NCBI GenBank assembly: GCA_949130485.1
Contig: OX422186.1
Coordinates: 3,637,313-3,701,312 of the forward strand
Direction of reading: 5' to 3'
Origin: Agelas oroides
Taxonomy: Eukaryota > Porifera > Demospongiae > Agelasida > Agelasidae
Length of the DNA: 64,000 nt
A model generated the notes under the pieces. It was not told the DNA's origin, did no database searches, and was given only the letters and a program-made list of their open reading frames with translations. Below are positions 1-64,000 of the stretch, piece after piece (the stretch's first letter is position 1; every line of letters starts with the position of its first letter). A program made the translations under genes and the position numbers.

Positions 1-105
1 GCCCTTAACGGAAGTTCAGCGATACGGCGCTTTGAACGCAGCGATGCGATCGAAATACGCAACGGAATAACCTTCGATTTCTACACGGGACTGTCACATA
101 TACGA
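1..105 (+). mobile_element. possible PIF/Harbinger-type transposase scrap
   Basis: An open stretch at the left edge ends in FDFYTGLS, which resembles the IRFYTGFPS segment of the degraded Harbinger transposase near 21.05 kb. It runs off the window and has no other supporting motif. The base composition (CpG-containing) differs from the flanking DNA. This is a short resemblance only. Confidence 0.25.
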
Positions 106-163
106 GTATTACATGTAGTTGTGGTGGTGGACAAATCACAATAGTTGATCACTTCATACTCAC

Positions 164-247
164 TTCAGTACTTGAAGCTGTTTACACTCCTGCAGGACTG
201 CAGTAAGAGCAACAGCGCCTTCCTTTCCAAGGTTGTTTCCGCTAAGA
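164..247 (-). CDS. NLR distal exon: ribonuclease-inhibitor-type repeat
   Basis: An 84-bp exon, LSGNNLGKEGAVALTAVLQE then CKQLQVL, with polypyrimidine tract and acceptor TTCCCAG, and donor GTGAGT, phase 2 to phase 2. It is the last exon visible; further repeats and the 3-prime end should lie left of the window. Confidence 0.85.
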
Positions 248-3200
248 CTGGGAAGGAAAGATAATAGTCACTCTCAATACTTATATAACATACTGAACAG
301 GGACCGAGACTAGCTACATACATACTTGAACAATCAACAAACATCTAGGCCTAAAAAAATCGGCCTAGACGCTATGCAAAGTCGTCGCCCACTGCACAGG
401 GAGCATTACATGGTTCAATTTTCCTACCACATAAGAAATATTTACACTGAATGAAGACCATTGTAAATATTTTGCACGTGTTTTCTTAAGACTAGGAGTC
501 CACATTCCACCACAATCATTAATGCCCATACCTCCATACCACGAAAAAATATTCAAATTCAATACCAGCCACACGACAATTTAACTTGAGAATTTTCGCA
601 CATACTGTAAATTGAGAAATGTTTGGTGTTAAAATATTTCGTTGCTCCAGTTGGTGATGAAATTTAACTGACTAAACATGTTCGACAGTGATCTATAAAA
701 CAGTGTAAATTTACAGTACAAAAATAACATATCCAATGTACTGAAAGACAGCTGTTTTCACTGCTCTGCTTTTGGCTCACTTCACTGCTATTCCGCATTC
801 GCGATGTCAATTCAAAGCCGAAGGATTGTTGTCAACATGTTTGCCAAAGCAAGCGATTCCCCTTGCAAACATGGTGGTGGAGAATGTTATCGTGGACAAA
901 GGCCTCTTGGCAAGAAGCACAGTCAGTACTTAATATACATGGTAGTCTTTGATGCAGCAAGCTCCTTCGTACTCTTCCATGCCACTAAAATAGCACAAAC
1001 AACTAATCCATTAACCTAATGGGTATGTTGCTGGGCCCAACTGACCCAAATTTTGGCAGATGCTACTCAAAAAACGATAACTGTCTACTGTGCATGTATG
1101 AAACTGCAAGCTGACTCTGTCGGAGTGGTGTCATCTTTTGCATGGATAATTACAAGCATACTCACCAAAAAAATATATTATGCATATCCTGTGCTATTTG
1201 TGTCTCTACCTGGTTATACAATTACAGGAATTCTAGCCTCACCTCGATCACTATTATCTTGAAGATTAGTACGTACTATGGCTTAATTGTAGCTTGAAGC
1301 ATATCTTGTGCTATTCGTGTCTCCACCTCACTAGAAATGCTGGCTTATAGGCTTTCTGAAATGAGATACTAATTAGGGAAGCTTCCTAACTACACTCTAT
1401 TCAAATTGTGAGCACTCCTTGAACTTCAAGTGTCACGCACACAAAAGGAATGCAACTGAGGTGACCAAAACATGGTTAAAGTAACCTAAACCTTTTTACA
1501 GTGCAAGTACACCAACATGCCATTTTAGGCATGTTTAGATGCTGAGAGTTTCTTCAGGCAATCAGGTTGCTCAGGTTTTCCCCTCATTCACCTGTTAAAG
1601 AGTATAGTGTCCTTTGCAAGGTGTGTGTTTGGCTGAAACAAAAGGATGAAGTGAACCTCACAGAAGAGGGTGAAAAGGTTCAAGGTCTTTCCTCACAGCA
1701 GCCGTGATGTAACTGACAAAACATGATCTATACACTAACCTGGAAAATGTGGGTATACACATGGAACCACTAACCTCATTGACAGGCTACTGATTTTAGT
1801 TACCCAAGTTGCAGTACAAAACTTATGTTTCATCTATTGTCGGCACAGACATGAAAATTTGCCAAGGTATATGACCAGTGTTTTGTGGATAGCTACCAGA
1901 AAATCAGGTATGTAGGTACAAAACCTGGACTCTGGACTGCACCATGGACTGGGATTATGGACTCGATTTTGGACTCAATAGTATTCTAATTCTGCCATAA
2001 AGAAGACTATGAATGCTGGATTGCCCAATGAGCAAGGGATCGGCATAACAGTAAAAACTGACATTTGTGCAGCTTTCAGCAAGACTAGCAGGTTGGTTTA
2101 AGCCATCGCTCTGCTCATACATCCTTCCAGCCCAGCTGGTTGGCAATGACACATACGTAGGAGTATTATGTAAGCTTTAATGGGAAAGAAAATCCACAGA
2201 GATCCAGCTTGCAGTCAAACCTGGGACCTTGTGAATACTAGTCAGATGCTCTTACCACTGAGCCATGGTGGAGTGGTACAAGCAAGCTTGCAAAAGCCAG
2301 GCTATAGGCCTCAGTGACTTCAGCTGTCAGGTACACCACCTCAGCCTCTTGCTCTATCTTTGAACGCATTGCCTAGACCTTAAATGCTCACATATATGCT
2401 GATAAAATCCATAGGAATTAACCTGATAATCACCACCATTGACACAAGACTGCAAGTGATCAAAAAGTTGACAGTGGAAAGGCCTGCAAACGTGAGGTTA
2501 GTTTGCAGATTCTGCTTTCAGTCTAAAATCAAGTCCAAAAGCGAGTCCATAATCCAGTCCATAGTCCACTCCACACAAACATGTGTGGCAGTCCCATACA
2601 AGTTAAGTCTTTTAACCTGAAAAACACATGCATGTACGTAATGCTAACAGTTACTAGCAACCAACCAGAGTCATTACATCTGAGATACAGTCTACCTCAC
2701 ACACAAATATTCCATTTCTTGATACTATTAGATATATGCAGTGATCCATTTCATACTTACTGGAGTTCTTTAAGCTTTTGACACTCTTTGAGACCACTCG
2801 CTAGTTCAGAGAGTCCTTTGTCACCAATAGAATTATCTGCAAGGCTGTGCAAAGAGATACATTATTCTCAGTCAAAAAAATGGCAATACACAGCAGCACA
2901 AATAATTGGCAATACACACAATTACTACATTAAATTGTAGTGATTATTGAGAACTGACTTAAGCTAATTTATTAGCACATTTCAACTAATGTTGTGTGGC
3001 ATGAGAAATATGATGTTAGTGTCATGACATTTTGGGGGCACTGTGAAAATAGCACAACTGTCCCAACTGGTAACATATCTCATACGATCTCCCAGTAGTA
3101 TGTAAATGCACACCTCCCCTCTCCCACATGTAAATAAGCCCACTCGCTCTTGTTGAAGACATGTCCTTACATAGGTCGTATTTTCTCTGTGGCCACAAGT

Positions 3201-6200
3201 AAGCTATCAACACAACATAATTATCAACATGAAACTAAGGACTATCAACAAATTGTATCCAAGTAACAGCAAAACCTCCATGGAACACACCATCTCTAAT
3301 TGTTACAAGTTGGTGTGTTGGGTTTCAATCAGCATACGTATCTCTGGTTCTTAAAAATATGGGACATAGGTTAATTAACCCATTAACTATTGACGACATG
3401 CGTACTCATCATGTCACATGTTATCAGTTCGCACAAATTCATTTGGAGATAGATTTTGCAAAAAGGGTGGGATAGGAGAAGGGGGTTAGGCATAGTCACA
3501 AAGTGCCGTGCACATGGCAGCTGTCTTGGCTTGCTGTACAAAGGCCTTGGTCGGCACTGGCTGGGCCGTTTCTCTACTTTATAGTACAAACCACTATAGA
3601 AACCACTGCTCTGCCCTTGTAAGGGTTAAATTTTTGGCATTATAGGCTTTCTTTTAATCAGAACAAGCGTTCACTGGTTGGAGAGTCCTGACAATTGAAC
3701 ACTCACTAATGGGTGGGCATGGTCAAGGTTGCAAACCCCAAGAGAATTGATAAATAAATGTGTGGGTCAAGTTTCCAGTTCTAGCTCCCAGCAGAAGTGA
3801 AAATACGGATCAAAGAAGAGCTTAAAAAAGACTTCTAGAGATTGGAACTTAGCAAGCAGACACTAGGTCACAGCACTGGGTATGAGAAGCAGCTCTCAGA
3901 GCAGTTAAGGCAGCCTTAAAAGTACTTTTTGCGACATGCAAGTACAAGCAACAATTATCAAAAGTTGATTCACAACTTATGGAGATGAAATGATGTGCTG
4001 AGTGTAGGTTTGATCTCATTATTCTGGCCATTAGTCTTTGATGTAATAGCTTCTCTTTACTGCTGGATGTGAAGTAGGTATGTCCAAATGACAGAAAGAA
4101 TATCATTGAGACTGTTTCTGGCAGCAGGTAAGGCTCAAGTCACTCTGAGTGACGATGGACCTATTGTCTTTGGAAGTTGATGTGAAACACTGGTCAGCCT
4201 TAGGATGCCATTTCTGTAAGCAGGAGTGGTTGAATATCAAAATCCAGGTGGATATATGCCCTTAATGCTGTACCAAGACCATATGGATGGTGTAATAGTT
4301 AATGACCCACTGAGTACACCCTCATTTTAGTCATTTGCTCTTATATAGCAGTGTTATATAAGAACAAATCAGTGAAGTTAGGGCAACCTACGTACATACC
4401 TATGTAGGTTGCCCTAACTTTACATCATTTTGTGACAATGGCCAAATGTTGCTTGCGTATAGAGGATGTACATACAGAATGTAATAACAGTATGTATGCA
4501 TACACAATATAGTATTCAACATAGCTGCAGAATTAATACGGGCTGCAGTAAAATTTGCTACAAATCAAAATGAGTGATTTCACACTGGTAGTACATGCAG
4601 GATCTCATTATTACTCAACAAAGCCTTCATTGATGCAAAATAACTTCAGTAGATAATTAATATGACTCACTTATGAAATTGCACATGCACTCTTACTGTC
4701 AGTAACTTCAGGCAGTTTTGGGTGTCTTTTTCATGCAGGCAAATATTGCTAGTGCTATTCTAAGCATCTTTGATCCACTCACGCTACATGTCATAAGTCT
4801 TCATACGTACATGTTGATGAGCAGGACAAGTAAATGTAAGTTTCAAGAAAGTTGATCTCTGCATCAGATGTTAATTGGGCATGGCTGATAACAGAGAACA
4901 CATCAATGAGAAGGGCAGCCAGCTACAAGGTGGCACCTAATCATAAATATGGTATGTACCACAGTCTCATGAAAGTGCACCCACTTTTCCCAAAGTTTGT
5001 TGTTATTACCATTACAACATCCCTCCACCTGCATAGCGCTTCGGGCTGGGCTTCTCAAACTCCACTACGGTATTGCATTTCAAGTTGCTAAGATGTAGGT
5101 TTCACTGTTCTTGTTGTATGGTCACTATTTCAGTGTAGCATCTATTCCAGAATGTTCTTGTACTTTATATGATGTAGCTAGGCCTATCACCACTGAACCA
5201 TGATTTTCTTAGGCAGATACTCTACTTCAAGGTTGGCAGCTAGCTAGCCAACCATGTAATGATTGATATGGGCTGGTAGTAGTAGGCACAACCTCCTGTT
5301 CTTGCTAACAGTGGTTACTATTTCAGCTGTGGATACTATTTGAGGATGGTGTTTACTTTCTTCTACTTTTTTGTGGCTACATCATTGCAAGATAAGCAGC
5401 AATAAACTGAGAAAGGTTAAATACAATAGTCATTCGTTTAATGTAAACTATAGCAATATCTTTGCATGGTTCTATATTGCCATTTGGGAGTGACTGAACT
5501 CACCGTAAGCCCACTTCTGTACTTCCAGTGAGTGCATACATCATGAACAGTTAGAGTACCTTGTTGAAGAAATTGCCCCCACCCTTTAGATATGAATATT
5601 GCCATCTTTTGAAACAAACCAGTTCTGAAATACATAACTAACCCTTACCCCTCGTTCCGAAATGTAAGCCTGGAAATGAAGCTAAACACTAAGTAGTCCT
5701 TCAGCATGTGCGCAGAGGCCGTATCATCGAACTTCATATCCAATTTCCAGGTGCAAGGTGGAGTTGCTACCAATTACAGTGTGGTCCCCTAGGGTGGGGC
5801 TGCTTTCAGAGAGAAGCTGCTAATAAACATAGCCGATACCTGATGAAAGGTCTCAAACCAAGCATTGCACAACAGTACTTTCAGAGTTGTGATTTAATGT
5901 GTACCTACTATTACCCATCCATGTGGTATTCTACCGCTTGCTCAGGCTCACCCCAAGATGCCTTACATCTACACTAGTAATTATATCACTACCAAACATA
6001 TCCTTTCTTAGCTGACCAAGTGCATGACTGACAAATGCTTGCAATGTCTCAATCAGGTTTGTAATACACCAGCCACTCCCACACCAGTGCCTTTGTTATC
6101 CTTCCACATCAAAATGTTTTTTCAAAAGTGCTGTTTACACACCAAAACCCATTCAATTAAACATCTGTGCGACAATTATAGTACTAGGATTCCAGCCTTT

Positions 6201-9200
6201 TTCATGAACACAGTCTACCCTAGCCATACCTCAAGCTGACATAAACCATAATAGTAGGAGAAATCCACCACAACTATGGCCAATTAAAGTTCATATATAA
6301 TTAATAACAACAAAAGCTTACTATAAGAAAGTGAAAATAGTTGGGTTGAGCAAGTCCTACATGAATGAACTATACCAGATATCACAATTATGCTGTTCAC
6401 ACTCTAAACTAATGTGACATTGCATACAGACAAAATGTATGGTTTTCCCTCAGCAGACTGCATGCAAGATGAATGACCTAGACACTACTGACTAAAAGCA
6501 AAACTTGTGAAGTATATAAATAGTATGCTCAGACGTAATACATGCACAAACTCACTTAATCTTTTGTGCTCTGGGACAAAGTTTCAACAGTTCAGCAACT
6601 GCTTGTACATCAGCATCAGAAAAGCTCCTGAAATGACAGCAATAAACATGTATAAAAATGAACACCAGATTTCATGTTCTACTTGTCATGCCATCACCAT
6701 AGCAACCTTCAATTCTATTTGTAACATGACTTTGTATGGTGATTGAATAAAGATGGCTTGAGATCCTTGTGGCAGCAGATCTCTATGTCTTGCTATGTTA
6801 TAAACCAGAGGCTCCACTCCTATTGGTGTCCTTCAAACTTATCATGCCATTTAACTTTATAAGATACTGTACCTCGGTAGCATGGTTCCTCATAGGGATT
6901 TAGCGATACTGAGTGCTGTCAGAATTGAGCTTCAAAGGCTGGCTATATGTTACAAAACCTGTCCGCCTAATGTATTCGCTGTCTACTCAGCTGAACCGAG
7001 TAGGAAGGCAGATTTAAGGGTATTTCACTGTAAACAGATACGTGCTCTTCGAGGATAAATGTGGAAACACATCCCCCACCTTGGAAAACATGTAAAATGT
7101 ACTCCTATGGGCAATTTTTCAGCGGCTCTTATTTCTTCTTTGTTTAGTCAGAATAGCACAATAATGGCTGAAGCAATTACAATGATTGAAACTCAAAGGA
7201 GCAGCACACATATTGTACTCACTACATTATAATGGTCACAAAGAACTCGAAAGTTTAAGCATTCTGAGGTGAGTGCATGCTGCTCACGCCATTACTGTCA
7301 TTATGAAGAACCACATCACCAGAAGCTCAACTGGGAAAAGTACCAAGAGGAGGTTTACATGAATAAGAAAAAGATAGCAGCTCACATATATGCAAAACAC
7401 ACAAGAGAGAGAGAATGTGCTTCCAGGAGAAGCATGTATGTGTGCTAGGAGAAGCAGGTGGTGGTGTACTGTATTGAGTACTGGACTGCATGAGAGAAAT
7501 CACTCTGCACGGGATTCTCCTGATGGAGAGAGTTTTGCAGTCAACCCCTGATGGGATACTGACAGCACATACATACTGAGTGGTTGCCAGGTGTGCGACT
7601 ACAAGTATTCAGTACATGTACCATTATGTAGCAGCACAAGCCAGGACCCTGGGTTCATTTTCAGCAACTGCTGGCATTCCACCCTCCTATTTTCACCTCA
7701 TAACAACATCTCTTTATTGAGCTCAAACTGTTTTGCAACTAAAGAATTATAGCTATCAAATCAGAAGAAGACAGCAGCCAAGTAATTTGTTGCATCTGCA
7801 AGTTACAATAAGGTGCCAAATTGGAGAAAGGCTACACACCAGCTAAAATCCTTAAAAACACTCGGTGGGAAAGATTGCTACTCCAGGGACTTTGTTATAA
7901 TTATGAATATTGGCAACCCTGAATCATAAGAATCAACATTTTGACAGCAATGAGCAAATATTTATCTGAGGCTATATTGCATTTTCCAATTGAGGTTATT
8001 ATTGTTTTCGCACAGAACAACAACTGGATGCAAACCAATCGCAGTAGTGTTCTACAACCTCCATGCACTTTCTGACGTCAGTAGCCTGCTTTAACCCACC
8101 TAATTGACAAACTCAACAAAACTAGAAGTGTGTAGGATATAAGCTGTAGTGTGGCAGATAATTATTACTCCTACTTGTAGCTTATTTAGTATTGTGGATG
8201 TCATCATGCAGGTAAATAAAAATGCTCCACCTTCTCATAAACACTGTGCAGTAAGTTAACACTGACAGAACTGTATTTCGGCAAAAGCAGTACCAAATAA
8301 TCTTGCCAACCTGGTGATTCAAATGATTTTTGATGCACATAATTCAGAACCGTTAACTAGCTTTGGTAAGTTCACATCATGAGGATATAAAATAACTTGC
8401 CACAGAATACACTAAGATGGGAGTTGCTGCATCAAGTGGGGAGCTCCTGCATCAAGTGGGGAGCTCCAACACCAACTGGCACATTATTAATCTTACAGGT
8501 GTGGGATTTTCTACACACAAATTAGGTGCGGAATTGGGAAAAAGTGGGGCTGTTATAATTTAAATGGTTAGGGACATTTTGGTGAATTGGGTTGGGGAGT
8601 TTTGGTTAAGTGGGTGGAGCAAAAATATGTGGATGTCTAAATGAGTTAGACTTGGATATGCTCCAAAAACATTGGTCTTTAGGGGAATACCCTTTCCAAT
8701 CATTGCATCACTATGAGTTTTGGCCGCTTAATTACCCATTTTTAATAAGGAGTGCAAACTCTCAGATATGAATTTTGGCCAAGATGTTGCTCCTTACCAG
8801 GACTAGACTCCAAGTTCTCTGGTATTCAGTGCTACCTATGGGACTTTTCTACCCATGATACAAAGTTTAACAGTTGGGTTCAAGTTGTGGTTCTGTCTCA
8901 TGCTCTAAGAAACACGCAAGTCATGATCCCAACTGTAGCCCTTCTGCCAGTCAGACATATTTACTTCACAACATGAAATACAGCCTATACTTGGCAGCAC
9001 TCAATCTCCATGAACTGTAATACAACTACTGTGAATAATGGCAACATCTTAATTCACATGTCCATAGTGCTACAATTGTATGCAAGTGAGAAAATTATGT
9101 AAATTTCTAAGCCATATGTATGCAATTTTTATTTACATATTCTATCTGGAAGCCTTTAAAATACACGCATGTCACATCAATGTTTCGACCACATGCTTAG

Positions 9201-12200
9201 TAGGCCAATTGGCACTAGGCTTCTTGCAGGTCATGCACACTTTTTACATAGCTACATTCAACTGAACTATGAGCTATAGCCTGGTAACCAGCATGGCATT
9301 TTACTCCAACACCAGTATTCAGAATTTATCTCATGACTCTAGCTACTTCACTGGTTTTTAGTGAAGTGGTTTTGTCAGTGCTTTAGATGCTTTTTACATG
9401 TAGCTCACTACAGCCACAGATGTGCTATGAGCTTGCTGTGTGTACACCATGAACTCATAGCGCATATCCGTCCATGTGGCACTGTGCACTCACGTGCATT
9501 CAGACAGTACAGCTCGTAACAACACAAGACAATTAATGTAAGTTACCCAAATTGAGCAGATCTGATTGGGTGAAAGTCATGTGATACATACAAATTAAAT
9601 TCGGTAATCCAGTCCAGCAATCCAGTCCCAGTGATTAGACATGACCTAGGAATGCCTTAGTTAACCAAACTGAGATGGAACCTACCTTTGCTGGACCAGT
9701 CAGACAACTGATTCATGGATTACTAGTACTAATATAGCTGCATAATGAGTACCCATTGCAAAATTTTATTACATTACTTGAAGTTTTCATCCAAAAACTT
9801 CCTCAGCTAGTAACAATGCAAAAATGGTGCCTTTGCATAGAGCCCATGCATGTACACTGTGAAATACTGTAAGGATTACTTAATGGTAGGTGTGATGGTC
9901 AAAATCTGAGGCAACATTTTCAAGTGGCTAGTAGGCTAAAGTATAAGTATGCTGTCTGCATCAAATTCTTTGTATGACCTTTTCTTAGTGCTACCTCTCA
10001 TGTACCATACATTCCAGTTTCTTTTGTAGAACATTAAAGACTTCTATTTCCCCTGTAAATTCTCCCAGTAAATTTGAAATCTTCCCAGCGTTTCTTTCAA
10101 CAAAGTCTCGACTCTTTTCAAGGTTTGCACATCTTTATAGTGCACATCCATAATGGAAATCATGGAGACACCTTTCCTGTCTGGTTGATGATAGTAAAAT
10201 TAGCTCTTCTGCACATTAGGGGTCAGCTTTACACTTGATGCAATGTTTGCTGCACATGAATAACAATTGCTTCCGTAGCAGTAGTAACAACTTCCCAAGA
10301 CCCAAGAACAAGCTGTCAACAAAAGTCAATGAATAGGTCATAGTTGGGTCACAAACAGGTGCCTAAGTGGGTTGGCTAGCTAATGCTTCACCATTGCATT
10401 ACCAGATTACAAGGTTTGTCACTTTCTGTGTCACAAGCTTCTTAGATGTGACAGCTTGGAGAAATTGTTATCAATGCAGTGAATGCCACAGAGAGGTGAG
10501 GTACTGTACAATAGAGTCATAAGTGTTGCCTAAGCAGCTCCTCGTGCTGGGTTTTAGTGTTCACACAGTGACGTGCAAAGACTGCCTCCTGCTGACCTCT
10601 GTTTTCTGTGAACACAGCCTTGCTTGCCGTGCATAGTCCTTACTTTCACAAATAGCAGAGGAAAGTCATCACACATGCTATAAATACACAGCTATTCATT
10701 CTGTAAGTAGCCTGGTTTGTCAGCACAAGTGCTATGCAGGCCTCGTATAGAGGTTGTGTCTGGGCAGAAGACTAATATACCAGATTGCTGCAGGGGTGAA
10801 GTGGACTTGTAATAACTTGGTAGATATTTGTAGTTCAAACTGCTAAAGATACCGTGGAGCAAATCTTTGAAATACACAATGTTTCAACCTATGAGGTGTT
10901 CTTCAGGTGTAACACTAAACCTTATGTCCTGAGATATCTATGGCAGTTCAGACTACAACTCTCCACTATGTAACTATGCTTTACTGAATATAACAATGGT
11001 CTAGACAAAGTCATTGTTGGACTCCTTCCCCAACTTGTTTTGCATGCATGAAGACTGTGAGCAATAACTGCATAGCACCATGGTATAAACTCCTGCACTG
11101 TAATAAGCATCAGTTTCATGCTGAAATGACGGTGAGTACTTAAGCCGCTTTCGAGATATCATTGTTGAACATAGTGGTCTTGACAAGAAAGAAAGAATAC
11201 GAAAAATGGCACTTTTGCTACCGCACACTTTTGCGTTTAGCTGTCTTCCATGTGGCTTTTGGGCACTTATATGAGTCTTGCTGATCATAAAGGCACTCAA
11301 AGAGGAAGGCTGGGCACTTAAATAAGCTTTTAGCGTAATTGTGGTGAAGTTATATGGCTTTTGCTTAAGTATTGCATATATTGCGCATCCGCGCCATCCC
11401 TACATAGAGAGTCTACCAACTCTCTGATAAATGTTGGTTAAATATTATAACAAGTCACAAAAAAGTTTGCCAAACGCAAACAAGCACATGTAGGGATGAA
11501 ATCCTCAAAAACCAACCAAACAAGACGGGAACGACACCACAATACTTTTACACCATCCCTACATCTTGTGCCATTTTGCCAAAACTGTGTGTTTGTATTT
11601 GTTTTTTAGTTGTGTGTAGAAGAGGGTTGTCTTGTAGATGGAAGGGTGTGGCGTGGGTGTGTTGTGCATAGTGAGTATGTTGTGTTGTTGGTGGTTGCTA
11701 CTGAGTGTAGCAGGTATGGTCCAAGTTGTGTGTAGAAGGTGTGGAGTGAGTGAGGAGTGGTGAGTGTGTGTGTTATGTTGGAATGTGCATTATGTTGTTA
11801 AGTTTTATGCCTGTTTAGCATGATAGATATGGGTTGTCTTGTATACAGGTGGCTGTGAAGTGAGTAGTGGTAATTTTGTAATGCTTTGTGAAGGATGGGT
11901 TATTTTGTGAGATAGTTGAATGGAGTGAAGTACTATGTTTGTTTGTGGTTGGTGTGGGCTAATAAGTACAAATGTAGAGGGTTTTGTGTTGTGTACAGGT
12001 GGCAAAATGGCACAAGATGTAGGGATGGTGTAAAAGTATTGTGGTGTCGTTCCCGTCTTGTTTGGTTGGTTTTTGAGGATTTCATCCCTACATGTGCTTG
12101 TTTGCGTTTGGCAAACTTTTTTGTGACTTGTTTCTGTTGTTTTTTTTTTGTTGTTGTGTAACCACACCCCAAGTGAAATGACTTGTTATGTAGTTTATTG

Positions 12201-15200
12201 TTGATGTTGATGGATTTCTGGAGGATGTTAGCTGTTTGCACTTATCCACTTGACAATGGAATCATGGGTGTAACTGTTGTCTAATTGGGTATGTGCATGT
12301 GTGTGTGAGTGGTTGTTCTAAGGCACTGTGGTATATACATGACTGTCTACCTGTTCTGTTGTATGACAGGGTTGTAACACTGTATGTTGTGTGTTGTCCA
12401 AGGAACAGTTTCTATAGCTGGTTATACATTGTGGGCAGGTGTGTGTAGGTTGTGTATGGTGGGTGGCAGGTACATAGGTCATAAAGAGGTAAGGCATAAC
12501 TGTGGTAAAGGAACCCTTGGAGAGTAAGAGTGTTTTTCCGGGTTCTTCCAGTACTTGTTACGGGACGCTTGCCTTTTGCTTTCTTTGTTTCGCAGATAGT
12601 TCTGCTTATCCCGCGCCCGTTTCTTGTGGACGTTACGCATACTGCGTTCCTTGTCAAATCCAGCACAAGTACGTCAACTGCTGTATGAAAGTAGCAACAT
12701 ATGCAATCGTTTGGGAATCAATCGATCTTCAAGTTCTCTACGGAAGTAGAATAACCGCAGCTGCATGCCAACTTCACGTGCTGTAGCTGTTGAACTTCTG
12801 TTGACGTAATCGCTATGAATATTCTATTCTAACAAAATGGCGTATAGCAGCAAGCATAAGCGTGGGGTTACCTGAGAATCGCCGATTAATTCGACTTCTT
12901 TTTTTGAGAACGATGAGTGGTGGGTACAATACCCAGTAATTTATGCTGATCTTTCGCGTTTGAATCGTTGTAATAGCTTCAGCCGTTGTCGTGCTATCGT
13001 GGTGAGCAAAAGAAGAAGAAGAAGAAGAAGAAGTCAGAAGATAGACGATTTGCCTTTTTTAGCGACTTGACTGTCAGGTACTTAGCGATGCTTTCCAGCA
13101 AATTTAACGATCCTGTTGCCCATGGAAGCACTCGATAATGTCTGATATGGCTCATGGAGGCCGTTGACTTATCTAACGCGGACATTTCGAGCGTGTCATT
13201 TGTGCACTTTGAATGTGGCCGCCATTTTTTTTCGGGGTCATCCCTACATATGGCGTACTACCGTACGCCATGATACAAATTCTAAAAGTCTACAGCAACA
13301 ACACAGGAATCTGGTGGTCACAGAAGGTTTAACATTTGCAGTTTAAGCATAGAATTCCACTGCTACTCTGAGTACAAGGCCAGTACACTTGAACTTCCCA
13401 AATCATTTTTCAATTATTATGTTCAGAACCCAGAAAAATCAAGATTGAGACAACACAATGTTACACACACATAACAGATACCATCATTACTAGGTATGCT
13501 ACCCAGTTGTGACCTTAAGTTGGATCAGATTCATCATAAAATCCTGCAAATGAGCCCTGAAAGTTGCCTTGGCTAGCTAGATATGTGTATAGCTGGTTTT
13601 TCTAGAATTGGCTCCAGACTTCATCAAACTCTGCAACTAATGAAGACAGTACACCTGCTGAGAGACACATGTAGAAAGAGCACAAAGGAAGACAGCTGCA
13701 CATCTGTTTCAAAAACACGTTGAAAATGACAGTTGAAGACTCTTTTGGCAGTATTGATGGGAAATATACTGATAATCTTTTTTGCAGCTGAAGGTGTTTT
13801 TGGTGCAAAATCCTTACGTAACTGCCAGTATTTTGGACTGAAGATTGTGGTAGATATATGTTAATGTCATTTAGAAAGATCACTTACACAGATTCTGGGG
13901 CAGTGCTTTGTTGTTATATTGACATGAGAGTTTGGTCAATGTACATAACAGCAATGCACTGCCATCCCCAATCCACAAAGGGATCTAACATGAGGATAAG
14001 TGTATTTGGCTTCATTCTAGCCTTGTTCCCAAGCTCTCCCCAAGAGTGAACGAAAAATCGAAAGGAAAGGGTAGACCCAGGTAAAATTTATCTAGTGGTG
14101 GGACGAATGTTGAAACATTCGGAAGTTCATTCGCTTCATCGAACCTTCGAACGTACAGTTATGGTTTCGAACCAGTGACCACACCTACATCGCGCCCATC
14201 AATTTCATTGGCGGTTGCGAGCAATTGCACAACGGCGCCACGTGTAGGTAGTCAGAATGGCGACTAGCAGCGGTAGTAGCGCTAGTGGCACCAGTAACGC
14301 TAGTAGCGCTAGTAGTACAGAAAGATCCGATGTTTGGAAGCATTTTGACAAGACTGGCACCAAGAATGTCACTTGCAGGCTATGTGCCAAACAACTGGCA
14401 TACCACGGAGGTACAACGAATCTTCGAGATCACCTCACTCGTGTCCACATGGACAAGTATAAGCCTGCCAAGAGGACAGACGATCAACCGTCACTGGAGA
14501 CCTTCGTGTGGAAGTGCTCTGACGCTAGAGCGAAGTTAATCAACGAGCTAATCGTTGATGTAGTGACAATGGACATAAGACCACTTGCCATCGTCGATGG
14601 AGAAGGGATGCGTCGTTTATTGCTGTACCTGGAACCTGGCTACCGTCTTCCATCACGCAAGCATATTAGTAGACTTCTAAGGAAGAAACACGAGAAAGCA
14701 ATAGCCATTTTGAAAGGCAAGTTAACCCAGGATGCCATCGCTGTCTGGCTCACAAGCGACATGTGGACCAGCAATACGATGGAGGCTTACATGCCCGTCA
14801 CAGCTCATTTTATCACACCTGCTTGGGAAATGCAGAGCTGCGTATTGATGACTAAGCCTTTTCCAGAGCGCCACACTGGCCAAAACATCGCCGACAGCAT
14901 TGAGCAAGTTGTCAGAAGTTTTGGCATCAACACGGCAAAGGTCAAAGCTGTAGTGCACGACACAGTAGCGAACGCGGAGCTTGCTGGTGATCTCATGTCT
15001 CTGTCTCTTGACTGGGAGAACGCTGAGTGTGCAGCCCACAAACTGCAGTTGGCAGTCAACGAGGGACTCCAAATTCCCGCCATTGCTCGTGCTATTGCAG
15101 CTGGACGAAAGTTAGTGGGTCACTTCAAACACAGTACCCTTGCTACAGCAGAGTTAAAGGTGCGACAGGAGCGAATGGATGTTCCCCAAAAGAAACTGAA

Positions 15201-18200
15201 GCAGGACTCTCCTACCCGATGGAACAGCACCTTCTATATGGACGAGCGTCTGCTTGCAAACAGGTGGCCAATATCTGCTGTTCTGTCAGTAACAAAGAGG
15301 CAGGATAGAGCACTTGACCGTCGCAATAAGCAGTGGGAATTGTTACAAGAGCTGGTGAAGCCGCTGCAACTTCTGGAGACAGCAACTGTCTTCCTCAGCA
15401 AAGAGACTGATGTATCAGGCTCTTGTGTCTATCCCATCATACATGGCCTAATAACAAACCTTGAGGCAACTGACGAAGACCTGCCTGTGATCAGGCATTT
15501 CAAGGTGACAGTGGTGGCAGCATTAAGACCTCGTTGGTCTTTTGACAGTATTGATTTGATGAGTTCACCAGCATTTCTTTCTGTACTAGACCCTCGCTTC
15601 AAAGCCCTCAAGTTTCTATCTGATCCTGAGAAAGAATCCATGAAACCCCACTTGGTGCAGCTGGCTAGTGAATAGGATGAGACAGAAGAGGAGAAGAATG
15701 AGTGTGTTCCTCCAGCAACCAAGAAAAAGAAGACAGCTTTGGACTTACTGTTAGGCCCAGAAGAAGCTCAGTGTGAGGAAGAGCAAGGAGCTGCAGTAGA
15801 AGAGGTAACACGGTACTTTGCAGAAAAGCCAGTCGCTAGAGAGACAAAACCGCTTGTTTGGTGGAAGATGAACTGCTATCGCTTTCCAAGACTAGCTAAG
15901 CTAGCATGAATTAAACTGTGTATCCCAGCAACATCCACCCCATCAGAGAGACTGTTTTCAAAGGCAGGTCAGATAATCAACAAGAGGAGAAGCTTACTCA
16001 AGCCTAAAAATGTGGATGCCATTCTGTTTTTGAACAGTAACTACAAATATTTGTGTCTTTGATTTGTGTATTGGTAGTGCCTGCTGGCTGACAAGTATTG
16101 TGTCTTTGATTTGTAACAATTCTTTGATTTGTGTATTGGTAGTGACTGGGGATGGACCATTGTGGTTATTTATCACATTACCACATTTTGTGCTAAGTGT
16201 GCTTGCAAAGATAATAGATCTTTAGTGTAAACTGTAACCATAGATACTAGAGGCTGTGTAAAGAATGTATTCGAAAACTTCGGTGGAAGCTGTCAAAGGT
16301 TCGAAGTGGGGAAATCCCCATTCGTCCCACCACTATTTATCACGTGAGAAATGTCATAGGTAAAGAGAACTTAATTACATGTGGGCGAACGAATGAACTC
16401 GCCCACGCTTTACGGACAAAATATATTCGTTCAGTCGTAAAAGCTTAATGGTCGACAGAACAGGACTAGATGCCATTACGCTACATTACCTGGCAGTATG
16501 GCAAGCTATATGGTAAGTATACACAGACCCATACATTCAAACATCATGCTAACTTGCTCGCTTACTTGGTAGACTGATTGCTGCACATCCCGGAGAATGG
16601 CTTCCAAGGCAATATTAAACTACAAGGTGGCCCTTTCCTAGGCTTTGCTCAAGCTTTCTCTGCCTTCTTGTTTGAGAGTATGGCCAGAATGGGCTCCTAA
16701 CAAACACAGCTATGTGTACTGTCGATTGCACAACTAAGTGGATTGGCACATTGACAATCTGCCTACACTCAATTAAGTCCTCTCTACTTTCTCTCTACCC
16801 TCTACGTCACTCACATGATAAGTTATTTGCTCTTCTGTACTGCAAGCGACAGAAAGCTGGGTGGGGCCTAGGAACGAGGCTAGCTTCATTCCAGAAACTG
16901 TAATTTCTTGGCTTCAGTCATTACGCACAAAATTGGATTATCACAAATAAATTGTGACCACAGCTTACATAGAATTAGTAAAATTCCTGGAGTCGATGTA
17001 CAATGGATGTATTGACAGAAGATATAATTATAATGATTCTGTGAATGACCAATGAACTCTTTTTAGCATTCCACCTGTTCATAATTTGGATTGCACTTTT
17101 GTAAGGTAAGTGTGCGTGTGTGGCTTCATTCTAGAAAATGTAAATTTTTGGCTTCAGTCATTATCCACCAAATGATTAGCATAAATAAACTATGACTGGT
17201 TTATGAAAATTCCTGGAATTAACATAAGATGGATTGTATATAACATTAATGATGTACAACTTTAAGCATTCCATGTTCAACAGAATTCAAGTAACAAGCT
17301 TGTGAGTGAATGTAAAAGTGGTTTCAGTTTACCAAATAACAGACTAATCTCTAATTTACTTACTTCCGAGATATATTGATGTTGTAGGTCGATGTCTGAT
17401 CAATCTGCACAGAAACTAGTGATGTTTCTCTGGCCCTCTTTGCATGTAAGAGTCTACAGAAAGCAGTAGTACCAAACTGTAAACAAATCTTCATACTGAA
17501 ACCATTTTCATTTTCCTATACATTAGTTTATTTTAGTTCACTTCTCTGCTGAGTCACTATGTGCATTCTGATTTTGATTTCATTTTTCCATGAGTTTCAC
17601 TATGTAAGTTGTAATTCTGAAGCAATAATTGAAATCCTAAGCATTATTAACACAATTATATAAGAAAATATAAACATTAGAAACGTAAAAAAAAATGTAG
17701 GGATGGCACACCAAAAAGTATGCAAACAAAAAAGTGAAGGTAAATATAAATTATCCAAGCATCTCTTTTACACTAGAGTCACAACAGTAGTGTAAAAAGA
17801 TGTAGGGATAGCACTTTGTATATTTACCTTCACTTTTATATCATCCCTACTTTGCTAGCACACTTTTTGGTGTGCCATCCCTACATTTATTTTCTTGTTC
17901 TCTACTGTTAATCTCAGTCACAGTTAGACCTAACCTAAGATTTCTTTCAATAACCCTAGAATTTGAAACAGCATTGACAGTTTAGTAGTGGTTTCAGGCA
18001 TGTAATATACCAGCTGGAATCCGATGAAGGGCTAACACTCTCTGTATCAGATTTCGAAAACTTTGTGAAGCTGATTTCCTGATTTTCAATCACATGGCAA
18101 CTTACCAGCACAGACAATTGTACCGACAGAGCATAAAAACTGACCATCCTGGTGTTACCAGAGCTGTATTTTTTTAGTGTAGCTATAAGTAAGCAACTGA

Positions 18201-21200
18201 ATGCAGCACCTTACCTACTTCATGTCCATGAGCCATTCCCATAACTACGGGAAGAGATTGTGCCAGCCGTGCTTACTGGTCAATGCATGATTTCGCATGT
18301 GCACAAGTCTCATTCCCAAACCAATGATAGCGATGTCAGTGTCTCCAGAAGTATGCCAGTTTTCTTCTACAGAGGCAATATCTCCCCATTGCTACAATGT
18401 ATCTGCATCAACTTGAGTACAGAGATTTCTTAGAGGCTTGGGTACATTTGCATTTACTAATTTCTGCCTTAGTCAAGAATACATGCACTTGTTCTTCATA
18501 TTTCATCCTTTTTCTGCGCATGGTAATAACAGATTTTGTACTCCTGCTCACAATGACTTGACAATGCGCAACTATTTTGCCTACCACACTAGTTGCCTAA
18601 GGGGACAGTGCAGGTTTCTGATTGCAACTTTGATCCAACTCCCACAGAAATGCTACTATTTACAACCGAAACGTCATTGTTTAAAGCATTTATCAAGCCA
18701 GACTAACTTTCACAGCGACGCATTGGACTTGCCGTCGCTTGTGGAACGGGTAGCGAATTTCTATCTGACACACCCTTTCGGACTTAGTCTCTGCACGATG
18801 TGCCTTGCTATCGAACTCTTGAACCTTGAGCTAGCGGGAATGACAGCAACGTTCCTACTAGCAGCTAAACATGGCTAAAGCTACCAAAACTCGTGAAATC
18901 TTTTGCAAATGTAAGAGAAACGTCCAAAAATGTCATCAAAATATACAAAATAACCCTGCATGCATTGCACAACACTCATACTAGTGTATATACATATATT
19001 TACAACATGCTAGTAAATAGTCTCACAAGCCACAAAGAGAGTAAGGGTCTGGTCACGCTGCAACTGACAAGTTGTCTCCAAAAAAATGATTATTTACTGT
19101 GCCTGTATTTACTAATCCATGGCAATAACTAAAAACAGAGCATGGATCTGATTGGTTGCAGCAACATTCTACTGTAGTGACAATTCGATTGTTGGAGCAT
19201 GACTAGATCCTTACCCATTTTGCAAATGGTGGGCTGTCAAAAACTAACTACTAACATAAGGAGGACAGTATTGGCAAATAAATGCTACGTCCTTGTCTGA
19301 CTTTGCAAATCAGCCACCGGCTTGATTGTAGTAGCAATGGCTTTGTGAATGATGCACAATTCCTGTGTTCACAACTTCACATCTTCAGAATGACTTTAAG
19401 AAGAAAAGACAATTTTCTTGTCTAATTGTGCATGTGTGCCTCCAAGGGTTAAGTAGAAAAGGACAGCAATTTGGTGTGCCAGTAGAAACTTTCACAGGTG
19501 CATATCAGCAAAATAAACGCATGCTTTTCACAGTGAAGTGGTCATTTGGAGGAGACTTTTTCATCATCTTTGGATCACTTTACAGAGTGGGGCAGTCTGG
19601 GAGATTTTTCTGCCAAGGTAGATATTTCATGTGCTAAAAATCTCCCAGCCTTTGTCATTACATGCTGGCCTTGTGTACAAACTGACTATTCACTGAACAG
19701 TCGAGTAGCTCTGCCTCCAATATTGTAATAATAGTTTGGAAAACAATGACAAAGGCCTAAGACATCTTCCTCACTACTGCAGGAGCTATAAAAACACATC
19801 GAGCATACATACTTCTAGGGAAGTGTGCACACTTTGCAACAGGTATTTGACAGTGTATTATTTGAAATCTGGTTAGGTGAACTATCTAATTGCTTTCCAG
19901 TGGGACACGGCTTGTATTCACAGTTCACCAGACCCTTCTCTTTTGTGGAAGTGGCTGGATCTGGCTTCTGAGACCAGGAAAGACATTACAAGCTTGGGCC
20001 TCAAGATTGTTTATTGGGTTGGGATGGCCTTCTGTGTGTCTACCTTCTTTCTACCTGATGTTGCATGACATCACCACACTTGAAGAACTCTCCCATGCAG
20101 GTCTTATCCCACTGTATTTGCATATTATGCAATCAAACACTGGAGACAATGAAGGTTTGGAAATGATGCCACGTTCAGGGGGATCATTAGTCAATAAGTT
20201 AATTTTGTACAGTCATGCTATCAGGCTCTCACTTGCTCTGAGGTCAAGCTGTCAAACACCTGATGGGAAAACGTTCAAAACCACTGTCACAGCTGTGAGT
20301 AGCTACAGTAACTCTGGGAGAATCCTTGACACATAACATGACCAAAATATTACCTTTGTCAACCACTACACTAGTTCAATCATTGTGGCAGACTTAGCAT
20401 CTATTGTTCACCTTGCTTGATGCTGTATGAAAGCCTCATCTTGACTTGCAGCTCCCTAGGTTCATGGGTACAACTCCACCCACTCACGCATGCGCAGTTC
20501 GTTAGCAAAGCACATGGTGCAGAGAAATTCGCGAACGGGTACTCACTGCATGCGTAATCACGCAAAAACGACGTAGGCTATAAATTTTCTGCAAGCCACT
20601 TGCATTTCTAAGCTCATACAACCTGCCATATGGAATGCATGCTAATGATATTGATACCATTAAAATTGCCGTTTCACGCTCTTTTCAAAAATCATAGTTA
20701 TTACCATTCATTTTTTCACCTGCCACTTTGTAACAAGATTCTGCTAAGAAAATGGATTGGAAAGAAATGTCTGCCTGAAAGTTCCAGAGTTTTCAGTCTT
20801 CATTTTGAGCATGGCAAGAACATGAAACTCCAACACCAAGCCTGTTGTCCACATTAATCAGTTGGCACGGAAGTCACCCACACAGCATCAGCCATACATA
20901 GAGCAGTCAAAAAAGTGCTTGTTAGTGTCAACAGTAATGAAAATGGGATGAAAGAGTAGCTACCAGAACGTGAGAGCAAAGTTAACTGTCTAGAGACCCA
21001 GCTTAAACAAGCCACCTTTTCTTTTTGCCGTATCATAAATGATGATGATAAAATTCGCTTCTACACGGGTTTTCCATCAAGGAAACACTTTGAGTCCTGT
21101 TTTAGGAATCTTGGTCGATGTGTCAATTCATTACATTACTGGGGATCACACTATGCTGCAGACTGTCAGCGGGAATAGAAGTGTGGCCCACAACAAAAAC

Positions 21201-24200
21201 TGTCTCCAGTAGAGGAGTTTATTATGACACTGTCGCCTAAGGGTAGGGTTATTTGAAGAAGATTTAGCAGATCGATTTGGAGTACATCTCTCAACTGTCT
21301 CCCGTATTTTTATTACACAGGTAAATTTCTTGTATTTTAAATTTAAAGAAATTCCATTGTGGCCAACTTGTGCTAAGGTACAACAGCATATGCCAGAATG
21401 TTTTAGGAAGAAGTATCCTACAACAACAGCAATCATTGATGCCGCTGAGGTTAAAGTTGTGCAGCCTTCTGACCCTGCAGAGCAGCAGATGACATTTCTG
21501 GTTATAAAAACATTAAGGAATCACACCCTCTGGAGCAATTTGTTTTGTGTCTTCCCTCTACTATGGCAGTATTTCTGATAAGGAACTGACCAGACAATCA
21601 GGTCTCCTGCCTTTGCTAGGGAAGGGTGATAGTGTTATGGCGGACAAAGGGTTTGACATCAGCGACTTGCTTCTACCCCTTGATGTATCATTGAACATTC
21701 CTCCTTTTCTCCGTGGGAAGCCCCAGTTAGATGAACATGAACTAATTGACAACTAGGAGAATGGAATCTCTTAGAATTCATGTGGAGAGTGCTACCGAGT
21801 GTATAAAAAAACTTTCACTTTTTCGATAGGCCTATACCAGTAAGTCTTGTGTAGTGATAACTAACTTTTACCCTCCACTTGTTGAGTAATCAAATACTAA
21901 ATTGATAATAATGTCTGATTAAACAATGTTTACATCTTGCTGTAATACTGTATAATACAAATTACAAAACATAACTTGGTTTCATGCGAGGGGAAATAGA
22001 ATCTCAGGTAGAAGAGTGTTGTCGTAGAAGTATTGAAGTTTAGGGATGTCTTGAAGTTGCCATGCAAAATCTGGATAAATGCATTCAATTGCAATGCCTT
22101 TAAGTAGTATACACAAGGAAGTCACACCATTTAAATGTAGTGACAGCTAATTGCAGCTGTACTTGGTGGTAGTAGTTGTATTCTCTTTTCAGTTTGAAGT
22201 TTCCAGTGCAAAGGGTGCCATAAAAATCGGGATTTGTGCAGGACTGAAGGGGATGACTTTCTTTTTCCGAATAAAGGACATTTGACTTTATGGATGCCAT
22301 CTGGCTCTGCATTGCTGTCAAAGTGGACAGTGGCATCTGGAGTTGCTGCTAACCAGCCATGGTAAGGGTGGACATAGAGACCAGTCTTTGGTCCGTACAA
22401 CTCTTCCCACTTCAGCTGTTTTCACTTCCTCGTACTTTTTGCGAGCAGCTTTCCCTGTTTCCTTCCCACAAAATTGGTGCAGGCAAAAACCCAAAAGGCT
22501 TTGAGTATAGTAGAGTAAGTTAGCAATCATCGGACGACAGGTATATTCGGACACTCAAACGCGGAGGGAAAACTGCGTAAACATTCGGCGATACCACAAG
22601 ACTGTAGCTGAGGTACATGGTACCAGTCGTTAGGCCAGCGGTCCATTTCATTCAGATACAGGAAGTGCACGTAGAGCTACATTCCAGTGTGTAATTAACG
22701 CAATGAATACTTCCTGACTTTTCTACAAGCTAGCTCCAGCCAGCAATGGCAGAAACGAACCGGACTTGCGCCAGTTTGCGTAGAGGTACCTTTCTGCTGT
22801 TCCTTAATGTACTTTGTATCTCGATTTGATAATGCCTTCCAGCGTTGCGACCGTTTTTCGCGACCTCGTTGCGGGGCGAGACTCGTGATATGCTGCCGCA
22901 TATTTTAGTACATTTTTTTTTGACTACCTGAACCCTGGCGATATATATATGTACGGATAGCCCATGGATAGCTCTACAAAATATGTAAAAATCAAAAACT
23001 TCCGCTCAGGCAGTTAGCAGTTATGCGGGCTCAAAGTTGGGCTGAAATATTATGCTGCGGTTTACATAATTGGCATGTTTACTGGTGCGTTCTAACTGGG
23101 AATGCTGTACAGAGAGATGCACTGGCCACTGTGCAAGGTGAACTGAAAGGTAAAGTGATTTGAGTACCAAAAGTAAAGTAACTAACTTGGCTTGTATGCA
23201 TTCAGGGTCCCCAAGTTGGAAGACAAGCTATGTGATAGCTGATAGCTATAGTATAGCTCAGCTAGCACCCGTTAACACACGTGCTGGGTGGGATAATCAA
23301 TCAGTCAGTAGTAGCAACCTTATTTTGTATCTGCTGTGCCATAAGAAATGGTACTGCAGATCCTGGGCTGGAGCACATGGAGCTATCGCTACTTGCCAGC
23401 CCTACACAACCCCCCACCCCCCCTTTCTAAGGCAAGTTTGGGAAATAGCAATTTTGTGTTACAGTCTAACCCCGTAGGCAGCAGGGCAGTATTAGAGTGA
23501 GCTCAAAACAGTTACGCAGAGTGCATTATACTGCATAATCCAGGTTGCCTATTGCAGGTGTGTGCTACAAGCATGCTGAAGACTTGAGGGCCAGCGTTCG
23601 TATTGGACTGGTCCTCCTTTGTGTACAAGTAACGTTAAAGGCACAGTGTGACTTGCTACATGAGAGTGGGCACTGCTACTGACATTGGAGAAATTCTTTT
23701 AAAGTTCCCTCTGGGCACACCATCCAAAGATATACATGTCATCTGAAAGCTCTTCACTACTCATACAAGCCCTCAGTGATGATGTGCTGCACTAAAGATG
23801 CAGTGGTGCTCTCCAACTTCATTGGCTCTTCAGCTGCTGGCCCAGGGACATTCTAGGATTTAACTTTTTGGCTCCCCCACCTGATAATGCTAAGGCACTA
23901 ACACAAGTCATTGTCGTCACTATCATTGACAACAAGCCGTTAACAACAGTATGTTAGCATGCATATGCTATACAGTATTTATACCAGCCCTAACCATATA
24001 AATCACTGTATAGCATATGGATGCCAACGTACTGTCGTTAATGGAAATCCATTGACACCCTCCTTGTCATCTTCCTCTCTATCACTGTTGTCCTCCTCTT
24101 GCTCTTCTATATACTGGGATCTGCACTGAGTACCATTTCTTATGGCACAGCAGATGCTAAGGTTGCTTACCACTGATTGTTTATCCCACCCAGCATGTGT

Positions 24201-27200
24201 GAAACATTAATGGGTGCTAGCTGAGCTTAACTATCAGCTGCTTAGCCTCATGTTGGAATAGAGTTTAGGCGAACTGGGTGTGTGACTGAGGCATTTCAGT
24301 ACCACCCGTGCAGCACATATATAGGATTGTGGGGGCTGGTGGTTGTCCATTTGTCGTAGCTCAGTCGCAGAGCACTGGCTGCACAAGCCAGGTGTCCTGG
24401 GTTTGATTCCAGGTGACTGCTGGCCTTTTCACTTTCCTCCGCATTTCACCTCAAAAACATCTAAACTATCAGCTATCACATAGACTGTCTTCCAACTTGG
24501 GGACCCTGAATGCATACAAGCCAAGTCAGTTACTTTACTATCGGTACTCAAATCACTTCACCTTTCAGTTCACCCTGCACAGTGGCTAGTGTATCTCTCT
24601 GTACAGCATTCCCAGTTAGAACGCACCAGTAAACATGCCAATCATGTAAACCGCAGCATAATATTTCAGCCCAACTTTGAGCCCGCGTAACTGCTAACTG
24701 CCCGAGCGGAAGTTTTTGATTTTTACGTATTTTATAGAGCTATCCATGGGCTATCCGTACATATATATATCGCCAGGGTTCGGGTAGTCAAAAAAAAATG
24801 TACTAAAATATGCGGCAGCATATCACGAGTCGGGATTCACTTTGTTCACCGACTCTGAGGACAGAAGGCACATGATTACCACGTGACAGAATATGCCGAT
24901 GCGTGCATTCGCGCGCCGAACTGAAAACTTATGTGCTGGCAGTGTACAGGCTACGCATGCCAATCTGTAGGGTTTGGCTTTGCAGAATGAAGTCTACATG
25001 CAAGCTAAAACAAATGGAAATCAGAGCCAATGTAGAAGAAAAACACTAAACTCTCTGATAAAGTACAATGTAAAATATACACAAGATTCACTGAAATAAA
25101 ATCATGTTAGATGCATATCTAGCTGAAGATGAGAACAGTGATACAAGCAAGGTACTACTGTGTCTGGAAATTTGGTAGAGATCTGTGACAGTCTCGGAAA
25201 CTTGGATCTTTGTGTTTTGCATCTAAAAGAGAACAATGGGAGTAGCAAATATCACATTAACGGATTGAGAATGAATTTCCTAGCATTCAGCAATGACATA
25301 ATACGCACTGCCACACTGGCCCATGGTGATCATGTGACATTGCGCCCACATTGACTTTGAATACAAGCTACAGCTAGTGCTCTATGGACAAAGTCAATGT
25401 GGGCGCATGGATTTATCAACAAAACTGAAGCCGTCTGGCTAGTCAAAATTGCTTCTCATGCATGAACAACAGACCATTGAACTATAGCAATGTACAGGTC
25501 TAGCTTGTCAGATGGCTTCAGCACAGTTGAAAACTGAATGCACTCATCATGACTTCATTCATAGAACCACTCTTTATTGTAGCACTAATCCACAATTCTT
25601 GCCCTTGGAATGTCATCACAGCACATTAATTGCCACTGTGATGTGACATCATGTTCTCCCTCCTGTTCACAGATAAGGGTCTGGTGACTTGATGAGCTTT
25701 CGTGTGTTAAGTGCGGCCAATCAGACACATGGCTGTAAATCACTCAGCTACTTAATTTTGTCGTCTACCAGTCTTGTGCTAAAACCCAACTGACGGAGGA
25801 AAGGGTCTCGTGACAAAAGTCAGAATCCTTGTAATTTTAGATGAAGGATAAATAAATGCTTTGTGTTAAAGAATCACAAGTTTTTAGCAACACAGTTGAA
25901 GTACTTTTACTTGCTCCTGCATTATATTGCCGTTTAAAAATCTGCAGTAAGCCCAATTAGGTATTTGGCTTGTGTCAGGCTGTCAGCAGACACTTTTTGG
26001 TGAAAGGGTGGGGTTTAACTAAAGAGTTATAAGCAGGTACCAATTTTAAACTTGAGTCCTCTTTCAAACGCTAGCAAATCAACTTCTCCTCTGAGTGCAT
26101 TCCACAAACACACAAACCCTCTGAGAAGCCACCTGACCCTTCCCTGTGCATGACACTGAATGCAATCTGTGCTGTGGTTGGTTTGGTCTGGATTATGTAA
26201 TCATCAGCCAAGGCGTAAGGTTAATGACACCCACCATGGAGTTATTCAAGCTCCTTAGGGAGAAAATGGCAATCCCAACAAACTCTGTATTGTTGATAAA
26301 CAATTTGGTAGCTTCCATGTAGCTTCTTCTGATCTAAGGGGCCGTTCACAAACAGGTTTGTGCTCACGCTTAACGTCATTATGACTTTAACTCCAGACCC
26401 CCCCACCCCCCCTCAGCCTTAACGACAACTTGTCAAAACACCACAGAACAGTGAACAGCTTACTATAAAAGTGTCAAGCACATAAACCCAGCAGAGACTC
26501 CTGTCCACCCCTGATCCTGCATGGTAGATCCCAGCTGCAGTCACAACTATAGCGCCGTGCTTTGCCCACAAACAAGTTTAATAGCTCCAACAAACACGGG
26601 GTACCAGTATACTGTGGTTTAATAAGATCATAATGTCACATGCCAACCCCCCCCCCCTAAGTGTGACACAAACCTGTTTGTGAACGGACCCTAACTAAGG
26701 CCATACTTCATCCAAACATCTTCCCAAACAGCGATAAATGGAAAAATTGCTTCAATTCTGCTGACCTGTTGTCATCAAAGTTTTCATGGCCAAGATGCTT
26801 GAGCACTTCAAGCTGGGGTGTCATCATGAGTATGCAGCCTGCCAGTGGCACACATGTAACTTATAAATCACATGTGTACCACTGGCAGGCACAGATCCCA
26901 AATTTCTGCCTCGACTATCAGACTATCACTTTGCAGGGGCATTTCAGACTAGCTTTACATAAATTTCGCCCTCACCTTGCTTTTCTGTGTTTATCATGCA
27001 ATATCTCGAGAACTACTCAACGCACAAACACCGGACAAATACCAGCATGTAGCCAAGAGCCTGTAGATTCTACTGATGCTAATATGGTGGAAACTTCAAC
27101 TTGTTTGGAGCGTCCGATATCGATCGAATCGGACTGGTCCATGTTCAGCTTCGCCCTGAGTGTTCAAAGCAGCTACCGCTACCAAAATATATTGCGAATT

Positions 27201-30200
27201 GGGGAGGTCTTGGGGCATCGTATCGATGCTAAAATCTCTCCAAAAGCAGCTTCAGAGAAGGCACAAACAACAGTGTCTGAAAATACATACACTTTTCCGA
27301 ATATTGATGTTTTTCGGACGGCCATTTTATCGCTTCTAGCGACAACAGGAAACAATGCGCGGGCGTCATTTTTGGTACACCAGGTACTACGTACCTCAGC
27401 TACAGTCTTGTGGTATCGCCGAATGTTTACGCAGTTTTCCCTCCGCGTTTGAGTGTCCGAATATACCTGTCGTCCGATGATTGCTAACTTACTCTATTGC
27501 ATGTGTTGTTGTTCTTGTGGGCCTTTGTAGCATTTTCCCACAGACTGATGCTGTAATTCTGTGCCTCCTTTTCTCCTTTTCTCAAACCATATAGGATTGT
27601 CACTCTGTGCCTGTGTATTTCTCTCCACTTCCTTGACTTCATCTGGGGAGAGTGTCATTTCTTGCTTGAACCTTTCCATCTCTTCTTTTATAGGTAACTG
27701 TACGATGATGTTCTCACTACTTGAAGGGAGGACAACAGTGTGCCGAGGCAAAGGATGATCTGGTGGCTCACTGGTTCGTGTGTTGAGTTGGCACACACTA
27801 GCAACAAGGTCAGTGGTTGGACCCGATAGGTGAAGGAAACAAAATGGTGTAGCCATGTGTGCTAACTCACTTTGTAGTTGGGTGAGTGCTTCGTAGTCTG
27901 GATGCCTATAGCAAAGTGGTCTGGGATCAAAAACAGAAGTGGGTGGCTTATGCTGCTGGCTATATAGGCTTCTTTCCATACTTCAACATTTCAAAGTGAA
28001 GGTTCTGGACTGGGACGGGTATGATTGTGTACTTTGTTGATAGAAAAAGCTAGTGACAACCTGCCAGCCAGTGACATAAAATCATTAAGTGACCAAGCCT
28101 ATGCACTCTCAGAAAGGGATCACATAACAAAACGTTAAACCTGCCACTGACTTTGGCACTAACTATACATGGGCGAAGTGCCTCCTGGAAATGAAAAAGA
28201 ATATAATCTACAGCCTGCGAATGGTGTTAGTGGATGACTACAGCATAGTTGGAGCTGAGTGTGGCTGCCCTGCTGGCATAGCTGCTTTGTGCTACTCGCT
28301 GGACAAATTCTGCAAGTCACAACAGATTCCACAGTTCTTAAGCCCTACCAACCAACTACGTACAAGCCTGGAATCAGCCGAGGGCAAAGAAGGTGAATAT
28401 GCCCATGTGTAAATGACAATGCTATATGTTGCTCTTTTCCAGCAAATTCCAACCCTGATTTGGAATAAAAAGAGCTGGCTGTGCATTCTGGAGTTTTGTC
28501 AGGATTGACTACTGTATTTCTTCAAATAGACGCCGCCCTCGAATAGTCACCACCTTCGAATAGTAGCCGCACAATCGGAAGCTCCGAGCGAAATAAACGC
28601 CGCCCTCAAATAGTAGCCACGGCTAGTATATGCGACACACACACGTAGCTATGTGAATAAATTCTGGCGATGGTCAACAGGCTAGAGCTAGGGCTGTTCG
28701 TGTTGTACGACTAGTTTCCAATGCTGACAGCAGAACTTGGAGGCTGACAGCGTCTAACAGTCGTCACTGTGTCGCTTGTACATACCTTATGGGATGCACT
28801 TTGTTCACACAAGTTGGAGTACGCTCACGTGACGTGTGACATCTTAGAGGCTATCAAACCAACGAAGACAAGACGTTCACCACATTTTGTAAGAAAAAAA
28901 AAGAAGTAATGCATTCCCTGGCCCCAGCCCTAACCCTAACCCTAACCCTTTCCCTTAATCATTTGGCCAACAAGCAACTTCGGTCGACCAACGCACTGTA
29001 CAGTCAAATCAACAGTAGCGCGACGGATTACAAACAGCTCCTTGTTAATATCGAAATTCTGACGTAATTCTGACATAATTTGTTGCGACATGTGTACTCG
29101 AAGTGTTATGAACAAAGTGCACCCCCATACCTTATCCAGCCGCTATTGATGTCAGCGGGCTTTCCGAAGAAATAAACGCCGCCCTCGATTAGTAGCCGCC
29201 CACAAATAGTAGCCGCACAAAAACGGGCAGCGAAAAAAATAGTAGCCACGGTGTCTGATCGAAGAAATACTTGTCCAATCCTTTGCTGATGTAAAACTCA
29301 ACCCTGGAAATATAATGATACTGTTGTTCATGAGATTAGAATTAATATTAAATAAGGGTGTGTCTAATTACCTCGTGACCAGCTCCGCCTTTCTTCCAGA
29401 CTTAGGAGCCTGTCGACAAGCTAGCCACCTCTTGTGCTCCACGACTGTGAGCTCTACAGGAGTGCAGCCTCCAAGAGGAACAGGCGTTTCAAGAGTGCAA
29501 TCCGAGGGAACCGGAGAAGCCTGCATGGTCAACGTCAAGTTGTTTTGATTCAAGGCCGCAAGCGAAGCAAGTCTTTATCTGAAGTAGCAGAACTAGAACA
29601 GCTGCTACAGTGATTGTAGATTGTGCTCTTGCGTGCCTTCATTCTTCATGGATAGTTACATGCTAGCCAAAGCGTTGCACGGCATCTGTAGCGCCTAGAA
29701 ACCCATTCAGGCGATCGAGTGTTCTACTGTGGTCAACGTATGCAAAAAGAGTGGTGACAGCCACTATTGATCGCACGTTACAAATATGTTTGTCAGGAGG
29801 AGTATAAACTCCCCATATTCTCTATAGAACGCCGTAGGATTTTTACCTCAGTCCTCGTACGTGATGTCATTATGCAAGTTGGCCATTCATGCAAGAATTT
29901 TTTGCTTTCCAATAGAAACCCACTATTCCATATTTAAACAAATGCTATATAGCTCACATCTCAGCCTACGTGCCAAGATTAGTAGCTTCACACTGAAGTT
30001 CTCAGTGACAATCTATCATGCAAGTAACCAATGTAACACACGTCCAGACCATCATCATTGGATTTGTGTAATGTTGGCATAGAACACCAGTCTTATGAAC
30101 ACTAGATGACTTCAGAGAAGACATACCCCGAGCAATTACAATGTCAGCAAACAACTGTTTGTTACCCATGCGTGCCCATAACTATTGCATATTACACAGA

Positions 30201-33200
30201 TTAAACGCTTGTGGTATGCAGTGTACATCATATTACATGGGGTATCTATACACTATAATATTAAAGCTGGTTGTAGGGATGGAAGATCAAAGGGGTTTTA
30301 TACTTTCCAACTAAAGGTCTACTCTTGTGCCCAGCCTGCCACACCCCCTGATGGCTGTCATCAAATATTTGCTGACCACTTCATAGAGTAACAGACCGAC
30401 CTCATAAAGTAAATGTGTAAATGACCGACCACATGAAGTAACTGACCGACCTTATCAAGCCTGCGTAGGAGTGTTCTGATTTTTAGACACTAATAACACG
30501 CCATATTTCACTCACCTGTCAAATGGTAGTCTCATGCCGAGACTAGTCAAATTAAGTGAATGAGTAGCCTCATTCCCGGGCCCCCGCCCAGCTTTTCGCA
30601 ATCCTGGGAACAAGGAGGCTGGTGAACGTGAACACGTGCCTGGAGTCCGCATATGCCTGCTCTCCACCGTATCCAAGTGGTTCACCGTATCAAAATGGTG
30701 GACAATACCAATGTTAAATAGAGAAGTGCAGAGGAGTGAACTGCTTTGGTCTCTATCAGGTACACATACATTTTCTTTTTTAGATTGCCATGTCATTGCC
30801 ACGTACAGCAATTGTTTAACCCAGAAAATGTGGTGATTTCAAAATTTTTCACTGGACTGACAAACTGACAAACTGACAGACAGACAAAACCGATTGCCTA
30901 ACCCCTTCACGCATGCGCACACGGGGTAACAATTATATGCAGTCACCCCAGTGCAGCTGATGAGGCCTGGTGTTGGCTGAAACACATCCTTTGCAGTGAT
31001 AGACTTTGCATAGCATTTAGGCCTATTTTTTAGGGAGATGTGGATTGTTGATTGTTCATGTAGAGGTTGACTTGCATTAATTCTGTGAGGCAGTTAATAG
31101 CCACTAGACTGGACTACTGAAAAGGAATTCATTGCTGGTCTGTTTTTTCCACTAAAGTCGATCTTATACATGTACTCCTTAATTAACACCTCTATGACTT
31201 CATTCTGCATCAGATCGAGTTGGAACTATATCTACCGAGATGCATATACTCTTTACATTAGTTTAAATAACTAGTAAATAAATAATGCAACACTACAGAA
31301 AAAGGAGGAAAGTCTAGCCTTGACTTTGTAGCCAGGTCTTTAACACCCTAGATCAAGTAAAGATTCTAGGAACTGGAATGGTATCTACGGTAAGCATGTA
31401 TTGTACTCGACTATAGTGTCAACCAGGGAGTATTTACTAATGCTGTACTTGCTTGAAGTTTGCATTGCACTTTCTTCAGAAATACACTGTCACTAAGTAG
31501 ATGGTTATGCAGGCCGCAAGAGATAAGGTAGCAAGAAGTTGTGTGTTTGGAAGCTAATCTATACCAAGGGTCTGTGTATAAGACTATACTGCAAAGTAAA
31601 TATATGACTTCATAACTACCTGGCAGCTGCCACTTTCCCCAACTCCTTCGACACCTCAAGATTGATTGTTAAACCACAGCATCTGAATATAAAAGTATAA
31701 CAACAGTGAATGTGGCAGAGAGGCTAGTGAACAGTGTTGGCATTATTTTGGTTGCAAAGAGGTATCACAGTAAATTGTTGCAGGCTAAAATTAATGGGAA
31801 CAAGGGGAAATGAAAATAAATTTTCATACTGCTTTGCATAGGTTATCAGTAGAAATAAGGTTGGCAAAGAATAATGTTACTCCTTCTTTTGTACTACTTG
31901 TTTCTACAAAAACCATGTTCGGCTACCCATAACCCATTTCTGTAACAAGTGTATTTCCTAGTTGCGTTATTTCAAGCAGTCATAACTACATAAATAAATA
32001 CCGTAGTGTCCCGTTAATACGCCCCCCCATTTTGTACACTACATCCCGCCTAAAGTGGGGGGGGGGCTTATATTCGAGGATGCAATTAGTCTCGACTATA
32101 AGCCCCCCCCTATGAAATCAATGCCTTTCACTATCAACTAACTATGGCGACGACTTTCAGGATCGAGAGTACTGTTCGCGGACATCACGTTTACAAAGCT
32201 GCGTGGTCTCCCTACATCGGAGAAGAGCTGCCAGTTCAACGCGAGGTCAATAACATTCACGACGACTTCGCTGTAGCTGTCCTCAAGAACGGCAACACTG
32301 TCGGTCATGTACCACGGGAAATTTCCAGAGTCTGCTGGTATTTCTTGCACAAGAGTGGCAGCGAGACGACTATAGTCTTACTGAACGCACTTGCAACGTA
32401 TAGTAAGCACGTGTAGTTTTGATGTTCCAGAAGACGCTCACCGGGGGGGGGGGGGGGGGGGGCGTTATAACGAGTCAAACCACCCTGTGCAGGAACTTTG
32501 GCGGAAAAGAGGGGGGGGGCGTATTTTCGAAGGGGGCGTATTAGCGGGACACTACGGTAACAGTATCTTACCAAAACATTCAAGAAACTAATATCTATGC
32601 GATCACTGAAAATAAAATATGTACTCCACACCTGATCATTTCCAGTGTGGAAATTGTGTTCAGTAACTGCAAAACTCCTCCACCACTTCTGATGACAGCA
32701 AAATCTGTGCTGTTTGTCAATAAAAATGGTAAATGCTGTGTCAGTAAAACTGCAAGGAAGAGACACTCAACTTGGATAACAAAACTCTAGGAGTACACTT
32801 CTATAATTCAGCTGCAAACAAACTGTCTCTTGCATAAATGTCTACAGCATAATCCTCCTCCTAAGAAACATATACATGGAAAAGACTCACATCAAGTATT
32901 TCAGTGAATCCAAAGAGGAAAGTTGTGCAATCAGAGCTTCACCAGATGGTAGCTGAGAGCTCTTTGTAAATTTAAATCTGTGGACACAAATGTATCATAA
33001 GTGTACATCAATTATTACCCAGTTCATATACTTTCTAGTATTCTCTATATGTACAACTACTCTCAAGTATCGTGTGATATTCAATGGTAGTTATTTGATT
33101 GCAGCTGTTGCCCAGGGAAACTATATAAAAACTTCATTGTGTGATGTGTGCGCAAGTATATATTGCACATGTGCAAACTCACAAATGATATAGCAACAAA

Positions 33201-36200
33201 CAGTACAAAGACAGCTGAAGAAGACTACAGCACTGTAGTCGAAACGTTGGCATTTGATGATAATTGATGTAAAAATTCGGGTTGGAATTGAAGAAACCAA
33301 AAATCAAAGACAGCTTTGTTTAGTATGCTAAAGTACACAAGGCTAAGAATGTTGTGAAGAAAACTCAAGGTATAAACGCTTGGAAATGGTGGCGTGATTC
33401 AATCAGCAAACAGAGAAATGCAGAAGATAAAAGCTATAGACTCTTCCACTGCTTTTTTTCAGAGCTTTGACTACTACTTAAAGGGCAGGCTATAGGTAGC
33501 ATCTTAGACAAGGAGTTTGAAGGAGTAAGAAAAGTACTTGAGGCTAAATGCAAAACTTTGAGATGACAGTAAGCAGCTCAGGCAATAACAGAAGATGAAG
33601 AAGAAAAGCTCTGTTTGGGTAACCAGCCAGGAACCATTCTTTATGCAATACTGAGTACCATGCTTTTTAGGTGGAGGAGCTGTAATGAAGATCATCATGC
33701 TTGCCTAGCAGACTTTCTTGTATCAGAGGATGATGAAAGCACAGAATACATTGAATCCTTGATTGTAAAGGGGACAAAAACCAGAACAGGATGTGAATGT
33801 GAATGGCAATAGGAAGGTGCTTTCAATCCCTGTATGTATGGCACTGGGACCAGGTGTGGTCCAGTTCTTTATTATAAAAAGTATGTAAGTCTTCATCCAG
33901 AGAGGGCATATGAAAGTAAATTCCCTTTCTACCTTGCAACTGCTAATACTTTTAAAGAGAACATTCATTACAAGAGCTAATTTGTAGGTATCCACTCATT
34001 GCCAAAACTTGTCTAGCACCAACAACAGTGTTGTGGTGAGGACTTTGTCTATATAACAGCTTCTGATGTCATACCTACCCAATTGCTCACCTAAACTTGT
34101 ACTAACACAATGCAAATCTGCCCTTTCGAGCCATACACACAAAACTGTTCAATGATTTGAAAGAACAGCATGAATCAGTCACCTGATTAGCTGAAGGTCA
34201 CACAACCGTGTGTACTCAGATAATGCAAAACGGTCACAGTTATATAATGCATTAGTCACAGTGAGTGTATAACATAACCTCAACTGTTATTGCATTACCT
34301 TCGCACACACACATCAAAGTACTCAAGGTTAGTTCAGTGTGCTGTAAATAATATACGATCTCCATAATACCTTATGCTCTGAATGGAATCATCATCACAT
34401 AAAAAAATCGTAGATTGTCATCTTCAGCAAATACAAGTAAAATTAAAAACATTTTATCAGTAGTATTACTGGCAAGAATAAAAATCATACAGCATTACAT
34501 TTTAAGTTAAACTTAGCCATGAACTGAACCAAACAGGTAGGTTATAGCAATTTTTCTTCATACAAGTATAAAACTTGGCTCAAGCTACTGTACTGTGTGG
34601 ATGTATTTTCAAGTGAAATAAAGCAAAACATTTTGCATCCATAAGTTTAACAGCCTTCGGTTGGGTCTAAAACATTGCTACTCTCCCATATATGCTCCTT
34701 GAGGGAACAATGCTTACATTATATGAATCAACAATTCCACCCATTCAATGGCAAAAACTAGTCAATAAAATCAGCAGCAAGCCTTCACAGACTGACCAGT
34801 TAGACATGTAACAACTCACTCTAATGTTTCTACATTCGGAAACTTTCCAAGAAAGGCAACAAATGCAGTAACAACCTTCCTTCTTATCAACGTCTTCTTG
34901 AGACTGAAAACAAGTGAACAGAGAGAACACTAAAATAATTACAGTGACTGTGTAGATTTGATTGTGCTGCACAAGCACTGTCTCCTGGGTTTTGAGGTGT
35001 AATAGTTTATCTGTGTATTGCATTTTTCGGCCACACCCACTCACATTACCATGGCAAGTTCTTCATGCATGAAAGATGCTACACACCTCTTCTATATTCT
35101 AGTTCTGCTATCAGGTGCTAGATTTTTTTCCTCTGGCTAACTTTCAGAGTACCACATGTTAGTAGTTCTGCTTGACCAGCAGTGCAAAGCCTGTTGATTA
35201 GTTTCAAAGTAATGTCATCTCATGCATGCATGCAGACAGAAAGAGAGCAGTATACATTGCTGCTGACAGTTTAGCACTAGATGCCATGCATGACTACAAC
35301 TGTTCAACACTTGAAACATTCGTTATCATATCACAATCAAAACTTAGCCCACAGTACCAGTCAACAGTTCAGTAACACACAAAATCTCCTGCATCACAAA
35401 TATATATACTGTACCTGAGACACTTTACATTCACTAGTGGATGACAGCACTCTGATGTCAGCACCTGTAGTTCTTCGCCTCCCAAGTAACAAGAATGGAA
35501 ACCAACTTTTGTCAGTGTATCAAGAGCATTCTGTATACAGTAAGCAACAGCTACAGAATCAGTGGGAGTAAGAATTTCATCTGAAATACACAGTTCACCA
35601 CTCATGCTTGAAATGAGTTCACAACAAGCAGCCTTGTTCTGTGACTCGTGGATGCTGTGTGATAACAGTAAGGGGTCCAATTTATCCTGCTGTAACAGTA
35701 CATGAAGGACACCAGTAGCGACATCCCCAGATAGTTTTGTTAATCCACAGTAAAACTTCCACATGACTCGCATGTGCCTATCACCACCATGTTCCTCTGC
35801 TGCCTTCAACTGTTCTGCATCTGGAAGTTCAGTTAAGTGATAAGCTGCAAGAAATTCTTGGAAGGTAAGATGAGCAAAGCTGTAAGTCTCTTCCAAGCCC
35901 TGCTCTATAAGCAGTCTGTCTTCAGTAAGTAGGCCTAGACTTGTCAACCTGAACTCTCTTGATCCAATGTGCTCCTGAATTTCATCTTTGGCAAAGATCT
36001 GCTCTGACTGTACTGTAGCAATGTAAGCTAATCTACAAATGTTCTGGAATATCTCCAGTGTTCCTGAAGGTAGTTGCTTGATGTCACTCAATTTGGAGCA
36101 TGTTATGCCTAATTTCCTCATGTTAAGCAGCAAGGTATGTAACATGAACTTGTTGTAAATATCAGTTTCAGTGTGTGGAAGAGTGCCAGTTTCTAGATTA

Positions 36201-39200
36201 TCATTAAGGTAGACAACCATAGCTAAGTGCAGCGGAAGATAACACATGTGGCTAATGTTTGGATGGCGTTGCAGGTAAGTCGATAAATTTTTTACTTTAT
36301 CATCCTTCCCCTCATAGTGCTCCTGGATGTATTGTTGTATTTCTGGACGAAGAAATCCAAGGACTTCAACTCGCTGTGTTGCATATTGTCGTATATCATG
36401 AGCTGCAGCAGGCCGGGAAGATGCAGTCACTACAGAATTGGGCAGCATTCTGCCAGCAAGAACCTCCAGAACAAAGTTACCAGGAATTAAGCTTTGTGGA
36501 TATTCATCAATTCCATCAAACACAATGCACACTCCCTTTCCACCTGAGTTAGACACTTCCTCTCCAACAGCATGGCAAAGGTGCCCAGTGTCATACAATT
36601 GTAGAATGTCATCTAATTTGACCTCTGGCTTATTATGAAATCTTCGAAGTGGGACCAAAAGCAACAGTGAAATGTCTTTGAGGATATTCTTGTTTGCCCA
36701 GTCAAGACTGACCTTATTCATTAGGGTCGTCTTACCGCAACCAGGCCGTCCCTCAACCACTATCCTAGCACCACCTTGCAAACTATCAAAAAACGTATTA
36801 TAACCAACTCTTTTCTTCTTGCTGACTATATCATCGGCAGATCGCTGAATTGTCATAAGAGTGTAGTCATCGCTAAATGTCAGTTTATCTGATTTCAATA
36901 TCGCAAGGTTTATAAATGTTACTTTTCGCATAGGAGGCCAACAATCTTCTTTCTGAAGAGTAGCTCTTTGGTACACTGCACAAACATTGCTACAGTAATT
37001 ATGATAAGCAGCACCTAAAAACAAAAAGAAGAAATTGCAATATTACTTTCTTGGGAGCACATGATGATTCCTACCTTTACACCAATAAACCAATCGCTTG
37101 TTACTGCATGGACATGTGATTCGGTTGTAGTGTAAGTCCCACGGGGAAGTACGCATATAGGTTAACACTTCTGTTCAGTGAGTGAGGTGGTAGCATTAAG
37201 TTATGAAATTTCAAGTAGCCCTTGACATTAGTTTCCTCAAATCTTGCTTACAACTCAGCATGGTTGCAAGGTCACTTGTATTTATAAATATTCACAGAGG
37301 TTGTGTATGATATAGCACAGAATCAAGCTTTGATCAATATTTGGAAGTGACAGTAGTACATATGCAATGATCTGGCCAAGTAAACCTCAGTTTATTGAAG
37401 CCTGCACCTAGGCTGTGTTTTTGTGTGATTTTATAACCAGCAACACCTATAAATTTCCGTAAAAGCAATCCACAAGACAAACACAAAAAGTATGCACTAC
37501 TAAAATTGAGATTTTTGTTAATCTTTCTTCGACCAAATTCAAAACTGGCTCAAGTACTAACCATGGTTCGAGCCAAGAACATTTTACCTCAGCATAAAAT
37601 GCCCAAACCATGGCATCATCACATCTTCAAATTAAAACAGGTGAGCTTACAGCAACCACAGGAAAATCTTTACCCTAAAAGCAGTTCATTGATGCTGCAT
37701 GTGTATGAGAACATGTTGTCATTGGAATGCTGACAATGTCCACTCTGTAGTCCAGTGTCTAGTTTTATGGGGGTCCCATTTAATACTGTGTGAAAAGTCC
37801 CACTTCCAATTAAGAGCATAAAGAGCAACGTGGGGAATGTGTGCTATATCGATCGTGTTCATAGCAGAAACTACACCTTTGGAAAGGTCAGCCAGTTGTT
37901 GCAGACATACAGTCTAGGTGTAGTTTAAACACCAGTAATATGTAGGCATGAGGCTTTGCTTATATGTTGACCTCTGATTTCATGCTATCATCCCCACTTT
38001 GTTTGCACACATTTTGGCAGGCCATCCCTACATATGTTCGTACATTTTAATTAATTAATGTTTGCTTAGATGCTTGCTTAGGCATATCATGGGAAGAAAT
38101 AACTGTTCATACACACTGCCTGAGCAGATAATCTCAATATCCACCACCTCAGCCTCTGGCTCAATTATCTCCAGACCAAGAGCTATTCTAGGGCTTAGTT
38201 TGGGAATAGGAATCATTATTAAAGTCATACCATTCACATGCAGAAATGTTAGTTTGATGCTCATTACAGTTGGGATTTGGTCAAAGGGTGGTCTGAGGTA
38301 TATTTGCCCAAGAAACCTATTGATACTGCTACCACCCACATGCCGAAGTTTCTGCCTTCAGAGTTGCACCATGAATGACTTTGACCATCAATCAGTTCAT
38401 AAAGAATGAACTTAGAGTCAAAGAGGACAAACAGACTGACACTTTATATGTGTACACACAGTGTTGATGCAGAGTAAAACAGAGAGGCACCTTCCCTGTC
38501 TGCATTTACTGAGTGGAGCTGAAGCAAAATAAAGCACTTTACAATGACACCAGGCTTGATACAGAATGGACAGGGGATGAAGGCTATCCTTGTGGAATGC
38601 CCACTGGTACCTTGATGCTCATCACAAGAGGCTTGCCAATAGGGCACCCTAAGAAGAGAAATTAGCATTGCTTTAGTGCTGATAGATTGAGACAGCACAT
38701 TGCTGCCTTGTCAGCCACTGTTTAGGAACCCTGATTAATCTTGCATACGATAAACCACATAGGAACAAGTGTGCAGATACTGCTGCTACCCATACATACA
38801 CAGAAGATTCTTTGATTCAAACCCTTGAGGCTTTACTTTAGCATGACACTTCACAAGAGTACCAGGGACTCATTTCTAAAGCTTATGGACACAGACTACT
38901 TGAGCCATTATATTTGCTGGAATAATTTTCCTGAACACCATTTTGAAAGGAGCACCCAGTTTCCTCAAGTGAGTGGCTGGATCTACAGTTCTAGCCTGGC
39001 AATTTCTACTCGAAAGTCTTATCACATTCTGCAAGTTACCCCTGAAGACTTGTACCACATTTCTGGCCATTATAATTAAAAGATGTACAGTATTACTCAC
39101 TCTTAATGCTTGTTTCCCAGATGACAAAGCCAAAGTACCAGTTGGTAAGTGATTCATATTCGAATGAGTTGTTGCACTATAAACACGTTCAAAGGGTGTA

Positions 39201-42200
39201 GTTAGGGTTCTAACACAGTGTTGTCTAGAGTAGCTCTTTTTTTCAAAGCCATCAGTTTCATAGTTGCCACAGTCTCATGCAGTGACACAAACGACACTTC
39301 TCATACATAACATCATGCAACAAACCAGTTATTAACTCTGTGTGTGGCATGCGTGCGTGCATGTGTGCGTGTGTATGTGTGTATGTCCTGCCTCTATCTG
39401 GTATGTGGCATTCCAGGCAGTGAACTAGTACATGTATTAGTCAGTAGGTACTATACTTCTAAGTGTATGTAATTGTGTAACCAGTCTGTCTTCAGGTGCA
39501 ACAAGTCGCCCATGGTGTGAGGGGACCACAACCTTTCCATAACCCTCTGTGTGTCTTTTTCAATCCTCTTCACACATGCTCCATGGTCTAGAATTATGTA
39601 CCATGCTTTCAGCCAACCACAAGAATGAAAGAGGTCAGTTTCCTGTCAAATCACTCTTCCTGCGTACACAGTAAGCAGCCAAACCATCAATTAACATTGA
39701 TAACTGTGCAACTACTGCACGTGTGCCTTTTTCTGAAGTTGAATCTAGACGTGCTTGTGGCAGTGGGATGTTCTACCCATATCAGAGTCAGACTAACCTG
39801 AGCACTGAATGCCCAATTTGGCTCTACTGAATCAATGTGGCTTCTAAAGAAGTACAATGTCTTTATAGATAACAACAATACTTCTTGCACATACACCATT
39901 AGTACATACCATCTCACAAGAGCCATTACAGTACCTTGTGTCTGAACTTGACTGTCATCCAGCCTTATTCTCTTGGCTGGTGGTTGTGATGTAGTTGGCA
40001 TGGGACCTGCAAACGGAGGAAAAGCAGTAGTCACTTGCTATACTAAAAAACATGAGACTGTGAAAGGTGGAGACAGTTGCATACTACTTGGCATGAGTCA
40101 TGTACTGCCATTTATGTACAATCAAATTTGCAAAGCTGCACCCAAAGTTTACATTTGTAAACAGTTCTTACGTATACCTAGTAGGAAATGGGTGGTGAAA
40201 ATTGTGGCCATCTTTCACTGAATTGAATCACCTCATAGAAAAGTATAACCAAATCATGGCTTAGAGAGATATTGAGAAATATAAAACCAAGTTGTACCAA
40301 GTCAGCTCTCTATTTAGAGATGGGTATTATGTGCAGGGAAATATAGCACTTTTACTGGGCTGGCAGGTAGAAGGTACTATAAAAATTCCGCTGTTTTCTA
40401 GACAATGGAAGGTGCATGTTGCAATGAATGAAAATATGCATATAATATTACTTGTAGGAAAACCGTGGTGGATAAAGAGTCTTTGTAAAAGTAAATCAAC
40501 TACCGGTATGATCTATGACATACGTATGTACCTACACCTCGTTATAGTACCAATTGTACTGAGAACCAGGTTTCCTCATGGTAAAAGTTACAGGCTATAC
40601 TACCAACGTTTGTTGATTCAATTTATGATAGAAGTGATGCAAGCTAATTCTCCAGTTAGACTATGAGCTGTGTACATTCTTCTGCTTCACATGGTCCTGG
40701 GTTTTCAGTTGCATTCATTTGTATTCTAAAACTACATGACTATCCATCTCAAGTGTTGCATAAGTGTAACTAGATTTTCGAAATACAAACTGTCTGTGTC
40801 AACTCACGATTAGATTAGAGTTGTAGCCAGCATAGCATTGAATGAAAACATATTTATGAACTTCCTAAACTGTTTGTAGGTATTTTGCTATTAGGATGAG
40901 GATTCCTAAAACTGGAGGTGCATCTAACCTGCATCCCCAAAAATCTCCAGAGCTGCAACGAGTGTGTGCAAAAAGATAGTGGTCTAACGCAAGATGTTCT
41001 ATGTTTCGTATGTTGTTTGAGTGTACATACCAAGAAGCATCAACATATGGACAACTACAAGGGCAACATATGACATGCCACTCACTTTCTACAAGCCTGC
41101 ATGGTCATGTAAACCTAAAGTATTGTGCACACCTACACACTCTGAGCACCTGAGCATGCATCTTCAATGTGAAAAGTACACATACAATGCTACTCAAGTG
41201 TAGAGTTGAAGAGTTGCAAGGTAATACTAGAATGTTTTCAGGCTACCTATTGCAAAAATTTTACTCGTTACAAATGTTACATGTATAAACAAATGCTGAG
41301 TGACAAAATGTGCACATTTCAAAAATCATCCCATATGCTCAAATAAGTTTGAAGAGTTTACATTATCCCACTATGAGTGGATGTTGTGTACAGTAGGGCA
41401 GCTCCACCACTGACACATCATTGTTCCTATTTATTCCACATACTCTCACAGCATGAGTAGCTAAATTAGGTGAGGCATTTGTAGCTAAATGTGGTGGGGC
41501 ATTTGTAGCTAAAATGGTGGGTTTGTTACGGCCAAATGGGGTATGGCATTTGTAGCTAAATGTGTGGAGTAGTTATGGCTAAATGGGATGGGAAATTTGT
41601 AGCAACATGCATGGGGTAGTTAGGGCCTGAATGGGGGTAGCTAAAGAGGTGGGGTAGTTACGACTAATGCAGGATTTGTAGCTAAAGGAGTGAGGTATTA
41701 CAGCTAAATGGGTTATGGCATCAGAATAGCTCAAAAACGCTGGTCTTCAGGGGAGTGCCAATTCCAATAATCGCATGACTATGAGTTTCAGTTCCTTTCT
41801 TCGGTGCTTTTTTACGAGAGCATAGCACTACAAACATATCTGTATGTAGGTGGAGGAGTCAGAAAACTGGGGATTGCTCTGCTGCAATAAATCAAGCTGA
41901 TAAAGAGGAATATTTTCTTTACTAGATAAAGTACTGTATTGTCCCGGGCAATTTATCCGGAAAATTTGACAAGGAATTAAATTTGGCTGTCGGGGTTGAA
42001 ACCGCCAAATTAAAATCTGGTTTGCTCGCAACACATAATGACGTAATGCATGCAGTAGCACTCTTGGCCTTGTCTGGCACCCCTCTACACAAGCTGTACA
42101 TGCCCTAGCACGCTGCCAGTTTTATTTCTTGCAAAGGCACCACAGTCAAATTTAAATTCTGCCAATATTTTTTTAAGGTCGGTTTTGGGCCAAACCGCCA

Positions 42201-45200
42201 AATTTAAAGACTCCCTATTATTCCAGTTATACTGTATATACATACATTAAGTGCCTATGAGCACTTACAGCTCAAACACCAATAATTCGGGGTGGGTGGT
42301 TGCACGAAGAAGTTGCTTAAATGGTTCAACTATCCCCGTGCAAGTGCCCATCCCGGACCCAAACCCAAACAAGGTCAGCCCAGTGGTAGAGAAAGCTGTA
42401 CCACGCTAAAGATCAGTCCAAACCGTACCATTATTGCCAAACCTTCGCAGTGTCTGTCGCTTGTAATTGCAAAATGAACATCAAAATGTTCACAGGTATG
42501 TATGGTAGCTAATCGATAATACCTACCAACTTTTAAAAGGATTTACGGTCACCAAGCAAAAACTTTGCATGGGGGGTGGTTACATGGAGGACCTCGCAAA
42601 ACTGCAGAACTGTCAAAATTGGTGGGTTGCCACTTGCACGGAAATGGGTGCTTGCCCAGGACAATAACGGTATGATGGTAATGCCTAACACTTGGTTTTT
42701 TGAAGCAATATAGAAATCCACTTCTTTGAGTGGGTCAAGCTAGAACTCCCTCACTCTCCCAAGTTCAATTGCAACACACACCAGTGCATAATGTACCTTA
42801 AATGTTCAATACGCTCATTATGCATAAAATCACATTTAAAGAAAGGATCATCGGAACACTGTTCATTTGTGTACATTTTAATACTGTAGATTGGGAAAAT
42901 TACGCTGTTAAAATAATTTTGTGGTCGAGACCAACCACAAATATTCAACACATGAAAAAAAACATGCGGCAATGATCAATTAATAAGCGTGCGCGGAAGT
43001 CCACCCCCCCACTCCCCTGAGGTAAATGTCTGATTGACGACTACAGCCAGCGATACCTGGCTCTCCTGATACCTCGTAGTAGACTAAACACTATAAATGC
43101 TCCAGGCGCTCACCCCTATTGTAACAGTTAACCGTTAAAAAAAATCACAGATCAAACAAACCTGCGAAAATTTAAGAGCACAAAATGTTTCATGCAAATT
43201 ATTTTTAACATGAAAATTTCCCAATCTACGGTAAAACCAGGGCCTGGATATATATATAAACCCACCACTATATCCAGAGTTCGTGTTCAGTGTGTTCATA
43301 AGTGTAGCTGGTAGAAAAATGCTTGTGGTAGGTGAAAATGTCATTCCAGGGGAAATTGCACCTTTAAGCACTCTGAGTAGATGTCCAATGCTCCAGTGTA
43401 TTCACTTTCCTATTAACCTTTACTTCACATCGTAGGTATAAATATTCCATAAATCTCACATCTTGTAGTGTAAAATTCTATTTGTGGTGACACATGCTGC
43501 AGTACTTTCCATAAAGATTTCAAACAATACAGGTAAGACTGTGTTTGCAGTCCACATGGCATAGGTTATATTATTATACCACACATGATGTTTGGCATTT
43601 CCGCAAAGACCATGTGTACTCACACAAGGCTTCATTACTCTCACTGCTAGCATGTACTTTGGAAGTTGATCCACCAATTAAATTGCCAATTTCAAGTTGG
43701 ATACAGACAAACCAACCTTTCCTGTGTAGAAACATTGGTTTGAGGTTGACTGCAAGGCTTTCATGGCCACTGCTCTGAAGAGCAACTGCCAGTGCTTCAA
43801 GAGTTGGTAAAGGATGGTTGGGAGGGGCCCATTTTAACCACTGACTCAGCATCTCTCTGAAGTAGCCTGTGGTGCCCTCTTGAATGAGCAACGGCCTGTG
43901 TTGTATTATAGTTAGATCAGAATGTAGGAGCCCAAGAGAGCCTCCGATGATCCTCCACTGTGGGGCAGCTGGTCTCAGTATCTCAGTAAGGTTGTGAAGA
44001 TCTCGCTCAGCCAGGACTGTGACACCACCTAATACACAAAGCAAACAGACTCAGCACACAAACATGTATGTTACGCAAAATAGCTATAATCAATACACAA
44101 AATAATGAATGTGAGTTCTACACCGAGAGTTTGGCTGTCTCTAATAAACATGCAGTTGTAGGTCACCTGCTGGTTCCAAATTCACTTAGATCAGGTTGTA
44201 GTACAGTGACTCCTTCATCAAATTTTGTAAAAGCATTCACCTGGCTAACCTTTATAACAGCACAGCACAGAGGGTGCACACATACACACACTTTCACACA
44301 TACAAATACATACAGTAGATCTGGAAGTTTTCATGTTAATAAATAATTTGTGTAATCCTTTCAAGTGTTAAATTTTTGCGGTTGGTCTCGACCGTGAAAT
44401 TATTTTAACAGCAAAAGTTTCCCGATCTACAGTATAACACATTTCCAAATAAGCCACCATTCAGGCATTCAACATCATTTCACTTACAGGTGTATTGCCA
44501 TAATGGGTAATAGACAAGCATGAGACCTACTTTGCTGAAGGGATTGAGATGGGGCAACCACTGACTGCTCTCCACCAGTTGACTGCTGAGGAGGATTCAC
44601 AGCAACCACAAACTGACCACCTACTTGTGATGTACCAGAAGGTGGAACAAATCCTGAAGAAAGTAATCATGACATGAAAAGTAAATCAAAGACAAGTCAC
44701 ATACAATGGCTCACCCACTCTGTTCTTCAACCAACTGATTTTACCATACAGCACTTGGTTGACAACTAACAATAGTCAGATACAAGTAAGGCATATAGCG
44801 CTGGCAATTAGTTACAGTACAGCACAGGGGATTCATGAATCTGATCCATGCGCACAAAGCCCATGAAACAAGGTTTGTCTACTAAGCCATAAATCCATGG
44901 CAACCCATACTCCCCGGCAACCTGTTACATATCCCACCATATTAATCATTTGCTCCTAAACTAAGATGCTCTAGCTGGTTTGTGAAAAGCAGTAGATCGT
45001 GGTCTCTCTCACGCACAGTCTCTCATGTATGGTCTCTCTCATACAGTCTCTCATGCATAGTCTCTCTCACGCAAAGTCTCTCATGTATCCTCTCTCACGC
45101 ACAGTCTCTCATGCATGGTCTCTCTCACGCACGGTCTGTCATGCACAGTCTCTCTCACGCACAGTCTCTCATGCATGGTCTCTCTCACGCACAGTCTCTC

Positions 45201-48200
45201 ATGCACAGTCTCTCATGCATAGTCTCTCTCATACAGTCTCTCATGCACAGTCTCTCTCACACACAGTCTCTCATGCATAGTCTCTCTCATACAGTCTCTC
45301 ATGCACAGTCTCTCTCACACACAGTTTCTCATGCATAGTCTCTCTCATACAGTCTCTCATGCACAGTCTCTCTCACACACAGTCTCTCATGCATAGTCTC
45401 TCTCATACAGTCTCTCATGCACAGTCTCTCTCACACACAGTCTCTCATGCATAGTCTCTCTCATACAGTCTCTCATGCACAGTGTCTGATCCACAATCTC
45501 TCATGCATGAGAGGCATGAGAGACTAGGCGTGAGAGACTAGGCGTGAGAGACTAGGCGTGAGAGACTAGGCGTGAGAGACTAGGTGTGAGAGAGTGGGCA
45601 TGAGAGACGGTGCATTAATAAACAACAAACCACATCCCCCTAAATAAAGACATTGGTATGCCACGTGGGGGAGCATCAACACAAAGCACACATCTTTATT
45701 CTCTTTTCTCTCCCAGTGATTAGGAGGAAACACTGGGTACATAAGCCTCATCACCACAATTGAGAATAAAAGGGGGGTGGGGGGTGAGCACAAAGCGCGA
45801 GGCATCGCTGAGCATAGAACACGAGGCAGAGAGATGCTCCGGGGGGGGGGGGGGGGAGACGATGGCCATCTGTCTTGGGTAATGCTAATGGTGGGGGTGG
45901 AGCTAAACCGTTCAGAGGATGATAGCTAGTTATGCTAGGGGCTAGTGTTAGGGGAAGGGTTAGGCTGAGGATGGGGCTAGCTAACTGGCAGCTGGTCCTG
46001 GGTGGAGCCAGAAGTAGGGGTATGAGTTGGGCAAGGGGCTAAACAGTAGAGGGGAGGGGTTGGGGCACTATATTAACAGAAACTACTTGTACATGGCATG
46101 CATGGTGTACGGACAGAACCACTCTAGATTGGTTGTATGGTGTCTCTGGTATGTTGGTGACGCTGTCATCCCGCATGTTGGGGGGTGGGAGCCGAGCGTA
46201 GAATGCGGGGCGGAGAGATGCTCCCTACACTAGTGGTAGCGAGCTTCAGTGGCGAGGAAGCGGGGTGCTTCCACAAAGTAGCTGGCGTGTCCATCGCTGC
46301 TGCAGGCAATCCGCATTCCGTGGTAGACACTATTAACTGTAGGCAGTCGAGTGGCTTAAATTAATCTCAATATTTGACTTAGGAATGAGTCTTCTTCTGG
46401 AGATTTTGCTTAGCAATGGTAAGCTTTTTCAAGGATGGGTCCATATTTATGGTTTGACCTTTCTGAAGGCTTTGTGCAAGCACACTTTTTCATCAGATTC
46501 TGTTAGTCTTTTTCAGTGCATTCCACTGGTCAGACTTGGGCATAAGAGGAGATATAGTGCTTTCGCTGAAAATGTCTATGGGATGTGTCTGAAGCCAGTG
46601 GGCTGGTCTTTTGCTGAACATTTCTTGCCTATGGCTACTAAATCTATTGTGTAAAGATTATGTGCTCGTGCTTTCATACTGGATTTTACCCTTAGTGCAT
46701 GTTATCACACAGATAACATTCCTTGTTTTAATTCTAAGGCTGTGGTATGTACATTTAGAGGTACTTCTTCTGATACAAGGTTTGGGATCTACATGTGAGA
46801 CACCTATTACTGTATTTAGTGGAGGTGCATTTGGGACAGGTAGACATTCACAAAAGGGATTGAGGTCTCCCTTGACTTTACGTACGAAATCTTTGACTCC
46901 TCCAGTCTTGCTCAGGTAACCTTAGTCCTAATGCTTGTGTGGGTTCTCTAAAAGTTACCTCATGCAGGTCTATTAGGAAAGAGTTTGGAAAGAAGTACAG
47001 ATTTCTAAATGAGGTGCCAGTGTTTATGGAGCAAGACGATGTGATGCTATGTGAGGCGACTATGCATGCATAAAAGCCAGGTGTTTTTCTGTGTTGTACA
47101 GTTGTTTGCACCATTGTGCCAAAAAGAGCTTCAGGAATTAAGGACCACCTACGTAGAAGTACAATTGCTGATAGTGATTTAATGCACAAATGTAATGGCT
47201 AAAATTTTGCCAGTAGTTACCTCAGAATTCAAAGCATTTCTTGCCTATCACGGAATTTAATTCCTCCAACGATATGTCTATGGTCTCTTTGTTATAACCA
47301 CACTTTCTCATATTGTTGTCTTTGTCCACTTTGACCGTCGCTTCATTTGAGTTTTTGGGCAGATATAATCTGAGTAGTTCTCCCTTGATGATACGTACTT
47401 CTACCTATTGTGGGAGGGTGGGCAGGTGATGTGTGTAATATGCCCCCCTCATTACCCCTCAAATTTTACATAGATAATTTTCACTTGCTTAAACACCTTG
47501 TAGTGAGTGTCTTCTGGGGCATGCTTTCAGTGAGCTTTCAGTTCAGCTCCATCATCAAGTGTCTTTGTGAATGCATACACACAAAATCACTAGCCACATT
47601 CGCTGGCCACCACCAAGGTTCCTACTGCTCACAGGCGCAGATGAGTTCCCGTAGTAGTACACGTTCAGCAAAGCTGTCACTCTTCCACTCTTCCAGGAAG
47701 CCATGGCAGTCATTACTAGTGAGACGATTCATCATCACGGGGAGCCTGAGCGAGCAGCAAACTGCTGATTTACTGTTTGTCATGGCATACACCAGGGTTT
47801 ATCACCATCTACTGTTTAAACCAAACATGATAACGTACAAGTAGCTAAGTCCTCACCAGAGATAGCTAAGTATCACATATGCCAGCCATTTCTCCAGCCA
47901 TGGCAGCTAACGTGGCTACACATGCATGGGCTAAGCTTTACACCAAAATCATGAGCTAAATTTCTGGTGTTTATGAGTGCCGTTTATGCATGGCCTGCTA
48001 CCTGAAGCGACCCAGTCAACCACCGTCCATATTAAATTTGTACCGCCTGTGAGCAGCCTACCGCCGTCGGTAGAAGCACAAACCAGTGCCACGCGTGCTT
48101 CAATGCATAACTGTAGGTAGTTGACGTATGCATGACAGATTATACGTGAGAGACTATAAAGGCATGGGAAACTATGCATGAGAGACTGTACATGAGAGAC

Positions 48201-51200
48201 TGTATGCATGAAATACCACATGAAAGACTACATGAGACACTGTACATTGGGCGGTGTACACTCGAGAGACTGTACATGAGGCGGTGTACACGAGAGACTG
48301 TACATGAGACGGTGTACACGAGAGACTGTACATGAGGCGGTGTACACGAGAGACTGTACATGAGGCGGTGTACACGAGAGACTGTACATGAGACGGTGTA
48401 CACGAGAGACTGTACATGAGGCGGTGTACATGAGAGACTGTACATGAGGTGGTGTACACGAGTGACTGTACATGAGGCGGTGTACACGAGAGACTGTACA
48501 TGAGGCGGTGTACACGAGAGACTGTACATGAGGCGGTGTACACGAGAGACTGTACATGAGACGGTGTACACGAGAGACTGTACATGAGGCGGTGTACATG
48601 AGAGACTGTACATGAGGTGGTGTACACGAGTGACTGTACATGAGGCGGTGTACACGAGAGACTGTACATGAGACGGTGTACACGAGAGACTGTACATGAG
48701 GCGGTGTACATGAGAGACTGTACATGAGGTGGTGTACACGAGTGACTGTACATGAGGCGGTGTACACGAGAGACTGTACATGAGACGGTGTACATGAGAG
48801 ACTGTACATGAGGCGGTGTACACGAGCGACTGCATGAACAACCAACAAACCACATCTCCTTAAAAAAAAATAGGTCTATTTGTTATGTAAAGTCACCCAC
48901 TGCACAGTACACATTTTGGCTAATATGAGAGACTACACAAGAAAGATGGTGCATGAGAGATCATGCATAGGAAAAATTGTACAAATGCAAGACAACTGAG
49001 TCACTGCATATCATATGACTGGATTAATTAACCCTTTAAATTCTGAATTTTTTTCACTTGAAACTAGTTTAGCCTATACATGCTTTTAACGCACTGTATC
49101 TCCATTTCTGTCCAAGCTCTGACTCCAAAACTGAACCCAAGTCCACTTCCAGCCTTAACAAGCAGACTTGTGACCTTAACCACACCCACTCATTAACGAG
49201 CATGCAATAGTCAGCACTGTCGGTTGTCAAACACCCGCTCAGAGCCCAAGTAGCCTTCCCTACCAGAAATAAACCACCTACAAGGCGAGAGTAGCATTTT
49301 CTAAGCCTGTTCATGCAGCCAGGGCAAGAATTGGCCCACCCAGTCCCAACCATGGCGCTTTTACAGCCAAGCCTAGCAGCCACCATGTGCATGTCACCCT
49401 ACAAGTAAATACATACATATTGACAATAACAACATTAAATACAAAAACCCATGCACACTGCACAGGCGTAATTATACATTAGAAATTGCACCTCACATGT
49501 ACTCAGCAAGATTTTAATTAGTACCATTTTGCAGGATTAGATACACACATTTGACTTACCCTGTACGGAAGTATTGCTGCCAGCTCTCAGACATGGCCCC
49601 ACACCATTATTCCAATCAGAATTTAAAATACTTTGTCCACCCATCAACAGTGGATTTGGTTCAACAGGAACACAATCACCTAATGTTTGTTGTGCTGCAG
49701 AGATCAAGAAAATCCAGCATGCCATTATAAGGGCAACACTCTTGCAATCCAAGCACATTCTCAAATTTCTGTATACGCTCATTGTAATAGCATGCAGATT
49801 GACAAACCCACTGACAGACTGACTCACTGTCCCAGTCACATGCTTATCAAAGATCAAACACGTTTTGCTGCAGACCACACTACTCACTCAGGCTAGCGCC
49901 AACTACTACAGCTATCATGGTTTTTGTGAGAGCTGCAATTTGTGGGTGGTAATTTGCTTCAAAGGATATTAATTCAGCACATGTAGGCACGTTTGCTAAA
50001 TCAGTGTTTCGTTACTGAGCTCTTGCCAATGCAATGAGTACAAGAAAATAAAGTGAAGGTAAATATATAAAACCCTATCGCTGCATGTTTTTTCATGAGT
50101 GTAAAAAGATGTTGGACTACGGCTGGTATCTTTACCTTCACTTTTTAGTTTCTTGTCTCTTGATGTTAATTATAGTTACAGGTGCATCCACGGTTATAAT
50201 GGACGAAGCAGCATTTCAGAAGAACACGTATCTCTATGGTGGACATTTCACACTGCACACTGATTGCAAACCAGCTGAGCTGACCCTCAACAATGCCAAG
50301 TCCAGACCACCTGCACGTATCGAGAGATGGAACCTCCGTCTGCAAGAATACCACTTCTCTACCGTTCATACAAAAGGTCAAGACAGCCCATCTGATTTCC
50401 TGTTTCGACATCCTAGTCCAGACATATCAAGTGTTGAGCAAGAATCAGCTGAGCAGTATGTGAGGTTCATTGTGACCCACTCTACGCCGAAGGGAATGTC
50501 ATTAGTGGAGATTCAACAAGCAACCAGGGCAGAAACCCGACCAAACGTCTCCGTTGCCACCAGAACCATGGCACACAGTTCACATCAATTTCTGTGGACC
50601 CTTTCCAACTTGAGAATATCTTTCCGAGAAGTTGACATTGTCCATTCCACAGCTGCCAAAGGATCGATATCAAAACTCGAGTGTGTATTGCAACGCATGG
50701 TGTACCTACAATAGTGAGGCGTGACAACAGTCCGCCCTTCACGAGTCATGGCTTTGAGTCATATATGGCAGAAATTGGTTCATCAGTGGCTTCAAGAAGT
50801 TTTCTGCTTCCAAATTTGCTTGGGGCCAGAGTGGTGTTATTTTCTGGTGTGACGAAGACCAGCTCATGCAGAAAAGAAAGATTGGAAAAAAGAGCTACAC
50901 ACATTCCTGTTCAATTATAGAGTCACCCCACACTCAACAACTGGATTTCTACCTTCGGAACTCATGTTCAGTCGATTGATGAGAACGAAATTGCCTCACG
51001 TATTAACTGTTTGTGACAGGAAGAAAGAAAGGAACAATGATTACAGCTGTTAGAAGTGGAAAGTATGTCACTCAAAATGCATCAATGTTCAAAAAGTGAA
51101 CTTGGGACCCTGTCAGAGGGAAGAGGAAGATAGTGACGATGATGATAATGCTGACCAAGATGATAGAGCTGAAAACCTTTTAAACTGTTCACAGAATAAT

Positions 51201-53837
51201 GATCGTAATGAGGACTTGACGATAAGGTATCCAGTGTGAAATCGTAAACTGTTGCAGCAATATGGAAAGAACATTTACAAAGTTAGACTGTCACAATGAG
51301 TGATTGTGTTGTTTTTAAAATGAGTTTTGTATAGAGTTAAATTTCAAGGAAGGGAGAGGTGTAATGTTTAGATGAAATATTGTGTTGACTTTAAAGTTAA
51401 TTGTTAATTGTGTGTTATGTAATAGTCTTGTGCATGTGTGATTGCATCATGTGATGGATTCGTGTGCTAGCTGTATATGTATGTATGATTGATGTTGAGT
51501 CTGAAGAGAGATCCATGTGAATCGGAGAATTGATTAGAGTAGTTCTAACGATTGTAACAGATGGTAAGTACTTAAACTGTCTTCCAGATATCATAGTGGT
51601 CTTAAAACAAAAGGAAGAATAAGAAAAATAGTACTTTTGCCTGCACACACCTTTGAGTTTAGCTGTCTTCCATAAGGCTTTTGGGTAACTATATGAGTCT
51701 TGCTGACCATAAAGGCACTTAAAGAGGAAGGCTGGGTGCTTAAATATGCTTTAGCGTATTTGTGGTTAAGGTATACTCAGGTCGGTTAAGGTTACGGGAT
51801 ACAGTTTGCTCATTAATATTCATGAAAATATTACCTTCCTTCAAGTTCTTCGTGCAGGATCGTGATATGCATGCGTTTAACTTTACCGCTAAAAAATTTG
51901 TAATAGCCTGTAACAGCTGTGCTGGTTGGGTGGGCGGAGCAGGCAATTTGATAGCAGTGCCTGCGGCCGCGGTTAACAGACCGCGTACGAGTACTGACTT
52001 CAGCGTCAGTTATTTCCTGTTGGAAGAACATCTTACCGTATATTACACTGTATTCGAATTCTACGAGGACAGATGCAGGGCGGCTCGAAGAGTTTTCGCC
52101 GAGAGGACTTACCGTTTTTGATATACGCCTAGATTTAGTCGCTTGGTCGGTCGAAAACCACCTGGGTTTTGGATAGAAACGCGTGTCACTCACTTCCCCT
52201 GGCACACAGCGATGAAGTCGCTCCAAGCCGCCCTCAAGTAAGTTGAGTATTACCCGTAGGTGTTGAAAAGTTGTACCTGCAATCCTCTCTGAAGACAAAA
52301 TCTGACGCCAAAAGTCACGAACTTTGTCGTCGCCGCTCGCCTTAGTACGTTGTACATAAGAATTAATACTATACTGGTTAAACGGCACTCATAGTTCTGT
52401 TATATGTCGCTTCTATTGCGTGCTGTACACTGGTTCCTGCACGGAGAAAAGGAAGGTAATATTTTTCATGAATATTAATGAGCAAACTGTATCCCGTAAC
52501 CTTAAGGCGGCCCCCTAAATGTGTTACTCATGACACAGAAGTATGTGAAAGTATCGCAACAATTCACGAGCGTATTGCCATAGTTAGCAGAGATTGAATG
52601 GCTGCCGCACGTGCTAGTGTTATTCTGGCTGTTAGTCCATATTGTTCAGCTTTGTGTTATCCATGGTTGTGAAATAGGTAGGTCTGACTTACCAAAGGGC
52701 TGCCATTGAGACCGAGCGCTGTGTGTTTCTGGGAGCAGGAGAGGGGAATATAACTTGAGCTACATGAGCGACGATGACCCATCGTCTTTGGCGGTTGATG
52801 CAGAAGGTCAGATGGCTAGATAAAACTTTGAGAGTGTGTAGTGGACTAGTTGTACTAACATACTGTACCTGGCGACAGAGGCTATTGTTGCTGTTACTGG
52901 AGAGGAGAGCTTTCATAATCGAATTGAGGCGTATAAACACCTACATACATTTGCTTCTTGGAGCTTAAAGTTGTATCTGGTGCAGTGTCCCTACCCAGAT
53001 TCAGATAGCTAAAGCAAAGAGCGCTCGCACAATATCCATTGAATCAGGATTGAAAGGCGTTTCATGTTACGCAAATAGCAAAATATAATTAAGGCAATTA
53101 AACTTTGACCCCCGATTTGGGGACTGTTAGCATGTTGCCATGGCAACACTTGTTTATAATAAACTACAATCTATTTGCTACTTAGTTTGTCAAGATAGAA
53201 CATGTACATTGTCTTCAATACTTGCTCAAACTACAAAGGGTAAAATTGAGCTAAAATCAAAATTAGGGTATGCCTTAACCACTTTGAGTATAACATTTGC
53301 TTCAGTATCACGCCCTCACCATCCCTAGATACGTAGAGTCTACCGAATCTCTGATATAATATTATTAGCATCATTAGCACAGTTAAATTTGGTTAGTCTA
53401 CTACACAGTTCTGAGCCATTCTATATAAAGATGCAGTGAGATAAGGCAGTGAATCATTTCTTGCTACCCAATACTGAGAACAATATTGCTAATCTAAACA
53501 CCACACACTCAGCATGACATACAACCATACCATAGCTAGTTCGAAGTTGTCCAGCAACTGTTGTGAGAGAAGGATGCTTGCTGATTATGGCAAGAAAGAA
53601 ATGAAAAGCCACTGGGTTGGAAGCCACCCCTTGTTCAATTCTAAGAATCAATAAGCGTGTCTTCTCAGCCACTGTCCCACCATGACTGCATATCTGTTCC
53701 TTCACATCAGTAGGTACAAGGTTCACAGCAGAGGCCTCCACTGCCAGCTGTTCTGCCAAATGTTCCGGGTTGTGAATACTGCACTGGAGGTCATGGAAGT
53801 GCTTCCACAGTGCCTGCAGCTCTGGACTGCAGGCCAT
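164..53837 (-). CDS. NLR receptor gene: CARD-like - Death - NACHT - LRR, multi-exon, 3-prime end beyond window
   Basis: This is a nucleotide-binding leucine-rich-repeat receptor, by family a cytoplasmic sensor that oligomerises through NACHT and signals through its death-fold domains. I assembled thirteen exons from splice sites and reading frame. Exons 1-5 (53531-53837, 49560-49694, 44531-44653, 43717-44028, 39935-40006) all join in phase 1. The NACHT exon (35415-37014) converts to phase 2. The LRR exons (34820-34903, 32891-32977, 31620-31682, 31424-31492, 6556-6627, 2761-2844, 164-247) are all phase 2 to phase 2. The model covers at least about 1030 residues and lacks its end. The start codon has A at -3 and G at +4. 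Introns reach 25 kb and are full of transposons. LRR exons hidden between 6.6 and 31.4 kb may have been missed. The distal three could belong to another NLR, but no second NACHT lies between. The phase agreement and domain order are seen; the single-transcript claim is inferred. Confidence 0.75.
248..1925. repeat. intron with short internal duplication
   Basis: Intronic, AT-rich, without a convincing exon. At 1181-1212 and 1298-1328 a roughly 30-bp segment (core TGTGCTATT, GTGTCTC, ACCT) is repeated with a few differences, about 117 bp apart. Nothing else is recognised. Confidence 0.45.
1926..2576. repeat. fold-back element with TGGACT-rich inverted ends
   Basis: The left end (1926-1978) repeats TGGACT at short intervals and its reverse complement recurs, with changes, at 2524-2575 (AGTCCA units in the same order). 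The interior carries a tRNA-like SINE. This looks like a roughly 650-bp fold-back or MITE with degenerate subterminal repeats. I see no clear target duplication. Confidence 0.5.
2190..2290 (-). mobile_element. tRNA-derived SINE head
   Basis: On the minus strand an RNA polymerase III A-box-like TGGCTCAGTGGTAAGAGC lies at 2247-2264 and a B-box-like GGTTTGACTGC at 2211-2221, correctly ordered and about 35 bp apart. The segment does not fold into a proper tRNA and so is a SINE or tRNA pseudogene. Confidence 0.55.
2761..2844 (-). CDS. NLR distal exon: ribonuclease-inhibitor-type repeat
   Basis: An 84-bp exon, one 28-residue repeat: LADNSIGDKGLSELASGLKE then CQKLKELQ. The acceptor is CTTTGCACAG and the donor GTAAGT, phase 2 both sides. 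This is a canonical repeat with the conserved N, IG, G and C positions and no damage. Confidence 0.85.
3376..3640 (-). repeat. dispersed repeat D, inverted copy
   Basis: In reverse orientation this shares a segment around CAGCCAGTGCCGACCAAGGC and CACATGGCAGCTGTCTTGGC with the copies at 49026-49400 and 61850-62300. Divergence is substantial, so it is an old family. It has no coding capacity and its class is unknown. Confidence 0.5.
4340..4420. repeat. two adjacent hairpins
   Basis: TCTTATATA pairs with TATATAAGA at 4339-4362. Immediately after, AAGTTAGGGCAACCTAC (4375-4391) pairs perfectly with its complement at 4404-4420 around a 12-base loop. It is a perfect 17-bp stem and may be a miniature fold-back. 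Confidence 0.6.
6556..6627 (-). CDS. NLR distal exon: leucine-rich repeat
   Basis: A 72-bp exon with acceptor TCATTTCAG and donor AA|GTGAGT, phase 2 to phase 2. It reads SFSDADVQAVAELLKLCPRA then QKIK, a form typical of ribonuclease-inhibitor-like repeats in invertebrate NLRs. It lies 25 kb from the previous recognised LRR exon. Confidence 0.7.
7560..7740 (+). mobile_element. SINE copy (same family as 24.3 kb)
   Basis: Shares CACAAGCCAGG, CCTGGGTT, a CTGCTGGC motif and the tail TTTTCACCTCA..AACATC with the better SINE at 24255-24470. The A-box is eroded, so this is a decayed copy. Confidence 0.5.
8405..8730 (+). repeat. dispersed repeat A with short tandem segment
   Basis: ATCAAGTGGGGAGCTCC is tandemly repeated near 8432-8468. 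The tail at about 8655-8722 (CTCCAAAAAC, GGTCTTTAGGGGAATACC, CACTATGAGTTT) recurs at about 41722-41790 behind a G-rich minisatellite. It is a two-copy family of unknown class. Confidence 0.5.
11126..11345 (+). repeat. dispersed repeat B, copy 1
   Basis: About 220 bp matching 51561-51770 with roughly three quarters identity, including TTTAGCTGTCTTCCAT, ATATGAGTCTTGCTGA and AAAGAGGAAGGCTGGG. There is no protein coding. The other copy abuts a gypsy LTR. Confidence 0.6.
11450..12131. mobile_element. MITE with 132-bp inverted arms and G/T-rich loop
   Basis: Arms 11450-11581 and 12000-12131 are near-perfect inverted repeats (start ACAAGTCACAAAAAAG). The roughly 420-bp loop is almost free of C on the plus strand. 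A motif ATGTAGGGATG inside the arms recurs in other MITEs of the window. Open frames crossing it are low-complexity artefacts. No target duplication was fixed. Confidence 0.8.
12479..12640 (-). CDS. short basic repeat protein fragment (transposon-type)
   Basis: A 53-codon frame reading MRNVHKKRARDKQNYLRNKE then SKRQASRNKYWKNPEKH. The pattern R-Y-x-x-N-x-E-x-K-R-x-x-S-R is a short tandem repeat known from proteins of some transposable elements in invertebrates. The region is CpG-richer than its surroundings. It probably is a fragment; the host element is not identifiable. Confidence 0.35.
   Translation of the reverse strand: MRNVHKKRARDKQNYLRNKESKRQASRNKYWKNPEKHSYSPRVPLPQLCLTSL
13011..13033. 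repeat. AGA microsatellite
   Basis: About seven to eight uninterrupted AGA units. Confidence 0.9.
13034..14085. other. unrecognised intronic stretch
   Basis: It includes one CATCCCTACAT motif near 13240 followed by a short inverted pair (TGGCGTAC / GTACGCCA), probably a MITE stub. A 94-codon minus-strand open frame at 13602-13883 resembles nothing I know. Confidence 0.35.
14094..16334 (+). mobile_element. hAT transposon, nearly full length
   Basis: The TIRs are (T)AGTGGTGGGACGAATG at the left and its complement at the right end. An 8-bp target duplication, ATTTATC plus one variable base (14086-14093 and 16335-16342), matches hAT insertion. The element is 2.24 kb and carries one transposase gene filling most of its length. 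It sits in a large NLR intron in the opposite orientation to the host gene. Confidence 0.9.
14257..16062 (+). pseudogene. hAT transposase, BED finger to dimerisation domain
   Basis: The first 472 codons are open (14257-15675). An N-terminal Ser-rich leader is followed by a BED zinc finger (CRLC at about residues 43-46, with H..H in HLTRVH). Then come hAT core blocks: LTSDMWTS (first Asp), VVHDTVANAE (second Asp), CAAHKLQLAVNEGL and SPTRWNSTFYM. The C-terminal dimerisation block (STPSERLFSKAGQI, NKRRSLL, FLNSNYKYL) lies in the same frame but behind two in-frame stops, TAG at 15673 and TGA at 15907. Both are explained by C-to-T changes (CAG or CGA). The family is ZBED4-like hAT. It is a transposase that cuts and rejoins at its TIRs, probably now inactive and lost recently. 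Confidence 0.9.
16335..17640. repeat. intron with a tandem duplication
   Basis: About 200 bp at 16881-17100 recurs with changes at 17121-17280: both contain TTGGCTTCAGTCATTA, AAAATTCCTGGA and GCATTCCA. One diverged tandem duplication; otherwise nothing recognised. Confidence 0.55.
17641..18340 (+). repeat. 0.7-kb dispersed block C, copy 1
   Basis: Matches 54541-55300 along its whole length: MITE head, then CAGTTAGACCTAA, TTGACAGTTTAGTA, GGCATGTAATA, AACTGAATGCAGC and CCTTACCTAC. Ends are not sharply defined. It may be one non-autonomous element that includes the MITE, or a LTR-like unit. Confidence 0.6.
17693..17887. mobile_element. palindromic MITE, nested stems
   Basis: Outer TIR ATGTAGGGATGGCACACC pairs with its complement at the right end. 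Inside, GTGAAGGTAAATATA pairs with TATATTTACCTTCAC, and inside that CTTTTACACT pairs with AGTGTAAAAAG. Other members lie at 54574-54757 and 50050-50143. Confidence 0.75.
18341..20659. other. unrecognised intronic stretch
   Basis: It contains open frames of 146 codons (18438-18878) and 148 codons (19890-20336) on the plus strand. Neither shows a known motif or splice context. The end of the first is locally GC-richer. They may be remnants of mobile elements. Confidence 0.3.
20660..21835 (+). pseudogene. PIF/Harbinger transposase with THAP-like N-terminus, degraded
   Basis: The N-terminal part keeps the tail of a THAP finger (RKWIGKKCLPESSRVFSLHF; the usual Cys before SLHF is Phe and the leading Cys pair is not visible). 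Next come IRFYTGFPSRKHFESCF and a helix-turn-helix-like FGVHLSTVSRIFI. The DDE_Tnp_4 nuclease follows: CAKVQQHMPECF, TTAIIDAAEV (first Asp), ISDKELTRQSGLL, VMADKGFDI (second Asp) and LRIHVESA (final acidic region). Several frame changes and stops break it. Harbinger elements pair this nuclease with a Myb-like protein, which I do not see. No TIRs were found. Confidence 0.85.
21982..22510 (-). pseudogene. YqaJ-type nuclease, C-terminal part
   Basis: On the minus strand the conserved core of a lambda-exonuclease-like YqaJ domain is read: GLYVHPYHGWLAATPDATV, EPDGIHKVKCP, then YNYYHQVQLQLAVTTFKWCD and LVYTT. The tail reads IAIECIYPDFAWQLQ and ends at TGA about 21982. It changes frame at least twice. 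The part encoding the N-terminal side lies at 27497 and beyond, on the far side of a 4.98-kb insertion. In animals such SAP/SWIM/YqaJ proteins are multicopy and behave like transposon-associated genes; the host function is unknown. Confidence 0.75.
22695..22880 (-). CDS. candidate terminal exon of the 4.98-kb element
   Basis: An open segment rich in basic residues (REKRSQRWKALSNRD, KYIKEQQKGTSTQTG) ends 79 bp inside the left TIR. Its upstream side is interrupted by the fold-back at 22880. No family is recognised. It could be the last exon of the element's own gene, read right to left. Confidence 0.35.
   Translation of the reverse strand, partial: LAPQRGREKRSQRWKALSNRDTKYIKEQQKGTSTQTGASPVRFCHCWLELACRKVRKYSLR
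22880..24831. mobile_element. fold-back element, 1.95 kb, nested
   Basis: Outer ends GACTCGTGATATGCTGCCGC (22880) and its complement (ending 24831) begin long inverted arms, roughly 22880-23350 against 24140-24831, about 90 percent alike. The right arm is lengthened by a SINE. At the centre a second inverted pair (23938-23980 / 24005-24052, core CATATGCTATACAGT) nearly closes the palindrome. No transposase is seen. Confidence 0.85.
24255..24470 (+). mobile_element. tRNA-derived SINE inserted in fold-back arm
   Basis: A-box TAGCTCAGTCGCAGAGC (24357-24373) and B-box GGTTTGATTCC (24400-24410) are well preserved. The tail CTTTTCACTTTCCTCC..TTTCACCTCA follows. It is absent from the matching place of the left arm, and AACTATCAGCT / ATCAGCT repeats flank it, so it inserted after the arms were formed. 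Related copies lie at 7560-7740 and 62740-62935. Confidence 0.8.
25338..25409. repeat. hairpin
   Basis: CATTGCGCCCACATTGACTT pairs with its complement (one or two mismatches) 30 bases downstream, inside the 4.98-kb element. It is an isolated 22-bp stem. Confidence 0.65.
26338..26690. mobile_element. 353-bp MITE, GGGGCCGTTCACAAACAGG ends
   Basis: TIRs of about 36 bp start GGGGCCGTTCACAAAC on the left and GGGTCCGTTCACAAAC on the right strand. TAA flanks both sides (26335-26337, 26691-26693). The interior has C-runs and no coding. It is nested in the 4.98-kb element. Confidence 0.8.
26769..27452 (+). CDS. 227-codon open frame in the 4.98-kb element, unrecognised
   Basis: The frame is open for 684 bp and runs into the right TIR. 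A hairpin (TGCCAGTGGCACACATGT and complement, about 26842-26889) lies inside its start. It has no motif I know and starts in a region also shaped by the MITE, so it may be chance openness. Confidence 0.25.
   Translation: MSSKFSWPRCLSTSSWGVIMSMQPASGTHVTYKSHVYHWQAQIPNFCLDYQTITLQGHFRLALHKFRPHLAFLCLSCNISRTTQRTNTGQIPACSQEPVDSTDANMVETSTCLERPISIESDWSMFSFALSVQSSYRYQNILRIGEVLGHRIDAKISPKAASEKAQTTVSENTYTFPNIDVFRTAILSLLATTGNNARASFLVHQVLRTSATVLWYRRMFTQFSLRV
27179..27324 (-). CDS. candidate first exon of the 4.98-kb element
   Basis: A 48-codon frame begins MAVRKTSIFGKVYVFSD, 67 bp inside the right TIR, with a strong start context (AAAATGG). It ends at TTTTG|GTAGCG, a possible donor. Its place just inside the TIR is where a transposase gene would start, but the protein is not recognised. 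Confidence 0.35.
27497..27990 (-). pseudogene. SAP/YqaJ gene, middle part
   Basis: It reads FDPRPLCYRHPDYEAL, then LSPDEVKEVERNTQAQ and NPIWFEKRRKGG. These are the blocks directly before and at the start of a YqaJ nuclease domain (the usual form is ERNTxxQSxxPxWFExRKGRxTAS). Further left it continues, after the 4.98-kb insertion, into the C-terminal part at 21982-22510. The frame changes near the WFE block. Confidence 0.75.
28191..28412 (+). pseudogene. SWIM-like zinc-finger fragment, inverted relative to its neighbours
   Basis: VLVDDYSIVGAECGCPAG is followed directly by IAALCYSLDKFCK. This is the SWIM zinc-finger context of SAP/SWIM/YqaJ proteins, with the usual CKH segment between the halves missing. 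It is read on the plus strand, opposite to the SAP and YqaJ pieces on either side, so the segment may have been inverted or come from another copy. Confidence 0.45.
28512..29270. mobile_element. 759-bp TIR element with GAATAGTAGCCGC subterminal repeats
   Basis: Ends share GTATTTCTTC; inward, both sides carry repeated AATAGTAGCC and AAACGCCGCCCTC motifs. The left flank is TA; the right flank is eroded. The interior includes a three-unit telomere-like run. Non-autonomous, no coding seen. Confidence 0.7.
28928..28948. repeat. interstitial telomere-like CCCTAA run
   Basis: Three and a half CCCTAA units inside the 28.5-29.3 kb element. Too short to be a telomere relic with certainty. Confidence 0.7.
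29372..29553 (-). CDS. SAP-domain exon, first exon of the SAP/YqaJ gene
   Basis: The frame begins MNQNNLTLTMQASPV and ends KRWLACRQAPKSGRKAELVT at donor CGAG|GTAATT. The C-terminal half is a SAP DNA-binding motif (two helices around L-x-x-W-L-x-x-R and G-x-K-A-E-L). The second Met is an alternative start. In the family this exon precedes SWIM and YqaJ parts, which are found downstream on the same strand in broken form. Confidence 0.6.
29554..31423. other. unrecognised intronic stretch
   Basis: No convincing exon. A TGTAGGGATGG motif at about 30273 marks a MITE stub. Near 30860-30930, GACAAACTGACAAACTGACAG and a palindromic CACGCATGCGCACACGGGG look like the end of a further repeat family. Confidence 0.3.
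31424..31492 (-). CDS. NLR exon 10: tentative leucine-rich repeat
   Basis: A 69-bp segment after acceptor CTACTTAG encodes VFLKKVQCKLQASTALV and would leave in phase 2 at a weak donor, CTG|GTTGAC. Leucine spacing is plausible. The weak donor makes the right boundary uncertain. Confidence 0.35.
31620..31682 (-). CDS. NLR exon 9: probable leucine-rich repeat
   Basis: A 63-bp open segment with acceptor TATATTCAG and donor CAG|GTAGTT, phase 2 to phase 2. It encodes LTINLEVSKELGKVAAA. The repeat match is weak but phase and position fit the NLR series. Confidence 0.45.
32144..32416 (+). CDS. HIRAN-like domain protein, 90 residues
   Basis: It reads VRGHHVYKAAWSPYIGEEL, then VNNIHDDFAVAVLKNGN, VGHVPREISRVC and WYFLHKSGSETT. 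This is the pattern of HIRAN domains (conserved HxY..W.P..GE.L, then the D..AV.V, then GH.P), which in helicases such as HLTF bind 3-prime ends of single-stranded DNA. The protein is little more than this domain, and the gene lies wholly between transposon TIRs. The frame is intact; the start codon is the first in-frame ATG after the left TIR. Its role is unknown; a part in recognising transposon ends or host replication forks is an inference. Confidence 0.7.
   Translation: MATTFRIESTVRGHHVYKAAWSPYIGEELPVQREVNNIHDDFAVAVLKNGNTVGHVPREISRVCWYFLHKSGSETTIVLLNALATYSKHV
32443..32462. repeat. poly-G run of 20
   Basis: An uninterrupted G20, able to form quadruplex DNA and prone to sequencing-length error. 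Confidence 0.9.
32891..32977 (-). CDS. NLR exon 8: leucine-rich repeat
   Basis: An 87-bp exon with acceptor TCCACAG and donor GTGAGT, phase 2 on both sides. It encodes GEALIAQLSSLDSLKYLM at its C-terminal half, with the L spacing of a leucine-rich repeat. It lies 330 bp from the right end of the HIRAN-bearing transposon. Confidence 0.6.
33331..34015 (+). pseudogene. Crypton-type (DUF3504) recombinase remnant
   Basis: Readable blocks are INAWKWWRDS, EAKCKTLR, CNEDHHACLADFLVSEDDES, EYIESLIVKGTKTRTG, YGTGTRCGPVLYYKKYVSLH and ESKFPFYLA. These match the order found in DUF3504/KIAA1958-like proteins derived from Crypton tyrosine recombinases. Stops and small shifts break it, and the catalytic C-terminal block is not seen. 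Preceding DNA (33215-33250) has a TAGTCGAAACGTTGG motif common to several retroelement tails. Confidence 0.65.
34016..34819. other. intron, nothing recognised
   Basis: AT-rich sequence between the Crypton remnant and NLR exon 7, without a supported feature. Confidence 0.5.
34820..34903 (-). CDS. NLR exon 7: leucine-rich repeat
   Basis: An 84-bp exon (28 residues) between CTTTTCAG-like acceptor and GTGAGT donor, phase 2 to phase 2. It reads LKKTLIRRKVVTAFVAFLGK then FPNVETLE, an irregular repeat directly following the NACHT region. Confidence 0.65.
35415..37014 (-). CDS. NLR exon 6: NACHT NTPase with helical and winged-helix region
   Basis: This 1600-bp exon has acceptor GTTTTTAG|GT and donor CTCAG|GTACAG; it enters in phase 1 and leaves in phase 2. 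Walker A is GRPGCGKTT at about 36725-36751 and Walker B is CIVFDGIDEY at about 36500-36532. A sensor-like SSRPAA follows. FAHLTFQEFLAAYH near the C-terminal third is the conserved NACHT-associated helical/winged-helix signature. The last residues (HPLVNVKCL) begin the first leucine-rich repeat. NACHT binds ATP/dATP and drives oligomerisation. No stop or shift was seen over 533 codons, so the exon appears to be under selection. Sequence style is closest to sponge and cnidarian NLRs. Confidence 0.92.
37015..39934. other. intron, mostly unrecognised, with microsatellite
   Basis: A CATCCCTACAT MITE end lies at about 38026. A TG-rich microsatellite lies at 39345-39390. Overlapping open frames at 38055-38409 and 38825-39157 have no recognisable motif. 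Confidence 0.4.
39935..40006 (-). CDS. NLR exon 5: short basic linker
   Basis: This 72-bp exon has acceptor TTTGCAG and donor CAAG|GTACTG, phase 1 both sides. It encodes 24 residues, PMPTTSQPPAKRIRLDDSQV and a few more. PPAKRIRLDD resembles a monopartite nuclear localisation signal, although a linker role alone is possible. Confidence 0.6.
40007..41450. other. intron, nothing recognised
   Basis: A 124-codon plus-strand open frame (40292-40666) shows no family features. No repeat structure was found. Confidence 0.4.
41455..41790 (+). repeat. degenerate minisatellite plus tail of dispersed repeat A
   Basis: Units of about 20-30 bp built on GCATTTGTAGCTAAATG and GGGGTAGTTA recur from 41455 to 41720. 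The following segment (41722-41790) matches the tail at 8655-8722. Confidence 0.6.
41934..42234. mobile_element. 301-bp MITE, TA target
   Basis: Ends CTGTATTGTCC and CCAGTTATACTG read inward as CTGTATTG / CAGTATAA, each flanked by TA. Interior AAATTTGGC / GCCAAATTT motifs are inverted. Ends are imperfect, so it is an older copy. Confidence 0.5.
42235..42883. repeat. short stretch with imperfect inverted segments
   Basis: CCGTGCAAGTG at about 42335 is matched inversely by CACTTGCACGG near 42630, with partial pairing around both. It may be a decayed fold-back of about 300-400 bp. Confidence 0.35.
42884..43231. mobile_element. 348-bp MITE, TA target, CTGTAGATTGGGAAA ends
   Basis: Left CTGTAGATTGGGAAAATTAC and right CCGTAGATTGGGAAATTTTC (complement strand) are flanked by TA (42882-42883, 43232-43233). 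TTAAAATAATTT follows inside both arms. Same family as 44313-44432. Confidence 0.75.
43717..44028 (-). CDS. NLR exon 4: Death domain
   Basis: The exon encodes 104 residues with a clear Death-domain pattern: LTEILRPAAPQW, IGGSLGLLHSDL, then YFREMLSQWLKWAPPNHPLP and TLEALAVAL. The W and the FREMLxxWLK helix are hallmarks of the family. The acceptor is TATTAG|GT; the most likely donor is AAAG|GTTGGT, which keeps phase 1. Death domains recruit Death-containing adaptors. The presence of a CARD-like exon upstream in the same frame implies two death-fold modules in one receptor. Confidence 0.8.
44313..44432. mobile_element. 120-bp MITE of the CTGTAGAT family
   Basis: Ends CAGTAGATCTGGAAGTTTTC and CTGTAGATCGGGAAACTTTT (complement strand), flanked by TA at 44311-44312 and 44433-44434. 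Contains GGTTGGTCTCGACC, shared with the left arm of 42884-43231. Confidence 0.75.
44531..44653 (-). CDS. NLR exon 3: Gly/Gln/Pro-rich linker
   Basis: This 123-bp exon has acceptor TTCTTCAG and donor A|GTAGGT, phase 1 to phase 1. It encodes 41 residues rich in glycine, glutamine, serine and proline (GFVPPSGTSQVGG, NPPQQSTGGEQSV). It is a flexible spacer between the CARD-like and Death domains and can be skipped without changing the frame. Confidence 0.6.
45000..45490 (+). repeat. minisatellite I, 58-bp higher-order unit
   Basis: The 58-bp unit consists of four modules: CATGCATAGTCTCT, CTCATACAGTCTCT, CATGCACAGTCTCT and a 16-base CTCACACACAGTCTCT. The right part is highly homogeneous. Open frames across it (SHTQSLMHSL) are products of the repeat, not genes. 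Confidence 0.9.
45526..45612 (+). repeat. minisatellite II, 14-bp unit
   Basis: Five or more copies of GCGTGAGAGACTAG, the reverse orientation of the AGTCTCT module in array I. A small palindrome (CTCATGCATGAG, about 45499-45510) marks the switch. Confidence 0.85.
45613..46380. repeat. G-rich spacer with G16 run
   Basis: ACAACAAACCACATC directly after array II recurs after array III at 48833. GAGAGATGCTCC occurs twice (about 45829 and 46210) in similar contexts. A run of 16 G lies at 45841-45856. No gene seen. Confidence 0.6.
46381..47340 (+). other. coding-like but broken unrecognised region
   Basis: Several plus-strand segments are open and protein-like in different frames (VRLGHKRRYSAFAENVYG; IRKEFGKKYRFLNEVPVFME). 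Together they suggest a decayed coding sequence of unknown family lying between the two inverted minisatellites. No motif allows a name. Confidence 0.3.
47880..48120 (+). repeat. dispersed repeat E, copy 1
   Basis: Matches 62980-63185: ATGGGCTAAG, AAAATCATGAG, TATGAG, and GCGCTTCAAT/GTGCTTCAAT near the end. At the second site it follows a SINE, so it may be part of the same composite. Confidence 0.5.
48180..48835 (-). repeat. minisatellite III, 28-bp unit (two 14-mers)
   Basis: About 23 copies of ACGAGAGACTGTAC plus ATGAGGCGGTGTAC (variants ATGAGACGG, ATGAGGTGG). Because 28 is not a multiple of three and contains no stop on the minus strand, all three minus frames stay open over 600-700 bp and give the same 28-residue cycle (VHRLMYSLSCTPPHVQSL...). 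No gene is implied. Confidence 0.9.
48836..49025. repeat. flank of array III with stray units
   Basis: Single AGAGACT-type units continue at about 48926-48970 (ATGAGAGACTACAC, GGTGCATGAGAGA), showing that the array was once longer. Confidence 0.6.
49026..49400 (+). repeat. dispersed repeat D, copy 2
   Basis: Matches 61850-62300 in the same orientation: CCACACCCACTCATTA, GAGC..CAATGGTCAG-type, CCACCATGTGCA. Low identity, old. Confidence 0.5.
49560..49694 (-). CDS. NLR exon 2: linker
   Basis: This 135-bp exon is bounded by CTGCAG acceptor and G|GTAAGT donor, phase 1 on both sides. It encodes 45 residues of low-order linker (QQTLGDCVPVEPNPLLMGGQ and onward, ending TSVQG). There is no recognisable domain. 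Its length is a multiple of three, so skipping it would keep the frame. Confidence 0.6.
50050..50143. mobile_element. inner part of palindromic MITE family
   Basis: AAGTGAAGGTAAATAT and TTTACCTTCACTTTT form the ends and GTGTAAAAAGATGT lies inside. It corresponds to the middle stem of the 17693 and 54574 elements without the outer TIR. Confidence 0.6.
50190..51559 (+). mobile_element. Ty3/gypsy fossil: RNase H, integrase, 3-prime LTR
   Basis: A truncated pol of a Ty3/gypsy LTR retrotransposon. Parts in order are an RNase H region, an integrase core region, an acidic C-terminal tail, a purine tract and a 200-bp LTR (51360-51559). The 5-prime half is missing. It is broken, with roughly five or more breaks, and old. 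It lies on the strand opposite to the NLR gene, inside its intron between exons 1 and 2. Confidence 0.85.
51360..51559 (+). repeat. LTR of the gypsy fossil
   Basis: It begins TGTAATG directly after a purine tract AAGGAAGGGAGAGG and ends TAACA, the TG...CA form of LTRs. The matching 5-prime LTR is not in the window, so insertion age cannot be measured from the pair. Confidence 0.65.
51561..51770 (+). repeat. dispersed repeat B, copy 2
   Basis: Starts at the LTR border and matches 11126-11345. It may be the repeat into which the gypsy element inserted. Confidence 0.6.
51790..52501. mobile_element. 712-bp TTAA-target TIR element
   Basis: TIRs of about 55 bp start GGTTACGGGATACAGTTTGC on both ends, with one indel, and TTAA flanks both sides (51786-51789, 52502-52505). 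TTAA targets are used by piggyBac and Kolobok elements. The interior is CpG-rich relative to surroundings and almost filled by one minus-strand frame. Confidence 0.9.
51831..52388 (-). CDS. 185-codon frame inside the TTAA element, unrecognised
   Basis: It starts MPFNQYSINSYVQRTKASGD and stays open for 558 bp, ending within the left TIR. The composition is protein-like, with basic clusters (RTRSVNRGRRH). A shorter plus-strand frame overlaps. No known domain is visible. It may be the remnant of an internal gene or chance openness in CpG-rich sequence. Confidence 0.35.
   Translation of the reverse strand: MPFNQYSINSYVQRTKASGDDKVRDFWRQILSSERIAGTTFQHLRVILNLLEGGLERLHRCVPGEVSDTRFYPKPRWFSTDQATKSRRISKTVSPLGENSSSRPASVLVEFEYSVIYGKMFFQQEITDAEVSTRTRSVNRGRRHCYQIACSAHPTSTAVTGYYKFFSGKVKRMHITILHEELEGR
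52506..53530. other. intron 1, nothing recognised except a MITE stub
   Basis: At 53312-53345 CCATCCCTAGATACGTAGAG, GTCTACCGAATCTCTGATA resembles 11393-11435. Nothing else is supported. Confidence 0.4.
53531..53837 (-). CDS. NLR exon 1: start codon and CARD-like death-fold domain
   Basis: It encodes about 102 residues beginning MACSPELQALW. The spacing of hydrophobic residues (LAEQL, then NPVAFHFFLAII, then AGQLRTSY) matches a six-helix CARD-type bundle, a homotypic adaptor-binding module. The exon ends at TATG followed by GTATGG, leaving phase 1. The start ATG has a good context (ACA before, G after). A likely 3-prime splice site (CTGCAG) lies 34 bases upstream, so the leader probably has an additional upstream exon. 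The domain could equally be called DED-like; the assignment rests on pattern, not on a search. Confidence 0.7.
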
Positions 53838-53871
53838 TGTCTGTTGGTACTTTCCTTCAAGAACCTACTTC
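53838..53871 (-). other. 5-prime UTR piece with upstream splice acceptor
   Basis: A pyrimidine-rich stretch ending TTTTCTGCAG lies just upstream and reads as a splice acceptor, giving a 34-base leader segment before the NLR start codon. The promoter would therefore be further right. I see no convincing core promoter. Confidence 0.4.
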
Positions 53872-54540
53872 CTGCAGAAAACAAACATAAATATAAAAAT
53901 CAGAACAGCTTAGGTATAACTTGAAAAGTGAGGGAAGGACACAAAACTTATGTTCCTACTGTAGAAAGTTATGAAAGCGCTCATGTTCTTAGCTTGAAGA
54001 TGATATCCACACATTTGTACATACATACTCAAGGGCATGTGAATGATGCAAAATTTCCCTTCAAAACATCCTAAAATGTGTTATACAGAGAGCACAACCC
54101 TTGCAGTATGGCTTTTCAACAAGTGAATTAATTCACTGTTAATTCTAAAATAGTGAAGAACACAGGTTACTACAGAGAGCATGACCCTGAAGTATGGCTT
54201 TCCAACAAGTTAAAGGATTTACTGTCTAGAATAGTGGATTAGAATTCAGGTTACTTAAAGAAACTTTGTCAATGTATGTGCGAACAGAGTCTACCGGGTT
54301 CTCCTTTCCTAGCTTCACACGAGAACCTCGGAATGAGGCTACCACACCACTTTCAGATACAATGCTCATGAGTATTTTCATGGGGTTACGTACATTGGAT
54401 GTTTCTCCCATCCTTCCTGTGTATTCTAGTTCAGATTTCATACAACTACAATTCCTGGGTTGGTCTATGTAAATTTACTACTGAATGTATAGACAGGATC
54501 TCCACTGAAACCGTGACCCACAATGTCATGCAATTAAGGA
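53872..54540. repeat. region upstream of NLR exon 1, short duplication
   Basis: ACAGAGAGCA..ACCCTT/TGA..GTATGGCTTT and CAACAAGT occur twice (about 54084-54123 and 54173-54211), a diverged tandem pair. The NLR promoter and first leader exon may lie here but no signal is convincing. Confidence 0.45.
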
Positions 54541-55300
54541 AGTTTTGAACTCAATCATACAAACATTAAAAACGTAAAACGATGTAGGGATGGCATGCCA
54601 AAAACTATGCAAACAAGGCAGGGATAATTTATAAAAGTGAAGGTAAATATACAAAGCCCCATCCCTGCATCTTTTTCACACTAGAGTGCAACTGTAATGT
54701 AAAAAGATGTAGGCATAGGGCTTTGTATATTTACGTTGCCATCCCTACATCATTTTACATTTTATTTTCTTGTTTCTGTACTTTTTTGATGTTAATCTCA
54801 GTTACAGTTAGACCTAAGCCAAAGACAAAAATTTCAAGTGTAACCACAACACCAGAACTTGAAACAGCGTTGACAGTTTAGTATATAGTGGTTCCAGGCA
54901 TGTAATAATTATGTGTAATATAGCCAGCTAGAACCTAATGAAGGGGCAACCACTCTCCGTACCAAACTTTGTGAAACCATTTTCATGATTCAGTTGTCGA
55001 CCACATGACGACTGACCAGCTGCAGCACAGAAAACTATCAGGCACACTGACAACTGACCATCCCAGCTTTATACAGTTTACTAAAGCTGTGAGTAGGCTA
55101 TGTAGCTACAAGTAGGTAACTGAATGCAGCGCCTTACCTACGTGGTGTTCGTAAGCCTTGCCCAATGCCACGGTGGGAAAAGACCGTACTGTACAGCCCC
55201 AGCCATGCGTACTGCCCGAAGGCGATTTCGCTTGTGTACTAGTCTCGCTCCCAGACCAATGACCGTGGTCTTTGGTCTGAGAACGAGACTTCATGTGTGC
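54541..55300 (+). repeat. 0.76-kb dispersed block C, copy 2
   Basis: Counterpart of 17641-18340, with the same MITE at its head. Both copies have the same order of conserved segments, so they derive from one mobile unit. Confidence 0.6.
54574..54757. mobile_element. palindromic MITE, nested stems, copy 2
   Basis: Outer ends ATGTAGGGATGGCATGCC and TTGCCATCCCTACAT; inner GTGAAGGTAAATATACAAAG / CTTTGTATATTTAC. Same family as 17693-17887. Confidence 0.7.
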
Positions 55301-55459
55301 ATGCGAACAAAGTTAGAAAATGGTGTCCTAAGCAACGAACAGCAGCCTCAGTGTTGTGAATGGCTTTTGAACACTGTTGCAAAAGCCCACCTCTTTACTG
55401 CTGTGTTTTCACAGCTTACAATATTCACTGCTGATTGCCTACGTCATCCTATCCCCATG

Positions 55460-55935
55460 GAGGGTGTAGAAACCTTGTTAGAGTTGACACTTGAGTTCTA
55501 ACCCAGCTACAGTCTAAAGGTAGTGGAGACAAGTTCCTAATTCACAGCCACAGAGAAATGGTAGACTACACACTAATAAAGAAGGAAGCTCTTGCAGTAA
55601 CCTGGGGTTGTGAACATTTCTTGAGGGCCTACACCATCAAACCAGACCACAAACCTGTCTTCAGCGCATTCATTTGATGTGATTCAACTTAACAGGTAAA
55701 ATCTGTTTTGGTTGATACTCTATCTGAAGCTCCAGTCTCAAATGCTACCATGGATGATAAGCAGCTCCAGCAGTCAATCATCAACCATTAGTTTTAACTC
55801 ATTAGTGTGCTGCTGCTCCATGCTGTGGCTGTGAATTAGGAACTTGTCTCCACTACCTTTAGACTGTAGCTGGGTTAGAACTCAAGTGTCAACTCTAACA
55901 AGGTTTCTACATGGAGCAGCAGCACACTAATGACA
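55460..55935. repeat. two interleaved inverted repeats around a gypsy scrap
   Basis: About 90 bp at 55465-55555 (GTAGAAACCTTGTTAGAGTT...) is repeated inversely at about 55826-55912 with near-perfect identity. A 23-bp stem, CATTAGTGTGCTGCTGCTCC (55800-55822), pairs with its complement at 55911-55933. The enclosed 270 bp contains a Ty3/gypsy RNase H scrap. Confidence 0.8.
55556..55720 (+). mobile_element. Ty3/gypsy RNase H scrap
   Basis: A short fossil of gypsy pol in the RNase H region (the EKEALAVTWGCEHF context). Broken and old; no LTR nearby. Confidence 0.6.
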
Positions 55936-56412
55936 ATAAGCTGAGTGCCAGATAAGCTGGTTAAGCAGAACTTGCCTTAGTGGAGCATTCAAGCTGTATG
56001 TACCAGTAATGCCTATAGACAGATATTTCACAACTATGTGTTTTCTGAATGTGGTTGACTCAACACAGCAAAATAAATCAGGTTGACCCAATACAGCAAA
56101 AGAAATCAAGTTGACTCAACAAAGCAAAAGCAATCAAGTTGATTCAACATAGCAAAAGAAATCAGCTGAACTCGGATACGACCCTCTCTTCAAAGTTCTT
56201 CCTCTCATTGACCATTTTTCAGCAGTGTTTCCAAGATACTATTAACCATCAGGTACAATTTCAATAGATGAAATGATGATAGGCACACATTGTCAAGTGG
56301 CATTCCTGCAATAGCTTCCAAAGAAACCATATAAGTTTGGGTGAAGGTATGGGTTCTGATGGAGGCCAAGATGGGCTATGTATTACGTTTCCAGATCTAC
56401 AATGGTGCAGTA

Positions 56413-56985
56413 CTGTAAACTCTGGTTGTTAGGCGCATCTTGCTGTTAGGCGCATATTATTTATTAGGCGCATGATTCCTTCCTGGCACACGGCATCATT
56501 TATTAAGCACATGTGCATTAAATAGAGTGCGCGCTGGCGGAGAGATGTCGAGTGAAAACCATGGCATCAAGAACAGCAGCACATCGATGGTCATCCTCAA
56601 GTCAACCAAAGAAGAGATACACAGGCTCTTCCTGAAAAATACAAAGCTTGCAAGCCATATCCTTCGCGCCTTACGAGTTACTGTACTACCGAATAATCAT
56701 AGTATAGTAAAAAATTCCCGTACAATGCGTGAAGCCCTGCATCTCCTTGAATATACAATGGCTGCGAATCACGGTCTCTTTGAGGAGGATGGAGTCTTCT
56801 GATTTTACATCGATACTCGGCAGGTGAACGCGCGTCCATTAACGATCTACTGCATCATAGCGCTATGCCGCCTATAGGGCGTGGCTTTCATTGCATCCCT
56901 TACTTAGCACATATCCTCTATTAGGCGCATATATGCTTACCACTTACACTTATAAGCACATACGCTTATTAACCAGAGTCTACAG
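56413..56985. mobile_element. 573-bp TA-target TIR element with TTAGGCGCATA repeats
   Basis: Ends CTGTAAACTCTGGTTGTTAG and CTGTAGACTCTGGTTAATAA (complement strand) are flanked by TA (56411-56412, 56986-56987). TTAGGCGCAT is repeated three times near the left end and once or more near the right. It splits the piggyBac gene cleanly, so it is younger than that copy. Confidence 0.9.
56527..56802 (+). CDS. 91-codon frame in the TA element, unrecognised
   Basis: It reads MSSENHGIKNSSTSMVILKS from its second Met, then STKEEIHRLFLKNTK, and ends EYTMAANHGLFEEDGVF. It occupies the centre of the element between subterminal repeats, like the HIRAN-like frame at 32.1 kb. Helical and acidic/basic alternation is protein-like, but no family is known to me. 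Confidence 0.4.
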   Translation: MRAGGEMSSENHGIKNSSTSMVILKSTKEEIHRLFLKNTKLASHILRALRVTVLPNNHSIVKNSRTMREALHLLEYTMAANHGLFEEDGVF

Positions 56986-58119
56986 TATTACCTGCCATAC
57001 CAACTGAGGAGAGTATACCCAAGGTCTTGCATTTAGAGTCGATATGAATTCATATCACAACAAAGGACATTGACTGTTCATGGATGAATTTTATACATCT
57101 CCTACACTAGTAAATAATCTTCTAAAGAAAGGTACATTCTCTGTGGGAATTGTACACCCCAATCACAAAAAAATTTCCATAAAACTTGAAAGCAAATAAG
57201 AAAATGAATGTAAACGGATTAGAAATTGGGTGCTTTAGCTATTATTAAAGATTTGGCTGCTGTACTGTGGCGCGACAGATGTGATGGTTACATAATGAGT
57301 TCAATGAATAACAGGTTAGCAGAGACTGTGATGAAAAGACCCAAAGGTACGTAGCTGTGATAAGGCACCCATCCCATGCCCAACAGCAATTGTTGACTAC
57401 AATCAGTTTATGGGAGGAGTTGATTTGGCAGATCAGCATCTTTCATATTACTCACTCACCCAGCACAGAACCATCAAATGGTGGAAGGAAGGTGTTCTGG
57501 TGCCTCATATCACATTGTGGTTGTCAATTCTTTGGTACTTTCATTTCAATAACCCAGACAGTAAAATTAAATGTCAGGGGAAATTCTAACTCAAACACGT
57601 GCAACTGTTTTTTCCATCTTCATTAAATCTGAACGCAAATCTCGGGAAGTCGGAAAATTTTAGAGTTGCATAAAGGTAGAAAGCCTATGAGGGTTGACAA
57701 GCGCTCAACTAGGAAGCATTTTCTCTACAAGGCTGCTCAGAGGGAAAGATGGTGTGTTTGCAGCAGAAAGAAGTCGCCTTAGGCAAATAAATTTGACAAG
57801 AAAACTAAAACTTTGTGCCCAAAATGTGAGTTTCACCTCTGCCTTGGTGCGTGGTTTGAAAATCTCAGTATTGATCATCTTGCACGTTTGGATAAGTCAT
57901 TTTTTCCTTGCTCCTGTGTGTGGCAGACATTTGTTTGGATTCCCAAATGTGAGTTTGCATATTTCATTATGTCCATTTTTTTTATACAAGTTGGGTGTGG
58001 CTATTAACATAGAAAGTGGGTATGGCTATTAGTACAGTCATTCCTATATGCATGCATGCATACCATGTTTGCTGCTGAAGCATTTGCTACCATTTTGATA
58101 GTGCCCAACTTGTAAAATT

Positions 58120-58420
58120 ATCTCAGTACTCAGTGATTAACAGCTGTCTGGATTGCTGGCAAGGGGAAACATGCTGCTTGTGAAAGAAAATCCACCAAGT
58201 CCATTCTGGTCACTTGGGTGTCACAAGCATGAAATGCAGAGAAAACCCTTGACAGTATGGTGGCCTGGAACAGTGAGGGAGTTGGAGGACCTCATCTACA
58301 ACTACCCAGTCATATTTGCCAGCTGCAGCACAGAACCCTTGCAACAAAGTAAATTTCCTGACTATTCATAGCTGAAGAGTGAAGAATCTGTAAAACAGAC
58401 ATAATTAGAGGATTCTTCCC
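58120..58420 (+). mobile_element. Ty3/gypsy integrase zinc-binding scrap
   Basis: A fossil of the gypsy integrase N-terminal region (the GCHK...WWPG context, followed by a C-poor version of the usual cysteine pair). Broken, short and old; related sequence may extend to about 58750 but is not certain. Confidence 0.65.
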
Positions 58421-58429
58421 ACTAGATCA

Positions 58430-60950
58430 AGGTTAACAATTTCAGAGTCACGGCAAAAACTTCAAACCAAATCACAAGCGCTCTTCTCAGACAAGAAACC
58501 ACAGCTGAGGTTCAATTAACAAAGAAATATGACTTCACCCACTCTATTAGAGCCCTCAGTATCCTCAGGCAAATTGAGAAGCAAAACGAGCAGTAAAAAC
58601 AGTGTAGAACATCCTAAATAAGAACGGGGAGCCATTGTGTGGTACCATATAACTCCTCCAACGGCCGAGTGTGATGCAAACTCTTTCACACGGCTCAAGG
58701 ACGCAAATCTGTAGCTCACCCAAACAATCAACCAGCACAGTGTGGAGGTTTCACAGTTTCTGGCATGAGGATAGTGGCATCACGGACCACAATCAGTAAG
58801 TCAGTTGTGCAGCTAGCTATGGCTGTGTAACGATTATGGTGCGCTAATTATCACTCTTCAGTGCCTATATCTTCCGAATGCTAAGATTTACACTGAAGAG
58901 CAACAAGCAACATCATCGTTAATTTCACTTTCAGTCTTCGAGTAGTGTGCCAGCAAAGCGTAAGCATATGAATGTGCTTACATGGTGAACACTACAAAAT
59001 TGGCAAGTATATACATGCTTGTGCTGAGATTTGTTGGACTAACACATGGCAGAGTAGAAATTTTATTGACAACATTTCGAACGGACTGTGCCAATCTTCA
59101 TCAGGTAACCCTATGTCTCTCAGCAACTACATAACATACATGCTTGTACATGTGGTTTAAGGATGTTAAACGTACTTAACGGAGGGAGGGGATCAGTGCA
59201 TGCAGCCAGCTCAGGGGCACGTGACAATGACAAAGCATGCCATTTCCTATGAGCTATCTTTCTGTCAATGCTGAGCACGCAAGGTATATAGCTACCACCA
59301 TCTCTCTATCGACTCAGCCCCAAGGTGTTCTATGTGCAAGTGACAATGGGTTCTGAGATCAGTGCTGCACAGCCGGCCTCAATGCCAGAAGAGATGTAGC
59401 AACAAGAGCCAGGTTAGTGGCACTATCTGCTACTGCTACTGCTTCCGGGTGTCAGCATAGATAGGTACCTTACGGAAGCCCATGAGGTTCAGTGCTACTC
59501 TCGGTGGCGTTAGCTAGCTACAGCAGCCTTTTTTCCCCACCCAGAGTTCCCCTCTTACAAGTTATGCCCATGAAGTTAGTCTATACAATATCTCCGTCAA
59601 CACCCGAGGGTTCGGTGTGATCAGTGCTGGGCCGGGTGAAAGATGAACCTTTCACTCTCCGCCCCCAATCGCTACACAGCTTGTCGTAGTCATAAAAAGT
59701 AGGAAATATAAATTGGATTGCCGATAAGTAAGTTATAGCCAGTGTCAGCCTGATGCAGCATGTCTCCACCCCTAGCTAGAGGTGCAAGCAAGGCAAGCGC
59801 CTTATCCCAACGCGACGTTAAATGTACAATTGTACACAAGCTGATGTGCTTGTGTGCTATTCAAAGCGAGGTGAAATCAACAGTAAACAGAAGCCTATGA
59901 GTGTTTTGGAGGAGGCGTTATAGAATCCATAAGGCAGGTTATCTGTGTACCTATCATGGCTTTGCATTTTCTTTCCTTGTAGGTTGTATGTGCTCTCAGT
60001 GGTTATCGCACCGTCATCTTTCGCTAGTCATCAGATGTTACACACATTCTCACCATTAAACAAGAAGCACTAATAGTTCCAAACCACAAACTACTTCAGG
60101 ATATAAAAACAAAGATACAATTCGACGTATGATATGATTGAATGGGTAGTGGAAACAGCAAGCAACTATTTGTGAAACCCAGTTGAGCAAAAGTGACTGG
60201 ATCTTCTCCCAAAGTATACAGAAGTCAGGCTGCTGGAGGAAGTCTTGAAAGTCTTGAAGCCATTCAAGGATGTGACAGTGCAAGTGTCAGCCGAGAAGTA
60301 TGTCAGTATATCTGGGAAAAAAATGAAAGAAACTATAGCTTTCAAATAGACAGCATTACCTGGTAGCATTTCCAGATGATAGCACTTCCTTTGATTTAGA
60401 AAAAATTTCCATAGCAACTAATTAATCGCTCCAAAATTTTTACTTGAACCAGCACAGCAGACAACCTGAATGAAAAAGTGGTAGTACCCTGAAGATCACT
60501 TCTCCTCTAAACTGTGTGCTGGCCTCCACATGGAATGCATATTCAGTACAAGCTGGGCAAAAAGAAAGCTGTGTCCCATGCCTTGCAACTTGCTTAATTG
60601 GTTTACCCAGTGGCAACAGGTACACTACAACAAAGGATGTGACATCATTTAATTAGGGGGGTGGCTTAAACACACCAATGGCCGGACCAGTTCCCAAGTG
60701 CTTGCTATAGCCCTGAATATCCAACCTCCTCTGATATTGAGTGATGATGTGTTATTGGTTATTCCTTGTGGAAATTGTACTGCAGCTGTAAAAATAATAG
60801 TATGTGATAAAGTCTGTTACTGAGATAAGGAGCATTCCGATCATTTTGAGCAAGGAGACGAAATGAAGATACAAGCTGTCAAGCAAGAACAGTGGCAGCA
60901 TTACCTGATGGTTAAATCCGTAGAAGTGATATCAGGTGTGTCGAAGTAAC
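58430..60950. other. intergenic stretch, mostly unrecognised
   Basis: A motif at about 59068-59105 (CAACATTTCGAACGGACTGT followed by CTTCATCAGG) is typical of the tails of some retroelements. No supported gene or repeat structure otherwise. Confidence 0.35.
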
Positions 60951-60964
60951 TATGTACGCCTGTA

Positions 60965-61045
60965 GTGTGTGTGTGTGTGTGTGTGAGCATGTGTGTGTAT
61001 GCATGTGTGTGCGTGTGTGTTGGTTAGTCAGTGTGGGTGTGTTGG
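60965..61045. repeat. GT-rich microsatellite
   Basis: Interrupted (GT)n run adjoining the LINE fragment on its left side. Confidence 0.9.
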
Positions 61046-61079
61046 TCAGTGCAAAGCAGAATGAAAAATCTAACACTCA

Positions 61080-61660
61080 CCAATGGGAGCAGCCCAGCAA
61101 CAGACAAGATCAGCGGCTGGTAAAGGAGGTACCAGATCAAGCAGCACTGGCTGTCATCCCGCTCAAACAAATAATGAACTTTGCTATCAATGCAGTCTCT
61201 GACACCCTACCACACTGTCCCAATTTAATGAAGTGGAAGAAGATCAGCACGGAGAGCTGCCATTTATGCACAGAGAGGCAAATATTTTCACATGTCCTGA
61301 ACCACTGCCAAGTGGCCCTTGATCTTCAATTTGACATGATACTGTCCTCAAACATACATATTACAACTGTGTTTCAAGGATACCTTCCTGGAAGCCTGTA
61401 TTTCATTGCTAGCCTCCCGGACTATACCTTCACAGAGCACATCTGTCTTAGTCTATCAAGCCATGTCATTGCTGTCCTGCAGTATATGGCATCCAAAAGC
61501 AAGTCCAACTTACCAAGTCTTGAAGAACTTGCTAGTGAAGCGAAGCGACGAAAGACTATTTTGTCTAACTTCAGTGATACATACACATCAATCATCACCA
61601 CCAACCTGTGCGAGTTACAATCCCACAAATTGAATAAACACCCAGACCAGGTTACATGGA
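61080..61660 (+). pseudogene. LINE ORF2 C-terminal fragment
   Basis: It reads KQIMNFAINAVSDTLPH, NLMKWKKIS, then CHLCTERQIFSHVLNHCQ with the C-x2-C-x7-H-x4-C knuckle that follows reverse transcriptase in several non-LTR retrotransposons, then HITTVFQGYLPGSLYF and LPDYTFTEHICLSL. The last part, homologous to the restriction-like endonuclease region, has lost frame (EELASEAKRRKT is recognisable). The reverse transcriptase itself is absent. This is a 5-prime-truncated copy. Confidence 0.7.
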
Positions 61661-61680
61661 ACAAGAAAAAGATGAGTCAA

Positions 61681-61682
<2 letters not shown>

Positions 61683-61716
<34 letters not shown>
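61683..61716. repeat. GT microsatellite
   Basis: (GT)16 or so immediately downstream of the LINE fragment; possibly expanded from its tail. Confidence 0.9.
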
Positions 61717-61719
<3 letters not shown>

Positions 61720-61849
61720 TGTTGTGGCTGCTTTATATAGGTAAGCTATTAAGTCAGAGAAGTGATCCAGATTTCATACCAACTATAGTCTCATTCAATG
61801 TAGAATGAAGCCATGCAGTGGTCTGGGAAAGTTAGCATGACATGGGGCC

Positions 61850-62300
61850 TGTTAACTCTTCAACCACCGTAGGCTATTTGCTGGAAGCCTTTTTTAGGAT
61901 ATGGATACCTTCTTCGGTCCATATTTCCACTTCTGCTTTGAGATAGTAATGGAAACTTGAGCCAAAGCTTCTTTGACACATTCTCTGGGGGTTCATGATC
62001 TTAACTACACCCACTCATTAGTGAGCTTTCAATGGTCAGTGCTTTTCGAACAGTGAACACTTCGCCTGACTAAAACTGCCTACAGATCCAGAAATGGGTG
62101 CCCCTACAAGGGGAGAGGAGTGGTTTCTGCGCCCATTAACAAGGTGAGAAATGGTCCAGCCAGTGCCGACCAAGGCTGTTCTATAGCCAGCCAAGACAGC
62201 CACCATGTGCACGGCATGTCATGACTATGCCTGCCCAACTCCCCCTATCCCACCTTTTTTGCTAGCGCAAAACCTATCTTCAAAACAGATTGATAATATG
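61850..62300 (+). repeat. dispersed repeat D, copy 3
   Basis: The longest copy of the family also found at 49026-49400 and, inverted, at 3376-3640. No coding potential seen. Confidence 0.5.
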
Positions 62301-62739
62301 CAGCCAAAGTCAGACAATGCCAAAAGGCATCATCGGTGATTAAAAGGACAGACTAATAAGATGTCTCCACATCTTCACCAAAGGTTTGATGCTGAAGGAC
62401 CTAGTTGGTGTGATGCTGAAATGAACATCATTTGTTTTTGCGTTTCTGATAAGTAACAGCACAATGAATTCTTTGATCACTTGATACATACGTATAGGAA
62501 CTTGGTTCTTGCCAACCAAGGCTTTCATATATGTAACTGATGATTTAGTACTCTGCGGTGCTTCCCTTGCCATTCCACCATTCACCAAAGGCAAAGATCA
62601 GGGAAGTAGAGACACCCAGGGGGACATGCTACTGACAGGCTCAAAACAACTTTACAGTAAACTTTTCCAATAACATTGCATGACTATACTAGGCATATGC
62701 TTCACATCGTGGGGCGAGCCTGGGCAAGTAGCACAATGG

Positions 62740-62935
62740 TACATGTTGTGTGGCTACTAAATAAAGGTGAATGACTGAGGTATTACCACATAATTATATA
62801 CACAAATAGAGAATTGTGAACGCTGGTGGTTGTCTGATTGTTGTGTCAGTGGTAGAGCACAGGTCGTTCAAGTCAAAAGCCATGGGTTTGTTTCCTGACA
62901 ACTGTCAGCGCGTTGTACTTCCTCTATTTTTGCCT
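62740..62935 (+). mobile_element. tRNA-derived SINE
   Basis: A-box-like GTGTCAGTGGTAGAGCAC (about 62842-62859) and B-box-like GGGTTTGTTTCC (62884-62895) are in order. GCTGGTGGTTGTC upstream and TTTTGCCTCA downstream are shared with the SINE at 24255-24470. Confidence 0.65.
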
Positions 62936-62979
62936 CATATAGTGCACAGACCATGCAAATAGCTTTAGCAGCAGGATCT

Positions 62980-63185
62980 TCAGCCAGGGCAGCTATAGAG
63001 GCATGGGCTAAGGTTCATACTAAAATCATGAGTTGAATGTTTACTGTGTATGAGCACACCTGCTCCTTACCTAAGTGACCTCAATGACCATGTATAATTT
63101 CTGCTGTTAGCAGACTGCTTGTTTGTCACGGTATAGTTCAGGTAGCAGAAGGAAGTGTCCATGTGCGCTTCAATTTATTGCTCTC
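62980..63185 (+). repeat. dispersed repeat E, copy 2
   Basis: Counterpart of 47880-48120, here directly after a SINE. The pair may share a mobile origin. Confidence 0.5.
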
Positions 63186-63472
63186 AGCCTCTTTCATGCC
63201 GACATTACTGTTTGGCATTAGCCATTCACTCTCAGTCTCAGCTGAGCTGGGAGGCTTTAGACCTTCAATCTTCGTGAAATACTCAATTTCAAATTAGTCC
63301 AGGCATCAACACATATCATGTGAACTATAACATTTCTAAGCAGGATGAATGATGCTAGAAGATGCTATAGTGCACATAATATATGTGTTGATGAAGAGCC
63401 CTCGCCCTCACTTGGAAGCAAAACTTTCTTGAAAGTGTGATCATCACAGTATCTTTGATAGCTGTTTGTCAC

Positions 63473-64000
63473 TTACTTTTGCACTGGATTGTTGTGCCTA
63501 GTATCAATGGCAACAATGGCTACAACGGTGGTTGTATTGAAATAAACTTTTAGTGAGGTGAAACAATTTGATATCCTGTGCCATGCACACTCTAGGTGGC
63601 TGTCTCTGAGTATATTCATCCCACATACAAACAGCTCAGTGACATTCTTCTCCCACTCAAAGTTTCCTGCGTGCTTGTCACAAAGATCCAATAGTTAATC
63701 ATTAATTTTGTGCAATTGTAGTTGCCATTTGGACATCTCATAAATTGGAGGGTTATTGTGGTATCGCTTGTCATGTCATAGAAGACAGCTTTGCCTTCCA
63801 CACATTTTTCTTTGCCAGTCACCACTGTATAGGCCAGCACGAAGCTGAAAGAATCGCCTGGAAGGAATGGAAGACAACTTGGGTCTTGGGAAAGAGCAAC
63901 CAAGGTATGAGGTATGGAACTTTTAAAGTATAGTGTTACATTCATAAATTTGATTGGTCCATTACAGGTCTCTAACGTACTAGACGCAAGCTTGTAGGTC
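63473..64000 (-). CDS. probable exon of a second gene, running off the right edge
   Basis: From the edge to 63616 the minus strand is open for 128 codons. It contains LETCNGPIKFMNVTLYF, SQDPSCLPFLPGDSFSFVL, EKCVEGKAVFYDM and FMRCPNGNYNCTKL. Spaced cysteines and N-glycosylation-type sites (NVTL, NCT) suggest an extracellular domain. A second open stretch in another frame (ELFVCGMNILRDSHLECAWH, 63473-63691) looks equally protein-like, so either an intron or a frame change separates them. The family is not recognised and the internal Met is not the true start. Confidence 0.45.

Follow-up and report, generated by a model that had tools for sequence, protein, structure and literature searches.

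Captured genes within small elements bounded by terminal inverted repeats (TIRs) are a known kind, and Pack-TYPE elements, or gene-capturing MITEs, are defined by a cargo that is absent from the autonomous parent. Two further bodies of knowledge bear on the locus described here, that on pogo transposons and that on the HIRAN domain of HLTF. According to the accessible part of PMC7386202, pogo elements possess one or two ORFs encoding transposases. In the accessible portions of two papers the HIRAN domain of human HLTF is reported to bind the 3' OH of single-stranded DNA (PMC11237066), in a cavity bordered by Y72 and Y93 (PMC4666394); moreover, the ejection of Cas9 from cut DNA needs the HLTF HIRAN and is inhibited by the isolated domain (PMC11237066). 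A short non-autonomous element of the sponge Agelas oroides is shown here to derive, by two internal deletions, from a two-gene pogo-superfamily transposon, which encodes a DD36D transposase and, as a separate gene, a HIRAN protein.

The window, that is the whole stretch of 64,000 nucleotides that was analysed, contains the element between TA dinucleotides at 32001-32557, with inverted repeats at both ends (Table 1). The arms (31999-32026 and 32532-32559) comprise 28 nt, TA included, and are 96% complementary. The open frame of 90 codons, from its ATG to the stop, scores above the Pfam cut-off for HIRAN (24.7 bits) over residues 24-73. As these cover only positions 21-71 of the 96 of the profile, the match is called partial; a complete HIRAN domain is absent from this copy, the C-terminal part being gone and followed by a tail derived from non-coding DNA.

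Table 1. Features of the miniature element, in positions of the window
Feature	Position	Strand	Evidence
TA target-site duplication, left	31999..32000	.	sequence; all 39 copies having both TIRs are TA-flanked
Left terminal inverted repeat, CCGTAGTGTCCCGTTAATACGCCCCC	32001..32026	+	sequence; genome count; same ends on parent
Subterminal hairpin, 20-nt arms 32059-32078 and 32091-32110	32059..32110	+	
First-deletion scar, approximate (transposase gone; parent about nt 112-1743 lost)	32108..32114	.	blastn, three copies vs parent
90-aa frame: truncated HIRAN frame (about codons 1-74) and 16-residue tail, former 3' non-coding DNA	32144..32416	+	
Pfam HIRAN match (PF08797, 30.7 bits)	32213..32362	+	
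Second-deletion scar: about 190 bp lost (HIRAN 3' part and DNA after it)	32365..32371	.	aligned pieces overlap by 7 bases
Right terminal inverted repeat	32532..32557	-	sequence
TA target-site duplication, right	32558..32559	.	sequence

Three other features of the same window were recorded. A 551-aa frame on the minus strand (35372-37024) contains a NACHT domain (69.2 bits) and is NLR-like; a 472-aa frame at 14257-15672 contains a BED zinc finger (48.7 bits) and would appear to be a hAT-type transposase; and a tandem array at 48229-48832, with 21.5 copies of a 28-bp unit and 93% matches, is open in several minus-strand frames.

The element belongs to a family, designated A, which is dispersed in the genome. 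When no more than 2 mismatches were allowed, the genome of 259 Mb contained the end motif CCGTAGTGTCCCGTTAATACG 339 times in forward and 333 times in reverse orientation, which corresponds to about 336 elements if each has two such ends; a control search for the reversed motif gave 0 matches. In a similarity search with the window element, in which 40 of 383 candidates were scored, the matches fell into two length classes. Both TIRs were present in 39 of the 40 places retrieved, the window copy (L058) among them, and every one of these 39 was flanked by TA left and right; the remaining place, L063, was without the right TIR. Twenty of these 39 copies were short (543-599 bp) and 19 long (733-760 bp). 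The long form contains a HIRAN frame of 120 aa (32.3 bits, cut-off as above), and the short form, represented by the window copy, has about 190 bp less. The last 16 residues of the window frame correspond to the 3' non-coding sequence of the long form, read through after the deletion, and are not HIRAN. Thus, of what the first-pass annotation had described, the TA-flanked element with good TIRs was confirmed by the arms, the flanks and the motif counts, and the 90-residue HIRAN frame held with regard to the match over the cut-off but not with regard to its completeness.

The state of the frame was read in two sets of copies. In 13 of 20 long places picked by similarity, L063 not being among those read, it was unbroken to the 120-aa end; an additional in-frame gap of two codons was found in L069, a place of the same set. 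The second set, read by eye, consisted of 20 places chosen by the left TIR only, the first of the 58 among 100 listed left TIRs for which no HIRAN was contained in the best 150 genome matches, so that these copies are perhaps more decayed than average. HIRAN remains were nevertheless found in 19 of them, and the idea that the 58 left TIRs are truly devoid of HIRAN was rejected on this ground; none was detected in L080 within the 1,000 bases compared after the left TIR. The full-length frame of 120 codons was unbroken in four copies (L084, L086, L091 and L098), and the others showed stops, frame shifts, deletions or insertions; in 16 of the 20, therefore, the frame was either disrupted or undetected.

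Some further observations concern family A. Another short-form copy, 96% identical, is located at C4:3634949-3635499, some 1.8 kb before the window begins and 34 kb from the window copy. Length variation among the copies gives the impression of lying mainly in runs of G or C, and exact lengths may partly reflect sequencing or slippage noise. At C2:11799547-11800683 a family-A TIR and HIRAN occur with a weak DDE_1 match (C2:11800555, 36.7 bits) on the strand of HIRAN and about 0.6 kb from it; this locus may be a derivative that was rearranged in another way.

In this genome the parent transposon is represented by two nearly identical copies, on C5 and C3. A genome search with the DDE_1 profile listed 149 places, 27 of which were compared systematically with 88 family-A HIRAN places; two, at 103.5 and 101.0 bits and each within an open 455-aa frame, lie on C5 and C3 next to HIRAN frames of family A. 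The two copies are 99.5% identical across 2,084 bp, the far end of the C3 copy being unread. The C5 copy, read at both ends, is 2,375 bp long, has TA on both sides and carries the TIRs of the window element; the right-end repeat of the C3 copy also matches family A. The first ~111 bp and the last ~632 bp of the C5 parent match the 745-bp long form at 97-98%, and the middle missing from the latter holds the transposase. This gene is open, encodes 445 aa from MSYQ and lies on the strand opposite to HIRAN. With 437 aa taken from the C3 copy, BrkDBD (29.0 bits), HTH_Tnp_Tc5 (48.9 bits) and DDE_1 (98.7 bits) were all above their cut-offs, and the triad D177, D286 and D323, chosen by motif and not by structure, has a spacing of 36 (DD36D). 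The HIRAN gene of the parent is open, 120 aa long and divergent from the transposase; the gap between the two ATGs (1575 and 1777) amounts to 202 bp, the first Met of the frame being 18 bp nearer. The TA duplication, the TIRs, the CENP-B/Tc5-like HTH together with DDE_1 above the cut-off, and the DDxD motif are those of the pogo superfamily.

The miniature forms arose in two steps. Removal of the transposase from the parent gave the ~745-bp elements with HIRAN only, and a second deletion, in which ~190 bp were cut from the HIRAN region, the short form seen in the window. About 33 bp of the parent's sequence upstream of the HIRAN ATG are left in the miniature form, and for this reason the promoter may have been lost. 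The short form was amplified after part of HIRAN had disappeared, which indicates that an intact HIRAN is not needed in cis. Lacking a transposase, sharing its ends with an element that carries one and occurring in high copy number, the window element is a MITE and as such an ordinary miniature derivative, which the parent transposase would mobilise in trans through these ends.

The substitutions in the HIRAN frame of family A were counted in 61 copies; of 63 entered loci, L035 was left out because it duplicates L078, and another gave no match. Changes found in single copies numbered 39 nonsynonymous, 13 synonymous and 1 stop, where the absence of selection would predict 36.3, 15.4 and 1.3 (omega 1.27), and changes common to at least two copies numbered 10, 3 and 2, against 10.0, 4.7 and 0.3 (omega 1.56, pooled). 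Within the subsets of the family the singleton omega was 1.17 for short, 0.98 for long and 2.49 for TIR-picked copies; the shared-change omega in the three subsets was 0.51-0.68, on only 1-6 changes each. The 3' non-coding stretch showed 17 singletons in 6,339 site-copies, a rate similar to that at codon positions 1-3, with 14, 20 and 19 singletons in about 6,260. Since the singleton pattern is near the neutral expectation and the non-coding rate is similar, the HIRAN of the miniature copies is a neutral passenger, the frame of which drifts.

This result bears directly on the proposal of the first-pass annotation, in which HIRAN was the functional sole cargo of the element, to be recognised by intact copies and by their dN/dS. 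A mobile element with HIRAN only, in which the gene is a selected cargo of the miniature transposon, could draw on the frame above the Pfam cut-off and on the 13 of 20 similarity-picked long copies with an unbroken end. It was rejected on the neutral pattern in family A, by which it is largely refuted; the broken state of most TIR-picked frames and the spread of the short form with the domain cut also speak against it, and we consider it extremely improbable. At the miniature level the proposed check turned out negative, with neutrality in the 61 copies and four unbroken frames in the perhaps more decayed TIR-picked set. The parent combines transposase and HIRAN, and it appears to be one level up, where HIRANs linked to transposases are under purifying selection, that HIRAN serves transposons.

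Linkage was examined outside family A. HIRAN places were taken from the best 150 of 903 candidates, of which 88 family-A places were set aside and 62 non-A places used, and transposase places from 76 matches, of which 55 were retained and 21 dropped as further pieces of the same loci. Fifteen of the 62 places, the query pair L029 itself and the pair L030, known before the count, included, lie within 6 kb of one of these pogo-like transposase places, and all 15 pairs are convergent. In 2,000 trials with places drawn at random, three chromosome lengths being estimated, 0.19 such pairs occurred on average and never more than 3, and in the control none of the 88 family-A HIRAN places lay within 6 kb of one of the 55 transposase places; neighbourhood by chance was rejected on these figures.

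At least five of the 15 linked transposases (C3:1094345, C1:23126381, C12:1014087, C16:2450619 and C3:11139729) have, as judged by eye, DDE_1 above the cut-off at or beside the same coordinates, and a Pfam search with the L029 and L030 fragments matched no transposase family. Identity to L029 was weakly correlated between HIRAN and transposase (rho 0.51, p 0.063, n=14). In L029 both genes lie inside inverted repeats of 20 identical bases, (A/C)CGTAGTTTGGGAAAATTTCG, beside TA; the end of L030 reads CTACGG and then TG, not TA. Both are tied to family A by the common CCGTAG start. The divergent arrangement of the A parent, as against the convergent one of the 15 linked pairs, shows that gene order differs between the lineages.

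The remaining 47 of the 62 non-A places have no listed transposase within 6 kb, and might be explained as derivatives, as decayed copies or as host genes. Such HIRAN-like places, and the fact that captured genes in small TIR elements are known, would fit the view that a MITE took up a host HIRAN fragment in the Pack-TYPE manner and that no transposon carries HIRAN otherwise. The parent, however, has the same ends and holds the same HIRAN gene, so that the cargo is not missing from it as the definition of Pack-TYPE elements has it, and HIRAN stands beside transposases in the 15 further places and in a second transposon group. Capture of a host gene by the MITE was rejected because the parent carries HIRAN, and the view as a whole is highly improbable; an older capture into the parent itself is possible.

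Two further findings concern HIRAN places. Fourteen places on many chromosomes (C2:4792995-4793228, C16:6774462-6774695 and C21:3281416-3281649 among them) have near-equal scores and frames of 91-94 aa, and probably represent another HIRAN-bearing miniature element. In L009 (1513-3238, minus) a strong HIRAN match (50.5 bits) in a 258-aa frame overlaps the end of a 342-aa frame, for which no Pfam family was matched; the locus may be one more element that carries HIRAN, or else a gene of the host.

Seven transposase-linked HIRANs, compared over 88 codon columns (L029, L030, L102-L105 and that of the A parent), gave an omega of 0.086, with lnL -1895.6 against -1993.0 at omega 1, kappa also fixed. 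With the addition of L026, the transposase of which is 5.2 kb away, and of L032 and L037, near which none was found, omega for the 10 sequences was 0.123 (lnL -2623.7 against -2764.4 at omega 1). The values are rough, with long branches and synonymous sites nearly saturated between lineages, and their direction is clear. Linkage and omega together support the conclusion that the transposase-linked HIRAN is a selected accessory gene under strong purifying selection.

The second group of transposons, family B, has TIRs that start with CAGTGGAACC and TA on both sides; the form read in L012 is 1,507 bp long with arms of 529 bp. In a 3.9-kb copy on C22, TIRs of ~520 bp (95% alike, TA-flanked) at both ends enclose a transposase, broken between two frames, and, convergent to it, an exon of HIRAN, and a copy on C4, with one end found, has an open 619-aa transposase frame beside HIRAN. 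The transposase remained below the Pfam and NCBIfam cut-offs (DDE_3 14.9, HTH_33 16.8 and IS630 16.2 bits), and a search of solved structures gave no clear relative, the best relevant match being Sleeping Beauty (E 0.91). The TA target, the TIRs and a D..E motif fit IS630-Tc1-mariner, and family B is tentatively regarded as IS630-like. Among 18 family B HIRAN loci a larger part of the transposase was found in four (L010, L011, L013 and L015) and only its first 38 residues in 11; loci that keep these 38 residues are deletion derivatives, as in family A. L012, L014, L016-L022, L024 and L025 are foldback elements of about 1.5 kb (arms and TA target read in L012) with the HIRAN exon and the 38 residues. 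A pogo-type HIRAN fragment in L023 (1434-1629) comes to within about 60 bp of one end of the C22 transposon.

The family B HIRAN gave an omega of 0.150 (7 sequences, 72 codons; lnL -533.4 against -553.6 at omega 1), a value which rests mostly on the single contrast with L010, six of the seven sequences being near-identical; between L010 and L011, pS was 0.72 and pN 0.20. These figures also concern the reading of HIRAN as a relic of old captures, of no use to the transposon. Stops in some HIRAN places and the neutral drift of the family-A copies would agree with it, but omega is 0.086-0.150 in the two groups, where omega = 1 is far less likely, and the relic reading is very unlikely. TA-targeting DNA transposons thus seem to carry HIRAN as a recurrent accessory gene.

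The only solved chains matched by these HIRANs, at E up to 0.1, were HLTF HIRAN chains. The family B HIRAN, as a single sequence, matched HLTF at E 0.0013, against E 0.037 for the profile of the pogo type; being nearer to HLTF, it hints at a separate recruitment of HIRAN in the two groups. Y72, Y93 and N90/N91 are the pocket residues of HLTF. The Asn equivalent to N91, the next Asp and the Gly-His align with HLTF and are invariant in five aligned sequences. The stacking Tyr93 of HLTF is not kept in pogo-type HIRANs, which makes 3'-end binding by them uncertain; family B keeps it, within NPYD.

It is tempting to suppose, by analogy with HLTF, that the excised element, or the donor break, exposes 3' DNA ends to which the small HIRAN protein binds. 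Bound there, it may stop HLTF-type host translocases from stripping the transposase complex, or channel the repair of the ends; while the transposon moves, its job would be to hold the 3' ends, perhaps in competition with HLTF-type enzymes of the host. A regulatory role, in which HIRAN binds the DNA of its own transposon or the transposase and tunes or represses transposition, would suit the 202-bp divergent gap of the A parent, from which both genes might be controlled jointly, and derivatives with HIRAN and without transposase could act as repressors. All 15 other pairs are convergent, however, and the accessible parts of PMC4666394 and PMC11237066 present the HIRAN of HLTF as binding 3' ends and not as a repressor, so that regulation is unlikely. 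Somewhat doubtful, if worth keeping in mind, is the more general proposition that two unrelated groups of TA transposons each recruited HIRAN as a 3'-end-capping, counter-repair gene, by which HLTF-type translocases would be blocked from taking apart the complex of transposase and DNA, and which would be selected and repeatedly shed into miniatures. The explanation as a whole, namely a twice-deleted pogo derivative with HIRAN as a neutral passenger in the miniatures and as a selected accessory gene beside the transposase, with a presumed 3'-end mechanism, is very probable.

If pogo transposons have a second gene under selection, from a DNA-end-binding family, some of them bring their own tool for DNA ends or host repair. 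Its shedding into miniatures explains hundreds of HIRAN frames in a genome that are not host genes and would mislead gene annotation. The term HIRAN is absent from the accessible texts of PMC7386202 and PMC7325037. A literature search, judged by titles and the first part of abstracts and extending little into subscription journals, where a prior mention is possible, gave no paper that pairs HIRAN with pogo and none on HIRAN in transposons; a selected HIRAN as second gene of pogo-type transposons and of a second TA-transposon group is absent from the literature searched and is worth testing.

With regard to known systems, the window element resembles MITEs in being short and without transposase, in its hundreds of end motifs and in the ends it shares with an autonomous-looking parent; family A differs in that a readable frame of an accessory gene is kept in many copies. 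The transposon HIRANs resemble those of HLTF/Rad5-type helicases in the Pfam match over the cut-off and in the conserved Asn, Asp and Gly-His, whereas they are standalone proteins of ~120 aa, the parent frame having neither SNF2 nor RING. The ciliate Tec and TBE elements, in the accessible part of PMC7325037, are likewise transposons of Tc1/mariner type with extra genes beside the transposase; their hosts are different, and the extra gene of Tec is a site-specific recombinase and not HIRAN. The pogo superfamily (Tigger, Fot and relatives, within IS630-Tc1-mariner) has in common with the parent the TA target, short TIRs, a BrkDBD/Tc5-type HTH, DDE_1 with DDxD and internally deleted derivatives; the parent differs from it by its separate HIRAN gene.
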